Origin: Jiangella alkaliphila
Lineage (GTDB): Bacteria; Actinomycetota; Actinomycetes; Jiangellales; Jiangellaceae
DNA: 64,000 bases
Assembly: GCF_900105925.1 (NCBI RefSeq)
Contig: NZ_LT629791.1
Location: 2,143,278 to 2,207,277 of the forward strand
Direction: 5' to 3'
Part shown: positions 1-64,000 of the stretch, one piece after another
Layout of the letters: each line of letters opens with the position of its first letter
Position numbering within the stretch: the stretch's first letter is position 1
Made by a program: the position numbers and the translations under genes
Notes under the pieces: model-generated
The model's database searches: none
What the model saw: the letters and a program-made list of their open reading frames with translations, nothing else
Told to the model about the DNA's origin: nothing

Positions 1-1430
1 ATTGTATTTCCTAGCGTGGAGGCCCAGAATGTTGCCTCTTCGTCGGTGAATGAGGACCATGCTGCGCTCTCCGCCTTGCGCGGGCGGATATATTGGAGGG
101 TCCCGATAGACGCCGGTGTAATGGACCTGGTAACGATCGACCGACGGATAAAGGTGAGGACCGCACGGTTGTAGCTGCGGCGAACAAGCTGGTCCACGAA
201 ATCTTGGCGCGGGTGATCCATGTCTCTCAACATGTCGACGCCCGGTTGCCACGAGCCGGCGGCTTGGACAGTGGCAGCTGCATCTGCAAACCTGCGCTCG
301 ACGCTTCCAGCACCGAGGTTGCCTACGGCCATCCGCTTAACGATCAAGCGAAGAACCTCGGTCATTCCGACGACGGGATCTGGCGTCGATTCAATCGCTA
401 GCATAAGCGGGCGGACCGCTGCGATCCCGAGTTCATTGAGGGCAACGAAGATGCCAAGCGCCTCAGGATCGGCGGGACCATCGAAGGTCGGGTCGAGAAG
501 CTGCAGGTAGAGTGGCAGGTAAGCGTCAAGGGCTGCCATTAAATCATTGACCGTCGTGTCGGGATTGCGATCGCTGACTTGAGCGATGTGCCTATAGAGG
601 TCTTTCGGCAGTACATAGCCAGCGCTCAGGTTGACGACATGCCGAATGTACGGGACGAACCCTTGGCCGCCGCCGACCTGTTCAAATTCGCGGGCTATCG
701 CTGACCATTGCAAGTAGCGGTCCATCCTAGCCGCAGGTTCTGTGTGACGCAGGACGTAGTTCTTAAGCAGATCCGCGGTGGTCAGCTCGCGCCCACGCGT
801 GTTAACGACTTCGAACACGCTATAGGCTGTGGCTTCGTCGGGATGCTCGAAGACGGCCACGTAGAGCCTCTCACTGATGAACTCTGCCCACAGTCCAAGC
901 GTTCTGAATGTTTCCACCTCACTGCCCTGTGCGATCTGAGCGGCGAGGTACTCGTAGGCCTTCCAGAGACGCTCAGATGAAGATCTTTTCTCGAGCGATG
1001 CGGGGTCAATGCGGCCCACATCGATGATTGCCTGAAGAGTCTTGTCAGCTCGATCGTCGGTCAAGCGAATTCGAGCGACGACATCATCGGTTGTGTAATC
1101 CATCGATCGAAGGAGAGTGGCTGCGATTCTATCGGCCAGCGCCGATCGTCCAATTTCGATCGCCTTGTGGCGCAGGGCGGCGGCCAGCAATTCGACCGTG
1201 AGCAGCCGCTGTTGGCCGTCGACGACGTGTTTACGCTTCTCTTCTCCCGTTATTATGATCAGCCCTAGAAAGTACTCGTCTTCTTCGAGAGCTCCAGAGA
1301 GATCGCGCCAGAAGTCCTGAACCTCGCTGGTTTCCCAAGCGTACTCACGCTGATATGCGGGAATCTCAAATGTCGAGCCGGAGAGCAGAGCGCCGACAGT
1401 CGTGGCGGACGCGTTTAGCGGTGCAGACAT
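1..1430 (-). CDS. DUF262/GmrSD-type restriction protein, partial (runs off left edge)
   Basis: The minus strand is open from an ATG at 1428-1430 to the window edge, about 476 codons with no stop. The N-terminal DUF262 signature is clear: IPAYQREYAW at residues 23-32 and DGQQR at 71-75, followed by a segment reading FEVVNTRGRELTTADLLKN. DUF262 is the ParB-like NTP-binding half of GmrSD type IV restriction enzymes and related defence proteins. Near the edge the protein aligns with the start of a DUF1524 HNH nuclease: an LQYIRP segment, an acidic stretch, then LGNT. There the usual EH of the EHxLPQ motif reads QY (Tyr near residue 447), so the nuclease may be altered. The gene uses rare codons such as consecutive ATA and looks AT-richer than the chromosome, which suggests transfer. 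The family is secure; enzymatic activity is not. Confidence 0.85.
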   Translation of the reverse strand, partial: MSAPLNASATTVGALLSGSTFEIPAYQREYAWETSEVQDFWRDLSGALEEDEYFLGLIIITGEEKRKHVVDGQQRLLTVELLAAALRHKAIEIGRSALADRIAATLLRSMDYTTDDVVARIRLTDDRADKTLQAIIDVGRIDPASLEKRSSSERLWKAYEYLAAQIAQGSEVETFRTLGLWAEFISERLYVAVFEHPDEATAYSVFEVVNTRGRELTTADLLKNYVLRHTEPAARMDRYLQWSAIAREFEQVGGGQGFVPYIRHVVNLSAGYVLPKDLYRHIAQVSDRNPDTTVNDLMAALDAYLPLYLQLLDPTFDGPADPEALGIFVALNELGIAAVRPLMLAIESTPDPVVGMTEVLRLIVKRMAVGNLGAGSVERRFADAAATVQAAGSWQPGVDMLRDMDHPRQDFVDQLVRRSYNRAVLTFIRRSIVTRSITPASIGTLQYIRPRKAESAAWSSFTDEEATFWASTLGNT

Positions 1431-1593
1431 GAGACTCCGTTCGTGGTTGCGTCAGCGTGGGCGAGCCTTGGTTGCTGGATGCCGTGCGCGGCTCATACGT
1501 CCCTGCTAGGCAAGGGTAACGTCGATCGTTCTGTCGATGACCCAGGGGCGGCAGGTGCAGTTTGCCATAGCAGACTCGATACGAGTCCTCCCT

Positions 1594-2518
1594 TAGTGCG
1601 TGTTGGGAAAGTGGTTCGGCGTGCCTGCGTGACTGATGTGACGGACGTGGTGATTGTGGTGGTTCATGGACACGTTGTCGACACCGCGGTACCCGTCGGA
1701 CCTGACCGATGCGCAGTGGGAGTTGATCGCGCCGATGGTGCCGGTGAAGCCGGGTGGGCGTCCGGCCAAGCATGCCCGGCGCCGGATCGTGGACGCGATC
1801 TTGTACGTGAATCGGACGGGTTGTTCGTGGCGGCAGTTGCCGCACGACTTCGCGCCGTGGGACACGGTGTACTGGTACTTCAAGACCTGGAACGAGGCCG
1901 GGGTGACCGACCGGATCCACGACGCGCTGCGCGCTCAGGTTCGTGATGGGAACGGGCGTGACCCGATGGCCAGCGCAGGGATCGTGGACGCCCAGTCGGT
2001 GAAGGGCGCGGACACCGTCGGGCGCGACAGTCGGGGCTACGACGCTGGTAAGAAGGTGAACGGCCGCAAACGCCACATCGTCACCGACACCCTCGGGCTG
2101 CTCATCGTGGTGCTGGTCACCACGGCCGGCCTGCAAGACCGCGTCGGCGCCCGCCCGGTGCTGGCGCGGGCGAAGATGGCCATGCCCTCGATCGCGCTGG
2201 TCTGGGCCGATGGCGGCTACGTCGGCAAGCTGATCGCCTGGGCCCAGCAGCACTGCCGCATCCTGGTCGACATCGTGCGCAAACCCGAGGGCCGGCACAC
2301 CTTCGAAGTCCTCCCGCGCCGCTGGGTGGTCGAACGAACACTGTCCTGGCTGATGCGAACCCGACGCCTGGCACGCGACTACGAACGCCTCCCCGAACAC
2401 TCCGAAGCGATGATCAAGTGGGCGATGATCGGCCTCATGACCCGACGCCTGGCACCCGCGCCCGGACGACGCCCATGGCAACCCGCGCACCCCAGATAGC
2501 ACCTTTCCCAACACTTAC
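1594..2518 (+). mobile_element. IS5-family insertion sequence
   Basis: A single transposase gene is bracketed by inverted repeats. The perfect core GTGTTGGGAAAG at 1600-1611 is matched by its reverse complement CTTTCCCAACAC at 2503-2514. Similarity extends about five bases outward (AGTGC versus AGTAA). The exact outer ends and target duplication cannot be fixed by eye; TTA occurs next to both ends. The element sits between the divergent starts of the DUF262 gene (1430) and the defence operon (2720). Confidence 0.8.
1666..2499 (+). CDS. IS5-family DDE transposase
   Basis: A 277-residue transposase of the IS5 type, which cuts and rejoins the ends of the surrounding element. The N-terminus has the family DUF4096-like segment DLTDAQWELIAPMVP, followed by GCSWRQLPHDFAPWDTVYWYF. 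A complete DDE triad is visible: Asp108 in VDAQSVKG, Asp182 in WADGGYVG and Glu223 in RRWVVERTLSWL. Length and motifs match intact members, and no frameshift is needed, unlike some IS5 subgroups that split the gene. The ATG at 1666 is the best start because the conserved N-terminus follows immediately. An in-frame TTG at 1654 is possible. The element therefore looks recently active. Confidence 0.92.
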   Translation: MDTLSTPRYPSDLTDAQWELIAPMVPVKPGGRPAKHARRRIVDAILYVNRTGCSWRQLPHDFAPWDTVYWYFKTWNEAGVTDRIHDALRAQVRDGNGRDPMASAGIVDAQSVKGADTVGRDSRGYDAGKKVNGRKRHIVTDTLGLLIVVLVTTAGLQDRVGARPVLARAKMAMPSIALVWADGGYVGKLIAWAQQHCRILVDIVRKPEGRHTFEVLPRRWVVERTLSWLMRTRRLARDYERLPEHSEAMIKWAMIGLMTRRLAPAPGRRPWQPAHPR

Positions 2519-2719
2519 TCAGACAGTCTGTCCTAGCGCCCATCGCTCCCAGCGCTGCGGCGGTGTGGCTACGCCCAAGGCGGCTGCGAACGGAGACGGG
2601 CCAGGTGTTGGTGCGTGTCGTTACTGTCTACTTGTGAGTCGCGCCGGTCAGGATTCGGGCCAGGCGAAGTGTCCGAGGTACGCGCTATAAGGAGCCGCAT
2701 CGGAAGGAGAGGACCCAAC

Positions 2720-4927
2720 ATGACCGAGGACGCCTTGTTCGACGACATGCGTCCCAGCACCTGGCTCGACGCATTCCCGTGGCTCAAGGGCGTCGTCGGC
2801 GACGCCGACGAGACCTGGTGGATCGAACCGATGGACGACACCGATCGGGTAACCCATCGCCGGCGGCTGGCTGCCATCTCGGAACTCGCGATGGCACACC
2901 TGAGTCGCTGGACCATCAGCCAGATCCTCCCCGGTCTGCCGGCCAGCGTTGATCTTTTGCATCTGGAGCTCCCGGTTCGCGCCGCCAACGCGTTGACCCG
3001 CGAAGGCTGCCGTCGAGCCGGAGACCTGCTCGGCACCACGCTCGGCTCGATGATGGAATGGCGCCAGGTAGGCGTCGGGACGATCGACGCCATTCTTCAG
3101 GCGCTCGCCGACGTCTCAAGCTCGCTCGCAACCCCAACCGTAGTGACACAGACCGCGACCAGCACGGTGCCAAGAACGGCTGGCGAGCCAGGTCACCTCA
3201 CGGATTGGAGCTGGGATGCTCTATATGACCTCACCAAGATCGCGAGTTGGTACGCTACCGCCGGGCTCACCGATCGGCCGCTGCTGGGCGAGCCAATCGC
3301 GCCGGGCGCTCCCGACGAGGTCGTGAAGGCGCGCGAACGCCTGGAGCGGCTGCGGACCGACGACGTCGTCGACAAGGCAGGCACAGGACAGGACGCCGCA
3401 GCGCTGTTCGACGACGTCCTGGCGGGCCTCGATCCACGGGCAGCGCGCGTCCTGGCCGATCGCCTCTTTGCCGACCAGCCGGCCACTCTCGACGAGATCG
3501 GACAGGCGCTAGGCGTGACCCGTGAGCGGGTCCGCCAGATCGAGGGCAAGGCTCGCGGCGCAATGCTTAGCAACATCTCGGACGGCAGCGCCCTGAAGCT
3601 GATTGCGAGCACAGCCCGCACCCTCATCGGTACGATCCGCCCGCTCGACGAGCTCTTGGCGCTGGTCCCGGCACTCGGCAATCGAGTTGAATCGGTCGGA
3701 CAGCCTGCCTGGCGCGTCCTAGACCGGCTCGATGACGCCTACGAGATCGAGGATGGCTGGTGCGTCGTCCCCACCATGACCGCGGCACAGGCCGCGACGC
3801 AGACCCAGCTACAGGAGTGTGCCGACCCCTACGGCGTTGTGCGTCTCGACGAACTCGATCTTGTCCAGACCACTGAGCCCGACCACAAGGCGGAGCTGAC
3901 GGCCGCTTGGCTCACGTACTGCGGCTACGTTGTCGACGAAGGCCACGTGATCATGCGCACACACTCGGTGGGCGACTACGGCGCCGCGGTCCTGGCGATC
4001 GTCGGCTCGCCCCTCAGCGCTCAGGAGATCGTCGATCGCTTCATCTTCGAGCGCAGTCCTGGTTCGCTGCGCAACGCCATGAGTTCAGACGACCGCTTCG
4101 ACCGCGTCGACCGCGACCGCTGGGCCCTCAAGGAATGGGGGCTGGAGACCTACGCCGGCATCCGGTCGGTGCTCCGAGAGCAGGTAGCGCGTCGAGGAGG
4201 GCACGCTGACCTCAATGAACTGATCGAGTACATCACGGGCCAGTACAGCGTGACGGCAAGCAGCGTCATCGCGTACGCAAGCACCCCGCCGTTCTCCAGC
4301 AGCGATGGTGTTGTCCGGATGGCGGCGGGCGACCGCTCGATCCGCAAGACTCCGGAACGGACACGGCGCTTGTTCCGGCGCCCGGACGGCTGGGCTTACC
4401 GTGTCCGCATCACGCCTGATCACCTTCGGGGCAGCGGCTCGGTTGCGCCGGTCGCGATCGCTACCATCCTCGACATGCAGTTCGGCCAGACTCGCTACCT
4501 TGAGTCGCCGCTCGGTCCGCAGACCATCGCATGGTCGGGGACACAGCCGCAATTCGGCACCATCCGACGTTTCCTCATGGACCAGGACGTCGCGGTCGGT
4601 GCGGAGAGCTTCCTGGTCATGCACGACGACGCAACCTTCAGTTTCGAGGCTGCCCGCGAACTTACCGGCAACCCGCTGCTCGATGCGCTGAGCTTGGTGG
4701 GTGCGCCGATGACGGTCGATCTCGACGCGGCACGTGCCGCACTGACAGCAGCAATCAGTCTGCCCGAGGCATCGCCAGTCAGCAGCATCATCGGGGGGTA
4801 TCGCGAACGGGGCGACGGCGATATTGCGGACCTGCTAACGAGCGTTCGCCAGGACCTGGAGGCGGGACAGGTTGGCGAGCGGCCCACGCGCCGCGCCGAT
4901 GTCGACGAGATCCTGAACTTGCTATGA
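2720..4927 (+). CDS. Sigma-70 region 4 / RpoA-CTD-like multi-domain DNA-binding protein, first gene of defence operon
   Basis: A 735-residue protein starting at an ATG preceded by the strong ribosome site GGAAGGAGAGG. Residues about 84-125 resemble the alpha-subunit C-terminal helix-hairpin-helix domain (LPVRAANALTREGC, then VGVGTIDAIL). Residues about 255-275 are a sigma region 4-like helix-turn-helix (TLDEIGQALGVTRERVRQIE). Residues about 432-474 resemble a HARE-type winged helix (LSAQEIVDRF, then RFDRVDRDRWALKEWG). No -10-binding sigma region 2 is seen, so it is not an ordinary sigma factor. Its stop overlaps the helicase start by four bases (ATGA), so it is co-translated with the restriction-like genes. 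It may recognise DNA for the complex or regulate the operon; the role is inferred. Its GC content is visibly lower than that of the core genes on the right. Confidence 0.8.
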   Translation: MTEDALFDDMRPSTWLDAFPWLKGVVGDADETWWIEPMDDTDRVTHRRRLAAISELAMAHLSRWTISQILPGLPASVDLLHLELPVRAANALTREGCRRAGDLLGTTLGSMMEWRQVGVGTIDAILQALADVSSSLATPTVVTQTATSTVPRTAGEPGHLTDWSWDALYDLTKIASWYATAGLTDRPLLGEPIAPGAPDEVVKARERLERLRTDDVVDKAGTGQDAAALFDDVLAGLDPRAARVLADRLFADQPATLDEIGQALGVTRERVRQIEGKARGAMLSNISDGSALKLIASTARTLIGTIRPLDELLALVPALGNRVESVGQPAWRVLDRLDDAYEIEDGWCVVPTMTAAQAATQTQLQECADPYGVVRLDELDLVQTTEPDHKAELTAAWLTYCGYVVDEGHVIMRTHSVGDYGAAVLAIVGSPLSAQEIVDRFIFERSPGSLRNAMSSDDRFDRVDRDRWALKEWGLETYAGIRSVLREQVARRGGHADLNELIEYITGQYSVTASSVIAYASTPPFSSSDGVVRMAAGDRSIRKTPERTRRLFRRPDGWAYRVRITPDHLRGSGSVAPVAIATILDMQFGQTRYLESPLGPQTIAWSGTQPQFGTIRRFLMDQDVAVGAESFLVMHDDATFSFEAARELTGNPLLDALSLVGAPMTVDLDAARAALTAAISLPEASPVSSIIGGYRERGDGDIADLLTSVRQDLEAGQVGERPTRRADVDEILNLL

Positions 4928-7059
4928 CGGGACAACCACGCGGGCTCCGCTCGCTCGACCTGATTGACCGTTACCGGAGCGACAAGGAAGACGTGGTCGC
5001 GAGCTTCTTCGTGCCGGCCTTCACCGTCGCCACGAGCTATGGGCGAGCGGTTGGCTACTTCACGTCGACAAGCCTGGCTCTGTACGCCCGCGGCATCGAG
5101 GCTTTTGCCGAGCGGGGTGGCTCCATGCGACTGATCGCTTCTCCGCACCTCAATGAGGACGACATCGTTGACATCGAGCGTGGTTACGATCTGCGGCAGG
5201 TCATCGAGCGGGCAACAATTCGCGAGCTCGAGCAAGAGTCTCGAGAGACCGTGCTCGACGGGCTCGGTATGGTCGGCCGACTAATCGCTGAGGGCCGGTT
5301 GGACATCAAGCTGGCCTTCGTCGAGCACGAGGGCCGCGTGGGCATCTACCACGAGAAGATCGGCGTGTTCCGCGACGAGGACGGCGATCTGGTCGGTTTC
5401 ACCGGCAGCAGCAACGAGACGTATGGCGGCCTGATGGCCAACTTCGAGTCGGTGGAGATCTACCGCGGCTGGGTAGCCGGCGACGGTGCTCGGGCCCTCC
5501 GCCTTGAAGCCGACTTCCAGGCACTGTGGTCAAACCAAACGCCGAAACTCAGTATCGAGTGCTTCCCAGACCTGGCGCGCGACCGCCTGGTCAAGCTGGG
5601 CGCGGAGCGCCCGTACCGTCCCTTGCCCGGGCGAGACGACGCTCTCACTCCCGCGCCAGTAGTGCTCTCCGAGCCGAGTCGGCTTACGATCCCTGGTTGG
5701 CTGGAAGTTCGCGACTACCAGCGCAGAGCAATCGAGTCGTGGCTGCGCCACCAGGGGCGTGGCATCCTCAAGATGGCCACAGGCACCGGTAAGACGAAGA
5801 CCGCCATGATCGCCGCCGCACAGCTTGCGAACGTGCTCCGGCAGCGCGAGCAACCCATGGTCGTCCTCATTCTGGCTCCGCTCCAGCACCTCGTCGATCA
5901 GTGGATCACCGAGGTCGAGGGCTTCGGCGTTCGGCCCGTGGCGGTGTACGAATCGAGCCAGAAATGGCAGCCGGTCGTGGAAGAGCAGTTGGTCGAGGCG
6001 CGGTTGGGCCAGCGGCCAGTTGTTGCCATCGTCGCCACCAACACCTCGTTCGCGGGTGAGAAGTTCCAGTCAGTGCTGTCGCGGATCACCCAGCCCCTGC
6101 TGATCATCGCTGACGAAGCACACAACCTCGGTTCGTCAAGGTATCGAGCGTCTCTCCCCCCGAACGCCACCTACCGGCTGGCATTGTCCGCAACCCCCGA
6201 GCGCTGGTTCGACGATGAGGGCACCGATGCGCTGATCGACTACTTCGGCCCGATCGTGTTCGAACTCGGTCTTGGCGACGCCATCCGGATTGGCGCGCTC
6301 ACGCGCTACCTGTACGTCCCGCGGCTTGTCGAGCTCAACGATGACGAGACCAACCTCTACGTCGCCCTGACGGCCCAGATCGCGACGCGGATTGCAGCTG
6401 GTGATGAGCTCGGGAATGCCGATCCAACCTCACCTTTGGGCTTCCTGCTGCGCCAGCGGGCGGGCGTGCTCGGGCACGCCGAAGGAAAGTTCGCCGCATT
6501 GCGGGGGGACCTCAGCGTCCGTAGCGATTCCTGGTTCCAACTGATCTACTGCGCCGAAGGCAACCGACCGACGGAGCCGGGCGAGCCATCAGGACCGAAC
6601 CAGCTCAGAGACGTCATGGACCTGGTCGGCAATCAGTTGCACCTCTCCGCCCATTCCTACATCTCCGAAACCCCGCGGGCAGAGCGGAAGGTGCTGCTTC
6701 GCCGCTTCGGCACAGGCAACGACCTGCGGGTGCTCGTGGCGATGCGCTGCTTGGACGAGGGCGTGGACATCCCGGATGCGCGGACCGGTTATCTGTTGGC
6801 CAGCAGCAGCAACCCGCGGCAGTTCATCCAGCGACGAGGTCGGCTCCTGCGGCGGGCCGAAGGCAAGGAGCGCGCTGAGATCTTGGACTACGTGGCGGTG
6901 CCGCCCTCGGGGGCTCCGATCAACTTCGACGTCGAACGCGCCCTGCTCACCCGAGAGCTTCAGAGGACCAACGAGTTCGGCAAATTAGCAGAGAACTACG
7001 AAACGACGCTTGATGCGCTGCGCCCGCTAAAGGAGCGCTACCAGCTCATGGACATGTAA
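4924..7059 (+). CDS. PLD-nuclease/SF2 helicase fusion, phosphorothioation-restriction-like
   Basis: A 711-residue protein. The N-terminal part carries a phospholipase D-type nuclease motif, HEKIGVF at residue 143 followed by FTGSSNET, as in PLD-family restriction nucleases. The C-terminal two thirds is an SF2 helicase: Walker A ATGTGKT near residue 284, DEAH at about 397, SATPE, and motif VI QRRGRLLRR. The organisation matches the family named DNA phosphorothioation system restriction enzyme, normally found beside dndABCDE. The likely role is ATP-driven DNA tracking with cleavage of foreign DNA. It overlaps the upstream gene by four bases and lies 32 bases before the next one. The domain calls are firm; the link to phosphorothioate sensing is inference, because no modification genes are visible. 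Confidence 0.85.
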   Translation: MTGQPRGLRSLDLIDRYRSDKEDVVASFFVPAFTVATSYGRAVGYFTSTSLALYARGIEAFAERGGSMRLIASPHLNEDDIVDIERGYDLRQVIERATIRELEQESRETVLDGLGMVGRLIAEGRLDIKLAFVEHEGRVGIYHEKIGVFRDEDGDLVGFTGSSNETYGGLMANFESVEIYRGWVAGDGARALRLEADFQALWSNQTPKLSIECFPDLARDRLVKLGAERPYRPLPGRDDALTPAPVVLSEPSRLTIPGWLEVRDYQRRAIESWLRHQGRGILKMATGTGKTKTAMIAAAQLANVLRQREQPMVVLILAPLQHLVDQWITEVEGFGVRPVAVYESSQKWQPVVEEQLVEARLGQRPVVAIVATNTSFAGEKFQSVLSRITQPLLIIADEAHNLGSSRYRASLPPNATYRLALSATPERWFDDEGTDALIDYFGPIVFELGLGDAIRIGALTRYLYVPRLVELNDDETNLYVALTAQIATRIAAGDELGNADPTSPLGFLLRQRAGVLGHAEGKFAALRGDLSVRSDSWFQLIYCAEGNRPTEPGEPSGPNQLRDVMDLVGNQLHLSAHSYISETPRAERKVLLRRFGTGNDLRVLVAMRCLDEGVDIPDARTGYLLASSSNPRQFIQRRGRLLRRAEGKERAEILDYVAVPPSGAPINFDVERALLTRELQRTNEFGKLAENYETTLDALRPLKERYQLMDM

Positions 7060-7091
7060 GAACGAATAACGCACGTCAAGGGGAGGGCGGC

Positions 7092-7256
7092 ATGGTCACT
7101 GCGGGACGGACCGAGAAGCAGGTGCTTGAAGAGTTGAGCGACGAAGAGCGCGCACTTCTCAAGCGTGTGCTGGAAATCGAACGAGGCAAGCTCCATCTGA
7201 CCGCCTATGACGCCACCGAAGACCTGCTGGCGGCGGTGAAGGAGATCATCCCGTGA
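7092..7256 (+). CDS. 54-residue acidic helical protein in defence operon
   Basis: A short gene with a ribosome site (GGGAGGGCGG) just upstream of its ATG. Its stop overlaps the GTG start of the next gene by four bases, which strongly argues that it is real. The product begins MVTAGRTEKQVLEELSD and looks fully helical and charged, with an EERALLKRVLEIERGK amphipathic stretch. There are no cysteines and no membrane segment. I do not recognise a family. Its position between nuclease-helicase and SMC ATPase suggests a small adaptor or inhibitor of the complex. That role is inference only. Confidence 0.75.
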   Translation: MVTAGRTEKQVLEELSDEERALLKRVLEIERGKLHLTAYDATEDLLAAVKEIIP

Positions 7257-9310
7257 AGCTACAGTCCATCACGCTGACCAACTTCCGCCAGTTCCAGGGC
7301 GCCCAGTCGTTCGACTTGACCTCGGACGAGTTCAAGGCGGTCTCGCTCTTGTTTGGCGCGAACGGAGCCGGCAAGACCACTTTCCTGAACGCCTTCACGT
7401 GGGCGCTCTACGGCACGATGTCAGACGACGTTGAGCAGCAGGACCGCATGATCACCGACAGCGTCTGGCGAGCTCTGCCGATGGGCAACACCGCCGACGT
7501 TGCCGTCGACGTGCGCTTCGACCATGAGGGTAGGGATTACCGCCTCCTGCGGAGCGCAATCCTGCGCAAGGAATCCGACCAGCAGGGCGTCCCATCACCC
7601 GAGGTCCAATTGTGGATGACCAAGCCGGACGGCTCGTCGGAGATCGTCGGCGCGCCGCAGGAGACGATTTACAGCATCCTGCCGCGCGGGGTCAGCCGGT
7701 TCTTCTTCTTCAACGGGGAGCGCATCGAGAACCTGGTCAAGAAGGGTGCCTACGCCGAAGTTCAGAAGGACATCAAGGTGCTGCTCGACCTCGAGCAGGT
7801 GGAGCGCGCTATCGCTCACCTCCCCAAGGCCGACCGCAAGCTGACCGCCGAGCTGAAGAAGCACGGCGGCGCCAAGGCCAGCGAGATCCAAGAGGCGATC
7901 GACGTCCTGACCGAGCGGCAGATCGCGGCACGGGAAGAGCAAAAGCTACTCGAAGGCGACCTGGCAACCCTTATCGAGGAGCGTGATGGCGTCACGGAGC
8001 TCCTCCGCAAGGACGCTGAGGCGGCTCCAATCCAGGCCGAGCGCGACGCAGTGACGAATGAGTTGACTGAAGCGCGGGCTGCGCTCAAAGGCGCCATCTC
8101 TGAGCGTGGCCTGCTGGTTGCGACCCGCGGCTTCCAGGCGTTTACCGACACCCTCGGCCAGGCGACCGAGGCGATGGCGGAAGGTCTCTACCAGAAGGGA
8201 GCGCTGCCTGCGCCGCTCAAGCGCGAGTTCGTCGACCAACTGCTGGAGGACGGCTCGTGTATCTGTGGCACACCGTTAGCCGAGCACAGCGCACCACGAG
8301 AGCATGTCCAGGATTGGCGCCAACGGGCCGGGCTGCAGGCGGTCGAGACCGCGTGGCAACGGCTCCGTGGTCAAATCGCGCCCCTGTCCGGCGCCCGCGA
8401 CGAGCTGCGCGAGTCGTTGGCCACGCTCATGAAGCGGATCGGCGCCGAGCGCGACCGCGTTGCGCGGCTAGAAGAGCGGAAGTCCGAGCTCGACGGCAAG
8501 TTGCGGGACAGCCGTATGGAGGACGTCCAAGCACTTGAGACCAAACGCATGGATCTGGAGAACCGGATCAGCGCCAAGGACCAGCGGAAGGGCGCGATCG
8601 AGTCCGAGTTGAAGAACATCGCCAAGGAGATCGAGCAGAAGACCAAGGAGCGTTCAAGGGCCGAGGTAACCGACGAATTGGCTGCCAAAGCGCGATCTCG
8701 CTCCGACCTTGTGCAGTCCGTGAAGCGGGCGCTAGAGGAGATACTCGCGATCCGCGAGGAGGACATGCGCAAGCGCCTTGACGCTGAGCTCAAGGCCGTG
8801 TTCCGCAGCATCACGCACCAGAACCACGTGCCGACGCTCAGCACCGGCTTCGAGCTGACGCTCCACAAGAACGTCAACGGCGTCGAACTGCCCGTGCCGA
8901 AGTCGACGGGCGAAAACCAGATTCTGAGTCTGAGCTTCGTAGCGGCCGTATCCAAGCTCGCCCGCGAGATCCGGAAGGAGCGTCGGGCGGAGGGTGACTC
9001 AGCCGAGGACGCCGGCACCTATCCCATCGTCATGGATGCCGCCTTTGGGTCGCTCGACCAGGACTACCAGGAGGCCGTCTCACGGGCGTTGGCGAAGATG
9101 GCGCCTCAGCTGGTGGTCCTGGTCAGCAAGAGTCAGGGCCTGGGCAAGGTCGTGACCGAGCTGATGCCCTTTGTCAGTCACCTCGGTGTCATCGAGACTC
9201 ATACGACCGCACCGGGAAGCGTGGCCGACGACATCGAGCTCGAGGGCAGGTCCTACCCGTACATCCGGTCCGCCGAGTCGGACCACTCCGAGTTGAAGGT
9301 GATCAAGTGA
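7253..9310 (+). CDS. DndD-like SMC/RecF-type ATPase
   Basis: A 685-residue ATPase starting at a GTG that overlaps the preceding stop. Walker A is GANGAGKT at residues 35-42. A phenylalanine-rich FFFFNGERIENL segment typical of DndD-like proteins follows. A long coiled-coil region has a central C336-x-C338 turn in place of a full CxxC zinc hook. The C-terminus holds the signature-like STGENQILSLSF and a Walker B/D-loop VMDAAFGSLD near residue 595. DndD in sulfur-modification systems and SMC-like ATPases in other defence systems couple ATP hydrolysis to DNA recognition. Here it is flanked by a PLD helicase and a Dnd-associated-like protein, so participation in a restriction complex is likely. 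Whether it nicks DNA or only senses it cannot be told from sequence. Confidence 0.85.
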   Translation: MKLQSITLTNFRQFQGAQSFDLTSDEFKAVSLLFGANGAGKTTFLNAFTWALYGTMSDDVEQQDRMITDSVWRALPMGNTADVAVDVRFDHEGRDYRLLRSAILRKESDQQGVPSPEVQLWMTKPDGSSEIVGAPQETIYSILPRGVSRFFFFNGERIENLVKKGAYAEVQKDIKVLLDLEQVERAIAHLPKADRKLTAELKKHGGAKASEIQEAIDVLTERQIAAREEQKLLEGDLATLIEERDGVTELLRKDAEAAPIQAERDAVTNELTEARAALKGAISERGLLVATRGFQAFTDTLGQATEAMAEGLYQKGALPAPLKREFVDQLLEDGSCICGTPLAEHSAPREHVQDWRQRAGLQAVETAWQRLRGQIAPLSGARDELRESLATLMKRIGAERDRVARLEERKSELDGKLRDSRMEDVQALETKRMDLENRISAKDQRKGAIESELKNIAKEIEQKTKERSRAEVTDELAAKARSRSDLVQSVKRALEEILAIREEDMRKRLDAELKAVFRSITHQNHVPTLSTGFELTLHKNVNGVELPVPKSTGENQILSLSFVAAVSKLAREIRKERRAEGDSAEDAGTYPIVMDAAFGSLDQDYQEAVSRALAKMAPQLVVLVSKSQGLGKVVTELMPFVSHLGVIETHTTAPGSVADDIELEGRSYPYIRSAESDHSELKVIK

Positions 9311-9780
9311 CCATCCCAGCAGACCTCCGCACTATTCGGCGTCCGCAGCAGCACGAGGCGCTCATGGTGGAGCTCCAGGAGGATGCACACTTCCCCACCT
9401 TCCGCGACGTCCTCCTGTTCGCAGCCGCCGTAGGGTTCCGTCACGATCGCCGCGTGCCGTTCACTACTGGAGTCGGTGATGCGATCCGCTACGACACCCT
9501 TACGGCGCCGCCCTTCAGCGAAGCTTTGATAAATATGATCGCGGCGAATGTCGTCCCAGACGACCCGGAGGTCATGGACTCGACTCGCGTAGAGGAACGG
9601 ATCAACATCTTCGGGGAGTACGCCAACGGTGGCCTGGAATACATTCAGGAGCAGGTCAATGTCCGCCACCAGCCGGCGGCGCTGGCGATCATAGACCTTG
9701 TCGCAGAGGCATTCACCACCGATGGTGGTGCTAAGCCAGCATCGGTTGACGAGTTGCTCGACGGCGTGAGCTGGCGTTGA
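9307..9780 (+). CDS. Dnd-associated protein 4-like small protein
   Basis: A 157-residue protein whose GTG start overlaps the ATPase stop by four bases. It begins with IRRPQQHEALMVEL and contains FRDVLLFAAAVGFRHDRRVPF, followed by an acidic C-terminal half. This pattern resembles the small family annotated as dnd system-associated protein 4, which occurs in phosphorothioation loci; I recall the resemblance and could not check it. No catalytic motif is visible, so it is probably structural or regulatory. It is the last well-supported gene of the operon. The overlap with its neighbour implies fixed stoichiometry with the SMC ATPase. Confidence 0.65.
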   Translation: MTIPADLRTIRRPQQHEALMVELQEDAHFPTFRDVLLFAAAVGFRHDRRVPFTTGVGDAIRYDTLTAPPFSEALINMIAANVVPDDPEVMDSTRVEERINIFGEYANGGLEYIQEQVNVRHQPAALAIIDLVAEAFTTDGGAKPASVDELLDGVSWR

Positions 9781-9911
9781 TCGAGGCAAAGACCAAGAAG
9801 TGTCGTTCCTGCGGCGAAGCGAAGACTGGACTGAAGTCGGGTTACCGTGCGGTGCGCGCCGAGAGTCTTTCGTGCATGCCGCACATGCCGCCGACTGTGG
9901 CTCAGGGCTGA
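9777..9911 (+). CDS. Possible 44-residue zinc-ribbon-like peptide or gene remnant
   Basis: A short open frame starting at a TTG that overlaps the previous stop (TTGA), continuing the overlap pattern of the operon. The product contains CRSCGEAK near its start, like the first half of a zinc finger in small HNH proteins. It then becomes low in content and ends after 44 residues without a second metal pair. It could be a truncated HNH gene or chance. Confidence is low. Confidence 0.3.
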   Translation: MIEAKTKKCRSCGEAKTGLKSGYRAVRAESLSCMPHMPPTVAQG

Positions 9912-10219
9912 CCTCAAGTACGGCCGGGCTACAAGTGTCGGGTGGCTCGGTCGATCCGTGAAGTGTTAGGCGGTTTGTCCGGCCCAGCAATAGACGTTAG
10001 AGAGGGAGACGGGGATCTGGGAGTCCAAGGTCATCCAGGACCTCCACTTCATGAATGGAGGTTCTGGACGGTCCGGCGACCGTGCGACAGTTCTGAGGGA
10101 CGTTTCTATAATCGTTGAAGTCATCCTCGATCGCTCCGAGGCCGTCTGGCTTGAAGCGTGCCCAGAAGCGAGCGAGCGGTGGTAGGCGGAAACCTCCATG
10201 GTCGGTTGAAGAGGGTGAT
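9912..10219. other. Intergenic stretch at right border of defence island, no supported gene
   Basis: About 300 bases between the end of the defence operon and the amidase terminator. Both strands hold only short frames without ribosome sites or recognisable motifs. Base composition changes here from the lower-GC island to the GC-rich chromosome, so this is a plausible island boundary. I see no tRNA, attachment repeat or integrase fragment. Confidence 0.4.
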
Positions 10220-10253
10220 GCTGGGCGGGTCTCGCCTTTCGGAGCCCACCCAG
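10220..10253 (-). terminator. Stem-loop downstream of amidase gene
   Basis: An inverted repeat with arms beginning GCTGGGCGGG and ending CCCACCCAGC around a short loop containing CCTTTC. It lies 13 bases past the amidase stop on the minus strand. There is no clear U-tract, as is common in high-GC actinobacteria. Confidence 0.5.
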
Positions 10254-10265
10254 CGTCGGTTCTAG

Positions 10266-11979
10266 CTACCGCGGGGCGCAGCCGGTGACCGCACCGAGGC
10301 GGGACGCCTCGGTGGTGATCGGCGCAGCTGTTGTGGCGGGGACGCCCCTACCGGACCTGCCGACGTTGGACACCAGGGCGTCGATTAGGGAGCAGGCGAT
10401 GGCCGGGCGGTCGTCGGACTTGGCGGACTGGATCTGGCTGACCAGCGTGGCCCAGCTGCGGCCGGGGCCGACGCCGTCGACGAGTTCAGCGAGGGCTTCG
10501 CCCTCGTCGCCGGGGTTGCAGAGCTCGCCGGTGAAGAACGAGCCGCCGGGGGTGCAGCGCCACATCGAGGGGTTCGTAACGCCCGGAGCGCGCCGGTCGT
10601 ACGAGTGGCCCTGCTCGAACGCGTACCCCGCCGCCAGCAGCGATGCCTCGCTGCCCGCCGTCCCGACGAAGGTGACGCCGATGGGGTTGCGGCCGGCGTT
10701 GCCCGTGCCCTCGCCCGCGGGAACGGTGAGGACGGGGTAGCCGGCGCGGTCGGCGATCCCGACCAGGGTGCTGTTGCTCGGCACCATGATCACGTCGTGG
10801 CCCGACGAGAGGACCGAGTCGATGACCGCCGCGCTCTCGGCGCGCCCCACGGTCAGGTCCGACTCGTACGTCTCCATCGTCGCCGAAGACGCCGCGAGCA
10901 GCTCGTTCTGCTGGTACTTCAGGCCCTCGACCGGGTTGGCGGCGTTGTACTCGATGACCTCGTCCAGCGACGACGCCCCGCCCGAAGCGCCCGTCAGGTA
11001 CGTGTCGAGATCCTGCCCGAACTCCCGCAGCACGATGCTCGGCCGAGTCGTCGGCGCACCGAGTGCCACCTCACTCGTCGTCGCGCCGAGGGCCTGGACC
11101 GACGCCACGGCGGACGGGTAGGGACCGGTCCCGCCGGCGACGACGGCGACCTTCTCGCCTACCAACGCAGAGGGCGACAGCCCGGCCGTGTAGTCGACCG
11201 ACGCAGTGTCGACGGCGTCCAGGGCCACGGCCGCGTCGTACACGGACCGCGTCAGTGGACCGAACGAGTCCTGCGACGACGCGGCGGGCAGGACGCCGTC
11301 ACCGTCGACCAGGCCGACCGTGGGCTTGAGACCGACCACACCCGCGACACCCGCAGGGGCGATGAGCTGTGCGCCCACGTCCGTGCCTGTCTCCATTCCA
11401 ATGGTGAGCGCGGCCAGACCGGAGGACGTTGCCGCCGCAGAACCCGCCGACGAGCCGGCAACCGTCTTGTCGGTGTCCGACGGCAGCAGCACCTGGCCAC
11501 CGAGCGACGAGTAGCCCTCGGGCAGGTTCGCGTCGAACACGCCGTTGAGTTCCGTCACGTTGGTCTTGCCCAGGATGATCGCCCCAGCCGCCCGCAGCTG
11601 CGCGACCACAGCGGCATCGTCCGACGGCATGGACGACTGCAAAGCGATCGATCCCGCCGTCGTCGGCAGACCTTCAACGTCGAAGGAATCGTCCAGCAGA
11701 ACAGGGATGCCGTGCAGCGGACCGCGCGGCCCACTCCGTCGGCGCTCCTGGTCCAGAGCTCGCGCCTCCGTGACAGCCGAGGCGTTCAGCGAACGCACCG
11801 CCTGCACGGCCGGACCCTCGGCGTTGGCGGCCGCGATCCGGGCCAGGTACGCCCGCGTCAACGTCTCTGCCGTCAGTGTCCCGGCCGTCTGCTGCGCCTG
11901 CAGGCTCTGCGCCGTCTCCGTCTCGAGCGAGAACGGCAGCTGCGGCACCGACCCGGCCAAGGCCATCGCAGACGAGTAG
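10266..11979 (-). pseudogene. Degenerate amidase-signature domain, C-terminal half of a tandem amidase
   Basis: This open segment reads an amidase-signature fold of about 566 residues from its first ATG at 11964-11966. The segment just upstream (11979 leftwards) continues naturally from the preceding amidase once a frameshift near 12034-12045 is corrected. The catalytic triad is missing. The Lys of the usual PVxxKD motif is Asp (GIPVLLDDSFDVEG), and the nucleophile region reads GTDVGAQLIAPAG, with Gln where the catalytic Ser stands. The cis-Ser pair survives in AGSSAGSA. It ends with a Cys-containing tail (SMWRCTPGGSFFTGELCNPGD) that echoes the tail of the first domain. The domain therefore is probably a non-catalytic partner fused to an active amidase. 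It could alternatively be a separate inactive gene. Confidence 0.7.
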
Positions 11980-13584
11980 TCAGGGTTGCACCCGCCACGC
12001 GAGGAGAACGCCGGCGCGGGGACGGTGTCGGGCGCACCGATACATGCTCGGGTTCAGCTCCGAGACGGGCTGCCGCAACTGCGTGGCCTGCTCGATGACG
12101 TACGCGACGCCGATCAGGTTGCGCTCGCTGTAGGCGTTCCCGTGAATGGACACGCTCTGAGCCCGCCGATGGGTCGTCGAATACCCCATCGGGATCGTGA
12201 TCTGCGGCGTTCCGGCGGTCGCTCCGCTCGGCACGCTGCCCAGGATCGCGAGGAAGTCGTCGCTCGGGTCGTCCGGCGTCTGGTTGTTCATCATGCTGTC
12301 GATGGCGGCCCACTGCGCAGCTCGCCGGATCGGCATGGCCGCGCGGTACGCCGTCTCGTTCGGCCCGCCCGGCGCCGTCTCGGCCAGGGCCGCGTTGACG
12401 GCGACCTCTTCCTCCAGCGAGTTGATCGGAGCGGAAGCGCCGAGGCCCAGGTAGTACTCGTCGATCGCCTTGTGCTGCTGGTAGCCGCTCGGCAGCGCGG
12501 GCACGTCACCGACGGGGATCGACGGGCGCTCGACCATGATCGCGCCGGCGGCGACCAGCGCGTCGAACGCCAGCCCGGCCGGTGTGCCCGGCTCGAAGGT
12601 GCCGTTGTAGCCGATTCGCTGGCCGCGGACGAAGTCGAGGTCCAGCGCGGACATGTAGTCCGGCGCCTCCTCAGGCGCCCGCTTGATGGACGCCTGCCAG
12701 TTCGGCCCGAAGACGGCGGCGTAGCCGGCCTCGTTCTTCGGGTCGCGGCCGACCATCGACTGCAGGTGCATGGCCGCGTTGGCGACCGTGCGATCCATCG
12801 GCCCGGCGGTGTCCTGCGACGACGAGATCGGGCCGATGCCGTAGGCAGGCACGATGCCGACCGTCGGGCGGATGCCGACCAGGCTCTGCGCGCCCGACGG
12901 GCTGATGATCGAGCCGGACGTCTCGGTGCCGACGGTGAGCATCGACAGAGCGGCGGCGCCGGCGGCTCCCGTGCCTGACGACGACCCGCTCGGGTTCTGG
13001 TCGGCGTCGTTGGCGTTGAGCACCTGGCCGGTGAGGTTGCCGAACCCGGACGGCTGGCTGCCGAAGCTGTTCGCCCACTCCGACAGGCCCACCTTGCCGA
13101 GGATGATGACGCCGCTCTCACGCAGCTTCTTGACGATGCCGGCATCGTCCTCGGGGTAGGAGTTGCGCAGCGAGTAGTTGCCGTTCGACGTGTACATGCC
13201 CTTCACGTCGATGAGGTCCTTGAGCAGCACGGGCAGGCCGTGCGCAGGGCCGAGTACGACGCCCTGGGCGCGCAGCTCGTCAGCACGTCGCGCCTCGGCC
13301 ATGACGGCCGGGTTGATCTGTGTGACGGCATTCAGGCCGGGGCCGCTCTTGTTGAGCGCCTCGATGCGATCCAGGTACGCCTGCACGAGCTCGACGGACG
13401 TGAGCTCGCCGGACTCCAGCATGCGCTCGGCCGTGACGCCGTCGAGCGTCTCCAGGTCGAGTACGGGCGGGGGCGGGGCCGCGTTGACCGGCGGCGAGCT
13501 GGGCGTCGCCGCAAGGATGGGCGCGGCGAGCGCCGCAGCGACGGCGAGGGAGAGCAACCTCCGAACGATGACCGACCGATGCAC
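11980..13584 (-). CDS. Secreted amidase-signature hydrolase, N-terminal half of a tandem amidase
   Basis: An amidase-signature enzyme that hydrolyses amide bonds. A GTG start at 13584 with a GAGGAG site gives a signal peptide (VIVRRLLSLAVAAALAAP, Ala-rich cleavage region), so it is exported. In-frame upstream codons reach an ATG at 13626. The catalytic residues are all present: Lys in GLPVLLKDLIDVKG, the cis-Ser in PSGSSSGTG and the nucleophile Ser in TETSGSIISPS. After NPSMYRC the frame shifts. A two-base GC deletion in TGCGCCCG would restore a CAPDTVPAPAFSSRGGCNPD tail leading straight into the second domain. I therefore read this as the active half of a single secreted protein of about 1,100 residues. 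Confidence 0.8.
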   Translation of the reverse strand: MHRSVIVRRLLSLAVAAALAAPILAATPSSPPVNAAPPPPVLDLETLDGVTAERMLESGELTSVELVQAYLDRIEALNKSGPGLNAVTQINPAVMAEARRADELRAQGVVLGPAHGLPVLLKDLIDVKGMYTSNGNYSLRNSYPEDDAGIVKKLRESGVIILGKVGLSEWANSFGSQPSGFGNLTGQVLNANDADQNPSGSSSGTGAAGAAALSMLTVGTETSGSIISPSGAQSLVGIRPTVGIVPAYGIGPISSSQDTAGPMDRTVANAAMHLQSMVGRDPKNEAGYAAVFGPNWQASIKRAPEEAPDYMSALDLDFVRGQRIGYNGTFEPGTPAGLAFDALVAAGAIMVERPSIPVGDVPALPSGYQQHKAIDEYYLGLGASAPINSLEEEVAVNAALAETAPGGPNETAYRAAMPIRRAAQWAAIDSMMNNQTPDDPSDDFLAILGSVPSGATAGTPQITIPMGYSTTHRRAQSVSIHGNAYSERNLIGVAYVIEQATQLRQPVSELNPSMYRCARHRPRAGVLLAWRVQP

Positions 13585-13694
13585 CGCGACTCCTCGAGGG
13601 GAAGCAGAACCGGGCCAATGTGACATAGCGGATCAAATGTCCACGTGGTCCGTTTCGCGCCGATGTCGGAGCCATGACGATCACCGTCAGGTGA

Positions 13695-14219
13695 TCAACG
13701 CGTCGTGCGCCCGTCGTGCAGGTACTGGACCTCGCCGCTGCTCAGCGCCGACGACGCAGCGGCGACTCGACGCGACATGGAGGGTGGGAGGCGGTCGCGT
13801 GCAAGCTCGTCGTCGCAGAAGTCGAAGGCCGCCAGTTCTTCGTCCTGGAGGCGAATACGATCCACCCTGTCCGCGACGAGCCGGCCGCCGTCGAAGACGA
13901 ACGCGAGCAGGTCGTCCCAAGGGCCGTGCGGTGCCACCCAGTCGACACACAACAGACGGCCGAGCTCAAGGTCGATGCCGAGTTCCTCATGCACTTCGCG
14001 TCGCGCAGTCATGTGCGGTGGCTCGTTGGCCTCGGCCATTCCGCCGGGGAGATCCCAGCCGGGCTTGTACCGCGGATCTACCAGGAGCATCCGGCCAGCG
14101 GTGTCGCGGATCAGGACGTCGGCGCACACCCGTTTACGAGCTTGTCGCGCGTTCCCTTCGGCGATGTGGGCGTACCACGCGTTGGGATCGCGATCATACA
14201 GCGGCCCTTCGACGCTCAT
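13695..14219 (-). CDS. Nudix hydrolase
   Basis: A 174-residue protein with a complete Nudix box from Gly60: GGMAEANEPPHMTARREVHE, then ELGI. It matches Gx5Ex7REUXEExGU, the magnesium-binding and catalytic element that cleaves nucleoside diphosphates linked to another moiety. An N-terminal extension with DPNAWYAHIAEGNARQARKR precedes the fold, as in many actinobacterial housekeeping Nudix proteins. The substrate cannot be predicted. The gene is divergent from the HD phosphohydrolase at 14465. A perfect 17-base palindrome lies between them, so the two may share control. It may serve nucleotide-pool sanitation. Confidence 0.88.
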   Translation of the reverse strand: MSVEGPLYDRDPNAWYAHIAEGNARQARKRVCADVLIRDTAGRMLLVDPRYKPGWDLPGGMAEANEPPHMTARREVHEELGIDLELGRLLCVDWVAPHGPWDDLLAFVFDGGRLVADRVDRIRLQDEELAAFDFCDDELARDRLPPSMSRRVAAASSALSSGEVQYLHDGRTTR

Positions 14220-14314
14220 GTGGCAGCCGATCTCCCATGGTCAGCCACAGACTACCTGTCGATCGACTCGCGGCCGGTGGTCCGGAGGACATCGTCAGAC
14301 CACGACCGCAACGT

Positions 14315-14331
14315 GGCCGAATAATTCGGCC
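14315..14331. promoter_or_regulatory. Perfect 17-base palindrome between divergent Nudix and HD genes
   Basis: GGCCGAATAATTCGGCC reads identically on both strands around a central A. It lies in the 245-base gap between divergent starts. A repressor operator is the simplest reading; the cognate regulator is unknown. Confidence 0.4.
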
Positions 14332-14464
14332 GAGGCGCTGAAAGGAGCCTTGTCGAGGTCGGGTTGGCGAATGCGGGCCAGCACTGGCCTGTACGGATCT
14401 GCAGGTCTACGGTCTGCCCCTACACTCGCCCTGGATGCGAGCATCCAGCGAGAGAGGACGCCTG

Positions 14465-15058
14465 ATGGCTGACCAGGGTCAGATCGAGGGTGTGGTCGAC
14501 TACATCTTCGAGGCCGGCCTGCTGAAGCGCGCCAAGCGAACCGGGTGGTGGATCGCCGGCGTCAAGGACCCTGAGAGCATCGCCGAACACTCGCACCGCA
14601 CGGCACTCATCGGCGCCGTGCTGGCCTTGATGGAAGGTGCCGAGCCGGCCAGGGTGGCGTTGCTCGCCGTCATTCATGACACGCAGGAGACACGCGTCGG
14701 CGACATCCCGTACCTCGGGCGGCGCTACCTCAAGGCGGCCAGCAATCAGGAGGTCACTGCCGACCAGGTGGCCGCGGCTCCCGAGGTCGTGCGCGACGGG
14801 ATCCAGCGGATCGTCGACGACTACGAGAGCGGCGATTCGCTCGAGGTGGTCGTGGCTCACGACGCCGACAAGCTGGACTGCCTGTTCCAAGCCATCGAAT
14901 ACCGAGAGCAGGGCAACCAGAACACGCAGCAGTTCATCGACAGCATGCTGGCCGCGCTCGACACGCCGTCGGCCCAGCAGATCGCGGCAGCGGCGCTCAG
15001 CCGGACGTCACAAGAGTGGCACGCGCCGCACCTCGGGCGGCAGGATCGCGAAGGCTGA
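14465..15058 (+). CDS. HD-domain phosphohydrolase (YfbR/5'-deoxynucleotidase-like)
   Basis: A 197-residue HD-superfamily metal-dependent phosphohydrolase. The ligands are visible: His in AEHSHR (residues 41-45), the HD doublet at 71-72 in AVIHDTQETRVGD, and a distal Asp in VAHDADKLDCLFQA. The arrangement and size match YfbR/YGK1-type 5'-deoxynucleotidases that remove phosphate from deoxynucleoside monophosphates. The ATG at 14465 was chosen because an AGAGAGGA site precedes it and the conserved helix follows at once. It is divergent from the Nudix gene, suggesting a small nucleotide-housekeeping pair. Confidence 0.85.
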   Translation: MADQGQIEGVVDYIFEAGLLKRAKRTGWWIAGVKDPESIAEHSHRTALIGAVLALMEGAEPARVALLAVIHDTQETRVGDIPYLGRRYLKAASNQEVTADQVAAAPEVVRDGIQRIVDDYESGDSLEVVVAHDADKLDCLFQAIEYREQGNQNTQQFIDSMLAALDTPSAQQIAAAALSRTSQEWHAPHLGRQDREG

Positions 15059-15109
15059 CCGTCGCCACACACCCATGCGCAACGGAGATCTTCGCCTCGC
15101 GAAGGGACG

Positions 15110-15147
15110 CTACGCATATCCGGGCGATATCGCCGGCTTATGCGTAG
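15110..15147. terminator. 38-base nested inverted repeat between convergent genes
   Basis: The outer arms CTACGCATA (15110-15118) and TATGCGTAG (15139-15147) pair perfectly. The interior holds the palindrome GGCGATATCGCC (15123-15134). A smaller CTTCGC/GCGAAG hairpin lies just to the left (15090-15104). The position between two convergent genes fits a bidirectional terminator. Confidence 0.5.
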
Positions 15148-15252
15148 TGATGGGCCGGCGCTCGCGCCGACGTTCCGGTCGCGCCCGATCCGCGCCACGG
15201 GTCTGCCGCCTAGCAGTGATCGGTCCGTCAGCCGGTCTCGTCTCGTCAATGA

Positions 15253-16725
15253 TCAGCCGAGGAGCGCGGCAACGATAGGCGCTGGGACTGCCCAACTCGG
15301 ATGGTCAAGATCGAGAATGGACTTGGTGGCGACGACACCGCGACCGAATCGCCCTTCGATGGTTCGCGCTTCGCCTCTCCAGCCTGCGTCCACCCACTTC
15401 GACTCGATGGGCACGGTCGCGTTCGCACCGTCGGCGGTTGGCACACGAACTGGGCTCAGGTCGATTTCGTTGCCCGAGTCGGTGCGCAGATAGCCGATCG
15501 TGTCGTCGGCGATCCAGCGTCCCTCGTCGAGTCCATCGATTGTTCGAGCGAGAGTCACTGCGAGCGTCATTTCGCTGAGAGCCGTGAAGTCTGGCATGGG
15601 CAGGCCTGGGCTCAAACGCGACGGGAGCCACGCGAGCACCGGGTCGGTGAGATACAGCTTGTATTGGGCGCCGGCTACGACCACGCCGTTGTCTCGGCGT
15701 TGACGGCTGCGCAAGAGTGCGTGCGAGTTGAGCAGCCGGACGAGGCGACGCTCGAAGGCATCTCGGTTGGGATAGCCGAGCTCTCGTGTCGTGGCCGCTG
15801 CGTTCAGTGGGCTCGTCATGCGCTGGCTGATACCGGCCAGCAGGAGCGGAACAGACTCAGTTGGGGCATCGGGGTCGACGTCTGCACGTAGCCAGGCGAG
15901 CAAGTCGCGGACGTACGCATCGCTGACGAAGCCGGTTCGGTGATGCTCGGCCACGGCTCGCGGAAACCCACCACAAGTGAGGTAGTCCTGCCAAGCAAGG
16001 TCGAAGTCGTCCACGCTGAACGCGAGATCCTGCACAGCCGACTTCGTCGCGGCGTCGATGAGCCGAGCTGGGTGTATCCGATCGGGCACGGGCAGGTCTG
16101 GTCGAGTGGCGACCAGGAAGTCGCGGAAGCTCATCGGCATCAGCTGCCGAATGCGGTGACCGGTCCCGGTGCCGGCGCGTCCGGCGAGGAGGTTGCCTTG
16201 AACGTCCTCGCTGCTGATCCATCGACTCCCGGTCGCTACGACGGTGTCGTCTCCGAAGGCGGTGTTGTCGCGAGCACCCTTGAGCGCGGCCGTCCACCCT
16301 GAGATGGCGGAGGTCTCATCGAAGAGCCAGACCCGCCGTCGAGCTGCCGGCTCGTCAACGGATCGAGTGAGTGCGCGTCCCAGCGTGATGACGCGTCGTA
16401 GGTCTCGCGCAGTCATGCCGTCGCAAGGCACGTGCACGATCTGGCGAGCATCCACACCAGGCTGCGAACCCAGGGCTGCTGCGGTGTCCAACAAGGCAAC
16501 CGTCTTGCCGGCCCGCCGAGGTCCGGTGAGGACGATGAGCTTGCCATCCGGTTCGGAGTGCGCGACGTCGCTGAGGATCTGGGCGCGGTAGCCGAGGTCG
16601 TAAGCGGATCGGTCGCGGAGCACCCGATTGTCGGAGGTCCAGGCAAGGCTGTCGGCCCCCGACGCCGAACTGGACCACCACGGATTGGCATCGTTGAGCA
16701 AGCGGCGCAGCTCATCGTCTCTCAT
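15253..16725 (-). CDS. AAA-family ATP-binding protein with DUF4143-type C-terminus
   Basis: A 490-residue protein with an N-terminal P-loop (VLTGPRRAGKT) and a Walker B region near VWLFDETSAISGW, typical of the AAA_14 fold. The C-terminal part (SKWVDAGWRGEARTIEG) resembles the nuclease-like DUF4143 domain. Such proteins are common and mostly uncharacterised; some are linked to mobile or toxin-like functions. The ATG at 16725 was chosen as the start of the charged helix MRDDELRRLL; upstream frames overlap the repeats. Three 33-base-phased repeats sit immediately upstream and may be the binding site of its regulator. It is convergent with the HD gene. Codon use is less GC-extreme than that of neighbours, hinting at acquisition. 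Confidence 0.8.
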   Translation of the reverse strand: MRDDELRRLLNDANPWWSSSASGADSLAWTSDNRVLRDRSAYDLGYRAQILSDVAHSEPDGKLIVLTGPRRAGKTVALLDTAAALGSQPGVDARQIVHVPCDGMTARDLRRVITLGRALTRSVDEPAARRRVWLFDETSAISGWTAALKGARDNTAFGDDTVVATGSRWISSEDVQGNLLAGRAGTGTGHRIRQLMPMSFRDFLVATRPDLPVPDRIHPARLIDAATKSAVQDLAFSVDDFDLAWQDYLTCGGFPRAVAEHHRTGFVSDAYVRDLLAWLRADVDPDAPTESVPLLLAGISQRMTSPLNAAATTRELGYPNRDAFERRLVRLLNSHALLRSRQRRDNGVVVAGAQYKLYLTDPVLAWLPSRLSPGLPMPDFTALSEMTLAVTLARTIDGLDEGRWIADDTIGYLRTDSGNEIDLSPVRVPTADGANATVPIESKWVDAGWRGEARTIEGRFGRGVVATKSILDLDHPSWAVPAPIVAALLG

Positions 16726-16745
16726 CTGGATGATCCTACACAGGC

Positions 16746-16829
16746 GCCACAAAAGCTAGGGGGTTCTTGAGCCTTCATGCCACAGAGATTAGGGGGTTAG
16801 GAGCTAAGGACGCCACAAAAGAGGGGTAG
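16746..16829. repeat. Three direct repeats phased at exactly 33 bases
   Basis: GCCACA begins at 16746, 16779 and 16812, spaced 33 bases (about three helical turns) each time. Copies one and two continue with a similar purine stretch and AGGGGGTT; copy three has AAAAGAGGGGTAG. The array begins 20 bases upstream of the ATPase start. Iteron-like or operator function is inferred. Confidence 0.6.
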
Positions 16830-17121
16830 TAGTGAACACGGTGGCTCTACTTGTATCCGGACACGAGCTCTGCAGGCCGCAAGCCCGTCGCCCGGCTAGG
16901 CGCCACAGCCACCCCAGGCGATCAGCTCACCTGATTCCCGCGCTCCCACGCCCGACCACCGCACCAATCGTCGGTGGATCGAGGCTTAATCGTCCCGTCA
17001 TGCCATACGGGCCACGGCTCGGCGCCACAGCTACCCGGGCGAAGTCGCCCGCCCGACACGCTCTGAGGCAGCGTGCTGGTGTCGGCAGCTGAGGCGCCGG
17101 GAAACCGACGTGGACCGGAGG
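16830..17121. other. Intergenic, no gene supported; two further GCCACAG motifs
   Basis: No frame with a credible start or known motif was found. GCCACAG recurs at 16902 and 17024, out of phase with the 33-base array and each followed by a C-rich string. The region lies upstream of the ATPase array and just past the end of the minus-strand RCC1 gene. Confidence 0.4.
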
Positions 17122-18632
17122 TCAGCCGATGCGGATGCTGGCGCGGACGATTGTGCCTTGCTCCCGGACGGTGAGGAGCCCATCCCCGACGAGTTGGTCG
17201 GTGACGGCGCCGACGTGGCGGAGGAAGGCGGCAGAGCCGGTGGGGGCGTCGTCGTTGAGCAGGTCGTTGATGGTGCAACCCAGGGCGTCAGCGCGGTTCG
17301 GGACGCCGGTGTCGACGGTGCCGACGATCACCGTGGCCGAGCGGTCCGGGCGGGGGCACGGCGCGTAGGCCACCGGCGCCTGCGGCAGGTACCGGTCGCG
17401 GAACACCGGGTCGTCGCCGAGTTGGCCGAAGACGTCCACGCCCCAGCAGTACGCGACCCCGGCCGTCGACTCGGCGCAGATGTGCGTGCCCGAGGTCGCG
17501 ACGTCGACGTAGCGGAAGGTCGTCCCCGAGCGCAGGCCGGACGTGTCGATGGCGACCGGGCTCAGCCAGCTGTTGCCGACGAAGCTGCCCCAGCAGTAGA
17601 GGGCGCCGGCGGTGCTGATCGCGCAGCTGAGCTCGTCGCCGGCGGAGATCCAGCGCCAGGTCGTGTCGGCCGGCAGCTGGGACGTGTCGACCGGGAGCGG
17701 GACGTGGTTCTGGTTGCCCGAGTGCGCGGTGCCGTTGCCGAGCTGGCCGCGGTTGTCCCGGCCCCAGCAGTAGGCGTCGCCGTCGGTCGTCGGCCGCAGG
17801 TGTGGTTGTCGCCCGCCTGAACGGTCGCCCACGTGGTCGCCGCGGGCAGGTCGGTCATGACGACGGGGTACGGGCTCTCCTCGTTGTCCCACCGGTCGAA
17901 GCCGTTGCCGACCTGGCCGTAGGCGTCATTGCCCCAGCAATAACCAGTGCCCGTCGTGGTGACGCCGCAGGTGTGGATGGCTCCGGCGTCGATCGACCGC
18001 CAGGTGACGGTGTCGGTCGTGGAGGTGTCGATGGGACTCGGGGTCGGCTGCAGCTCGGTCAGGCCGGGGCCGTTGCCGAGCGGCGCGGCGCCGTCGGCGC
18101 CCCAGCAGTAGGCGGCGCCGGTCGACGCGAGGCCGCAGGTGTGGTGCTCGCCCGCCGTGACGGAGGCGAAGCCGGCGCCGTCGGGCAGGCCCGACCTGTC
18201 GACGCGGGTCGGGGTCTCGCGGATCTCGGGCCGGTCGGGTCCGTCGCCGAGCGCGCCCGTGCTGTCGTTGCCCCAGCAGTAGATGTCGCCGCCACGCGTG
18301 ACGGCGCAACTGTGCCGGTCCGCGGCGTTGACCTCGGTGAACCAGGTGTCCTCGGGCAGGGCGCTGACATCGACGCGGGTCGGCGCCGGCTGGTTGCCGG
18401 TCAGCGCCGGACCGTTGCCCAGCTGGCCGAAGTTGTCGATGCCGAAGCAGAACACGACCCCTTCGGTGATCCCGCAGCTGTGGTCGTCGGCCGTGGTCAG
18501 GACCTGGGGGACGTCGGGTGGCGCCGGATCGGCGCCCGCCGCGGTCCCGGGTATCGCGACGGCGAGCAGCACGGCCGCGAGTGCTGGTACCACTCGCCCG
18601 AAGCGCCTCGCGCGGAACTCGACCTCGATCAT
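17122..18632 (-). pseudogene. Secreted RCC1-repeat (beta-propeller) protein, frameshifted
   Basis: A signal peptide (residues about 10-34, VVPALAAVLLAVAIPGTAAG) is followed by tandem RCC1 repeats. Each has a H-S/T-C-G/A core and a YCWG(N/D)xxxGxLG motif, for example DIYCWGNDSTGALGDG and TGYCWGNDAYGQVGNG. RCC1 repeats form seven-bladed beta-propellers, here probably extracellular. The frame breaks near 17800 between AGDNHTCG and TTDGDAYCWG; one missing base explains it. The second frame continues cleanly with more repeats to a non-repeat C-terminal domain (residues about 420-503) and a stop at 17122. Both parts are well conserved, so a sequencing error or a very recent mutation is likely. The ligand is unknown. 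Confidence 0.85.
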
Positions 18633-18803
18633 CGTGGACCCCTTTGCCGACCGACGACAGCGACATGAGCTGCGACGACGGTCCCAGCGCGAGGTGAACC
18701 TCCCGACAGCCGGGCCATGAACGACCCGGGAACGCGCGGCGGTCTACGGGGAGACGAGCGCGTCGGCCGGAGGCTGTCGGTGGGTCCGGCTAGCGTGATC
18801 TTC

Positions 18804-21800
18804 ATGTGGCCGGGTATCCAAGCGAACGACGACGCGGGTCTGCTGAAGGCGGTGGACCCGTCCGCGTACGTGCGCGGCCTGATGTACGCCCAGCACGGCG
18901 CGGTCATGGACATCGCGTGGGAGGCGAACGAGGGCATCATCACCGGCGCGGTGGTGGGCAGCGCGCGTCAGCCGTACTCCACGGTCGCGTTCGTCCGGCC
19001 GGCCGGACCGGACAACTACGTGTTCGTCGAGGGACGATGCACCTGCCCGGTCGGGTTCGACTGCAAGCACGTCGTCGCTTTGGTGGCGACGGCACTGAGT
19101 GACGGCGGCCCGGTGCGGGGCCGCCGGCCGGAGCCCGTGGCCGACTGGAAACAGTCGCTCGACTCGCTGCTCGGCGGAGGCGGGCCAAGCCGCGATTCGT
19201 CGGTCGAGATCGCCGTCGAGTTGACGCTGTCCAGCCGGCCGCGCGCGACGGGGCGGTGGGACGACGCGGCCGGGACGTCGCCGCGGCTGCTGGCGAGGCT
19301 GGTGCGACCCGGACGCGGCGGCTGGGTCGCCGGTGAGCTCACCTGGTCGCGACTGCGGCTGCGGCCTGAGCTCGTCGCCGGCCCGATCGATCAGTTGCGC
19401 TGGCTGCGCCAGTTCCTCCTGCTCTACGAGGCCGGACGGCGCGACACCACCTACTCGCCGTACGGCCCGGACGAGAAGCACGTCGACCTGACGGCGTTCG
19501 AGTCCAGCCAGCTGTGGCCGCTGTTGGACGAGGCCGCGCGGCTCGGCGTCCGGTTCGTGTACGGCAAGAAGCGTTCCGGCGACGTCGACGGCTATCGCGT
19601 GGCGCGGCTGGAGCTCGACGTCACGACGGACGGGAGGACCGGCGAGCTCGTCATCATCCCGGTCCTGACGGTCGCGGGCGTGGAGGGCGACGTCGTGCCG
19701 GTGCGGTTCATCGGCGACGACGGGCACGGCGTGGTCTACGTGCCCCGCGACAACCCCGAGACGACGAACGACCCGCAGAACTGGCGGTTCGGCCTGGCCA
19801 AGCTCGAGCCGCCCGCGGGCCGCGAGCTGCAACAACTCGTGCTCGACGACATGCGGCTGACGGTGCCGGCGGCCGACGCCGCTAGGTTCCGCGACGAGTA
19901 CGTCCCGCGGCTGCAACGGCTGGCGACAGTCGTCTCGTCCGACGGGTCGTTCGTGCCGCCGGAGGTCTCCGGGCCGACGCTGGTCGCCCGGGCCGACTAC
20001 GGCAGTGGTCACGGGCTGGAGCTGGACTGGGAGTGGCACTACCAGGTCGGCGACGCGGCGCGGCGGGTGCCGCTGGACGATCCGTTCCCCGACGGCGCCG
20101 ACGACGGGTTCCGCGATCCCGCGGCGGAGCGGGCGTTGCTGGCCGGCCTCGACCCGGGGCTGCTCGACCTCGGCCCGCCGTCCGACAGCGGCGGCAACGG
20201 CGCGGGGTCGCGGCCGTCGCGGGGGCGTTCGCCGGTCGACCGTCGGCACTTCGACGGGCTCGACACCATGCGGTTCAGCACCGAGTCGCTGCCGCGGCTG
20301 CGTGATCTGGACGACGTCGAGGTCGAGGTGATGGGTGAGCCGGCCGACTACCGCGAGGTCGGCGACTCCCTGGTCATCGGGGTGTCTACGGAGGCCGAGA
20401 AGGGCGAGACCGACTGGTTCGACCTCGGCGTCAGCATCACCGCCGACGGGCAGGACGTCCCGTTCACCGACCTGTTCACGGCGCTGGCGCGCGACGAGCC
20501 GTACCTGCTGCTCCCGGACGGCGGGTACTTCTCGCTCGAGAAGCCCGAGCTGCAGGCGCTGCGCCGGCTCATCGACGAGGCGCGGGCGCTCGGCGACCAC
20601 ACCGGCGACGGTACCCGGATCAGCCGGTTCCAGGCCGGACTCTGGGAAGAGCTCGCGGAGCTGGGCGTCGTGACGCACCAGGCCGACGCCTGGCAGCGTC
20701 AGGTGAACGGACTCCTGGCGCTCGGCACACTCGACGACGACGCCGTGCCTCCCACCACACTGCGGGCGCAGCTGCGTCCGTACCAGCTCGACGGCTATCG
20801 CTGGCTGACGTTCCTGTGGGAGAACGGGCTCGGCGGCATCCTGGCCGACGACATGGGGCTGGGCAAGACGCTGCAGACGCTGGCGCTGATCTGCCACGCC
20901 AAGCAGGCCGACCCTGACATGCCGCCGTTCCTCGTCGTCGCGCCGACCAGCGTGGTGTCGAACTGGGTGACGGAAGCGGCCCGCTTCGCGCCCGGGCTCA
21001 CCGTCGTGCCGGTCAGTGACACGCTGCGGCGTCGCGGCCAGTCGCTCGACGAGGTCGTGGCCGGCGCGGACGTCGTCGTCACCACGTACACGTTGATGCG
21101 GCTCGACGCCGACGCGTACGGGCAGGCGCGGTGGTCCGGGCTGGTGCTCGACGAGGCGCAGCACGTGAAGAACCACCAGTCCAAGACGTACCAGGCGGCG
21201 CGGAGGCTGCCGGTGCCGTTCAAGCTGGCCGTCACCGGCACGCCGGTGGAGAACAACCTCATGGAGCTGTGGTCGCAGCTGTCCATCGCGGCACCCGGCC
21301 TGTTCCCGCACCCGCGCCGGTTCGAGGAGTACTACGGGCGGCCCATCGAGCGGCAGGGCGACGCCGACCGGCTGGCGCAGTTCCGGCGCCGCATCAAGCC
21401 GCTGGTGCTGCGGCGGACGAAGGAGCAGGTGGCCGCCGACCTCCCGGCGAAGCAGGAACAGGTGCTCGAGGTCGAGCTGCACCCGAAGCACCGCAAGGTC
21501 TACGACAAGCACCTGCAGCGCGAGCGGCAACGCGTGCTCGGGCTGCTCGACGACGTCGACAAGAACCGGCTCACGATCCTGCGCTCGCTCACGTTGCTGC
21601 GGCAGCTCAGCCTGCACGCCGGCCTGGTCGACGACGAGCACGGCGACCTCGCCAGCGCCAAGATCGACCTGCTGATCGAGCAACTCGGCGACGTCATCGA
21701 CGGCGGGCACCGGGCGCTGGTGTTCAGCCAGTTCACCGGCTTCCTCGGCCTGGTGCGCGAACGGCTCGAGGCGGCCGGCATCGAGTACTGCTACCTGGAC

Positions 21801-22157
21801 GGTTCAACCCGGCACCGTGAGCAGGTGATCGCGCAGTTCAAGGAGGGGGTTGCGCCGGTCTTCCTGATCAGCCTCAAGGCCGGCGGGTTCGGGCTCAACC
21901 TCACCGAGGCCGACTACTGCTTCATCCTCGACCCGTGGTGGAACCCGGCGACGGAGGCGCAGGCGGTCGACCGCACGCACCGCATCGGCCAGACCCGCAA
22001 CGTCATGGTGTACCGGCTGATCGCCGCCGACACCATCGAGCAGAAGGTCATGGCGCTCAAGGATCGCAAGGCCAAGCTGTCCGCCAGCGTCATGGACGAC
22101 GGCAACGCCTTCGGCGGCCGCCTCGACGTCGACGACATCCGGAACCTCCTCGAGTAG
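18804..22157 (+). CDS. SWIM zinc-finger SNF2-family helicase
   Basis: A 1,117-residue SWI2/SNF2 ATPase. Near residue 75 a SWIM finger (CTCPVGFDCKHVVAL) should bind zinc and DNA or protein. A bacterial SNF2 N-terminal region follows. The C-terminal helicase has motif I DDMGLGKTLQTLAL, motif II LDEAQHVKN, motif III TGTPVENN, and the second lobe with FSQFTGF, SLKAGGFGLNLT and DRTHRIGQ. Members translocate on double-stranded DNA; some act in transcription recovery or defence. The ATG at 18804 is preferred to an upstream in-frame ATG (18717), which gives a low-complexity leader. The next gene, 90 bases downstream on the same strand, is a PD-(D/E)XK-like protein, a pairing that suggests joint DNA processing. 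Confidence 0.92.
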   Translation: MWPGIQANDDAGLLKAVDPSAYVRGLMYAQHGAVMDIAWEANEGIITGAVVGSARQPYSTVAFVRPAGPDNYVFVEGRCTCPVGFDCKHVVALVATALSDGGPVRGRRPEPVADWKQSLDSLLGGGGPSRDSSVEIAVELTLSSRPRATGRWDDAAGTSPRLLARLVRPGRGGWVAGELTWSRLRLRPELVAGPIDQLRWLRQFLLLYEAGRRDTTYSPYGPDEKHVDLTAFESSQLWPLLDEAARLGVRFVYGKKRSGDVDGYRVARLELDVTTDGRTGELVIIPVLTVAGVEGDVVPVRFIGDDGHGVVYVPRDNPETTNDPQNWRFGLAKLEPPAGRELQQLVLDDMRLTVPAADAARFRDEYVPRLQRLATVVSSDGSFVPPEVSGPTLVARADYGSGHGLELDWEWHYQVGDAARRVPLDDPFPDGADDGFRDPAAERALLAGLDPGLLDLGPPSDSGGNGAGSRPSRGRSPVDRRHFDGLDTMRFSTESLPRLRDLDDVEVEVMGEPADYREVGDSLVIGVSTEAEKGETDWFDLGVSITADGQDVPFTDLFTALARDEPYLLLPDGGYFSLEKPELQALRRLIDEARALGDHTGDGTRISRFQAGLWEELAELGVVTHQADAWQRQVNGLLALGTLDDDAVPPTTLRAQLRPYQLDGYRWLTFLWENGLGGILADDMGLGKTLQTLALICHAKQADPDMPPFLVVAPTSVVSNWVTEAARFAPGLTVVPVSDTLRRRGQSLDEVVAGADVVVTTYTLMRLDADAYGQARWSGLVLDEAQHVKNHQSKTYQAARRLPVPFKLAVTGTPVENNLMELWSQLSIAAPGLFPHPRRFEEYYGRPIERQGDADRLAQFRRRIKPLVLRRTKEQVAADLPAKQEQVLEVELHPKHRKVYDKHLQRERQRVLGLLDDVDKNRLTILRSLTLLRQLSLHAGLVDDEHGDLASAKIDLLIEQLGDVIDGGHRALVFSQFTGFLGLVRERLEAAGIEYCYLDGSTRHREQVIAQFKEGVAPVFLISLKAGGFGLNLTEADYCFILDPWWNPATEAQAVDRTHRIGQTRNVMVYRLIAADTIEQKVMALKDRKAKLSASVMDDGNAFGGRLDVDDIRNLLE

Positions 22158-22246
22158 CGCGGCGCGGGAGGGTGAGCTGGGCGTGGTGCGGGAGGGTGAG
22201 GTGAGCTTGGGTGGGCGGTCGTCGGCGGGCGGCGGACTGATCGCGG

Positions 22247-22804
22247 GTGAGCACGATGTCCCCTGAGAACGCCCGCGTCCTGGGCGAGCTGCTTCGCCGG
22301 CGCAACCTCATCGACGCGGAGATCGCGGGGCTGATCAACCGGCCGATGAGCGCGGGGCACCTCGGCGAATGGATCGCCGCGCAGGTCTTCGACCTCCAGC
22401 TCGAACCGTCGGCGTCGGCGACGGCCATCGACGGGCGGTTCCGTACCGGGCCGCTCGAGGGGCGCACGGTGAACGTCAAGTGGTATCTCAAGCGCGAGGG
22501 CATCCTGGACATGACCGTGTCCGACGCCCTGGACTTCTACTTGGTCATGACCGGCCCGCCGGCCGCCGCGGCGTCGTCGCGAGGCGGTGTGCGGCCCTGG
22601 TGCATCCACCGCGTCTACCTCTTCGACGCGCGGCGACTGCTCGACGTGCAGCGGGCGCGGGGAGTCGCGGTCGGCGTCGCGTCCAGCGTCCCCAAGGCGC
22701 TCTGGGAAGCTGCGGAGATCTTCCCGGCCGGCACCAACGGACAGCTCGTCGTGACGGCCGAACAGCGGGCGGTCCTCGAGCTCTTCCGCCTGGATACGCC
22801 CTGA
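22247..22804 (+). CDS. DUF6998-like protein with PD-(D/E)XK-type core
   Basis: A 185-residue protein starting with GTG at 22247 (alternative ATG at 22256). The sequence HLGEWIAAQVFDLQLE, then TAIDGRF and VNVKWYLKR, places an acidic residue, an Asp and a Lys on a beta-strand as in restriction-endonuclease folds. It resembles the DUF6998 group; I am moderately sure. It follows the SNF2 helicase on the same strand after two short GCGGGAGGGTGAG repeats (22164 and 22188). A nuclease partner of the helicase is possible but unproven. No membrane or signal sequence is present. Confidence 0.6.
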   Translation: MSTMSPENARVLGELLRRRNLIDAEIAGLINRPMSAGHLGEWIAAQVFDLQLEPSASATAIDGRFRTGPLEGRTVNVKWYLKREGILDMTVSDALDFYLVMTGPPAAAASSRGGVRPWCIHRVYLFDARRLLDVQRARGVAVGVASSVPKALWEAAEIFPAGTNGQLVVTAEQRAVLELFRLDTP

Positions 22805-22991
22805 CGATTCCGCAGGTCCGGCCGCCAGTTCGCCGAGTGGACCACGCGGCAACCCGTCAGGTCAGGCGGCCACTGCCCGTCATGACCGGGTGTACGGTGG
22901 AAGTTCAAGGCGTTGATATGCGGGCAGGTCGGTCCCCAGCTGCGTCGGCACTATGGATGTCGGCCGCAAAGGCCGGAGATTGGCCGCGCTG

Positions 22992-23492
22992 ATGCGCCAG
23001 TTCCTCAGCTCACATCTGCTCGACGACTCAGCGACGCGAGTCGCCTACCGCGTGACCCAGCCGGGCCGGGACCCGAGTCTTCATGGTGTGTGGTGGCCGC
23101 GGTCCAACGACCTCGGCGCGGAGCTGCCCACGGTCATCGAGTCCCTGGACCGCAGGGGATTCATGACCGAGTGGGTCTCGTTCAGCCGGAAGACGTGGGG
23201 CAACGCGGGGCGGCAGCTGCTGATCGCCGGCCGGGTCATCCGGACGGCCTCGTACCGCACCATCGACCCGAACATGGTGAGCCTGAGCGGGCGTGACGGC
23301 CGCGCACGCATCGATCTGCTGGTCGTGCCGCCCGACGTGGATCCGACGGCTGCGGCGCGGGCGTTCGCGCGCGTCGTCGACTGGGACAACCGCCTCACCG
23401 CGAGCGAGGTACTGGCAGCCGTCGAGGCCGATCGAGCCGTCCAACCGGACGCGCTCGTGTCGTGGCCGATGCTCCAGGCCGTGGCGTCGTGA
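22992..23492 (+). CDS. DUF5994 family protein
   Basis: A 166-residue actinobacterial protein resembling DUF5994: GVWWPRSNDLGAELPTVIESLDRRG near its N-terminus, then RIDLLVVPPDVD and an alpha-helical tail. The family is confined to actinobacteria and has no assigned activity. The ATG at 22992 is preferred to 22953 because the conserved region begins soon after and the upstream extension is basic and unconserved in character. It is followed by two small genes on the same strand, possibly one transcript. Confidence 0.6.
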   Translation: MRQFLSSHLLDDSATRVAYRVTQPGRDPSLHGVWWPRSNDLGAELPTVIESLDRRGFMTEWVSFSRKTWGNAGRQLLIAGRVIRTASYRTIDPNMVSLSGRDGRARIDLLVVPPDVDPTAAARAFARVVDWDNRLTASEVLAAVEADRAVQPDALVSWPMLQAVAS

Positions 23493-23544
23493 GCCGCCCG
23501 GGCCGGACGCCGACCGGTGGGGGCCGGCCAGTTGTGTGTCGTCG

Positions 23545-23889
23545 ATGCTAACGCGCCGGCCCGACGCTCGGGCGCTGGCGCTGGCCATCTTCCTCCGGCG
23601 TTGGGCGGGTGCGTTCTCCTTCTCCGCGGACGCCCTCGACTCGCCCGAAACGGCTCATGCGGGCATGACGTTGCTGGACGCGGCCCAGCGTGCGGAGCAA
23701 CTGGCTGGCGATGATCCGGTCATCGTCGTGCTGTCCGAAGCCGGGCACTTCGAGTCCACGCCCGATGGCACCGCGCGGTTCGTCGAGACTGTCGAGATCA
23801 GGCACGCGGTGCTGCGGCTCATCGTCGGGCCGACGTTCGACGGAGGGCAGGTTCTGGCGGCCATCGCCTCCGCGAGCGGACCGCCGTGA
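23545..23889 (+). CDS. Hypothetical protein, 114 residues
   Basis: I do not recognise this family. The ATG at 23545 gives a compact alpha/beta protein with a hydrophobic strand PVIVVLSEAGHF and a second strand HAVLRLIVGPTFDGG. It overlaps the following GTG start by four bases (GTGA), so the two are co-translated. It has no signal or membrane segment. Codon bias is that of a real gene. It sits between the DUF5994 gene and a small helical protein. Confidence 0.6.
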   Translation: MLTRRPDARALALAIFLRRWAGAFSFSADALDSPETAHAGMTLLDAAQRAEQLAGDDPVIVVLSEAGHFESTPDGTARFVETVEIRHAVLRLIVGPTFDGGQVLAAIASASGPP

Positions 23890-24140
23890 GCACCCCCGAC
23901 GCTCTGCCGCATCCGCTGGGCACGTTGTTCGCGGACATCCTCGCCGCGCGTGCGGAACGGCGCAGGCAGGCGGCGCAGAAGGTGTTCGACCCAGGCGCAC
24001 AGGGCGCGGCGCTCCGGGAGAGCCTCCGCGCTCTGGAGGCCTACGCCGAGGCGTTAGAACGGCGGCGCTGGCCGGTGCCCCGTCAGATCCAGCAGGACAT
24101 CCGCCTGCACCGGGCGTTGTGCCAGGTCTTGAGGCACTGA
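23886..24140 (+). CDS. Small helical hypothetical protein, 84 residues
   Basis: The GTG start overlaps the upstream stop by four bases. The product is almost entirely helical and rich in Arg, Ala and Glu (ALRESLRALEAYAEALERRR), like a small coiled-coil partner. No family is recognised. A GC-rich stem-loop at 24158-24178 follows and probably ends the transcript begun by the preceding genes. A regulatory or structural partner of the 114-residue protein is the simplest guess. Confidence 0.55.
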   Translation: MSTPDALPHPLGTLFADILAARAERRRQAAQKVFDPGAQGAALRESLRALEAYAEALERRRWPVPRQIQQDIRLHRALCQVLRH

Positions 24141-24157
24141 CGCGCCAGGAGCGCAGC

Positions 24158-24178
24158 CGCGCACCCGGCCGGTGCGCG
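24158..24178 (+). terminator. GC-rich stem-loop after small gene pair
   Basis: CGCGCACC (24158-24165) pairs perfectly with GGTGCGCG (24171-24178) around a five-base loop, 18 bases past a stop codon. Confidence 0.5.
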
Positions 24179-24189
24179 TGACCCCCGTC

Positions 24190-24215
24190 CATGTGGTCGG
24201 CGGAGTCACCACATG
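24190..24215. promoter_or_regulatory. Inverted repeat upstream of toxin gene
   Basis: CATGTGGT (24190-24197) and ACCACATG (24208-24215) are perfect inverted repeats separated by 10 bases, 60 bases before the toxin start. An operator is plausible; the regulator is unknown. Confidence 0.35.
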
Positions 24216-24274
24216 CTCGTCGAACCAGCGGAGCGCACCGGTATCGTCGGCCATGCCTTTGCAGGAGGTATGGC

Positions 24275-25400
24275 GTGGCGATGGCAGGGTCGGGCGAGCG
24301 GGGTGCGCTGCGTGCCGCGATCGAAGGACTGCTGCGCACGTGCGTAGAGCTGGAGCGGCATGCTGACGGGGCGGCGCGGGCGTCGCGCGAGCAGGTGAGT
24401 CGAGTGGCTCGCGGACTCGTCGGGTTGCGTGCGCCGGGCGTGTCGGATCTGTCTGGTGAGATCGCGGACATCGGGAAGTTCATGAGCGCGGACGTGTCGA
24501 AGACGTTGCGCGAGGCTCGTGCACCGTATGTGGTGGAGGTGCATCAACTGCTGGGACTGCTGGCGCCGTTGCACGGTGTGGCGGCGGTGCCTGTGCTGAG
24601 CCCGTCGGGGACGGCGGCGGTTGGGTTGCAAGCCGCCTTTCCGGCTGGGTTCGCCCGCGACTACGTGGGCGACTTGCTGACCGGTATGGACCGTAGCGTC
24701 ACGGTCGACGCCGAGGCGGCCCGGTTGGTCCCGACGGTGCCCCAGCTCGACACCGACGGGGCCAAGGTCAGTACCGGTGCGGAGTACTCCGACGACCACC
24801 GCGATGTGGGAGTCGGATTGCTCCAAGACCCGATCTGCCATGCAGTCGAGCGACATGGACCGCAGATGCCCGATGAAGCCCAGTTGGCGCGACTGATCTG
24901 GCTGAAGGATCCATCTGGCGCGGACGCTTGGCAGATTGCGCCCGACGGCGCTGTCCAGACTAGCCATCGCTGCGGCGTCTCCGCGGGCGGATTCACCTCA
25001 CCGGAAGCCCTTGCCAAGCCTATTGAGGCGCCTGCGAACGGCACACAGGGTTGTAGGTGGCTTGGACGCCTTTCTCACGAGAAACGCCGGCGTATTCCCG
25101 TCGATCGGCATCCACGTCAGCGCCGAGCTGGCAGGTTTGGCCGAGGGTGATGCCCGTGGATATCAGGGAGCCGGGACTGGTATGCCAGAGACCCGACGTG
25201 ATTGGCTGGCAGCTAGACGGCTGGCGCTGAAGCGAGGTAGCGGGCAGGTACATGGCGTTCCCCACGATCCACTTGCCGAGGGCTCCGACCCGGGTGCGAC
25301 TCTGGTCTTCAGGAAGTCCGGCGGGAGTTGGCGGCTTGTGACGTGCTATCCGGTCGATGAACCGGATCCAAGAAACTCTCGGTTGGAGGACCTTGCGTGA
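24275..25400 (+). pseudogene. Polymorphic toxin with RNase A-like C-terminal domain, frameshifted
   Basis: A GTG at 24275, six bases after a GGAGG site, starts a protein with a helical N-terminal region (residues 1-110) like those of secreted actinobacterial effectors. From about residue 185 it resembles the bacterial CdiA-CT RNase A-like toxin fold: HAVERHGPQMPDEAQLARL, then GGFTSPEALAKPIE. The frame breaks at about 25025-25035, where one extra C in GCGCCTGCG shifts reading. The other frame continues the domain (LRTAHRVVGGLDAFLTRNAG, RDWLAARRLA) to the family-typical end ATLVFRKSGGSWRLVTCYPV. Such toxins degrade RNA of competing cells. The cognate immunity candidate overlaps the stop. The family assignment is by recollection of motif layout and is fairly confident; activity in this isolate is doubtful unless the indel is a sequencing error. 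Confidence 0.65.
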
Positions 25401-25939
25401 TACCTGAGAGCAGCAACTTCAAGACCTTCTTCAGCGGCGGGTTTGGGATAGCCGACCACGAGCCAGATCTCTATATCCAGGCGATCGAGGATCTCCGGGG
25501 GATGCTCGCCAATGACGAGGGCGGCCACGTTCATGCCTTCCGGGAGGAGTTCGCTGCCCACATTCGGGACTCTTCGTTCACCCCGCTACCCAGGTCGTCA
25601 CAGTGGATGACCGACGAGTGGTTGCGCGACATCTGGTATGACGCGTTCGGTCCCGAGCCGGCGCCAGGTGACGCCTATCCGGTGCCGCAGGAGGACTGGG
25701 GTCATCGTCGGGTCACCGACTACATGCTGCACGCCGTCAATCAGACGCGTGAACTCAGCTCGCCGAGTGCGCCGGATTGGCTGGAAGCGCGTGGGCTGAC
25801 CTTCGACGACATCGAGGCTGCCGTCGAGTCCTCCGAGACTCGTTCCGTCGGCTTCCGGTCGGCACCGGAGGGGTGGCTCGAACGGCTGCGCGATCTGGTG
25901 GAGCGCGGGCTGCGGGAGGAGCAGCCCGGCGAACGCTGA
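25397..25939 (+). CDS. Putative immunity protein for RNase A-like toxin
   Basis: A 180-residue acidic protein whose GTG start overlaps the toxin stop by four bases (GTGA), the usual toxin-immunity arrangement. It begins IPESSNFKTFFSGGFGIADHEPDLYIQAI and is rich in Asp and Glu, consistent with binding a basic RNase. I do not recognise a named immunity family. There is no signal peptide, as expected of a cytoplasmic protector. It is convergent with the Wadjet jetD gene, only 24 bases away. Immunity function is inferred from position, charge and size. Confidence 0.6.
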   Translation: MIPESSNFKTFFSGGFGIADHEPDLYIQAIEDLRGMLANDEGGHVHAFREEFAAHIRDSSFTPLPRSSQWMTDEWLRDIWYDAFGPEPAPGDAYPVPQEDWGHRRVTDYMLHAVNQTRELSSPSAPDWLEARGLTFDDIEAAVESSETRSVGFRSAPEGWLERLRDLVERGLREEQPGER

Positions 25940-25963
25940 CTCGCCTGTGGGAGGCACCCTCGC

Positions 25964-27205
25964 TCAACGTGCGAGATCGCGCAGCAGGTCGTCGATGGCC
26001 AGCTCCTCCTCGATCCGCACGCCACGGCGCACCATGGCCGACTGCAGCGCCGGATCCCAGGGGGTTGGCAGGGGTGTGCCGCTGAGCGGCGACGACCCGG
26101 CCGCGGACTCGTACGCGGCTGCGTCGAACCGCCACGGCTCCCATCGCACCCTCTCGTACACCGCAGCAGCGATCGCCACCCCGCCCCAGTCGAAGTCGCC
26201 GTGATACGCGAACCGTGCGCCGCCTGATGCCAGCAGGTCGAGCAGACGCCACACTGCGGCAGATGGCCGGCCGTTGACGCACACGAGCGGCGGGCAGGCA
26301 GCGCCGAGTTCTTCGGCCGCCGCCGCGACGACGACCGGATTCTCGCAGAGCCGCACCAGACCCTGGGGTGCCAGAACCGGACCATCGTGCCGACGTAGCT
26401 GTCGTAGCGTCAGCACGCTCGGCTCGCCGACCGCACGCATCGCGGCCAGCGTCAGTCCAAGCGGTGTCCGCGATTCACCGGGCAGGCCGAGGCAGAGCAC
26501 CGTCGACGAGAGTTCGTCGAGGTGGACGCCGACCGCAGCCCAGATCTCTCGGCGGCCGGTCAACGCCTCGCCGAGCGATGAGTCGCTCGTCATCGCGCGG
26601 GCGGCGGACAGCGCCAGTGTGGCGACCGGCCGTCCTTCGTCGAGGGCATGAGCGTCGCCGCAGACCTCGGCGGCGAGCCGTCCGAGCGGCACGCCAGTCG
26701 ACGGAAGCCGCTGCACCACGCCCGCCACCGCGTCCAGGACGAGCCGCGCCGCGCTCGGGTCGGCGACCAGTCGCCGGACCACGCCGGTGGTGTCCAGCCA
26801 GGCTCGCCACTCGATCAGCTCCGGGCGGTCGGCAACCGTCGCGTCGAGTTCGCGAAACGCCGAAGCCCAGGCTGCGGCGACGCTTGCGGCCTCCGCTGAG
26901 CGGTTCCGGATGGGTCCGGCCAGTTGCTCGACCGCGGCGGCCAGGCCGTCCGGTGCGGCCCGCGATGCGCGCAACGTCCGGTCCAGCTCGTCCAGCGACA
27001 CGCTGAGGGAGGCACCGCCGCCCGGCCGCCGTCCCAGGAGCAGCTCCACGGCGCGACGCTGCTCCGCCGAAACGCTGAACAACGTGACGGACCCGGTCAG
27101 AGGCTTACCGAGCTCCAATCGGCGCCGCATCCGCTCGACGAGCCAGGTCGTGTGCGGCCCGCCGAGAAGACGATGCAGCCGATCGTCGCGGGACGACTGT
27201 TCCAT
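25964..27205 (-). CDS. jetD: Wadjet JetD, type II (TIGR02679-like Toprim nuclease subunit)
   Basis: A 413-residue protein with a C-terminal Toprim-like domain. The acidic Glu is in RLCENPVVVAAAAEE and the DxD-type motif in HGDFDWGGVAIAA, which fit the DUF2399/TIGR02679 subunit. In Wadjet, JetD is the nuclease that cuts plasmid DNA once the JetABC SMC complex has extruded a small circle. Here it is the last gene of the minus-strand cassette, starting 15 bases after the jetC stop. The catalytic residues appear intact. Length is normal for the type II subunit. Confidence 0.85.
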   Translation of the reverse strand: MEQSSRDDRLHRLLGGPHTTWLVERMRRRLELGKPLTGSVTLFSVSAEQRRAVELLLGRRPGGGASLSVSLDELDRTLRASRAAPDGLAAAVEQLAGPIRNRSAEAASVAAAWASAFRELDATVADRPELIEWRAWLDTTGVVRRLVADPSAARLVLDAVAGVVQRLPSTGVPLGRLAAEVCGDAHALDEGRPVATLALSAARAMTSDSSLGEALTGRREIWAAVGVHLDELSSTVLCLGLPGESRTPLGLTLAAMRAVGEPSVLTLRQLRRHDGPVLAPQGLVRLCENPVVVAAAAEELGAACPPLVCVNGRPSAAVWRLLDLLASGGARFAYHGDFDWGGVAIAAAVYERVRWEPWRFDAAAYESAAGSSPLSGTPLPTPWDPALQSAMVRRGVRIEEELAIDDLLRDLAR

Positions 27206-27220
27206 CGGCCCCGGCCCGCC

Positions 27221-30200
27221 TCAGCCCTGACCGAACAGGTCCGCTTGCTCAGCACCGCCGGCGCGCGGTGCCGGCTCGGCCGGCGGCAGCACCGGCACGG
27301 GCCGCTCCACCCGGCGCCGATCCCGCCCGTCCCACCGCCACGGCGTCACCAGCACGGCGTCGATGCCGTCGCGTCGGGCCAGGTGGCTGATCGCCAAGCC
27401 GGGCACCTCCGGGTAGCAGCCCCACTCGCGTTCGCTTGTCATCACGACGTCCATGTCGAACGTGGCCAGCAGTCCAAGGCACTTGGCCCGCGAGTCGTCG
27501 TCGACACCGGCGAACGCCTCGTCGAGCGCCACCAACCGCGGTGCGTACGGATTGGCGGCGGACTTGTAGTGCGCGGATGCCGCGGCGAACAGCGGCACCG
27601 ACGCCACGAGCGCACGCTCGCCGCCGGACGCCGGGCCGGTCGCGGGTCGCCACTGGCCGTCCTGATACCGCTGGATGGTGAACTCGTGCCACGTGCGGTA
27701 GTCCAGCGCGGTCGTCAGTTGGTCGTACCAGCCCACCGCGGGGTTCTCGGCATGCTCGCGGGCGATCTGCCGTTGCAGGAACTCGCCGACGGCGCTCCGG
27801 TCGGCCTCTGACCAGGCGTCGACGGTCTGCCGCAGCTTGTCGCGTACCCGGTCCAGGCCGTCGGGAGCATGACGGGCGCTGCGCCAGATCAGCCGCAGCC
27901 GCATCCCCGTCGACGTCGGCCGGGCGGCGAGCTCGTCGTTCATCGCCCGCACCTCGTCCTCAGCGGCGGCGATGAGCTCGTGCAGCGTACCGGCGACCTC
28001 GTTGAGCAGGTGGTTCTCCAGGATCTCCCGCTCGCGTGCCGAGAGCAGCTGGGCGCGGTCGTCGATCTCGGTCCGCAGGGCCATCGTGAGCTCCGGGATC
28101 TCCCGGGTGCGGCCTTGGAAGACGACGTCGACGACCATCACGCCGGCGCGCAGAGTGAGGCCGACGGAGTGCCCGTGCCGCGCCATCGCGTCCGACAGCA
28201 ACTTGTGCTCCTCGGACACCCGTTTCTGCACCCGGTCCCAGGGCCCGTCGCTGTCATCGGCACTCTCGAGCGCGGCGTTGACCGACCGGGCCAGATGCAC
28301 GGCCGGGGTCGCCGCCCACGACTCGTCGGCGCCGGGAATCTCCAGCTCGGGCAGTGCGACGCGGAGCAGACCGGTCGCGGCGAACTGCCGGAACTCTTCG
28401 ACTGCGGCATCGCGCTTGGTCTCCGCCTCCGTGATCTCCTCGGTCAACTTCTCCCGCGCACCCTCAGCCCGGCCGCGGTTCTCCCGCGCCTGGTTCGCGA
28501 CGTCACGAGTGGCGCGCTCGTTCTCGTCACGCTGGCGCAGCTCCTCGGCTACGGCGGCGAGCTTCCGGCGCAGCTCCTCGATCGCGTCGCCGACGGTCTC
28601 GTGCAACACCCGGTAGGTCTCGGCCGCCGCCGCCGCCCGTTCGCGCGCCTCGACGGCCGACGACGAAGCCTCCTCGAGCCGTTCGGCGGTACCGGCCAGC
28701 TCCTCGGCCACGATTCGTGCCGTCTCGCGCGCGTCGAGCAGCGCCTCGGCCGCCGGCCACAGCCCGGCCAGCGCGACCCGGTAGTCGCCCAGGGCGGCGC
28801 GGACCGTCGCCAGCTCGTCGGTGTCGACGGGCAGGCCGACGTCCGCGGCGAACTCGGCCGCTCGGTGCCGGACCGCGACCAGCTGCGCCTCCTGCTCGCG
28901 CGCCGCCTCTTCAGCAGCCGAATGCTCTTCCTGGTGGCTGCGCCGGCGTTCGTGCTCGCCGGTCAGTTTCACGTGCGCCTCACGCAGTGCCTGATCGTCC
29001 GGTCGGGCGCGACGCTCCTCGTCGAGGCCGCGGCGTCGAGCGGCGACCTCCTCCAGCGCGGCGGCCAGCTCGGCCAGCCGCGACTCCAGCTCGGCCAGTT
29101 CGGCACGCAGCCGCTCCAGCCGGGCGCGGCGGGCCCGCTCGCGGGCGCCATCGCCGATGAACACCGCGTCGGGCTTGTGCCAGGAGCCGGTGAGGACGCC
29201 GTTGGCCCAGCGCCCGTCGACGGTGACCCACGTGTGGTGATCGCCGCCGTCGTCGGCATCCAGACCGATCGCGCCGAGTACGGCATCGACCAGGTCGTCG
29301 GACAGCGCCGCCGCATGAACGTCGGCCCGGTCGACAGCGGGGCGCAGCACGTCTCGGCAGCTCCCCCGCCGGGCACCGGTCTCCGTCCCCGCACCATCCG
29401 CCGCGGCAACGACGACGGTGTCGTCGGCGCCACGAAGCGTCCCGTCCGGCGACAACCACGCGTCCAGGATCCCGGCCGCCTCCAGCGCGGCCTCCACCCC
29501 GGCGCGGTGATCGCTGGGGACGTCGTCGGCGAAGTCGACGACCTTCCAGAACGGCGCGCCCGGCCGGTCGACTCGACCGCTGGGGTCGCGGGTGTAGGGC
29601 ACCGGTGGAGCGTCGTGCCCGCCGGCCTCCAGCCGCTGGATCTCGTCGGTGATCTCACCTGTGGCGGCCCTGCGGTCCTGCCGCTCGGCCTCCAGCCCCG
29701 CCTCCTGACGCCCCAGCTCTGTGGTCGCTGTCCGCACCGCCTGGTCGACGGCCTCGGCCGCAGGGTTGACGCCGTCGACGTTGACCGCCCAGGTCTCGAG
29801 CAGGGACAACACCGCGTCGGCATCGGTCACGCGGAACTCGGACACGCCGCCCAGGTAGGCGCTGTAGCGCGCGGACAGGCCGGCGGTCTCGTCGTGAATG
29901 GCCTGCTCAGCGTGGGTGACACGCTCGGCGTCGGCCTGCAGCTGCGCGGTCAGCCGGTCGACCTCGCGGCGGGCCTGCTCCAGCCGAGCCGACTCCGCCG
30001 CCACCGCGGCCAGCAGTCGTTCGAGCTCTTCGACGGCGCGCGTCCGCCGATCCGCCAGGGCGGCGGTCTCCCGGCGGGCCGCGGCGAGGTCGGTCTCCCA
30101 GCGGCCGGCCACGTCCTGGTGCTCGGCCGCGCATCGGGCACGCTCGGCCGACTCCGTCGCCGTCCCGTCGGCGGCCTCGAACGTCGCAGCTGCCTGTCGC

Positions 30201-31378
30201 TCGCGGCCGGCCGCGCGCTCGGCGGCCACCCGCCGCCGCCTGAGCTCGTCGTCGAGCCGTTCGCGGTCGCCCTCCACCCTCCGGGCATAGGCCTCCAGCC
30301 GGTCGGCGTCGGCCTCCAGATGCTGTAAGCGCTCGGCGTCGCGCATCTCCGGGCTCTGCTGGAGCGCGTCGCGTTGCGCTTCCAACGTGCCTTTCGCGTC
30401 GGCGAGCTCGGCCAGCAGCTCCTCCGCGGCGTCCAGCTCGCCCTGGGCCTCGGCGTAGCGGCGCTCGGCCTCGGCCAGGTCACGGCCCAGCCATTCGTAG
30501 CGGCTGTGCGTCTCACGCGGCCCGCGAGCCATGCGCCTTGCCGCTAGCTCGGCGTACCGGCGGTAGTGCCGCAGGAACTCGGCGGCTGCCTGCTCCGCCT
30601 CGCGCAGCCCGTCGATGGCGTGCCGCTCCTCGTCCAGCCCTCGGAACGCGTCCGCCACCGTGCGGATCAGCGCTGGGCTGACCGGTGGCAGTGCCTCGGT
30701 GAGCGCCGTTGACAACCGCTTCTCGTCCGGCTTCTTGGACAGCTGCGGCTGACGGAGCTGGATCAGCAGGTTGACCAGCGCCTCGTAGCGCCGCTCGCCC
30801 AGCCCGAACAGGGCTTCGTCCACGGCCCGCCGATAGTCCGAAGCGCGGTCGTAGACCATGCCGCGTCCCTCGACGGCGTCGCGGAGCCGCTCGCGGGTGA
30901 GTGGCACCCGGCCGGGGCCGAGCAGCAACAAGTCGTCGCCGACCCGCTGTGGAGTAACGACGTACCAGTGCCGGGCGATGCCGCGGTCCTTGACGGCCTT
31001 GAGGCCGCAGCCGATGGTCTTGAACTCGGGCGTGCCGTCGGGCCCGATGCGGCCGAACTCCAACCAGGTGTAGCCCACGCGCTCCGGATGCGGGTGCTTG
31101 CCGCCGAGCAGCAAGTTCCACTCCATCCGCTTCTGCCGGTCGCCGTCCGGTTCGACGCGGTGTGGCGACAGCTCCCCGTCGAGCAGGAACGGCAGCGTGA
31201 GCGCCAGCACCTTCGACTTCCCCGTGCCGTTGTTGCCGCGCAGCAGGAGGCGGCCGTCGTGGAAGTGGAACTCCTCGACGTCGTAATAGAAGATGTCGAC
31301 CAGCCCGGCGCGCAGCGGTTTCCACCGTCGCGAGGTAGGAGTTGGCAGTGCCGCCGTCGTCACTGTGGGCGCGGTCAT
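27221..31378 (-). CDS. jetC: Wadjet JetC, type II (TIGR02680-like SMC ATPase)
   Basis: A 1,385-residue SMC/MukB-like motor. Walker A lies near residue 47 in LRGNNGTGKSKVLALTLPF. Very long Glu/Arg/Ala coiled coils flank a hinge-like globular region (residues about 540-720). The C-terminal head has the signature GPASGGERALVASVPLFAAA and Walker B LVALDEAFAGVDDDSRAK. Together with JetA (kleisin) and JetB (KITE) it extrudes DNA loops and recognises small circular plasmids. The ATG overlaps the jetB stop by four bases. Every ATPase motif is intact, so the complex should be functional. The unusually repetitive coiled coil explains long open frames on the opposite strand. Confidence 0.92.
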   Translation of the reverse strand: MTAPTVTTAALPTPTSRRWKPLRAGLVDIFYYDVEEFHFHDGRLLLRGNNGTGKSKVLALTLPFLLDGELSPHRVEPDGDRQKRMEWNLLLGGKHPHPERVGYTWLEFGRIGPDGTPEFKTIGCGLKAVKDRGIARHWYVVTPQRVGDDLLLLGPGRVPLTRERLRDAVEGRGMVYDRASDYRRAVDEALFGLGERRYEALVNLLIQLRQPQLSKKPDEKRLSTALTEALPPVSPALIRTVADAFRGLDEERHAIDGLREAEQAAAEFLRHYRRYAELAARRMARGPRETHSRYEWLGRDLAEAERRYAEAQGELDAAEELLAELADAKGTLEAQRDALQQSPEMRDAERLQHLEADADRLEAYARRVEGDRERLDDELRRRRVAAERAAGRERQAAATFEAADGTATESAERARCAAEHQDVAGRWETDLAAARRETAALADRRTRAVEELERLLAAVAAESARLEQARREVDRLTAQLQADAERVTHAEQAIHDETAGLSARYSAYLGGVSEFRVTDADAVLSLLETWAVNVDGVNPAAEAVDQAVRTATTELGRQEAGLEAERQDRRAATGEITDEIQRLEAGGHDAPPVPYTRDPSGRVDRPGAPFWKVVDFADDVPSDHRAGVEAALEAAGILDAWLSPDGTLRGADDTVVVAAADGAGTETGARRGSCRDVLRPAVDRADVHAAALSDDLVDAVLGAIGLDADDGGDHHTWVTVDGRWANGVLTGSWHKPDAVFIGDGARERARRARLERLRAELAELESRLAELAAALEEVAARRRGLDEERRARPDDQALREAHVKLTGEHERRRSHQEEHSAAEEAAREQEAQLVAVRHRAAEFAADVGLPVDTDELATVRAALGDYRVALAGLWPAAEALLDARETARIVAEELAGTAERLEEASSSAVEARERAAAAAETYRVLHETVGDAIEELRRKLAAVAEELRQRDENERATRDVANQARENRGRAEGAREKLTEEITEAETKRDAAVEEFRQFAATGLLRVALPELEIPGADESWAATPAVHLARSVNAALESADDSDGPWDRVQKRVSEEHKLLSDAMARHGHSVGLTLRAGVMVVDVVFQGRTREIPELTMALRTEIDDRAQLLSAREREILENHLLNEVAGTLHELIAAAEDEVRAMNDELAARPTSTGMRLRLIWRSARHAPDGLDRVRDKLRQTVDAWSEADRSAVGEFLQRQIAREHAENPAVGWYDQLTTALDYRTWHEFTIQRYQDGQWRPATGPASGGERALVASVPLFAAASAHYKSAANPYAPRLVALDEAFAGVDDDSRAKCLGLLATFDMDVVMTSEREWGCYPEVPGLAISHLARRDGIDAVLVTPWRWDGRDRRRVERPVPVLPPAEPAPRAGGAEQADLFGQG

Positions 31379-32553
31379 CGTGACTCCAGTACCTCGGACG
31401 CGCGGATGGTGGGTTCGCCGATGGCGAACCTGCCGATGGCGGCCAGGCTGAACACCCGCTGGGAATCGGCATCGACCAGCCGCAGCGCGGTCAGCTTCTC
31501 CAGTGCGACGGCGAGCAGCTGCTTCTCCGCACCCGGATCGGTCACGCCCTTGCGCCAGTACGCGGTGTGCTCCCGGGCGGCTCGGCGGACGAACTCGTGC
31601 AGCTCATCGACGGTGGCCTCCTTCCTCGCGGCGAGGTACTCCGCCACGAGGAGGGTGACGTGGCCGTCGGTGCGCTGCTCGGGCATGCGCACGTCGGTGA
31701 GCTGGTCGTCTGGGTCGACCATCGCGATGCCCTCGGCGCGCATCTCGGGCCACAGCCCGGTGGCTTCGTGGATGCGGCGCGTGATCGCCTGCCGTTGGGA
31801 CAGCAGGTACGCCCGCTCCGCGGGGTCGAGCTCGGCGTAGTAGACGACGGGGTCCAGCAACAGCCGGCGGGTCAGCCGCCGGCGCATGGCCTGATTGCGA
31901 AGGTCGTCGGTGTCGGGAACGGGTTCGGCGGTCAGCTCGGCCAGCCGTTCTTCGAACGACCCGGCGGTGACGGTGGACGGCCCGCGGTTGCCGGTGAGCA
32001 GCGCGGCCAGTACCGGGCGCTGGATGTCGTAGAGCACGTCGCCCGATGCCGACAGATAAGCGTCTTCGTCGCCGGCCACCTTGGCCAGTACGCCCCACTC
32101 GAGCAGCGTCCGGACGATCGCCACGAGGTCGGACCGCTCGGCGCGGTTGTCCATCGTGAACTCCACGCCCGCCGCGGTCAGCTCCGGTTCGGCCGCTACG
32201 TCGAGCAGTTGATCGGCCAGCGTCCCGAGCGTGGTCTGGGCGTCGGCACGCTCGAGCACCGCGAGCGCCAGGCACAGCAACACGTAGCGCCGTCGCCCGA
32301 ACGGCTCGTTCGACCGGCCACGGGCCGGATGCGTCGGGTCGGTGGTGTTCGGCGTCGTCACGAACAACCTGGCCGACTCCGGATCGGCCTGCAGCCGCCA
32401 GCCGGTCTCCCGGGTGAGCCACTCGCGCAGATACCGCAGCTGCCGTCGGACGGTGACGAAGGCGTCCGCGTCGTGTTCGGCCGTCAGCAGTGGCTTGGCG
32501 AGCAGGGCGCGCATCGCGGCGCGCCGCTGAGCCGTCTCCTCGTCGAGGATCAT
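31375..32553 (-). CDS. jetB: Wadjet JetB, type II (TIGR02678-like KITE subunit)
   Basis: A 392-residue protein, starting at the ATG (32551-32553) that overlaps the jetA stop by four bases. It has a winged-helix-rich composition (DAFVTVRRQLRYLREWLTRETGW, then FGRRRYVLLCLALAVLERADAQTTL) matching TIGR02678/DUF2398. In the Wadjet complex this subunit binds JetA and DNA as the KITE element. In-frame codons extend far upstream inside jetA, but only the overlapping start fits the gene order. Its own stop overlaps jetC. The tight coupling suggests balanced production of the SMC complex. Confidence 0.85.
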   Translation of the reverse strand: MILDEETAQRRAAMRALLAKPLLTAEHDADAFVTVRRQLRYLREWLTRETGWRLQADPESARLFVTTPNTTDPTHPARGRSNEPFGRRRYVLLCLALAVLERADAQTTLGTLADQLLDVAAEPELTAAGVEFTMDNRAERSDLVAIVRTLLEWGVLAKVAGDEDAYLSASGDVLYDIQRPVLAALLTGNRGPSTVTAGSFEERLAELTAEPVPDTDDLRNQAMRRRLTRRLLLDPVVYYAELDPAERAYLLSQRQAITRRIHEATGLWPEMRAEGIAMVDPDDQLTDVRMPEQRTDGHVTLLVAEYLAARKEATVDELHEFVRRAAREHTAYWRKGVTDPGAEKQLLAVALEKLTALRLVDADSQRVFSLAAIGRFAIGEPTIRASEVLESR

Positions 32554-34154
32554 GTCGCGCCCGCCAGGTCGGTGATCTCGATCAGGTGCTCCGGACCACG
32601 GAGGACGCCGTCCTCGGTGTGAATGGACACCTCGGCGCAGGCGTCGGGACCGTCCTGAACCAGCGACAGCCTGACCTCCATGGACCCGTCGCTGGTGGTC
32701 GTCTTCACCTCGGTCTCGCCCGGCAGCCGGGTCGCGAGCGCGTCGCCGAGCAGGCCGAGGAAGAGCCGGAACGCCCGGGCGTCGAGCTCGCCGAGCTGGG
32801 ACAGCAGGATCGGGCCGCTGGTAGCGAGCCGACGGCGGGCGGCCGCGAGCTCGGTCGCTTCTTGCTCGGCCTGCCTCCGGAGCAGCTCGCGTGCGGCCGA
32901 GCGGTCCTCCACCCGGTTGGGCCGGCCGCGCCGCTCGTACGAGCCGGTCTTCCGCAGCTGAGGCGAGATCCGGATCGGCGGTGCCTGCGACCACGGCGTG
33001 GACGACGGCGGCTCCTGCTCCTCCCATTCGGTCAGCGTGGTGCTCGTGACACTGAGGTGGCGAGCCGGCGAGAGCCCGAACGCCGCGCGCCACAGCCGGT
33101 GCATGGCCGCCTCGTCGGGCGCCTCGGCGAACCAGCGGGCCAGGGCGCGGAAATCGGCCGAACGGTCGGACCGGCCCGAACGGCGCTCGTTGAGCATGCC
33201 GACGGTGTCGATGAGCTGCTTGATGGCCGTCACGGCGGCCTGCCGCAGCAGCCGGGCCTGAGAGGGGTGACCGGTGTCGGCTGAGATGAACCAGTCGCGC
33301 AGCCCGCGCCACCGGTTGCGCCAAGCGCCGAGCGCTGCCGCCTCGGCGCGGGTGTACGCGTCGGTGCCGTCCGGGCCGTCGGGGACGGAGTCGAGCGCCT
33401 CTCGCCGGGCCGCCAGCCGTAGCAGGCGATCATGATCGCGGGCCTCCAGGTCGGCAAGCAGCGTGGCGATGCGGGCTCCCGAGTTCGCGAGGTCGGCGAT
33501 GAACCGGTTGATGTAGTCGATCAGCCGTTCCTTGTAGGCGAGGAAGCCCTCCACGTCGCCGTCGGAGAAGTCGATGGCCCGGCGCAGCGACGCCATGAAT
33601 GCCTGCGCGTTGTCGGCGAGCGACGTGAAGCGCTCGGCCAGCGACAACAACAGCCGGTGCGTCTTGGCAGGGTCGGGCTCGGGCTCCTCGGCGACGACCA
33701 ACAGCGCCGCGAGCTGCTCGGCGATGTCCTCCAGCGCCACCGACTGCAGCGCGCCGCGCCGGCCGATGGCCTGCTCGTAGAACGCGATCGCCTCCTCCGC
33801 CGCATGCCCGGCGGTGGTGAGCTGGTACAGGAACCGTTTGCGGTGGAAGTCCTCGGGCGAGGTGGCGCGGCTGGTGTCCGGATCGGCCCGCAGGTTGCCC
33901 CACCCGACCAGTTGCTCCAGCGCCTGGGCAAGCTGCTCGTCGCTGTCACGCGTCAGCTCCGCGGCCACGTCTTCGGGCCGCAGGTGAACGATGAACCTTT
34001 CCTTGGCGCGGGCGAACGTGCACATCACGTCGCGGTACAGCGCCGCGTTCGGCGTACCGAGATAGGTGAAGGGCTGGGCAGCCGACGTCACTTGCTCGGC
34101 GTGGCCGCCGGACGCGGCCTGGCGGCCGGGCTCGTGGCTGGGCGCATCCGGCAT
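32550..34154 (-). CDS. jetA: Wadjet JetA, type II (TIGR02677-like kleisin subunit)
   Basis: A 534-residue protein matching TIGR02677/DUF2397: FTYLGTPNAALYRDVMCTFARAKERFIVHLRPEDVAAEL near the N-terminus and a middle region of long helices (residues about 170-330). JetA is the kleisin that bridges the SMC heads. It is the first gene of the jetABCD cassette, 56 bases after the stop of a same-strand oxidoreductase, and could be read through from it. The start ATG at 34152-34154 precedes the conserved region by about 25 unconserved residues. No damage is visible, so the four-gene cassette is complete. Confidence 0.85.
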   Translation of the reverse strand: MPDAPSHEPGRQAASGGHAEQVTSAAQPFTYLGTPNAALYRDVMCTFARAKERFIVHLRPEDVAAELTRDSDEQLAQALEQLVGWGNLRADPDTSRATSPEDFHRKRFLYQLTTAGHAAEEAIAFYEQAIGRRGALQSVALEDIAEQLAALLVVAEEPEPDPAKTHRLLLSLAERFTSLADNAQAFMASLRRAIDFSDGDVEGFLAYKERLIDYINRFIADLANSGARIATLLADLEARDHDRLLRLAARREALDSVPDGPDGTDAYTRAEAAALGAWRNRWRGLRDWFISADTGHPSQARLLRQAAVTAIKQLIDTVGMLNERRSGRSDRSADFRALARWFAEAPDEAAMHRLWRAAFGLSPARHLSVTSTTLTEWEEQEPPSSTPWSQAPPIRISPQLRKTGSYERRGRPNRVEDRSAARELLRRQAEQEATELAAARRRLATSGPILLSQLGELDARAFRLFLGLLGDALATRLPGETEVKTTTSDGSMEVRLSLVQDGPDACAEVSIHTEDGVLRGPEHLIEITDLAGAT

Positions 34155-34210
34155 GCGCCCTACGATAATGGGTCGGTGCGACAGTTCCGGTGGCCCGAGC
34201 CGGAGAGCAC

Positions 34211-35239
34211 TCAGTCGTCGGCGACGGTGATGATGACCTTGCCGGTGGCGCCGTCCTCGACGGCGCGGTGGGCGTCGGCCGTCCGGTCGAGGGCGAAGTC
34301 GTGCAGCGGCAGGCCGGCGTCGTCGCCGACGCGGTAGGCACCAGCGACGATCGCGGCGTTGATGTCGTCGCCGGCGGTGCGGAGCTGTCTTGAGGGGAGC
34401 GTGTAGAGCAGCACGAACTGCAACCGCGCGTTCAGGACCATGTGCTGGCGCACGTCGAGGTCGAACGGGTGGTCGCCGTTGTTGGCGTAAATCGCGACCA
34501 CGCCACGCGGCTTCAGGACCGCGGCATTCGTCGCGGCGTTGGCGCCGGCCGCCACCTCGACGACGAGGTCGACGCCGTCGGGGACGATCGCGCGGACGGC
34601 GGCCGCGACGTTAGCCGACCCGCCGTACGTCACGACGTGGTGGGCGCCGGCGGACGTGGCCAGCGCGCCCTTCGCGTCAGAACTCACCGTCGCGATGACC
34701 GTCGCGCCGGACCAGCGGGCCAGCTGGATCGCGGCGTTCCCCACCGCACCCGCCCCACCCGCCACCAGCACCACGCGACCGTCCAGCGCGCCGGGACCCA
34801 GCCGCGTCGGCCCGTCCTCGGCGACCGTCAGCGCCCGGTGCGCCGTGATCGCCGGGATGCCGACCGCCGCGCCCAGCGCGAAGCCGGCGCCGTCGGGCAG
34901 CACGAACACCCGTTCCACCGGCACGACGGTGTACTCCTGCGCCGTCCCGCTGTCCGGACGCTGGTACGCCGCGAGCGTCACCCACACCCGGTCGCCCACA
35001 GCCAGCCCGCCGACGCCGTCGCCGACCGCGTCGATCACGCCGGAACCGTCTTGGTTCGGCACCATCTCGGTCCCGGAGGCGGCGCCCATGCCGCCGCTGC
35101 GCGACTTCCAGTCGGTCGGGTTCACCGCGGAGACGACGACCCGGATGCGCACCTCGCCGGGGCCGGGCTCGGGGACGGGGCGTTCGGTGAGCCTGAGGAC
35201 GTCGGCGGAGCCGGACTCGTCGTGCACGATCGACTTCAT
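34211..35239 (-). CDS. Zinc-independent alcohol dehydrogenase / NADPH:quinone oxidoreductase
   Basis: A 342-residue medium-chain reductase. The N-terminal GroES-like part has PGEVRIRVVVSAVNPTDWKSR and GSGVIDAVGDGV. The cofactor domain carries the Rossmann motif VLVAGGAGAVGNAAIQLARW. Catalytic-zinc cysteines and histidines are absent, so it is of the quinone reductase type, reducing quinones or enones with NADPH. The ATG at 35239 was chosen because the family N-terminus starts there. It is upstream of and co-directional with the Wadjet genes, without obvious functional link. A structured tandem repeat lies upstream. Confidence 0.88.
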   Translation of the reverse strand: MKSIVHDESGSADVLRLTERPVPEPGPGEVRIRVVVSAVNPTDWKSRSGGMGAASGTEMVPNQDGSGVIDAVGDGVGGLAVGDRVWVTLAAYQRPDSGTAQEYTVVPVERVFVLPDGAGFALGAAVGIPAITAHRALTVAEDGPTRLGPGALDGRVVLVAGGAGAVGNAAIQLARWSGATVIATVSSDAKGALATSAGAHHVVTYGGSANVAAAVRAIVPDGVDLVVEVAAGANAATNAAVLKPRGVVAIYANNGDHPFDLDVRQHMVLNARLQFVLLYTLPSRQLRTAGDDINAAIVAGAYRVGDDAGLPLHDFALDRTADAHRAVEDGATGKVIITVADD

Positions 35240-35324
35240 CGGGGTGTCGCATCCCTTCAACGGACGGTGCCTTCGATACGGCAACCCGCCGCGCACCGGC
35301 CGCATTCCGTCGCACCAGCCAGGA

Positions 35325-35516
35325 CGCAAGAAGCCCCCGGCGCGGAGTGAACCACTAAGTGGAGGACGCGCCGGGGCTTAGCAGGGATCAACGGTGTTAG
35401 AGCACCTCATCCGGCCACGACCAATGGTAGGGCGCAAGAAGCCCCGACGCGGAGCCATAGTCCACGCGCCGGGGCTCAGCCGGGATCATCGGTGTTACCA
35501 GCACCTCATCCGGCCA
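35325..35516. repeat. Tandem pair of structured repeats (93 and 84 bases)
   Basis: Copy one spans 35325-35417 and copy two 35433-35516. Both begin CGCAAGAAGCCCC and end CACCTCATCCGGCCA. Each can fold into two hairpins: a GC-rich stem (AGCCCC...CGCG paired with CGCGCCGGGGCT) and a GGTG...CACC stem with different loops (TTAGAG versus TTACCAG). Stems are conserved while loops and a 9-base indel vary, as expected of an RNA element. The transcribed strand is unknown. Confidence 0.6.
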
Positions 35517-35668
35517 ACCTCAAGGCTACCCGTTGACGGGACACTTGTCTTCCTGTCATTCTGGTCGGCTAACTACATCGGGAATCCGCCCGACGTAGTC
35601 CGGAGACGGGCTACCGGGCGGACTGTTACCAGCGGTTCACTCGGTGCCCCCGCGAGGGAAGGTATCTC

Positions 35669-35821
35669 GTGAGCCATAGGTACAGGCGAGGAACGATGCT
35701 GAGCAGGCTACGGAAGTTGCGTCAGCACACCGAGGTCATCGGCCAGATCCTGAGGGATCTGTGGCCGTTGGTCGTGGTGATCTCCTCGATTCTGGGTGTT
35801 GCCCTGCACCAGCTCGGCTGA
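35669..35821 (+). CDS. 50-residue single-span membrane peptide
   Basis: A GTG start seven bases after GGGAAGG opens a 51-codon frame (alternative ATG at 35696). The product is a basic N-terminus (RYRRGTMLSRLRKLRQH) followed by a hydrophobic helix WPLVVVISSILGVALHQLG at the C-terminus. This layout is typical of small actinobacterial membrane peptides and type I toxins. No family is recognised. It lies 150 bases beyond the structured tandem repeat, on the plus strand. Function unknown. Confidence 0.5.
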   Translation: MSHRYRRGTMLSRLRKLRQHTEVIGQILRDLWPLVVVISSILGVALHQLG

Positions 35822-35961
35822 GGTCGAGCCGCAGGGAGCGAACGGGGTCGGCTGAGGCCGGCCCCTTCGTGCGTCCGACGGCCACACGATTCCTCCGGCG
35901 CCTCCGTCCGGTCTGTCCGCACAGCGGCCGCAACACGGCGGCGCGAACGGAAGGAATCGGC

Positions 35962-36867
35962 ATGTCTCTGGAATTCGGCATCTTCCTGCCGGTCGGTTTC
36001 GCCGGCGAACTGGGCGCGTTCGACGACCCGGCCGAGGCGGCCGAGCGAGTGATCGAGCTGGCCCGGACGGCGGAGGAGTGCGGCTTCGCGGCGGCCTGGC
36101 TGCCCGACCACCTGCAGACCATCCCGCCGTCACCGGCGCCGGTGTTCGAGTCGTGGTCGCTGCTGGCGGCGCTGGCCCGCGACACCGACCGGATCCGGAT
36201 CGGCCCGCTGGTCAGCTCCAACAGCTACCGGAACCCGGCGCTGCAGGCCAAGATCGCGTCGACGGTCGATGTCCTGTCGAATGGCCGGCTGACGCTGGGG
36301 CTCGGCGCCGGCTGGTACGAGCCCGACTACGAGGTGTTCGGCTACGAGTTCGGCGACGCACCCGGCCGGCTCCGGGCGCTGCGCGACGGCGTGCGGGTCA
36401 TCAAGGAGATCTGGGAGCATCCGACGACGTTTCCGCGTGGCGCGCAGCAGCCCACGATCCCGCTGCTGATCGCCGGCGGCGGCGAACGGGTGACGCTCAA
36501 GCTCGTCGCGGAGTACGCGGACGCCTGCAACGTGATGGTGTCGCCCGCGGAGGCGGCGCGGAAGTACGCCGTGCTGCGGGAGCACTGCGAGGCGGCCGGC
36601 CGCGACTACGCCGCCATCCGGCGCACCGCGACGACCGCCTGCCTCATCGCCGGGTCGGACGAGGAGGCGCAGGCGGCGCTGTCGCCGGGGATGGGCGCGT
36701 TCTACCCGGGCGACTTCGCGTCGTACCTGCTCTACGGGACGGCCGACACCGTGCGGCGGCGCATCGCGGCGTACGAGGAGGCGGGCGTCCAGCAGCTGAT
36801 CGTCGGCTTCCACGAGGCCACCGACCCGGAGGCGATCCGGCGGTTCGCCAAGGAGTTCATCGACTGA
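35962..36867 (+). CDS. LLM-class F420-dependent oxidoreductase
   Basis: A 301-residue luciferase-like monooxygenase-fold enzyme. The family N-terminus SLEFGIFLPVGF is followed by GFAAAWLPDHL and RIRIGPLVSSNSYRNPALQAKIASTVDVLS, then GRLTLGLGAGWYEPDYEVFGY, and the C-terminal PLLIAGGGERVTLKLVAEYAD. Such enzymes use reduced coenzyme F420, which is widespread in actinobacteria. The substrate cannot be predicted. The ATG at 35962 has a GGAAGGAA site. A strong stem-loop follows and separates it from the convergent sigma-factor gene. Confidence 0.88.
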   Translation: MSLEFGIFLPVGFAGELGAFDDPAEAAERVIELARTAEECGFAAAWLPDHLQTIPPSPAPVFESWSLLAALARDTDRIRIGPLVSSNSYRNPALQAKIASTVDVLSNGRLTLGLGAGWYEPDYEVFGYEFGDAPGRLRALRDGVRVIKEIWEHPTTFPRGAQQPTIPLLIAGGGERVTLKLVAEYADACNVMVSPAEAARKYAVLREHCEAAGRDYAAIRRTATTACLIAGSDEEAQAALSPGMGAFYPGDFASYLLYGTADTVRRRIAAYEEAGVQQLIVGFHEATDPEAIRRFAKEFID

Positions 36868-36877
36868 CGGGTACAGC

Positions 36878-36928
36878 GGCGGGCCGGCGCCCACCCCGGC
36901 GCCCACCCCGGGCGCCGGCCGGCCCGCC
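36878..36928. terminator. Strong bidirectional stem-loop between convergent genes
   Basis: GGCGGGCCGGCGCCC (36878-36892) pairs with GGGCGCCGGCCGGCCCGCC (36910-36928) around a loop containing a repeated CGGCGCCCACCC. It lies 11 bases past the oxidoreductase stop and 14 before the sigma-factor stop. Confidence 0.65.
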
Positions 36929-36941
36929 GTCCGGAACAGGG

Positions 36942-37886
36942 TCAGGGGAGCGACGCGGGGAGGCCGAAGCGGGCGAGCAGGTCCTGCCCGGCGAAGACGG
37001 TGACCCGCGAGATGCCCGCCGGGGTCACCGTCAGCACGGCCATCCCGAACGCCGACCCGCCGCGGTGGTACGCACCGAAGGCGGGCTGGCCATTGGCCAC
37101 CGTCGGCAGCTTGTGCCAGTCGCCGGGCGCGCCGACGACCTCGCTCATCAGGTACTCCACGCAGGCGACCTTGCCGGCGAACCAGGTCGCCCCGGCCGGC
37201 GACTCGAGGACGGCGTCGGCCCGCAGCGCCTCCTCGAACAGGCGCGCGTCAGCCGTCGCGAACGCCGTCATGTACCGGTCCAGCAGCTCACGAGCCCGCG
37301 GATGCTCCGGTTCGAGGACGTCGTCCATCGACGGTGTCACCTCGCGCAGCCGCCCCCGGGCCCGCTGCAACAGCGACTTCACCGCACCGACGTCCAACGC
37401 CAGCGCCGTCGCGACCTCAGCGGCCGGCCACGCGAGCACGTCCCTCAAGATGAGGACGGCCCGCTGGCCCGGCGTGAGGTACTGCAGACCGACGATCAGC
37501 GCGAGCCGCACCCCGTCACGCACGACGGCGACGGCGGCGGGGTCGGCGGACTCCGGCGTGACCAGGGCGTCGGGCAGCGGCTGCAGCCAGCCGACCCCGG
37601 CGGCGGGGCTCTCCGGCCCGCCGGACGGCCCGGTCCCGAGTCCCACGGGGACGGCGCGCCGGTCGCTGCGCTGCAACGCGTTCAGGCAGGCGTTCGTCGC
37701 GATGCGGTACAGCCACGTCCGCAGCGACGACCGCTCCTCGAACCCGTCGTACGAGCGCCAGGCCCGCAGGTAGGTCTCCTGCACCAGGTCCTCGGCGTCG
37801 TCGACGGAGCCCATCATCCGGTAGCAGTGCGCGAGCAGCTCGCGCCGGAACCCCTCGGCCCGCCGCATGAACTCGTCCTCGCGCAT
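36942..37886 (-). CDS. ECF sigma factor with SnoaL-like C-terminal domain (SigG-like)
   Basis: A 314-residue extracytoplasmic-function sigma factor. Region 2 reads RELLAHCYRMMGSVDDAEDLVQETYLRAWRS; region 4 reads YLTPGQRAVLILRDVLAWPAAEVATAL. After about residue 190 it continues into a SnoaL-type domain (RARELLDRYMTAFATADARLFEEAL), as in the SigG/TIGR02960 group. Such domains regulate the sigma factor directly, without a separate anti-sigma gene, consistent with none being adjacent. The ATG at 37886 (MREDEFMRRAEGF) is preferred to one seven codons upstream. The promoter targets are unknown. Confidence 0.85.
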   Translation of the reverse strand: MREDEFMRRAEGFRRELLAHCYRMMGSVDDAEDLVQETYLRAWRSYDGFEERSSLRTWLYRIATNACLNALQRSDRRAVPVGLGTGPSGGPESPAAGVGWLQPLPDALVTPESADPAAVAVVRDGVRLALIVGLQYLTPGQRAVLILRDVLAWPAAEVATALALDVGAVKSLLQRARGRLREVTPSMDDVLEPEHPRARELLDRYMTAFATADARLFEEALRADAVLESPAGATWFAGKVACVEYLMSEVVGAPGDWHKLPTVANGQPAFGAYHRGGSAFGMAVLTVTPAGISRVTVFAGQDLLARFGLPASLP

Positions 37887-37965
37887 GGTCCTCCCGTCTC
37901 CGCTCATCCTGGTACTGACCGGCGCCGGCCCGGAAAGGAATCGGCGAACCCCTGCGGAAGACGGG

Positions 37966-40899
<2,934 letters not shown>

Positions 40900-40983
40900 G
40901 GTCCACACCTCCTCACTCTCCGACGAGACAGCGGCCCGACGTGTGCGGCCTGACGTTTCGGCGGGCCGCGTCGTCGTACCGCT

Positions 40984-41009
40984 GTCGAGGCATCGCCACC
41001 AGAGTGACA
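40984..41009 (-). promoter_or_regulatory. Possible ECF41-type promoter upstream of sigJ-like gene
   Basis: On the minus strand TGTCAC (41009-41004) is followed after 16 bases by CGAC (40987-40984). This approximates the ECF41 -35 TGTCACA and a CGTC-like -10 element. It may allow autoregulation. Weak match. Confidence 0.3.
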
Positions 41010-41021
41010 GCAGGAGGACAC

Positions 41022-41438
41022 ATGACGACGCAGGAGACGACGATGCGGCGACGGGCCGTGCTGGCGGTGGCGGGTGCGACGGTCGCGGGAGCCGTGCCGT
41101 GGGCCGTCGCGGAGATCGCCGGGGTGGACCTCGAGGTGACCTCTGCCGGCCTCACGATCGACGTCGGCGTGCTGCTCGTGGTGGGCACGGCGCTGGCGAT
41201 GTCGCTGGCCGGGTGGTGGCTGCTGACCGTCCTGCAACGGCGCAGGAGCGACGCGCGGCGGGTGTGGACCATCGTCGCGGCGACCGTCCTGGTGCTCTCG
41301 CTGAGCGGCCCGCTGGTCGCCGAGGCGGACACCGACGCCAAGGTCTACCTGACGCTGATCCACCTGGCCGTCGGCCTGGTGCTGATCCCCGGTCTGCGGG
41401 CGGCCGCCGGTGCGGGCGTTGTCGGTGCCCGCCCGTAG
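41022..41438 (+). CDS. DUF6069-like four-helix membrane protein
   Basis: A 138-residue membrane protein with four hydrophobic spans (about residues 10-30, 45-66, 76-95 and 108-128). The order and AVAGATVAGAVPWAVAEIAGVDLEV match the actinobacterial DUF6069 group, as far as I recall. The ATG at 41022 has a CAGGAGG site. It is divergent from the ECF41 sigma gene, and such neighbours are often targets of the sigma factor. Function unknown. Confidence 0.65.
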   Translation: MTTQETTMRRRAVLAVAGATVAGAVPWAVAEIAGVDLEVTSAGLTIDVGVLLVVGTALAMSLAGWWLLTVLQRRRSDARRVWTIVAATVLVLSLSGPLVAEADTDAKVYLTLIHLAVGLVLIPGLRAAAGAGVVGARP

Positions 41439-41515
41439 GGTGGGACTCCCACCCGGACGGGAGGGGTCCGGGGCGCGGCGAAGCGAACAGCCGCCGAGCC
41501 GGACGCGACAGCTCC

Positions 41516-42022
41516 TCAGGGCCCTGCCATCGGATCGCTGGGCAGCCAGCCGTCCCAGTCGGGCAGGTTGGTGGACACCCAGTCGACGAAGTCGTCGCAC
41601 CAGGTCGTGGTGTCGTCCGGTGCGGTCTGGGTGAGCCAGCTTCGGCAGGTGAGAAGCAGCCGCTGCGGCGTGGCCCAGGTCGTCCACGGACTCCGGCCGA
41701 CGGTCGACAGCGAGTCGGTCAGCCAGTTCGCCAGCGACGCGCACCGGTCCTCGTCGCCGAGCTCCGAACGGTCCGGCGGCTCGGCCTCCGTCCACTGCTC
41801 GCAGGCCTGCTGGACCGCGGCGACCCGCTGTGCGGGATCGCTCACCGCCCAGTGCGTGCCGTGGTCGTGGGTCGACCACACGGCAGACGCCACCGCGGCC
41901 GAGGACACAGCGGTGACCAGCACCAGCGCGACCCCCGGCCACGCTGGTCCGGCCCGCGTGCCCCGCGCCACACACCCACTCTCGACCCGCCGGCGCCGTT
42001 CCAGCAGGGCCGAAAGGCCCAC
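41516..42022 (-). CDS. Hypothetical membrane-anchored protein
   Basis: A 168-residue protein with one N-terminal transmembrane segment (residues about 30-48, VALVLVTAVSSAAVASAVW). The acidic, Trp- and Cys-containing extracytoplasmic part has four cysteines (CEQW, RCASL, TCRSW, WCDDF) that could form disulfides. No family is recognised. The start is uncertain, because the first 25 residues are low-complexity. It lies between the DUF6069-like gene and the third sigma factor. Confidence 0.5.
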   Translation of the reverse strand: MGLSALLERRRRVESGCVARGTRAGPAWPGVALVLVTAVSSAAVASAVWSTHDHGTHWAVSDPAQRVAAVQQACEQWTEAEPPDRSELGDEDRCASLANWLTDSLSTVGRSPWTTWATPQRLLLTCRSWLTQTAPDDTTTWCDDFVDWVSTNLPDWDGWLPSDPMAGP

Positions 42023-42106
42023 GTCATCGCGTTCGAGACAACGGCGAACCGGGCGCGGACGCCGGCCAGGACAGAGGCGGAGACGTGGACGGTGGGGGTT
42101 CGGGGC

Positions 42107-42991
42107 TCAGGTGGCGAAGGCGACCGGGTCGAGGCCGGCCAGCCGGTCCGGGTCGTACAGGACGTCGATCGCGGCGATCCGGCCGTCGGTGACGGTGAAG
42201 GCCATCACCGCGAACACCCGCTCGCCGATGACGACCACCGCGCCCGCCGCGCCGTTGACCAGCGCCGGCCGCGCGAACCGCGACAGTCGCCGCGCCATCG
42301 TCGCCTGGCCGGCGACCGTCCGGGCGCCGCGCAGCAGCACCGTCGGCCGGGTCCGCGACGCACCACCGTCGGCGCGCAGCACGACCTCGGGGGCGAGCAC
42401 CGTCACCAGCGCGTCGAAGTCGCCGTCGCGGGCGGCCGCATAGAACGCGTCGACCGCGACCCGCTGCTTCGCGAGATCGGCGTCGGGCGCGGGCGCGGCC
42501 TCCTGGACCCGGCGCCGGCCCCGGCTGGCCAGCTGCCGGGCCGCGGCCGGGCTCCGCTCGACCAGCGGGGCGATGTCGTCGAACGGGACGGCGAACAGGT
42601 CGTGCAGCACGAACGCCAGCCGCTCGGCCGGGGTCAGCGTGTCCAGGACGACCTGCAGCGCCAGCCCGACGGAGTCGGCCAGCAGCGCCTCCTGCTCCGG
42701 ATCGGGGCCGCTCAGCGGGCTGACGACCGGATCGGGCAGCCGCACCTCGGGGTCGTTCTCGTCCAGCGGCACCTCACCGCGGGTGGTCCGCGACCGCAGC
42801 AGGTTCAGGCACACCCGCCCGGCGACCGTCGTCAGCCAGGCGCCCAGGTTCTCGACGTCGGAGGTGTCGGTGCGCTGGTAGCGCAGCCACGTCTCCTGCA
42901 CCGCGTCGTCGGCCTCGCTGAGCGACCCCAGCATCCGGTACGCCAGCGCGCGCAGCTGCGGCCGGTGACGCTCGAAATCGTCGTCACTCAT
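42107..42991 (-). CDS. ECF41-like sigma factor with SnoaL-type C-terminal domain
   Basis: A 294-residue sigma factor starting at MSDDDFERHRPQLRALAYRM. Region 2 is GSLSEADDAVQETWLRYQR; region 4 is LTPAERLAFVLHDLFAVPFDDIAPLVERSPAAARQ. The C-terminal SnoaL-like domain contains LRADGG, and the tail DPDRLAGLDP resembles the regulatory ends of ECF41 proteins. It is divergent from an NmrA-type oxidoreductase, the kind of enzyme (carboxymuconolactone decarboxylase, oxidoreductase or epimerase) typically controlled by ECF41 sigma factors. It is the third such factor within 6 kb. Confidence 0.85.
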   Translation of the reverse strand: MSDDDFERHRPQLRALAYRMLGSLSEADDAVQETWLRYQRTDTSDVENLGAWLTTVAGRVCLNLLRSRTTRGEVPLDENDPEVRLPDPVVSPLSGPDPEQEALLADSVGLALQVVLDTLTPAERLAFVLHDLFAVPFDDIAPLVERSPAAARQLASRGRRRVQEAAPAPDADLAKQRVAVDAFYAAARDGDFDALVTVLAPEVVLRADGGASRTRPTVLLRGARTVAGQATMARRLSRFARPALVNGAAGAVVVIGERVFAVMAFTVTDGRIAAIDVLYDPDRLAGLDPVAFAT

Positions 42992-43062
42992 CCCGTCACA
43001 TCTCCCCGCCCCCGCGGGTCGGCGTGTTAGCGAACCACTTCGGCAGAGATCTGGAGCAGACA

Positions 43063-43848
43063 GTGACCACACCCCTTCTGGTGACCGGCGGCACCGGCAC
43101 CCTCGGACGTCTCATCGTGCCACGGCTGGTCGAGGCCGGCCGGACCGTCCGGGTGCTCAGCCGCACACCGCACGAGCCGGCCGGCGGCGTCGAGTACGTG
43201 GCGGCCGACCTGCGCTCGGACGACGCCGACGACGCCGTCGCCGCGGCCGTCGACGGCGTCGGCGCGGTCCTGCACCTGGCCGGCGGGCCCAAGGGGGACG
43301 GCGAGGCGACGGCGCGGCTGGCCCGGGCGGCGGCGCGCGCCGGCGTGCGGCATCTGGTGCACATCTCGGCGATCGGCGCGGACCGCGTCCCGATCGCGTG
43401 GTTCCGGATGAAGCTGGCCGCCGAGGAGGCCGTGACCGGCGCGGGCGTGCCGTGGACCATCCTGCGCGCCGCCCAGTTCCACGACCTCGTCCTGAAGACC
43501 GCGACCGCGATGGCGAAGTCGCCGGTGATCCCGGTCCCCGGCGTCATCCGCTTCCAGCCCGTCGACGCCCGCGACGTGGCCGCGCGGCTGACCGAGCTGA
43601 CTCTCGGCGAGCCGGCCGGGCTGGTCGCCGACCTCGCCGGGCCGCAGGTCACGCCGCTGCGCGACCTGGTGCGCTCGTACCTGACGGCGGCCGGCAAGCG
43701 GCGGGCGTTGCTGCCGGTGCCGCTGCCCGGCAAGGTCGGCCGCGCCTACCGCGACGGAGCCAACCTCACGCTCGACGCCGACCTCGGCACGCGGAGCTGG
43801 GAGGACTTCCTCGCCGAGCGGCTCGGCCAGCCGTCGCCGGCCGCCTGA
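43063..43848 (+). CDS. NmrA/SDR-type NAD(P)-binding oxidoreductase
   Basis: A 261-residue atypical short-chain dehydrogenase. It starts with GTG and the Rossmann motif PLLVTGGTGTLGRLIVPRLVEAGRTVRVLSR, followed by HISAIGAD and WTILRAAQFHD. These match the NmrA-like/NAD(P)H-binding group that act as reductases or redox sensors. It is divergent from the adjacent ECF41-like sigma gene, which probably drives it. The substrate is unknown. Confidence 0.85.
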   Translation: MTTPLLVTGGTGTLGRLIVPRLVEAGRTVRVLSRTPHEPAGGVEYVAADLRSDDADDAVAAAVDGVGAVLHLAGGPKGDGEATARLARAAARAGVRHLVHISAIGADRVPIAWFRMKLAAEEAVTGAGVPWTILRAAQFHDLVLKTATAMAKSPVIPVPGVIRFQPVDARDVAARLTELTLGEPAGLVADLAGPQVTPLRDLVRSYLTAAGKRRALLPVPLPGKVGRAYRDGANLTLDADLGTRSWEDFLAERLGQPSPAA

Positions 43849-43877
43849 GAGTCCCACGCGCCTGCCACACTGCGGAC

Positions 43878-44297
43878 ATGACGGACGTCCCGGACGCGCC
43901 TGCTCCTGCCGACCACCGCTGGCCGGCGTGGGCACTGCCGGCCGCGACCGCCGGTGGTGTGGTCCTGGTCCTCGCCGGCATGGGCCTGTCCGTGGCCCGC
44001 TACCGCGCGGAGCCGTTCGGGCTGGCGGTCGCGGTGCCGCTGCTGGTCGTCACGACACTGGCCGGCGCCGGAGTGGTCTCCAGGGCCATGCGGCACGGCC
44101 AGCGCCGGTACGCCGTCACCGAGATCGCCGTGATGCTAGGGGTCGCGCTGCTGTTCTACGCCGGCAGGACACCGGGCCATCTCGTGCTCGCCACGATGGT
44201 GGGCGGCGGCCTGCTCGCGACAGCGCGGACGATCCGCCGCGACCGCGACCGTCAGGCCACGAAGATGCAGAACGGGTGGCCGGAGAGGTCGGCGTAG
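43878..44297 (+). CDS. Small four-span membrane protein
   Basis: A 139-residue protein with a short polar N-terminus and hydrophobic spans at about residues 20-38, 47-66, 82-98 and 101-116. It ends in a basic tail (TIRRDRDRQATKM). No family is recognised. It follows the NmrA gene by 30 bases on the same strand and overlaps the end of the convergent glyoxalase gene by 46 bases, an unusual overlap that suggests the tail is a late extension. Confidence 0.55.
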   Translation: MTDVPDAPAPADHRWPAWALPAATAGGVVLVLAGMGLSVARYRAEPFGLAVAVPLLVVTTLAGAGVVSRAMRHGQRRYAVTEIAVMLGVALLFYAGRTPGHLVLATMVGGGLLATARTIRRDRDRQATKMQNGWPERSA

Positions 44298-44656
44298 ACG
44301 CGCAGCGGCTCGTCCGGGTCGTCGGTGCGGTCGAAGATCATCCGGCCGCCCAGCTCCAGCACGCGGTCGTGCTGGACCAGCAGCTCCTCCATCGACGGCA
44401 CCGTCATGTCCAGGTGCAGCTGCTGCGGGACGGCGTCGTCCGGCCAGGTCGACGGCGTCAGCTGGTCGACCTGCTGGAAGGCCAACCGGCGGCCGCCGTC
44501 CTCGTCGAGCAGGACGAGCCAGTCGTCGCCGGCGGGGTCGACGGTCTCGTGGCCGGGCCGGTACACGTAGCCGAGGAGCTGCCGGTAGAACTCCGCCAGC
44601 CCACGCGCGTCGGTGGTGTCCAGAACGGTCTGCAACACGCTGGGGTACGTCGTCAT
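44252..44656 (-). CDS. VOC/glyoxalase-family protein
   Basis: A 134-residue vicinal-oxygen-chelate protein with two beta-alpha-beta-beta-beta modules: VLDTTDARGLAEFYRQLLGYVYR, LVLLDEDGGRRLAFQQVD, and QQLHLDMTVPSMEELLVQHDRVLELGG, then DLSGHPFCIFVA. The fold binds metals or small molecules. This subfamily, common in actinobacteria, has no assigned substrate. The ATG at 44656 directly precedes the conserved strand. Confidence 0.82.
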   Translation of the reverse strand: MTTYPSVLQTVLDTTDARGLAEFYRQLLGYVYRPGHETVDPAGDDWLVLLDEDGGRRLAFQQVDQLTPSTWPDDAVPQQLHLDMTVPSMEELLVQHDRVLELGGRMIFDRTDDPDEPLRVYADLSGHPFCIFVA

Positions 44657-44734
44657 GCCGGCGACCGTACCCGCCGGGTCCGACGTTCACCTGCCGTCGG
44701 CGCGACTGTCACCGGCGGGCACTACCGTTCGCCC

Positions 44735-45703
44735 ATGAGCAGGCTCACCGGTCTTCTGGCCGCCGGCGCCGTCGCCGCGGTCCTCATCCCGACGACGGCG
44801 GCTGCGGCCGCACCGGTCGCGTCGGCCGCGGACAACCCGTGGCTGGAGCGGCGCGTCCTCAACATCGCGCACCAGGGCGGCGAGCTCGAGGCGCCGTCCG
44901 ACACCCTCTATGCGTTCAAGACGGCGCTCGACAAGGGCGCAGACGTGCTCGAGCTGGACGTCCACGCGACGGCCGACGGCGAGCTGGTCGTGCTGCACGA
45001 CACCACCGTCGACCGCACGACGAACGGCACCGGGCGGGTCGACGGGCTGACGCTGGCGCAGATCCGCGCGCTCGACGCGTCGTACTGGTTCGTGCCCGGC
45101 TGCGGCACCTGCCACGACGGCGCGCCCGGCGACTACGTGTTCCGCGGCGTCGCGACGGGCGAACGGCCGGCCCCGGCGGGCTACACCGCCGAGGACTTCC
45201 GCATCCCGACGCTGCGCGAGGTGCTCGAGGCGTTCCCGGGCGTGCTGATCAACGTCGAGATCAAGCGGACCCGGCCCGAGACGTCGCCGTACGAGCGAAC
45301 CATGGCCGACCTCCTGCGCGAGTTCGGCCGTGGCACCGACACCGTCGTCGCGTCGTTCTCCGACAGCGCGGTGACCCGGTTCAAGCTGTACAACCGCGAC
45401 GTCAGCACGTCACCGGGCACCGCGCAGGCCACGGCGTTCTGGCTGAACACGCTCGGCCCGCTGACCGGCATCACGCTGCACGGGCACCACGCGCTGCAGG
45501 TGCCGCCGTCGCAGTCGGGCATCCCGGTGGTGACCGCCGACTTCGTGGCCGACGCGCACCGCCGCGGCCTCGCCGTCCACGTCTGGACCATCAACGACCG
45601 CGCCCAGATGGAGCGGCTCATCGACCTCGGCGTCGACGGCATCATGACCGACCGGCCGACCCTGCTGGAGCAGGTGCTGCAGGAGCGCGACATCTCGGGA
45701 TAA
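44735..45703 (+). CDS. Secreted glycerophosphodiester phosphodiesterase
   Basis: A 322-residue exported enzyme. A signal peptide (residues 1-28, LLAAGAVAAVLIPTTAAAAAP) precedes the GDPD barrel. The active-site start IAHQGGELEAPSDTLYAF is followed by ADVLELDVHATADGELVVLHD, and NVEIKR and DGIMTDRP come near the end. AHQG replaces the commoner AHRG but the catalytic His is kept. An insert with a CGTC pair (GCGTCHDGAPGDY) is typical of secreted actinobacterial members. It hydrolyses glycerophosphodiesters to glycerol 3-phosphate and an alcohol, probably for phosphate or glycerol scavenging. Confidence 0.9.
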   Translation: MSRLTGLLAAGAVAAVLIPTTAAAAAPVASAADNPWLERRVLNIAHQGGELEAPSDTLYAFKTALDKGADVLELDVHATADGELVVLHDTTVDRTTNGTGRVDGLTLAQIRALDASYWFVPGCGTCHDGAPGDYVFRGVATGERPAPAGYTAEDFRIPTLREVLEAFPGVLINVEIKRTRPETSPYERTMADLLREFGRGTDTVVASFSDSAVTRFKLYNRDVSTSPGTAQATAFWLNTLGPLTGITLHGHHALQVPPSQSGIPVVTADFVADAHRRGLAVHVWTINDRAQMERLIDLGVDGIMTDRPTLLEQVLQERDISG

Positions 45704-45772
45704 CTCGGGACATAACCGAATTCTCACCCAATCTTGACCGTCTCCTCCTGAATGGTCGACAGCGTCAAGGCC

Positions 45773-47014
45773 ATGAGAACCCCCCTCAGAACGGCGGCTG
45801 CGGCCGCGATCCTGATTCTCATGGCGACAGTGTTCGTCCCGGGCTCCGCCCATGCGGCGCCCAACTGCGGCGCCGTCGTCACGACCAACACGACCGTCAC
45901 GGCCAACCTCACCGACTGCCCCGGCGACGGACTGATCATCGGCGCGCACAACATCACCCTCAACCTCAACGGGCGGACGATCGACGGCGTCGGGCTCGGC
46001 GTCGGCATCCGCAACAACGGCTTCGACAACGTCACCATCCGCAACGGCACGATCACCGGGTTCGACTACGGCGTCGCGCTCAACCCGGGCACCCTCGGCA
46101 ACCTGGTCACCGTCCTGACCGTCCGCGACAACGAGGTGGCCGGCGTCCAACTGTCCAACGCCGACACCAACAACCGCGTCATCAGCAACACTGTCGAGCA
46201 CCTGTCGCAGCGCGGCATCGCCGTGATCAACGACTCCAACGGCAACGTCGTACGCAGCAACACGGTGCGCAACAACTCCGACGGCATCTACGTCGGCGGC
46301 TCGCAGAGCAACCTCGTCGAGCTGAACAACGTCAGCGGCACCAGCGACCAGAGCGTCCAGGTCGAGGGCGGGCGCAGCAACACGCTGCGGCAGAACACCA
46401 TCTCGACCGGCGGCGACGGCGCCATCCGCCTGACCAGCACGACCCTGAATGTCGTCGACAACAACACCGTCACCGCCAGCGGTGACTCCGGCATCGAGCT
46501 GATGACCGCGCCGAGCAACCAGGTGATCAACAACCGGGTCTCCGGCAGTAGCGACTCCGGCATCATGCTCACGTCGTCGAACGGCAACACCGTCCGCTCG
46601 AACAACCTCAACGTCAGCGGGCCCAACGCCGCCGGCATCGAGGTGGTGTCGTCGAACTCGAACACCGTGCAGTCCAACGCCGCGAACTCGCAGCTCAGCC
46701 ACGGCATCGAGCTGCAGAACTCGGCGTCGAACCGGCTGCTGAGCAACACCGCGAACAGCAACAACAGTTCCGGCATCTACGTGTCCGGGTCGGCCGGCGT
46801 CGCGGCGAACCTGCTGGAGGCCAACACCGCGAGCAGCAACGAGGGCGACGGCATCCACGTCGCCAACGCCGGCAACACGCTGCGCCGCAACATCGCCCGG
46901 CTCAATGGCGGCTGGGGCATCTACGCGGTCGCGGGCAACACCGACGGCGGCGGCAACCGGGCCAGCGGCAACGACGAAGCGGCCCAGTGCTCGGGGGTGG
47001 TGTGCACCGCCTGA
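45773..47014 (+). CDS. Secreted right-handed parallel beta-helix (NosD-like) repeat protein
   Basis: A 413-residue exported protein with a signal peptide (residues about 8-28). It is built almost entirely of about 23-residue repeats of the form N-x-V-x-x-N-x-V/A-x-x-N/S-x-x-x-G-I-x-(L/V), for example NVVRSNTVRNNSDGIYVGGSQSN. This is the pattern of PbH1/NosD right-handed beta-helices. The fold is shared by polysaccharide lyases and surface adhesins. No catalytic residues can be singled out. A Cys pair near the N-terminus (NCGAVVTTN...DCPGD) and another at the C-terminus may cap the helix. It follows the GDPD gene on the same strand. Confidence 0.85.
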   Translation: MRTPLRTAAAAAILILMATVFVPGSAHAAPNCGAVVTTNTTVTANLTDCPGDGLIIGAHNITLNLNGRTIDGVGLGVGIRNNGFDNVTIRNGTITGFDYGVALNPGTLGNLVTVLTVRDNEVAGVQLSNADTNNRVISNTVEHLSQRGIAVINDSNGNVVRSNTVRNNSDGIYVGGSQSNLVELNNVSGTSDQSVQVEGGRSNTLRQNTISTGGDGAIRLTSTTLNVVDNNTVTASGDSGIELMTAPSNQVINNRVSGSSDSGIMLTSSNGNTVRSNNLNVSGPNAAGIEVVSSNSNTVQSNAANSQLSHGIELQNSASNRLLSNTANSNNSSGIYVSGSAGVAANLLEANTASSNEGDGIHVANAGNTLRRNIARLNGGWGIYAVAGNTDGGGNRASGNDEAAQCSGVVCTA

Positions 47015-47131
47015 CCCGTCACCAGGATGTCGCTGGATGCGGCGGGCGGACCACCGGGCATAGTTCGGGGCCATGAGCGCTTGTACCTTGGCAGTCGCGA
47101 CGAGGCGACTGGACGAGAGGACCCCGCGCCG

Positions 47132-48427
47132 ATGAACTCGCAGGCCCGCCGCATCCAGAGCATCTACATCACGCTCATGCTCGGCAACACGCTGGCCGCC
47201 TCGTTCATCTGGGGCATCAACACGCTGTTCCTGCTCGACGCCGGGCTGAGCAACCTGGAGGCGTTCGCCGCCAACGCCTTCTTCACCGTCGGCATGGTGC
47301 TCTTCGAGGTCCCGACCGGGGTCGTCGCCGACACCGTCGGGCGGCGGGCGTCGTACCTGCTCGGCACGTTGACGCTGGCCGGGTCGACCGCGCTGTACTA
47401 CCTGATGTGGCAGATCAGCGCGCCGTTCTGGGCGTGGGCCGTGGTGTCGGCGCTGCTGGGGCTGGGGTTCACGTTCTTCTCCGGCGCAGTCGAGGCGTGG
47501 CTGGTCGATGCGCTGCACTTCGCCGGGTACGACGGCACGCTCGAGGCGGTGTTCGGCCGCGGCCAGATGGTCTCCGGCGTCGCGATGCTCGGCGGCTCGG
47601 TCGCCGGCGGCGTGATCGCGCAGGCCACGACGCTGGGCGTGCCGATGCTGCTGCGGGCCGGCGTGCTGGTCGCGATGTTCGTCGTCGCGTACCTGCTGAT
47701 GAAGGACCTCGGCTTCACGCCCGACCGGACCACCAGCCCCGGCAAGGTCGTGCGCGGCATCTGGACGTCGTCGATCGAGCACGGCCTGCGCAACCCGCCT
47801 GTGCGCTGGGTCATGCTGGCCGCGCCGTTCGCCTCCGGCGTCGGCTTCTACACGTTCTACGCGCTGCAGCCGTACCTGCTGGAGCTGTACGGCGATCCGG
47901 ACGCCTACTCGATCGCCGGGCTCGCGGCGGCGGTCATGGCCGGTGCACAGGTCGTCGGCGGGTACGTCGCCCCGCACGTCCGCAAGCTGTTCCACAAGCG
48001 GACGACCGCACTGATCGGTGGGACGGTGATCAGCGCCGTCGTGCTCCTGCTGCTCGGCATCACCGACGCGTTCTGGGCGGCGATGGTGCTGCTGGTCGTC
48101 TGGTCGCTGATCGGGGCGGCGGAGATGCCGATCCGGCAGGCGTACCTCAACGACATGATCCCGTCGAAGCAGCGGGCGACGGTGTTGTCGTTCGACTCGC
48201 TGATGGGCAACGCGGGCGGTGTGGTCATCCAGCCGGCGCTGGGCCGGACCGCGGACGTGTACAGCTACGGCACGTCGCTGGCGATCGGCGGCGCGATCCA
48301 GCTGCTGGCCGCACCGTTCCTGATCGGCAGCCGCCGGCAGCACTCGCCGGCCGACACCGCCGTCACCGTGCCCGGTTCGCCGGTAGCGGACACCGTCGAG
48401 CCGCCGGACGAGGAATTGAAGCGTTGA
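47132..48427 (+). CDS. MFS transporter
   Basis: A 431-residue major facilitator protein with about 12 hydrophobic spans. The loop 2-3 signature appears as FEVPTGVVADTVGRRASYLLGTL. The second half contains RQAYLNDMIPSKQRATVLSFDSLMGNAGG, typical of the family. It probably exports a small molecule or drug; the substrate is unknown. The ATG at 47132 is preferred over an upstream in-frame ATG (47027), which would add a polar leader. The promoter of the downstream arsR gene overlaps its stop codon. Confidence 0.85.
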   Translation: MNSQARRIQSIYITLMLGNTLAASFIWGINTLFLLDAGLSNLEAFAANAFFTVGMVLFEVPTGVVADTVGRRASYLLGTLTLAGSTALYYLMWQISAPFWAWAVVSALLGLGFTFFSGAVEAWLVDALHFAGYDGTLEAVFGRGQMVSGVAMLGGSVAGGVIAQATTLGVPMLLRAGVLVAMFVVAYLLMKDLGFTPDRTTSPGKVVRGIWTSSIEHGLRNPPVRWVMLAAPFASGVGFYTFYALQPYLLELYGDPDAYSIAGLAAAVMAGAQVVGGYVAPHVRKLFHKRTTALIGGTVISAVVLLLLGITDAFWAAMVLLVVWSLIGAAEMPIRQAYLNDMIPSKQRATVLSFDSLMGNAGGVVIQPALGRTADVYSYGTSLAIGGAIQLLAAPFLIGSRRQHSPADTAVTVPGSPVADTVEPPDEELKR

Positions 48428-48452
48428 CTTATATAAGCGCGAGACGATAGGT
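48424..48452 (+). promoter_or_regulatory. Leaderless promoter with palindromic operator for arsR-type gene
   Basis: TTGACT (48424-48429) and TAGGTT (48447-48452) are separated by 17 bases. The perfect palindrome CTTATATAAG (48428-48437) overlaps the -35 end and spacer. The GTG start at 48460 lies seven bases beyond the -10 element, so the transcript is probably leaderless and autorepressed. Confidence 0.65.
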
Positions 48453-48459
48453 TGCGGAT

Positions 48460-48831
48460 GTGCATGCGTTCGACGTGCTCGGCGACCCGGTTCGCCGCCG
48501 GATCCTGGAGCTGCTCGCCGACGGCGAGCTGACCTCCGGCGCCGTCACGTCGGTCATCCAGCAGGAGTTCGGCATCTCGCAGCCGGCGGTGTCGCAGCAC
48601 CTCAAGGTGCTGCGCGAGGCCGGGTTCGCCACCGTGCGGCCCGACGGCGCCCGCCGGCTGTACGCCGTCAGCACCGAGCCGCTGCGCGACGTCGACGCGT
48701 GGCTCGACCGCTTCCGGCGATTCTGGACCCCTCCTCTGGATGCACTGGCCACCGAGCTGGCCAGGGGCAAGCGCCAACGCCGGCTGCAGGAGCAGGCCGG
48801 GCCGGACCCGAACCAGGAGAACTCCCCATGA
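48460..48831 (+). CDS. ArsR-family transcriptional regulator
   Basis: A 123-residue winged-helix regulator: MHAFDVLGDPVRRRILELLADGELTSGAV, then the recognition helix ISQPAVSQHLKVLREAGFATVRPDGARRLYAV. It lacks the metal-binding Cys motif of classical ArsR, like the SRPBCC-associated subgroup. The GTG start sits on a likely leaderless promoter with a CTTATATAAG palindrome. It overlaps the next gene by four bases (ATGA). It probably represses its own operon until an unknown signal appears. Confidence 0.88.
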   Translation: MHAFDVLGDPVRRRILELLADGELTSGAVTSVIQQEFGISQPAVSQHLKVLREAGFATVRPDGARRLYAVSTEPLRDVDAWLDRFRRFWTPPLDALATELARGKRQRRLQEQAGPDPNQENSP

Positions 48832-49490
48832 TCGAGGTCGTCCAGCAGGTCAACGCCGTGCGCCGCACCGTCGGCTCGCGCACCATCGAGGCCGGCGAGG
48901 CCCGCACCGTCACCGTCAGCCAGACCTACCCGGCCGCGGTCGAGGACGTCTGGGACGCGGTGACCAACCAGGAGCGCATCCCGCGCTGGTTCTCGCCGGT
49001 CAGCGGCGAACTGAAGCTCGGCGGGCGGTACCAGGTCGAGGGCAACGCCGGCGGCACCGTCGAGCGCTGCGACCCGCCCGAGAGCTTCGCCGTGACCTGG
49101 GAGTTCAACGGCCAGACCAGCTGGGTCGAGGTCCGGCTTTCCTCTGACGGCGACGAGCGGACCCGGTTCGAGCTTGAGCACATCGCCCTGGTCGACAGCG
49201 CCGGACTCGAGTTCTGGGACCTCTACGGCCCCGGCGCCGTCGGCCTCGGCTGGGACCTCGCGTTCGTCGGACTCGCCCTCCACCTCGCCTCCGGTGGCGA
49301 GGCCGTCGACCCGACGGCGGTCGAGGCCTGGACCATGAGCGACGACGGCCGGCGGTTCGTCGCCCAGGCCAGCGAGCGCTGGCGCGACGCCAACATCGCC
49401 TCCGGGTTCGCCACCCCCGAGGCCGCCCAGGGCGCGGCGGACCGGACGACCGCCTTCTACACCGGCGAAGAGGCGCCGCAGCAGGGCTGA
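48828..49490 (+). CDS. SRPBCC (START/AHSA1-like) family protein
   Basis: A 220-residue SRPBCC-fold protein: VTVSQTYPAAVEDVWDAVTNQERIPRWFSPVSGELKLGGRYQ, then GTVERCDPPESFAVTWEFNG, the AHSA1 type with a hydrophobic cavity. An extra C-terminal helical tail carries it beyond the usual 150 residues. It is translationally coupled to the ArsR regulator, a very common actinobacterial pairing in which the regulator senses something relevant to the partner. The ligand is unknown. Confidence 0.85.
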   Translation: MIEVVQQVNAVRRTVGSRTIEAGEARTVTVSQTYPAAVEDVWDAVTNQERIPRWFSPVSGELKLGGRYQVEGNAGGTVERCDPPESFAVTWEFNGQTSWVEVRLSSDGDERTRFELEHIALVDSAGLEFWDLYGPGAVGLGWDLAFVGLALHLASGGEAVDPTAVEAWTMSDDGRRFVAQASERWRDANIASGFATPEAAQGAADRTTAFYTGEEAPQQG

Positions 49491-49571
49491 TACCAGCCGG
49501 CTGGCGACCGCGCGGTCCCATGATCATCGGGGCAGCGGACCTTGTCGGACCCTCGAACTAGCGTTCGGCGC

Positions 49572-50792
49572 ATGGTGATCGTGGACGACGCCGCCGAGGC
49601 GGTTCGGTGGCGCGGTGGGTACGGGCGGCTCTGGACGGCGGCGGTGCTGTCGCGGTTCGGCGACTCCGTCCGCAACGTCGCGCTGCCGCTGGTCGCCGTC
49701 GGGCTCACCAGCTCGCCGTTCGTGCTGTCGATGGTCTCCGCCGCCGGTTTCCTGCCGTGGCTGGTGTTCGGGCTGCTCGGCGGCGCGCTGGCCGACCGCG
49801 TCGACCGCCGCCGGGCGATGTGGATGGTCGACGTCGTGCGCGGCGCGCTGGTGGCGGCGTTCGCCATCGCCCTGGCGCTCGGCCACGCGCACATCGCGGT
49901 GCTCGCGATCCTCGCGTTCGCGCTGACCACGATGCAGACGCTGTTCGACAACGCGGCCACGGCCATTCTCCCGGGCATCGTCCCGCGCGGCGCGCTGCCG
50001 TCGGCCAACGCCCGGCTGATGACCGGGCAGGCACTGGCGGGCTCGTTCCTCGGCGCGCCGGCGGCCGGGCTGCTGGTGACGGCCGGTCTCGCGCTGCCGT
50101 TCGCGGTGGACGCGGCGACGTATCTGGTGGCGGCGGCGCTGATCGCGTCGCTGCCACGGTCGGCGCCGCTGCCGCCGCGACCGCCCGGTTCCACCCTGCG
50201 GGCCGAGATCGGCACCGGACTGCGCCGGCTCTGGGCCGATCGGCTGCTGCGCGGCATCTGCCTGGCCAACCTGCTCGGCAACCTGGTCATCGGCGGGCTC
50301 CAGGCGATCATGGTGCTGATCATCACCCGCTGGGCCGGCGCCTCCGACATCGTGTTCGGCCTGGTCCTGGCGACGTACGGCGCCGGCGGCGTCCTCGGCG
50401 GGCTGGTCGCGACGCGCATCGGACGCTGGGCCGGAGCCGCCCGGGCCATGGTCCTGGCGCTCGTGGCGCAGGTCGGCTGCCTGCTCGTCATCGGCTCGGT
50501 GCCGCACCCGGCGGCCACGGCGGCCGCGCTGGCGGTCTTCGGGGTCGCCGGCATGGTCGTCAACGTCCACATGGTCTCGCTGACCCAGCAGCGCATCCCG
50601 GTCGAGCTGCTCGGCCGGGTCAGCTCCGCCTCGCGGACCGTCGGCATCGTCGGCGCTCCGGCCGGTGCGCTGCTGTTCGGCGCGCTGGCCGAGGTCACCG
50701 AGGTCAACGTGCCCGCGCTCGTGGGTGCGGCGGTCATGGCGGCCTCGGCCCTGGTCGTCCTCCGCGCCGACCGTGCCATGGCCGGCGGGTGA
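49572..50792 (+). CDS. MFS transporter (enterobactin-exporter-like)
   Basis: A 406-residue major facilitator protein with about 11-12 spans. The family signature between spans 2 and 3 reads LLGGALADRVDRRRAMWMVDVVRG. RLWTAAVLSRFGDSVRNVALPLVAV near the start matches the EntS-like subgroup that exports siderophores or drugs. There is no siderophore gene nearby, so the substrate is open. The ATG at 49572 fits the start of the conserved region. It precedes the riboswitch-controlled transporter on the same strand. Confidence 0.85.
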   Translation: MVIVDDAAEAVRWRGGYGRLWTAAVLSRFGDSVRNVALPLVAVGLTSSPFVLSMVSAAGFLPWLVFGLLGGALADRVDRRRAMWMVDVVRGALVAAFAIALALGHAHIAVLAILAFALTTMQTLFDNAATAILPGIVPRGALPSANARLMTGQALAGSFLGAPAAGLLVTAGLALPFAVDAATYLVAAALIASLPRSAPLPPRPPGSTLRAEIGTGLRRLWADRLLRGICLANLLGNLVIGGLQAIMVLIITRWAGASDIVFGLVLATYGAGGVLGGLVATRIGRWAGAARAMVLALVAQVGCLLVIGSVPHPAATAAALAVFGVAGMVVNVHMVSLTQQRIPVELLGRVSSASRTVGIVGAPAGALLFGALAEVTEVNVPALVGAAVMAASALVVLRADRAMAGG

Positions 50793-50859
50793 ACCGCGGG
50801 GTGTGAAGCTGCGCACGTCGGCTGGATTCCTGATCCGCGATGCCGGTAAGCTCCTCGCA

Positions 50860-51013
50860 GCGAAGGGGAGTAGCCCCCAATGTCGCGGTCGACACACTGA
50901 CGCTCCGGCGTCCGGCCGCGCGGCCTCGTCCTCGAGGCGGGCGAGACCTTCGACCCATGGCAGTAACTGCCGGGTCGGAGTCTCGCACCTTCCGGCCAGG
51001 CGTGACCGGAAGG
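50860..51013 (+). promoter_or_regulatory. yybP-ykoY-type manganese riboswitch with SD-sequestering hairpin
   Basis: The conserved GGGGAGTAGCC (50865-50875) and the later GCGAGACC (50941-50948) are the hallmark sequences of the yybP-ykoY class. They are separated by a GC-rich arm and followed by a GACCC...GGGTC arm. At the 3' end CCTTCCGG (50988-50995) pairs perfectly with CCGGAAGG (51006-51013), covering the ribosome site GGAAGGG six bases before the ATG. This predicts translational control. The downstream transporter family is the usual partner of the class. Confidence 0.85.
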
Positions 51014-51019
51014 GATCCG

Positions 51020-51607
51020 ATGGCCGACCTGTGGGCCGCGTTCCTCGTGAGCTTCGGCGTCATCTTCGTGGCGGAGCTCGGCGACAAGTCCCAGCTGATG
51101 GCGCTGACGTTCGCCACCCGCTTCAAGGCGTGGCACGTCATCGCCGGCATCACGATCGCCACCACCGTCGTGCACCTGGCGTCGGTCGCGATCGGCTTCG
51201 GCCTGGGCGAGGCGCTCCCGACCGGCTGGATCAACCTCGTCGCGGCGGTCGCGTTCTTCGGCTTCGCGGCCTGGACGTGGCGCGGCGACACGCTGACCGA
51301 CGACGAGAAGAGCAAGGCCGAACGCGCGACGCGGGCGGCCATCATCGCCGTCGGCACCGCGTTCTTCCTGGCCGAGCTGGGCGACAAGACCATGCTCGCC
51401 ACCATCACGCTGGCCGCCGACCACGACTGGGCCGGCGTCTGGATCGGGTCGACGGTCGGCATGGTCGCCGCCGACGCCCTGGCCATCGTCGTCGGGCGCT
51501 ATCTGGGGCAACGGCTGCCGGCGCGGCTGATCCAGATCGGTGCCGCCACGCTGTTCGTCCTGTTCGGCGTCTGGCTGCTGATCGAGGGGATCGCCGAGCT
51601 CACCTAG
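51020..51607 (+). CDS. GDT1/TMEM165 (UPF0016)-family cation exporter
   Basis: A 195-residue membrane protein with six spans. Both copies of the family signature E-x-G-D-K-(S/T) are present, VAELGDKSQLMALTFATR and LAELGDKTMLATITLA, which line a Mn2+/Ca2+ pathway. Family members export manganese in bacteria. The yybP-ykoY-type riboswitch directly upstream supports a manganese role, induced when Mn2+ is high. The stop overlaps the convergent mannosyltransferase stop by four bases. Confidence 0.92.
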   Translation: MADLWAAFLVSFGVIFVAELGDKSQLMALTFATRFKAWHVIAGITIATTVVHLASVAIGFGLGEALPTGWINLVAAVAFFGFAAWTWRGDTLTDDEKSKAERATRAAIIAVGTAFFLAELGDKTMLATITLAADHDWAGVWIGSTVGMVAADALAIVVGRYLGQRLPARLIQIGAATLFVLFGVWLLIEGIAELT

Positions 51608-53193
51608 ATCCAGCTGCTGAACCACATCCGGGAGCGCCAGTCGTCGTACGAGATCAGCTGGTCGACGTGGATCGGGTAGAACCAGGCGGCCACCGCGACC
51701 ACCACCAGGATGTAGCCGCCGGCGATCGCCACCCCGACGGCGCGCCGTCGCGGTGAGGCGTCCGGCGGCCCGATGATCAGTCCCAGCGCGAACGTCACGG
51801 CCAGCACCAGGAACGGCACGATGGCGACCGCGTAGAAGTAGAAGATGGTGCGGTCGGTGAACAGCAGCCACGGCACCCAGGTCGCGATGACGCCGGCCAG
51901 GATGGCGCCGGCCCGCCAGTCGCGGCGGAAGAACCACCACCACAGGCACACCAGCAGCGCCGCGCAGGCGCCCCACCACAGCGGCGGCGTGCCCAGCGCG
52001 AGCACCGCCTGACTGCACCGTTCGACCTGGCAGCCGCCCTCGCCGAGGTCGTAGCCCTCGTAGTCGAACGACACCGGCCGGCCGAGGTAGAGCCACTCCC
52101 AGGCGTTGGACTGGTAGTCGTGCGGGGTGTCCAGGTCGCGGTGGAACACCCACATGTCCCAGTGGTAGTGCCAGAGGCTGCGCACCCAGCCCGGGAACAG
52201 CTGGCCGAGCGCGGACGGGGAGTTCTCCGCTGCCCACTGCCGGCCCCACCCGTTCTCGGAGAAGATCCAGCCCCACCACGACGCCACGTACACGACGAAC
52301 GTCGTGCCGACCATCGTCACGAACGCCACCGGGCCGTCGCGCAGCAGCGAGTTCAGCACCGGGCTGCGCAGGCCGGCCGCACGCCGGGTGCCCATCTCCC
52401 AGATCACCGTCATCAGCCCGAACACGGCGACGGCATACAGGCCGCTCCACTTGGTGCCGCAGGCCAGCCCCAGCATGAGGCCGGCCGCCAGCCGCCACGG
52501 CCGCCACCAGAACAGCGGGCCGTCGCCGGCGTCGGTCAGCCCGCGGGCCATCCGGGCCTCGACCCAGTCCGCATATCTGGCCCGTGACCAGTCGCGATCG
52601 ACCAGCAGACAGCCGAACGCCGCGACGACGAACATCGCCAGGATGCCGTCGAGCACCGCCGTCCGGCTCATCACGATCGACAGGCCGTCGACGGCGAGCA
52701 GCAGGCCGGCCACGCACCCGAGCAGCGTCGACCGGAACAGCCGCCGGCCGATGCGGGCGACCATGACCACCATCGCCACGCCGCACAGCGCGACCGCGAT
52801 GCGCCAGCCGAACGGGTCCATGCCGAACACGCGGATGCCCTGGCCGATGAGGAACTTGCCGACCGGCGGATGCACGACGAACGACGGCTCGCCGAGGAAG
52901 ACGTCGAGATCGCCGTCGAGAATCCGCTCGTTGGCGTCCTCGGTGAACTTGCGCGAGTAGCCGAACAGCAGCTGCGAGTAGGCGTCCTTGGCGTAGTACG
53001 TCTCGTCAAAGATGATCTTGTTCGGCCGGCCGAGGTCGATCAGCCGCAGCACCGCCGCGACCACTCCGACCAGCAGCGGGCCGATCCAGCCCCAGACGCG
53101 GTCGGTCGGCAGCTGCCGGACGAGGCGGGACCGGATCTCGGTCGCGGACCTCGCCGTCGCGGATGCCTCGGGGGCGTCAACCGTCTGGGTCAC
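51604..53193 (-). CDS. pmt: Polyprenyl-phosphate-mannose--protein mannosyltransferase (PMT)
   Basis: A 529-residue GT39-type membrane enzyme that transfers mannose from a polyprenyl carrier to exported proteins. The N-terminal catalytic motif IIFDETYYAKDAYSQLLFGY contains the acidic DE pair. HPPVGKFLIGQGIRVFGMDPFGWR is also family-typical. About ten membrane spans follow. It is divergent from rsmI, the arrangement of the mycobacterial homologue Rv1002c beside Rv1003. The length is normal and nothing is missing. Confidence 0.92.
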   Translation of the reverse strand: MTQTVDAPEASATARSATEIRSRLVRQLPTDRVWGWIGPLLVGVVAAVLRLIDLGRPNKIIFDETYYAKDAYSQLLFGYSRKFTEDANERILDGDLDVFLGEPSFVVHPPVGKFLIGQGIRVFGMDPFGWRIAVALCGVAMVVMVARIGRRLFRSTLLGCVAGLLLAVDGLSIVMSRTAVLDGILAMFVVAAFGCLLVDRDWSRARYADWVEARMARGLTDAGDGPLFWWRPWRLAAGLMLGLACGTKWSGLYAVAVFGLMTVIWEMGTRRAAGLRSPVLNSLLRDGPVAFVTMVGTTFVVYVASWWGWIFSENGWGRQWAAENSPSALGQLFPGWVRSLWHYHWDMWVFHRDLDTPHDYQSNAWEWLYLGRPVSFDYEGYDLGEGGCQVERCSQAVLALGTPPLWWGACAALLVCLWWWFFRRDWRAGAILAGVIATWVPWLLFTDRTIFYFYAVAIVPFLVLAVTFALGLIIGPPDASPRRRAVGVAIAGGYILVVVAVAAWFYPIHVDQLISYDDWRSRMWFSSWI

Positions 53194-53253
53194 CGGGTCA
53201 TCCTACGAGTGCTCGCTGTGAAGTCCGCCGCACCGTTGCGCGAGGATGGGCGG

Positions 53254-54117
53254 GTGGCGAACTCGACGGCGGACGGTGTCCTGGTGCTGGCCGGCACCCC
53301 GATCGGCGACGTCGGCGACGCTCCGCCCCGGCTGGCGGCGGAGCTGGCGGCCGCCGATGTGGTGGCCGCCGAGGACACCCGGCGGCTGCTCAGGCTGACG
53401 TCGTCGCTGGGTGTGACGATCCCCGGGCGGCTGGTGTCGTACTTCGAGGGCAACGAGTCCGCGCGGACGCCGGAGCTGCTGACGGCGCTGACGGACGGCG
53501 CGCGCGTGGTGCTGGTCACCGACGCCGGCATGCCGTCGGTGTCCGACCCCGGGTACCGGCTGGTGGCGGCCGCGGTCGAGGCGGGCGTGCGGGTGACGTC
53601 GGTGCCCGGGCCGTCGGCGGTGTTGACGGCGCTGGCGGTCAGCGGGCTGCCGGTCGACCGGTTCTGCTTCGAGGGCTTCCCGCCGCGGCGGCCGGGGGAG
53701 CGGTCGCGGACCTTCGCGGCGCTGGCGGACGAGCCGCGGACGATGGTCTTCTTCGAGTCGCGGCACCGGCTGGCCGACACGCTGACGTCGATGGCGGCGG
53801 CGTTCGGGGCGGACCGCGCGGCGGCCGTGTGCCGCGAGCTGACCAAGACGCACGAGGAGGTCCGGCGCGGGCCGCTGGGCGACCTCGCCTCGTGGGCGGA
53901 GAGCGACGGGCCGCTCGGCGAGATCACGCTGGTGGTGCAGGGCGCACCGCCCCGTTCGGCGACCGCGACACCCGCCGACGCGGTGGAGCTGGTGTTCGAG
54001 CGCGAGGCGGCCGGCGTGCGCCGCAAGGACGCGATCGCCGACGTCGCTCGTGACCTGGGGCTGCCCAAGCGCGAGGTCTACGCCGCGGTGGTGGCGGCCA
54101 AGGACGCCGCCGAGTAG
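53254..54117 (+). CDS. rsmI: 16S rRNA (cytidine(1402)-2'-O)-methyltransferase RsmI
   Basis: A 287-residue SAM-dependent enzyme that methylates the 2'-O of C1402 in the decoding centre. The N-terminal LVLAGTPIGDVGDAPPRLAAELAAADVVAAEDTRR is diagnostic (TPIGN/D). VLVTDAGMPSVSDPGYRLVAAAVEAG, VTSVPGPSAVLTALAVSGLP and FEGFPPRRPGER are further family motifs. The GTG at 53254 begins the conserved strand. In-frame sequence upstream belongs to the opposite-strand mannosyltransferase. Divergence from pmt is conserved in actinobacteria. Confidence 0.92.
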   Translation: MANSTADGVLVLAGTPIGDVGDAPPRLAAELAAADVVAAEDTRRLLRLTSSLGVTIPGRLVSYFEGNESARTPELLTALTDGARVVLVTDAGMPSVSDPGYRLVAAAVEAGVRVTSVPGPSAVLTALAVSGLPVDRFCFEGFPPRRPGERSRTFAALADEPRTMVFFESRHRLADTLTSMAAAFGADRAAAVCRELTKTHEEVRRGPLGDLASWAESDGPLGEITLVVQGAPPRSATATPADAVELVFEREAAGVRRKDAIADVARDLGLPKREVYAAVVAAKDAAE

Positions 54118-54140
54118 CGCGCCCGGCACCGCGGCGGCGG

Positions 54141-54461
54141 TCAGGCCTGGCCGGTCTCGAGCCTGCTGATCTTCCCGTCGACGACGGTGAAGGACCAGGT
54201 GGTGCGCATCTGGCCCCAGGTGTCGTTGCGGAACCCCGCGACCAGCGACCGCCCGTCCGCCGACTGGGACTCGACGTCCATGTGGCCGTTGACGGTGAAG
54301 ATCTCGCGGTCGATCCAGTCCTCGAGGTCGCGCTGCGAGCCGTCGTCGGTCAGGACGGCGTCCGGCGTGAGCACCGCGAGGAAGGCGGCGCGGTCGCCGT
54401 CGTCGATGGCGGTGACGAGGGAACGGACGGTGGGATCGGTGAGCTCCGCGGCGGGGATCAT
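54141..54461 (-). CDS. SnoaL-like/nuclear transport factor 2 fold protein
   Basis: A 106-residue single-domain protein of the NTF2-like fold: VRSLVTAIDDGDRAAFLAVLTPDAVLTDDGSQRDLEDWIDREIF, then TWSFTVVDGKISRLETGQA. Such proteins bind small hydrophobic molecules or act as isomerases. The start at 54461 is supported by GAAGGAG six bases upstream. A 37-base nested palindrome lies about 90 bases upstream and may control it. It is convergent with rsmI. Confidence 0.8.
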   Translation of the reverse strand: MIPAAELTDPTVRSLVTAIDDGDRAAFLAVLTPDAVLTDDGSQRDLEDWIDREIFTVNGHMDVESQSADGRSLVAGFRNDTWGQMRTTWSFTVVDGKISRLETGQA

Positions 54462-54548
54462 CCCGGCTCCTTCGGTTCGAACGTGGGCCGTCACGAGCCA
54501 ACCTATGCGCGAAGGGGAGGACCCGGAGCAGGTATGCCGACTCCGCGT

Positions 54549-54585
54549 GTTGACATCAGCGCCAACAGTTGGCGCTCAGGTCAAC
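54549..54585. promoter_or_regulatory. Nested 37-base dyad upstream of SnoaL-like gene
   Basis: AGCGCCAA (54558-54565) pairs with TTGGCGCT (54569-54576). Outer arms GTTGAC (54549-54554) and GTCAAC (54580-54585) also pair. It may be a regulator operator for the SnoaL-like gene or a terminator for the M56 peptidase gene ending at 54621. Confidence 0.45.
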
Positions 54586-54620
54586 CCTCGGAATCGCGAC
54601 CGGACCGCCAGGGTCGGCCG

Positions 54621-55535
54621 TCAGGGCAGGAGCGCGTGCGACAACGCCGTCAGCCAGGGCACCGCGACCGCGATGGTCGGCACCGCCACCAGCGCCGCGG
54701 CGAGCGTGTAGGCCAGTCCCGCGATCAGCCACGCCGGGACGCCGCCCGCGGCCGCACCCGGGGCGGCGGCCAGACGGCGGATGCGGACCGCGGGCGTGAC
54801 CGATCCGGACCCCAGCGCGCCGGCCGGGACGGGCGCGTCGGCCATCCGGGCCAGCGCCCGGGCCAGCGGCACCGCGCCGCTGTGCCGCCGCGCGGCGTCG
54901 TCGGCGAGCATCTCGACGAGGCCTGCCGCCGACTCCAGCGCGACCGAGCTGCGCGCCAGCCGCGGGAACGCGTCGTGGAGCACGCCGAAGCCCTCCAGCA
55001 CGAGGTCGTGGCGGGCCCGGGCGTGCGCCCGCTCGTGCGCCAGTACGGCGGCGGTCTCGTCCGAGCCCAGTGCATCCAGCGCCGGCGCCGACACGACCAC
55101 CCGCGACCGGACGCCCGGGATGCAGTACGCCACCGGCCGCTCGACGTCGACGACCAGCGCGCCCGGCGCCCGGCGGTCGGACCGTCCGACGAGGTCGACG
55201 ACGTGGCGGTGCCGGCGCCGGCGGGCCCGCAGCGCCATGCCGAGCGTGTGCGCCGACCACAGCAGCCGCGCCGTCACCACCAGCGTGAGGACCAGCGAGA
55301 CGGCGTGCAGCACCACCAGCCACCCCGACGGCGACGGGTGCGTCATGACCAGGGTCCCCGCTGACGCACCGGCGCCGAGCGCGGACAGCACGGCGGCCAG
55401 CGCGACCGCCTGCCAGAGCACCAGCGCCGCCCGCGGCACCCGCGCCGGCCACGAGGCCCGGGCCAGCAGCGCCGGCACCGGGCCGGTGAGCAGCAGCGCG
55501 AGGACGAGCAGGACCACGGGGGTCGTCTCGGTCAC
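54621..55535 (-). CDS. M56-family membrane metallopeptidase (BlaR1-like)
   Basis: A 304-residue membrane protease. Hydrophobic spans lie at about residues 5-24, 38-60 and 75-95. The zinc-binding motif AHERAHARARHDL (HExxH) is followed by the distal acidic residue in EMLADDAA, and there is one C-terminal span. M56 proteases cleave BlaI-type repressors after sensing a signal; no penicillin-binding sensor domain is present. The GTG start overlaps the blaI-like stop by four bases. Its partner repressor has putative boxes before cydA, suggesting respiratory or redox control. Confidence 0.85.
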   Translation of the reverse strand: MTETTPVVLLVLALLLTGPVPALLARASWPARVPRAALVLWQAVALAAVLSALGAGASAGTLVMTHPSPSGWLVVLHAVSLVLTLVVTARLLWSAHTLGMALRARRRRHRHVVDLVGRSDRRAPGALVVDVERPVAYCIPGVRSRVVVSAPALDALGSDETAAVLAHERAHARARHDLVLEGFGVLHDAFPRLARSSVALESAAGLVEMLADDAARRHSGAVPLARALARMADAPVPAGALGSGSVTPAVRIRRLAAAPGAAAGGVPAWLIAGLAYTLAAALVAVPTIAVAVPWLTALSHALLP

Positions 55536-55918
55536 GACGCGTCCGCCGACCGCTCGACCGCCTCCAACGCTTCACGCAGCGCCCGCGCGTCGTCGGTGGA
55601 GGCGGACCCGACGAAGCGCAGCAGCGCCGCCGTCCGGTCCGAGCCGTCGACGGTGTCGAGCGCCTCGTGCATGAGCTCGGCGGTCAGCTCGTCGCGGGAG
55701 ACGGCGGCGTGGTAGCGGTAGGCGCGGCCGTCGCGCAGCTGCTCGGCCGACCCCTTGCGGGCCAGCCGGTCGAGCACCGTCATGACCGTCGTGTAGGCGA
55801 TGTCGCGCGACCCGGCCAGCGCCTCGTGCACCTGACGCACGGTGGCCGGCGCGCCGAGCGCCCACAGCTGCTCCATGACGGCGCGTTCGAGCTCACCGAG
55901 TCGGGCGCGTCCTGGCAC
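55532..55918 (-). CDS. BlaI/MecI/CopY-family transcriptional repressor
   Basis: A 128-residue winged-helix repressor. RLGELERAVMEQLWALGAPATVRQVHEAL is followed by the recognition-helix region AYTTVMTVLDRLARKGSAEQLRDGRAYRYHA, all typical of BlaI. The GTG at 55918 is preferred because upstream codons cross the operators. It is divergent from cydA and co-translated with the M56 protease. Two TACTACA-type boxes sit in the gap, predicting that it represses both itself and cydAB until cleaved by the protease. Confidence 0.88.
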   Translation of the reverse strand: MPGRARLGELERAVMEQLWALGAPATVRQVHEALAGSRDIAYTTVMTVLDRLARKGSAEQLRDGRAYRYHAAVSRDELTAELMHEALDTVDGSDRTAALLRFVGSASTDDARALREALEAVERSADAS

Positions 55919-55945
55919 GTTCCCCAGTCTACCGACCGCTCGTAG

Positions 55946-55984
55946 TACTACAGTATGTCGTAGCATCTACGACGGAATGTAGTA
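55946..55984. promoter_or_regulatory. Two BlaI-type operators in the blaI-cydA gap
   Basis: Box 1 TACTACAGTATGTCGTA (55946-55962) and box 2 TACGACGGAATGTAGTA (55968-55984) are imperfect dyads close to the BlaI/MecI consensus TACTACATATGTAGTA. They are 22 bases apart. Box 2 matches the reverse complement of box 1 at 14 of 17 positions. Confidence 0.75.
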
Positions 55985-56005
55985 CGCACGGGAGGGTGCT
56001 CGACG

Positions 56006-57454
56006 ATGGACGTGCTGGACCTCGCCCGCTGGCAGTTCGGCATCACGACGGTGGTGCACTTCTTCTTCGTCCCGTTCACCATCTCGATGGCGTTCCTCGT
56101 CGCGATCATGCAGTCGGTCTGGATGCGCACGAAGAGCGAGCGGTGGCTGCGGCTGACCAAGTTCTTCGGGAAGCTGCTGCTCATCAACCTCGCCGTCGGC
56201 GTGGTGACGGGCCTGGTGCAGGAGTTCCAGTTCGGCATGAACTGGAGCGACTTCAGCCGGTTCGTCGGCGACGTGTTCGGCGCGCCGCTGGCGATGGAGG
56301 CGCTGCTCGCGTTCTACCTGGAGTCGGTCTTCGTCGGCGTCTGGATCTTCGGCTGGGGCCGCATCCCGCCGAAGATCCACCTGGCGACGATCTGGATCAC
56401 GGCCTGCGGGACGCTGCTGTCGGCGTACTTCATCCTGGCCGCGAACTCGTTCATGCAGAACCCGGTCGGCTACGAGATCAACGAGGAGGCCGGACGAGCC
56501 GAGCTCACCGACATCTGGGCGGTGCTGACGAACAAGGTGCTGCTCATCACGTTCCCGCACACGATCTTCGCGGCGTTCATGGTCGGCGGCGGCGTGGTCG
56601 CGGCGGTCGCGATGTGGCACCTTGTCCGCGGGGCCCGCAACCCGGACGACGCGGCGCCCGGCAAACCGTCCGACCAGGGCGCCTTCCGCACCGCGCTGCG
56701 CATCGGCGCCGTCACCGTCCTCGTCGGCGGCATCGGCGTCGCGGTCACCGGCGACACCCAGGGCAAGATCATGACCGAGGTGCAGCCGATGAAGATGGCC
56801 GCCGCCGAGGCGCTCTACGAGACCCGGCAACCGGCGCCGTTCTCGCTGTTCACCGTCGGCACGCTCGACGGCAGCGAGGCGCTGTACTCGATCGAGGTGC
56901 CACGCCTGTTGTCGTGGCTCGCGACCGGCTCGTTCGACGGCGAGGTCGAGGGCATCAACGACCTCCAGGCGCAGTACGAGGAGGAGTTCGGCCCGGGTGA
57001 CTACAGCCCGAACATCCCGGTCACGTACTGGACGTTCCGGATGATGATCACGATGGGCGGGCTGGCCGGGCTGATCGCGCTCTGGCAGCTGTGGGCGACC
57101 AGACGCGGACGAGCCCCGACCTCGCCCTGGGCACTGCGCGCGGCCGCCGTCCTGCCGGTGTTGCCGCTGGCCGGCAACGCGTTCGGCTGGATCTTCACCG
57201 AGATGGGCCGGCAGCCGTGGCTGGTGTTCGGCCTGATGCCGACGGCGTCCGGGGTCAGCCCCAGCACCACGGCCACGACCGTATTCATCTCACTGGCCGC
57301 GTTCACCATCCTGTACGCCGGCCTGACCTGGCTCTGGGTGCACCTGCTGGTCAAGCACGCGCGGCCCGGCCTGCCCGACGTCTCGCCACCGGCGGAGGAC
57401 GAGAAGGACGACGACACCGACGACGCCGACAAGCCGCTGAGCTTCGCGTATTGA
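56006..57454 (+). CDS. cydA: Cytochrome bd ubiquinol/menaquinol oxidase subunit I
   Basis: A 482-residue membrane subunit. It starts MDVLDLARWQFGITTVVHFFFVPFT, placing the haem-ligand His at residue 18, and continues GVVTGLVQEFQFGMNWSDFSRFVGDVFG and GRQPWLVFGLMPT near residue 401. The Q-loop is of the short type. The enzyme oxidises menaquinol and reduces oxygen with high affinity at the cytoplasmic membrane. It is divergent from a BlaI-like repressor whose putative boxes lie just upstream. cydB follows after 14 bases. No cydDC genes appear in the window. Confidence 0.95.
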   Translation: MDVLDLARWQFGITTVVHFFFVPFTISMAFLVAIMQSVWMRTKSERWLRLTKFFGKLLLINLAVGVVTGLVQEFQFGMNWSDFSRFVGDVFGAPLAMEALLAFYLESVFVGVWIFGWGRIPPKIHLATIWITACGTLLSAYFILAANSFMQNPVGYEINEEAGRAELTDIWAVLTNKVLLITFPHTIFAAFMVGGGVVAAVAMWHLVRGARNPDDAAPGKPSDQGAFRTALRIGAVTVLVGGIGVAVTGDTQGKIMTEVQPMKMAAAEALYETRQPAPFSLFTVGTLDGSEALYSIEVPRLLSWLATGSFDGEVEGINDLQAQYEEEFGPGDYSPNIPVTYWTFRMMITMGGLAGLIALWQLWATRRGRAPTSPWALRAAAVLPVLPLAGNAFGWIFTEMGRQPWLVFGLMPTASGVSPSTTATTVFISLAAFTILYAGLTWLWVHLLVKHARPGLPDVSPPAEDEKDDDTDDADKPLSFAY

Positions 57455-57468
57455 GAGGAGTGGCGATC

Positions 57469-58470
57469 ATGGAGTTGAACACGCTGTGGTTCCTGCTCAT
57501 CGCGGTCCTGTGGATCGGCTACCTCGCGCTCGAGGGCTTCGACTTCGGCGTCGGCATGCTGACCCGCCGGTTCGCCCGCGACGACATCGAGCGCCGCGTC
57601 CTCATCAACACGATCGGCCCGGTCTGGGACGGCAACGAGGTCTGGGTCATCACGGCGGTCGGCGCGACGTTCGCCGCGTTCCCGGAGTGGTACGCGACGG
57701 CATGGTCGGCGTACTACCTGCCGCTGGTGCTGATCCTGCTGACGCTGATCGGCCGCGGCCTGGCCTTCGAGTACCGCGCCAAGGGCGACACCGAGAGCTG
57801 GCGGCGGCGCTGGGATCTGGTGATCTTCGCCGGGTCTGTGGTGCCGGCGTTCCTGTGGGGCGTCCTGCTGGCCGCGTTCGTGCAGGGCCTGCCGCTGGAT
57901 GAGAGCCACGACTTCGTCGGCGACCTCGGCGACGTCGCCACGCCGTACACGCTGCTCGGCGGCCTCGTGACGCTGGGGCTGGCGCTGCTGCACGGCGCGC
58001 ACTACCTCGCGCTGAAGACCGTCGGCGACCTCCGCGACCGCGCGCGGCGGCTGGCCGGACGGCTCGCGGTCCCGGTCGCCGTCGTGCTGGCCGGGTTCCT
58101 GGCATGGACGGTGTTGCGCGACGACACCCGCTCGTGGCTCGCGGCGGCCGCGGCGCTGGTCGCGGTGGCCGCGATCGCGGCCGGTGCGACGGCGACGGCG
58201 CGCGGCCGCGAGGGCTGGGCGTTCGTCGCGACGTTCGCCACCGTGGCGGCCACGGGCGCGACGCTGTTCGCCGCGCTCTACCCGGACGTGCTGCCGTCGA
58301 CCCTCGACGCCGCCGACGGGCTGACCACCGCCAACGCGTCGTCGTCGGACTACACCCTCACGGTGATGACGTGGGTGGCCGTGCCGTTCGTGCCGGCCGT
58401 GCTCGCGTACCAGAGCTGGGTCTACTGGATGTTCCGCAAACGGATCGGCGTGCAGCACATCCCGGGCTAA
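57469..58470 (+). CDS. cydB: Cytochrome bd oxidase subunit II
   Basis: A 333-residue membrane subunit with about eight or nine spans. The family N-terminus LNTLWFLLIAVLWIGYLALEGFDFGVGML and GPVWDGNEVWVITAVGATFAAFPEWYAT are unmistakable. It pairs with CydA to form the oxidase. A GAGAGGAG site precedes the ATG at 57469; a GTG three codons upstream is possible. The next gene, an antiporter, starts 11 bases after its stop and may be in the same transcript, which would tie proton handling to respiration. Confidence 0.93.
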   Translation: MELNTLWFLLIAVLWIGYLALEGFDFGVGMLTRRFARDDIERRVLINTIGPVWDGNEVWVITAVGATFAAFPEWYATAWSAYYLPLVLILLTLIGRGLAFEYRAKGDTESWRRRWDLVIFAGSVVPAFLWGVLLAAFVQGLPLDESHDFVGDLGDVATPYTLLGGLVTLGLALLHGAHYLALKTVGDLRDRARRLAGRLAVPVAVVLAGFLAWTVLRDDTRSWLAAAAALVAVAAIAAGATATARGREGWAFVATFATVAATGATLFAALYPDVLPSTLDAADGLTTANASSSDYTLTVMTWVAVPFVPAVLAYQSWVYWMFRKRIGVQHIPG

Positions 58471-58481
58471 CCTGCCAGACG

Positions 58482-60119
58482 ATGCAGTTGCTGCTCGTGG
58501 TGGTGGGCGCGATCGCGGTCACCGCGGTCGCCAACCGGCGCGGGTTGCAGCCGTCGATCGTGGTCGTGGTGCTGGCCTCGGCGGTGTCGTTCGTGCCCGG
58601 ACTGCCGCGGTTCGAGCTGGAGCCGGAGCTGATCCTCAGCGTCGTGCTGCCGCCACTGTTGTACTCCGCGGCGCTGGACTTCTCCGTCTACAGCCTGGCC
58701 CGCAACCTGCGCCCGATCCTGTCCCTCGGCGTCGGCATGGTGGTCGTGTCGACGCTGGTGACCGCCGTGGTGGCGAACTGGATCGTGCCCCAGTTCGGTC
58801 TCGTGGCGGCGCTGGTGCTGGGCGCGGTCGTGGCGCCGCCAGACGCCGTCAGCGCGGTCGCGATCGGGCGGAAACTGGGGCTGCCGAAACGGCTGATGAC
58901 GATCCTGACCGGCGAGAGCCTGGTCAACGACGCCACCGCGCTGACCATCTTCACGCTGGCGGTGGCCGCGGCGACCGGCAGCCACCCGTTCATCGACAAC
59001 GCCGTCCTGCTGTTCCTATACGCGTCGGTGGTCGGCTGCGGCGTCGGCCTGATACTGGCCGCCGGGGTGCACTGGACCCGGCAGCGGCTGGGGGAGAGCG
59101 GCCTGGAGACGGCGCTCGGGCTGGTCGTGCCGTTCGCGGCGTACCTGTTCGCCGAGGAGCTGCACGGGTCGGGCGTCCTTGCCGTCGTCGCCGCCGGGTT
59201 CTGGCTCGGCCACCACGACGCCAACGCCGGCTTCGAGACGCGGCTGCAGGGCCGGCAGGTCTGGCGCAGCCTGGACACGCTCCTCGAGGCGTTCGTCTTC
59301 GCCTACATGGGCCTGCAGTGCAGTTTCGTCTTCGCCGACCTGCCGCTGCACGGCGGCCAGTGGGCCCAGTTCGCGCTGTCCGCCGTCGTCGTGCTGTTGA
59401 CGGTGTTGCTGATCCGGCCGTTCTGGGTGTTCCTCACCTACGGCCAGCGGGTGCTGCGGCGTCGGTACCTGCCGTTCCTGCGGCGACGGCGACGGCGCCA
59501 GGGCCTCCTGGGCGACCACCGGCCGCTGCCGCGGAACCAGCTGCTGATCCTCTCGTGGTCGGGCATGCGCGGCGTGGTCACGCTGGCCGCGGCCGCCGGT
59601 GTGCCGGCCGTGACGGCGTCGGGCGAGCCGTTCCCCGGCCGCACGGCCATCCAGGCGCTCGCGTTCGTCGTCGCCGTCGGCAGCCTGCTCATCCAGGCGC
59701 CGACGCTGCCGTTCCTGGTCCGCCGCCTGAACATCAGCGCCGACGCCGAGGAGGAGGCGGAGGCCGAGGAGGTGCGCCGGGCCCGGCGGATCGCCCGGTC
59801 GGCGGCCGAGCAGGCGCTGCGCGACATGATCGACCACCCGCCGCCGGGCGCGGACCCGGCCGTGCTCGCCACCATGCGCGACCGCTTCGCCGAGGCGATG
59901 CGGGCCCGGCAGTCCGCCGACGACCTGGACGCCGAGGTCGAGGAGGCCGAACACGCCCCTGTCGTGCGCGAGACCATGCTGGCCGTCCGCCGCGAGCTGC
60001 TCGCCGCCCAGCGTCGCGCGCTCACGGACGCGCGCGACGCCGGCGAGCTGGACGACGAGGTGATGCGCCGCGAGCTGGAGCGGCTGGACTACGAGGAGGC
60101 GGCCGCCGCGGCGGACTGA
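58482..60119 (+). CDS. CPA1-family Na+/H+ antiporter
   Basis: A 545-residue cation/proton antiporter with about 12 spans. The ion-binding motif is seen in GAVVAPPDAVSAVAIGRKLGLPKRL and TGESLVNDATALTIF, and the late motif in SWSGMRGVVTLAAAAGVP. A long acidic, helical cytoplasmic tail (from about residue 410) may regulate it. It probably exports Na+ or K+ in exchange for protons. It follows cydB by 11 bases on the same strand. Confidence 0.9.
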   Translation: MQLLLVVVGAIAVTAVANRRGLQPSIVVVVLASAVSFVPGLPRFELEPELILSVVLPPLLYSAALDFSVYSLARNLRPILSLGVGMVVVSTLVTAVVANWIVPQFGLVAALVLGAVVAPPDAVSAVAIGRKLGLPKRLMTILTGESLVNDATALTIFTLAVAAATGSHPFIDNAVLLFLYASVVGCGVGLILAAGVHWTRQRLGESGLETALGLVVPFAAYLFAEELHGSGVLAVVAAGFWLGHHDANAGFETRLQGRQVWRSLDTLLEAFVFAYMGLQCSFVFADLPLHGGQWAQFALSAVVVLLTVLLIRPFWVFLTYGQRVLRRRYLPFLRRRRRRQGLLGDHRPLPRNQLLILSWSGMRGVVTLAAAAGVPAVTASGEPFPGRTAIQALAFVVAVGSLLIQAPTLPFLVRRLNISADAEEEAEAEEVRRARRIARSAAEQALRDMIDHPPPGADPAVLATMRDRFAEAMRARQSADDLDAEVEEAEHAPVVRETMLAVRRELLAAQRRALTDARDAGELDDEVMRRELERLDYEEAAAAAD

Positions 60120-60122
60120 CGG

Positions 60123-60536
60123 TCACAGATAGAAGGGATATGCCGGGTACGCGTAGCCGGCCGCCCAGAACGGCGGGTAGCCGTAGTAGCCGTACAGCTC
60201 CTCGTAGTAGTCCGCGGCCGACACCAGGTCGGGGTCGTAGGCCGGCGCGCCGGCCACGTGGCCGCGGTCCTGGCCGATGTGCACCTTCTCGTCGATCTTC
60301 ACGACCGCGTCGACGGGGATCAGCTGCTTCTTCTCGCCCAGGCCGAGGAAGCCGCCGGAGCCGACCTGGAGGAACCGCACCTTCAACCCCTGGGGGTCGA
60401 TGACGAGGTCGTCGACGGTGCCGACCTCGTCGTCGTTGCGGTCCACGACCTCCTTGCCACGGACATCGTCCTCGGTCTTCACAGTCAGGTCGGAGTCGGC
60501 CAGATGTACCAGCGTGCGCGGAGTGTCAGTAGTCAT
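60123..60536 (-). CDS. PRC-barrel domain protein with Tyr/Pro-rich tail
   Basis: A 137-residue protein. The central PRC-barrel region reads EDDVRGKEVVDRNDDEVGTVDDLVIDPQGLKVRFLQVG, as in stress-related barrel proteins. The C-terminal tail is strikingly aromatic (YYEELYGYYGYPPFWAAGY, then AYPAYPFYL). The ATG at 60536 has a GAGGGGAG site. Such proteins are often induced by stress or associated with membranes or other proteins; the role here is unknown. It is convergent with the antiporter. Confidence 0.8.
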   Translation of the reverse strand: MTTDTPRTLVHLADSDLTVKTEDDVRGKEVVDRNDDEVGTVDDLVIDPQGLKVRFLQVGSGGFLGLGEKKQLIPVDAVVKIDEKVHIGQDRGHVAGAPAYDPDLVSAADYYEELYGYYGYPPFWAAGYAYPAYPFYL

Positions 60537-60640
60537 GGTGAACTCCCCTCTCTCCTCGTCCTGTACCCCACCCGCCTCAGGACGCACATCGGGGCTGTCG
60601 CCGTGGGATCGTGGAGGCACGGCGGCCGTGGGAGGGTGCC

Positions 60641-60895
60641 ATGCGGGGCGACAGGGTCGAGATCGTCATCGACGCCGGCGACACCACGCGCAGCTACGAG
60701 GTGGTGGCCACGAAGGCCGGCCGCCGGGTCGACGTCACGATCGGCCGCGGTGTGGTCGTGGTGGCGGAGGTGACGCGGTCCGGGACGCCGGTGCGCATGG
60801 CCCGGTTCATGTCCAGTCGGGTGCTCGCGCTGGTGGAGCACCCGGTCGCCGAGGCGGCGCTGGCCCAGGAGCCGTCGCCGCCCGAGCCGTCGTGA
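60641..60895 (+). CDS. Hypothetical 84-residue beta-rich protein
   Basis: An ATG with a GGGAGGG site starts a small protein with alternating strands (DRVEIVIDAGDTTRSYEVVATKAGRRVDVTIGRGVVVVAEV) and a short helix before an acidic, Pro-rich end. I do not recognise a family. It lies 19 bases before the LigD polymerase gene on the same strand and may be co-transcribed. A small accessory to the repair gene is conceivable, not shown. Confidence 0.55.
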   Translation: MRGDRVEIVIDAGDTTRSYEVVATKAGRRVDVTIGRGVVVVAEVTRSGTPVRMARFMSSRVLALVEHPVAEAALAQEPSPPEPS

Positions 60896-60914
60896 CGCCG
60901 TTTATGGTGGTGTC

Positions 60915-62177
60915 ATGTCGTCCTCGCAGGTGCTCGAGGTCGCCGGGCATGAGGTGACCATCACCCATCCTGACAAGGTGGTCTTCCCCGACGACGGCCA
61001 CACCAAGCTGGACCTCGTCCGCTACTACCTGGCCGTGGCCGAGGGTGCCCTGCGCGGCGTCGAGGGCCGGCCGATGATCCTCAAGCGGTTCGTCAAGGGC
61101 ATCGACCAGGAGGCGTTCTTCCAGAAGCGCGCTCCCGACAAGCGGCCCGACTGGATCGAGGTCGCCACGCTGCGCTACCGCTCCGGCACGTCCGCCGACG
61201 AGGTCGTCGTGCGCGACGCCGCGGCGCTGGCCTGGGTGGTCAACCTCGGCTGCATCGACCTCAACCCGCACCCCGTCCGCGCCGAGGACCTCGACCGTCC
61301 CGACGAGCTGCGCATCGACCTCGACCCCAACCCGGGCATCGAGTGGCCGCAGATCCTCGACGTCGCGCAGGTGGCGCGCGAGGTGCTCGAGGACCACGGC
61401 CTCGCCGCCTGGCCGAAGACGTCGGGCTCGCGCGGCTTCCACATCTACACCCGCATCGACCCGCACTGGTCGTACCGCCAGGTCCGGCTGGCGGCCGAGA
61501 CCGTCGCCCGCGAGGTCGAGAACCGCGCGCCGGACATCGCGACCGCCAAGTGGTGGAAGGAAGAGCGCGAAGGCGTCTTCGTCGACTTCAACCAGAACGC
61601 CAAGGACCGCACCGTCGCCTCCGCCTACTCCGTCCGCGCCAAGGCCGACGCCCGGGTGTCGATGCCGCTGACGTGGGACGAGGTCCCGCACTGCCGGGCC
61701 GAGGACTACACGCTGGCCACCGCGCCGCGGCGGTTCGCCGACATCGGCGACCCGTGGGCGGGCATCGAGACCTCGGCCGGCTCGCTGGAGCCGCTGCTCG
61801 AGCTGGCCGAGCGGCTCGGCCCGGCGGAGAAGCCGCCGAAGGGCACCGGGCGGCGCACCCAGACGATGCCGCTGATCGAGATCGCCCGCGCCAAGACCAA
61901 GGACGAGGCGCTGGCCGGGCTGGAGCGCTGGAAGCAGCGGCACACCGACGTCGTGCCGCATCTCGAGCCGGCCGACATCCTGGTCGACGGCATGCGCGGG
62001 CGCAGCTCGCTCTGGTACCGCATCCGGCTCAACCTGCAGCACGTGCCCGAGGACCGCCGACCCGAGCAGGAGCCGCTCGAGGTCGACTACGACCCGTGGG
62101 CGGGCACCCCGTGGTCGAACGCCGGCGAGGCGGTCCGGGAGGCGCGGGAGGCCGCTCGCGACTCCGCGTCCGACTGA
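60915..62177 (+). CDS. ligD: LigD-type polymerase/primase (stand-alone PolDom)
   Basis: A 420-residue archaeo-eukaryotic primase-superfamily polymerase as in LigD. It has VTITHPDKVVFPDDGHTKLDLVRYY at the start, the catalytic LRIDLDPNPG (DxD), KTSGSRGFHIYTRI, and FNQNAKDRTVASAYSVRAKADARVSMPL. No ligase or 3'-phosphoesterase domain is attached, as in split actinobacterial systems. It fills gaps during non-homologous end joining with Ku and a ligase. A C-terminal extension of about 80 residues after the fold includes a segment rich in charged residues. Neither Ku nor a ligase is in the window. Confidence 0.9.
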   Translation: MSSSQVLEVAGHEVTITHPDKVVFPDDGHTKLDLVRYYLAVAEGALRGVEGRPMILKRFVKGIDQEAFFQKRAPDKRPDWIEVATLRYRSGTSADEVVVRDAAALAWVVNLGCIDLNPHPVRAEDLDRPDELRIDLDPNPGIEWPQILDVAQVAREVLEDHGLAAWPKTSGSRGFHIYTRIDPHWSYRQVRLAAETVAREVENRAPDIATAKWWKEEREGVFVDFNQNAKDRTVASAYSVRAKADARVSMPLTWDEVPHCRAEDYTLATAPRRFADIGDPWAGIETSAGSLEPLLELAERLGPAEKPPKGTGRRTQTMPLIEIARAKTKDEALAGLERWKQRHTDVVPHLEPADILVDGMRGRSSLWYRIRLNLQHVPEDRRPEQEPLEVDYDPWAGTPWSNAGEAVREAREAARDSASD

Positions 62178-62187
62178 CCCCGCGGTC

Positions 62188-62889
62188 TCAGCTGGTCAGG
62201 TAGGCGTGCAGCCGGCCGGCGCCGTCCAGCATGGCCAGCGCCCGCGCGGTCTGCTGCTCCCGCCGCTGGGCGAGGACGGCGCGCAGCGCCTCGGTGCTGG
62301 CCGTGCGGCGCAGTTCGCCGAGCACCAGGCGCACCTGCGGCAGCCCGTACCGGCTCTGCCGCAGCAGGTTGACCAGTTGCGCGTCGCGGACGTCGTCGGG
62401 GCCATAGCTGCGGTACGACGTGCCCGGCTCGCGCGCGGGCGTGAGCAGGCCGTACGCCTCCCACGTGCGCAGCGCCGACGGCCGCACGCCGATCCGCCGG
62501 GCGACGTCGCCGACGCGAAGGCCGGGCTCGCCCCGCGTCGAGGGCGCAGGCTGCGTGGGACCGGCCGCGAGGGTCTCGACGGCGGCGGCGGTCTCGCGCA
62601 GCTGCCGGCGCTGGTCGTGCAGCTCCGCGTGGACGGCGTCGACCTGCGCGAGCGCAGCGGCGACGTCGCCGTCGTGCACCGTCAGCATGATCGAGCGCGC
62701 CGCGACGACGCCGTAGCCCGCCAGCAGCGCCCGGTAGGTGAGCAGCGCCTGGCGGTGCCGCTCGGAGAACTGCCGGTAGCCCGACTCCGACCGCGGCACC
62801 GGCGGCAGCACGCCGGCCTCCTCGTAGTTGCGGACCTGCTGCGCCGAGACGCCCACCGTCCGCGCGAGATCGACCGGCCGCAGCGCCAT
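62188..62889 (-). CDS. Double-MerR-domain regulator (TioE-like)
   Basis: A 233-residue regulator with two helix-turn-helix MerR modules. The first is VDLARTVGVSAQQVRNYEEAGVLPPVPRSESGYRQF. The second begins near residue 125 (LRVGDVARRIGVRPSALRTWEAYGLLTPAREPGTSYRSY), after a helical linker. Two MerR heads in one chain let the protein act without ordinary dimerisation. Such TioE-type regulators neighbour UvrA-like resistance ATPases. It is divergent from exactly such a gene, and the intergenic region holds several TTGAA/TTCAA motifs. Confidence 0.85.
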   Translation of the reverse strand: MALRPVDLARTVGVSAQQVRNYEEAGVLPPVPRSESGYRQFSERHRQALLTYRALLAGYGVVAARSIMLTVHDGDVAAALAQVDAVHAELHDQRRQLRETAAAVETLAAGPTQPAPSTRGEPGLRVGDVARRIGVRPSALRTWEAYGLLTPAREPGTSYRSYGPDDVRDAQLVNLLRQSRYGLPQVRLVLGELRRTASTEALRAVLAQRREQQTARALAMLDGAGRLHAYLTS

Positions 62890-62903
62890 CCGTTCGCCTC
62901 CCC

Positions 62904-62989
62904 TTGAACGCCGTACTTGAAGCTTATCCGGACGCTCGCTGCGCCGTTCGCGGCAAACCTTCAAGAAGCAGTTGAATGAGAGAATTGAA
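62904..62989. promoter_or_regulatory. Cluster of TTGAA/TTCAA motifs between MerR and UvrA-like genes
   Basis: TTGAAC (62904) and TTGAAG (62918) are followed by the inverted repeat TTCAAGAAGCAGTTGAA (62960-62976) and another TTGAAG near 62985. They fill the 102-base divergent gap and probably include the MerR-type operator. Confidence 0.5.
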
Positions 62990-62991
62990 GG

Positions 62992-64000
62992 ATGGATTTC
63001 GGTGAGATCAGGGTCAACAATGCCCGGCTGCACAACCTGAAGAACGTCACCGTCGGCATCCCGCGCCACCGGCTGGTCGTGCTGACCGGCCGGTCCGGCT
63101 CCGGCAAGTCCACTCTGGCCTTCGACCTGCTGCACCGCGAGGGCCAGCGTCAGTACATGGAGTCGCTGGGGCTGGTCACCGCGTGGGTGAGCAAGGCGCC
63201 GGTCGACTCCATCACCGGCCTGTCGCCGTCCATCAGCATCGACCAGCACCTGACCAACCGCAGCCCGCGGTCCACCGTCGGCACCGCCACCGAGGTGTTC
63301 ACCTACCTGCGGCTGCTGTGGGCCCGCGTCGGCCACCGTCCCTGCCCGTCCTGCGGCTCGCTGCTGCCGCCCAGCTACCAGGCCGGCGACGACGACCCGT
63401 GGGACGACGAGTCCGGCGAGCCGCGCGACGCCGAGACGGTCGGCTGCGCGCACTGCGGCGCCGAGGTCCCCGACCTCGTCATGGGCGACTTCTCCTTCAA
63501 CAAGCCGTCCGGCGCCTGCCCGACGTGCACCGGCCTGGGTGTGGTCATGCGGCCCGACACCGCCCGGCTGATCGACGACGGCGTCAGCGTCGCCGAGGGC
63601 GCGGTGCTGGGCTGGCACCCGGTGACGACCGACCGCAACATCCAGGTGCTGCAGGCCGCCGGACGGCACTACGGGTTCGAGTTCGACGCGTACGCGCCGG
63701 TCCGCGAGCTCGACGACGTCCAGCGCGACCTGCTGCTGCACGGCGTCGAGAGCCCGGAGTTCCAGCGCCACGTCACCGTCGCCGCGCCGCCGCGCACCGT
63801 CGCCGCCGGCCGGTTCGAGGGCGTCGCGACCGGCGTGCTGCGCCGCTACGCCGACCGCATCGAGGACGCCGGCTACCGCGAGAAGACCGAGCGGCTGCTG
63901 CGCCAGGAGACCTGCCCCGGTTGCGACGGCACCCGGCTGCGCCCGGAGAGCCGCCGGGTCACCGTCGCCGGGCTGACCGTCGTCGACGCCGCCAGGCTGC
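62992..64000 (+). CDS. UvrA-like ABC ATPase, partial (runs off right edge)
   Basis: An open frame of 336 codons continues past the window. It starts MDFGEIRVNNARLHNLKNVTVGIPR with Walker A LTGRSGSGKSTLAFDLLH, then LSPSISIDQHL and zinc-binding CPSCG and CAHCG pairs, and CPTCTGLG followed by CPGCDGTRL. This is the UvrA fold, but the start and the nearby double-MerR regulator fit the short, drug-resistance-type UvrA-like proteins (DrrC/TioU class) rather than the housekeeping repair protein. It probably protects DNA from an intercalating or adduct-forming agent. Confidence 0.85.
   Translation, partial: MDFGEIRVNNARLHNLKNVTVGIPRHRLVVLTGRSGSGKSTLAFDLLHREGQRQYMESLGLVTAWVSKAPVDSITGLSPSISIDQHLTNRSPRSTVGTATEVFTYLRLLWARVGHRPCPSCGSLLPPSYQAGDDDPWDDESGEPRDAETVGCAHCGAEVPDLVMGDFSFNKPSGACPTCTGLGVVMRPDTARLIDDGVSVAEGAVLGWHPVTTDRNIQVLQAAGRHYGFEFDAYAPVRELDDVQRDLLLHGVESPEFQRHVTVAAPPRTVAAGRFEGVATGVLRRYADRIEDAGYREKTERLLRQETCPGCDGTRLRPESRRVTVAGLTVVDAARL

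Follow-up and report, generated by a model that had tools for sequence, protein, structure and literature searches.

The five-gene operon at positions 2720–9780 is almost certainly the pbeABCD part of a DndABCDE–PbeABCD phosphorothioation (PT) defence locus, because dndABCDE lie to the left of the window and genes 2–5 match PbeABCD. The window is the whole stretch of DNA analysed (64 000 nt; G000:C1:2143278–2207277), and window coordinates count from its first letter. Taken as a whole, pbeABCD and a conserved fifth gene very probably form the effector half of the locus and dndABCDE the marking half. An earlier note had presented the operon as an orphan without modification genes; it appeared so because the window edge cut off the marking genes.

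General features of the locus

The operon is composed of five open reading frames on the same strand, as the earlier note had described them. The features are reported in table 1. The four junctions had been placed within or near start/stop overlaps, which is correct for three 4 nt overlaps (4924–4927, 7253–7256 and 9307–9310) and not for genes 2 and 3, separated by 32 nt. A GTG at 2615 would give a longer frame of gene 1, likewise open. The inverted arms of the IS5-family element (1592–1611 and 2503–2522) are 85% complementary, and the element is not part of the defence system. The GmrSD_N protein is a neighbour and at most a candidate part of the system. The Dnd–Pbe locus was probably acquired horizontally.

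Table 1. Features at the left end of the window and the basis of their assignment.
Feature	Position	Strand	Basis
GmrSD_N-domain protein, 539 aa; start codon 1430	1..1430, continues left past the window edge to about −189	−	Pfam GmrSD_N 112.8 bits; PADLOC HEC-06 255.7 bits, Orf5 190.6 bits
IS5-family insertion sequence, between the GmrSD_N gene and gene 1	1592..2522	+	transposase 1654–2499; NF033580 231.2 bits (cut-off 110)
Gene 1, 735 aa, alpha-CTD-like/sigma region 4/winged-helix/B3-like, directly 5' of pbeA; candidate DNA-reading subunit (ATG start)	2720..4927	+	Pfam, conservation, AlphaFold models, co-divergence
pbeA, PLD-family nuclease domain and SF2 helicase, 711 aa	4924..7059	+	PADLOC PbeA 839.2 bits
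pbeB, small protein, 54 aa	7092..7256	+	position and tblastn conservation
pbeC, DndD-like ABC ATPase with CxC motif, 685 aa	7253..9310	+	PADLOC PbeC 886 bits
pbeD, DNA phosphorothioation-associated protein 4-like, 157 aa	9307..9780	+	TIGR04062 72.5 bits (cut-off 74.25); place after pbeC

The genes dndA–dndE are found on the same chromosome, some 5–12 kb 5' of the operon (about −8991 to −2627 in window coordinates); all five lie less than 9 kb from the left window edge. Each scores above its NCBIfam equivalog cut-off: dndA with 495.8 bits (cut-off 480), dndB with 495.4 (328), dndC with 662.1 (290.4), dndD with 575.4 (245.85) and dndE with 115.1 (71.85). PADLOC also matches all five proteins and, for dndA, gives SspA (438) slightly above DndA (422). 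About 5.3 kb separate dndE from gene 1, and this interval carries a methyltransferase-like gene, a PIN gene, the GmrSD_N gene and the insertion sequence. The first of these matches dnd_rel_methyl (TIGR04096; a putative methyltransferase) with 614.3 bits (cut-off 150). Models TIGR03237 and TIGR03238 (dndF/dndH) have no match in this genome, and 14 control genomes are equally silent. Intact dndABCE are thus present just left of the window, a finding that the earlier note had named as a refutation of its proposal. Of its two alternatives, the one placing the modification genes there is borne out; the other, a stand-alone system that does not read phosphorothioate but something else, is not supported.

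Effector genes

The domains named in the earlier note are recovered, and its proposed profile search against defence-system models gave strong PADLOC matches to PbeA and PbeC. In PbeA, the Pfam families ResIII (76.4 bits) and Helicase_C (43.9 bits) are above their cut-offs, DEAD is also matched, and PLDc_2 (25.2 bits) is just below its cut-off of 27. The protein carries the motifs HEK at residue 143, DEAH at 397 and QRRGR at 636; a motif search found a single HxK (143) and no strict HxK(x4)D pattern. Against TIGR04095 (dnd_restrict_1), PbeA scores 545.2 bits, below the cut-off of 600. PbeC contains an AAA_23 domain (Pfam), with Walker A at 35, CIC at 336 and IVMDA at 592. Its best DndD model reaches only 132.3 bits, against 886 for PbeC, and the CIC motif is missing from the DndD of the same locus.

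PbeB matches no family model above any cut-off in PADLOC, Pfam or NCBIfam, and was assigned by position and conservation. PbeD has no PADLOC match, and falls narrowly short of the cut-off of TIGR04062 (dnd_assoc_4), in line with the Dnd-associated character previously suggested for it. Its size and place fit (about 150 aa after pbeC), and the position after pbeC is kept in relatives. PbeD has been regarded as a DndE cognate (PMC10853773, available text); comparison of PbeD (50 rows) and DndE (44 rows) profiles with hhalign did not show this likeness (probability 0.2%, E 0.36).

Conservation in related loci

In total, 78 PbeA loci were fetched: 27 with at least 67% PbeA identity (close loci), 20 with 46–55% and 31 with less than 46%. 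Gene 1 is matched by tblastn directly 5' of pbeA in 26 of the 27 close loci, and a partial homologue occupies this place in 17 of the 20 intermediate and six of the 31 divergent loci. The junction of gene 1 and pbeA is an estimated 4 nt overlap in 20 of these 26 close loci and is within 10 nt in the remaining six. The 54-aa pbeB frame has a tblastn match in 30 of the 78 loci, including 26 of the 27 close ones. The conservation of these two frames points to more than chance. The close, intermediate and divergent groups include at least 24 of 27, 18 of 20 and nine of 31 loci, respectively, with a dnd gene in reach. With the thresholds used here, 27 of the 78 loci, chiefly divergent ones, have no dnd gene in reach. 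A dnd_rel_methyl gene is found near pbe in many relatives.

Relatives of gene 1 outnumber PbeA, and the family is therefore not Pbe-specific. Their neighbour is a GmrSD gene in locus L125, DUF6319 in L126 (with a similar-looking gene in L127) and a REase-ARP gene in L130, while L128 has both a UvrD-type helicase gene and a second copy; no recognised partner is found beside them in L129, L131 and L132. Outside Pbe, there is no single shared partner. No paper on REase-ARP was found in the literature searched, mainly open-access text.

Domains and predicted fold of gene 1

Pfam identifies sigma region 4 (Sigma70_r4, 47.8 bits) and an alpha-CTD-like domain (RNA_pol_A_CTD, 29.1 bits) in gene 1; these are present in 30 and 25 of 30 aligned members, respectively. 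Sigma region 4 also gives the strongest structural rows. Among seven listed families, at E 0.01, none of the 30 members matches sigma region 2 and only two match region 3, so gene 1 is not a full sigma-70 factor. It is not MzaA of the MZA system either: the match is confined to the sigma-like stretch (38.9 bits, cut-off 800; PADLOC 18.7 bits).

AlphaFold models predict winged helices and, at residues 540–650, a B3-like domain (pLDDT of the domain model 90.9). In Foldseek, rows 1–27 for these residues all belong to plant B3 entries or to LlaJI.R1, and 26 have a probability of at least 0.95; the best E value is 0.0056, and none reaches 0.001 or better. Z scores from VIA are 6.1–8.2 for 24 B3-type entries, the first unrelated row having Z 4.0, and values below 8 may reflect mere arrangement. 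They include LlaJI.R1 (6c5d; Z 7.2, rmsd 3.2, 91 aligned), EcoRII-N (3hqf; Z 7.1, rmsd 3.1, 98 aligned) and BfiI-C (3zi5; Z 6.2, rmsd 3.3, 96 aligned). Residues 540–650 are thus predicted to have the B3 pseudobarrel fold. EcoRII and BfiI read DNA with such a fold.

Co-divergence of gene 1, PbeA and DndC

Protein divergence was compared by partial rank Mantel tests, with host gyrB (frames chosen by BLAST) as lineage control. The 17 loci used are the window and the 16 close loci in which all five proteins have at least 85% of the query length; the other 11 were dropped for truncated proteins or missing dndC. Gene 1 tracks DndC given PbeA and gyrB (r 0.588, p 0.0028) and PbeA given DndC and gyrB (r 0.571, p 0.0022), where the permutation p-values assume exchangeability among related sequences and carry no correction for the number of tests. 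The persistence of both relations given gyrB speaks against confounding by host lineage. No tracking of DndC was observed for PbeA given gyrB (r 0.233, p 0.12) or for PbeC (r 0.207, p 0.11). PbeD, too, tracks DndC given PbeA and gyrB, though more weakly (r 0.391, p 0.014), so that gene 1 does not stand alone in this; PbeD did so in the 17-locus set and not in a set of 13 loci. Within gene 1 (13 loci), sigma region 4 shows the strongest tracking (0.68), while the B3-like part (0.32, p 0.07) and residues 415–535 (0.14, p 0.21) track weakly. The B3 domain is therefore not favoured as the motif-specific part.

Proposed working of the system

In Dnd systems the sulfur comes from DndA; DndC, together with DndD and DndE, inserts it at a short motif into the backbone of the DNA, and DndB represses or tunes. 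In the present locus these proteins would mark the host DNA in this way. PbeABCD would then stop the replication of incoming unmarked DNA, as the haloarchaeal PbeABCD does in a PT-dependent manner (PMC6459918, available text). Gene 1 may belong to the Pbe effector as an array of DNA-binding modules including the predicted B3-like domain, and might tell Pbe which DNA to engage, through a motif or through the marked or unmarked state of a site. PbeA, with its PLD and SF2 helicase parts, and PbeC/PbeD would act on the DNA so chosen.

We tentatively regard gene 1 as a candidate for the subunit with which the Pbe effector reads its target or the mark. With slightly less confidence, actinobacterial Pbe might be seen as five-gene systems in which gene 1 links the PT marking module to the PLD–helicase effector by recognising the cognate motif or the sulfur state; the sequence of gene 1 changes in step with both the marking enzymes and PbeA, whereas no such link to DndC is seen for PbeA and PbeC. 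If true, gene 1 would be the missing discrimination subunit, none having been assigned so far among PbeA–D. The available text of PMC6459918 does not settle which of the Pbe proteins detects PT; gene 1 offers a candidate, open to testing, for the way in which PbeABCD distinguishes DNA with PT from DNA without it. If it is the reader, annotation models for Pbe would have to include a fifth component. We found no description of a sigma/B3-type gene alongside Pbe in the literature searched (mainly open-access text without figures or supplements), and terms for such a gene are absent from the available text of PMC3702460.

Gene 1 might instead be a transcription regulator of the pbe operon: sigma region 4 and alpha-CTD would bind RNA polymerase or the promoter and so set pbe expression, and the protein would play no role in choosing targets. 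Its place at the head of the operon agrees with this, as do the two transcription-type domains shared by its members and the prominence of sigma region 4 among the structural matches. We consider it rather unlikely, however: the lack of any region 2 match and the rarity of region 3 do not fit a full sigma factor, one would not expect a simple autoregulator to have a B3-like domain or to co-diverge with DndC, and gene-1 relatives adjoin GmrSD, UvrD-type helicase and REase-ARP genes.

The remaining explanations concern the locus as a whole. It is improbable that Pbe pairs with base methylation by the adjoining dnd_rel_methyl protein, instead of or besides PT: dndABCDE are complete, the Pfam methyltransferase match is weak (Methyltransf_23, 19.9 bits, below cut-off) and PT alone protected virus in the archaeal system, although the TIGR04096 gene lies between dndE and pbe, recurs near pbe in relatives, and candidate base-modifying genes occur near 155 of 320 solitary PbeAC (PMC6459918, available text). 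A stand-alone system reading something other than phosphorothioate has precedents in the solitary pbeAC already published (320 of 553; same text) and in the PbeA loci without a dnd gene in reach; dndABCDE in the same locus make it very improbable here, unless the dnd genes are inactive. The locus could also be complete but silent or decaying, if the insertion sequence, which ends about 200 nt 5' of the gene-1 start, had cut off the promoter. This is hardly likely, as all listed frames are open, the dnd genes having no internal stop; about 200 nt remain 5' of gene 1, and an insertion sequence may also bring a promoter.

Comparison with known systems

Among archaea, the locus can be compared with DndCDEA–PbeABCD of Haloterrigena jeotgali A29. 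Both have a PbeA with PLD, ResIII and helicase domains, a small PbeB, an AAA_23 PbeC, a PbeD or PbeD-like protein of about 150 aa, and dndC, D, E and A nearby (Xiong 2019, PMC6459918, available text). Unlike the H. jeotgali locus, the present one adds dndB and a dnd_rel_methyl gene; dnd and pbe are about 5.3 kb apart rather than in a contiguous cassette; and the pbe operon, defined there by four genes, begins with an extra gene of 735 aa.

The CxC ABC ATPase–DndE systems share with this locus an HKD endonuclease–SF2 helicase, a small protein and a CxC-type ABC ATPase, and PbeD may correspond to their DndE cognate; they are often in tandem with canonical Dnd and have PIN genes at their boundaries (PMC10853773, available text). 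For the CxC operon, that text mentions no sigma/alpha-CTD/B3-type gene; 'sigma' occurs once, for DndH, and GmrSD nowhere. PglW of BREX resembles gene 1 in having an alpha-CTD-like domain followed by several winged-helix modules (PMC12839542, available text); PglW has a kinase, whereas gene 1 has sigma region 4 and the B3-like domain and no kinase match.

The ATP-dependent restriction systems CglI and NgoAVII also bring together a PLD nuclease, a B3-like recognition domain and an SF2 helicase (PMC4267653, available text). There, one protein combines B3 with the PLD nuclease and the helicase stands apart, whereas here PLD and helicase are fused in PbeA and the B3-like domain is predicted on gene 1; the likeness is an analogy, not membership. 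The system is thus of a kind already known, and its only unusual part is the conserved extra gene 1.

The dnd–pbe locus

The operon consists of five open reading frames on the same strand, as the earlier note had described; three of its four junctions are 4-nt overlaps and the remaining one is a 32-nt gap. The note took it for an orphan phosphorothioation (PT)-restriction-like operon without modification genes. This was not borne out: the search of the flanking contig that it proposed (the 7.7 Mb genome is a single contig, on which the window spans 2143278–2207277) revealed dndA–dndE left of the window, all of which score above the NCBIfam cut-offs. The frames of dndA–dndE and of the methyltransferase-like gene contain no inner stops. 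The motifs GSACTS and SGHK in DndA and SGGKDS in DndC are kept, which we take to be the catalytic cysteine, PLP lysine and P-loop motifs. In a genome-wide search, PAPS-reductase-like proteins were found at three sites, including one that lies 6.4 kb to the left of the window. Since dndA–dndE are unbroken, the operon is not an orphan; the window edge split the partners of a dnd–pbe system already known as a whole, and the orphan state is an artefact of that edge.

Features of the dnd–pbe locus and of related loci (negative coordinates lie left of the window edge; L006, L128 and L130 are fetched loci)
Feature	Coordinates	Strand	Basis
dndA	~-8991 to -7798	minus	above NCBIfam cut-off
dndB	~-7677 to -6526		above NCBIfam cut-off
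dndC	~-6529 to -4994		above NCBIfam cut-off
dndD	~-4997 to -3024		above NCBIfam cut-off
dndE	~-3019 to -2627		above NCBIfam cut-off
DNA phosphorothioation-associated putative methyltransferase	~-2624 to -1173		above NCBIfam cut-off
PIN_8 protein	~-1072 to -134; L006:8206-9144	minus	
GmrSD_N protein	~-189 to 1430	minus	PADLOC HEC-06 255.7 bits, Orf5 190.6 bits
IS5-family element	1592-2522		
Five-gene operon	2720-9780	plus	
UvrD-type helicase gene between two gene-1-like proteins	L128:8023-13683	minus	
REase-ARP gene, then gene-1-like gene	L130:6898-10046	plus	Pfam (REase-ARP)

Between dnd and pbe, on the opposite strand, the end of one of the GmrSD_N and PIN_8 genes overlaps the start of the other; the pair may be a second small defence unit. 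The IS5-family element, in the divergent gap between the GmrSD_N gene and the pbe operon, ends about 200 nt short of gene 1 and may alter expression of the operon.

The effector genes

PADLOC identifies gene 2 as PbeA (839.2 bits) and gene 4 as PbeC (886 bits versus 132.3 for the best DndD model). Gene 3, without any family match, occupies the PbeB position and is kept there by all but one of the 27 closest loci; gene 5 scores slightly below the cut-off of dnd_assoc_4. Judged by sequence and position, genes 2–5 correspond to the four genes named pbeABCD by Xiong and colleagues, who showed that exclusion of a haloarchaeal virus by pbeABCD depends on PT, without detected cleavage (PMC6459918). 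A reappraisal (PMC10853773) terms the same genes the CxC ABC ATPase–DndE system, reports 936 bacterial taxa in which it stands in tandem with canonical Dnd, and makes a case for the HKD domain as a cleaving nuclease; the PbeD–DndE kinship claimed there was not reproduced by our profile comparison.

Distribution of the locus

The PbeA scan of genome contigs gave 78 distinct loci, from the best 80 of 129 confirmed stretches. At the tblastn thresholds used, at least 24/27 close (≥67% identity to the window PbeA), at least 18/20 middle (46–55%) and at least 9/31 far (<46%) loci have a dnd gene within range; these are lower bounds, many contigs being short. In the class-wide sample, dndC is above the cut-off in four of 296 genomes, with any match in seven. 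There is none among the 21 other genomes of the same genus and family (20 of the 21 listed without a match), and PbeA is 82% identical in G195, a genome from another family of the class, which together point to putative horizontal acquisition of the locus. In loci L017, L028 and L032, close pbe relatives adjoin a clearly different dnd type (DndC 63–67%, DndD 36–39% identical), so that one kind of effector module seems to have been combined with different marking partners. Locus L031, on a contig binned as Mesorhizobium, has a PbeA 84% identical (over residues 243–711) and a PbeC 88% identical to those of the window, reflecting either recent transfer or a binning error.

A conserved fifth gene

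In all but one of the 27 close loci, the gene immediately before pbeA encodes a gene-1-type protein, the exception being L031, whose contig starts inside pbeA; in L011, L014 and L025 the contig start cuts gene 1 itself. By estimate, gene 1 and pbeA overlap by 4 nt in 20 of these 26 loci and lie within 10 nt of each other in the rest. With a profile built from the window and 23 close loci (E < 1e-5), partial homologues were found upstream of pbeA in 17/20 middle and 6/31 far loci, the weakest in L047 and L052. Among 30 aligned members, Pfam detects Sigma70_r4 in all and RNA_pol_A_CTD in 25; sigma region 2 has no Pfam match in them.

The AlphaFold model (pLDDT 82.7; pTM 0.42, the domain arrangement being uncertain) places sigma region 4 at about 223–298 (best structural rows Z 9–10.7), a winged helix at 413–472 (Z 8.3–8.9, e.g. 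Z-alpha domains) and a beta domain at 551–645, whose matches include LlaJI.R1 (Z 8.0, 86 residues) as well as plant B3 domains. Further helix–strand units are read as probable winged helices from secondary structure alone. As far as our searches reach, the literature searched holds no description of this gene for Pbe; it turns the known Dnd–Pbe system into a variant worth testing.

Co-divergence with marking and effector genes

Were gene 1 the link between mark and effector, its divergence should follow that of both. Partial rank Mantel tests were conducted on 17 loci (the window and 16 others) with host gyrB as control; the permutation p-values treat related sequences as exchangeable and are uncorrected for the number of tests. 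Gene 1 tracks DndC given PbeA and gyrB (r 0.588, p 0.0028) and PbeA given DndC and gyrB (r 0.571, p 0.0022). Given gyrB, coupling to DndC is weak for PbeA (r 0.233, p 0.12) and PbeC (r 0.207, p 0.11; 0.043 on adding PbeA), in agreement with the rho of 0.107 for PbeAC–DndCD in PMC6459918. PbeD also tracks DndC (r 0.439, p 0.008; with PbeA added, 0.391, p 0.014), which counts against a reading in which gene 1 is the only link; given PbeA, PbeC, PbeD and gyrB, gene 1 still tracks DndC (r 0.515, p 0.005).

Per domain (13 loci), tracking of DndC is 0.68 for sigma region 4, 0.59 for the alpha-CTD-like part and 0.50 for residues 291–412, and lower for the B3-like part (0.32, p 0.07) and residues 415–535 (0.14). 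Together, the data support a link of gene 1 to the marking module, and not specifically a motif encoded by the B3-like part.

The wider gene-1 family

Matches to the C-terminal half of gene 1 occur in 38 of the 296 genomes of the class, far above the number with a strong PbeA match: PbeA exceeds 270 bits in five (the own genome G000, G195, G203, G124 and G156). The strong PbeA adjoins gene 1 in G000 and G195 and a weak gene-1 match in G203; in G124 the match is not directly beside it, and G156 has no gene-1 match. A relative adjoins a GmrSD gene in locus L125. As gene-1 relatives outnumber strong PbeA and adjoin GmrSD, UvrD-type helicase and REase-ARP genes, the family may be a DNA-reading partner of general use, recruited by several conflict systems, the Pbe-linked form being one.

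The helicase arrangement in L128 belongs to another genome of the class. In L130 the two genes overlap by 4 nt, and the 'ARP' of REase-ARP may be the gene-1 family itself. Several further genomes (e.g. G037, G074, G104, G162, G171 and G258) carry two gene-1 matches separated by a few kb, the second of them partial.

Comparison with B3-containing restriction enzymes

Residues 540–650, folded alone with 30 sequences (pLDDT 90.9, pTM 0.83), gave plant B3 entries or LlaJI.R1 in Foldseek rows 1–27, with E 0.0056 or worse. A second structural comparison returned 24 B3-type entries at Z 6.1–8.2, including EcoRII-N (7.1) and BfiI-C (6.2), the first unrelated row being at Z 4.0. According to PMC4267653, the recognition domains of PLD-family restriction enzymes such as BfiI, CglI and NgoAVII are B3-like. 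There B3 is fused to the PLD nuclease, whereas here the predicted B3-like domain is on gene 1; in CglI and NgoAVII the SF2 ATPase is separate, whereas PbeA fuses PLD and SF2.
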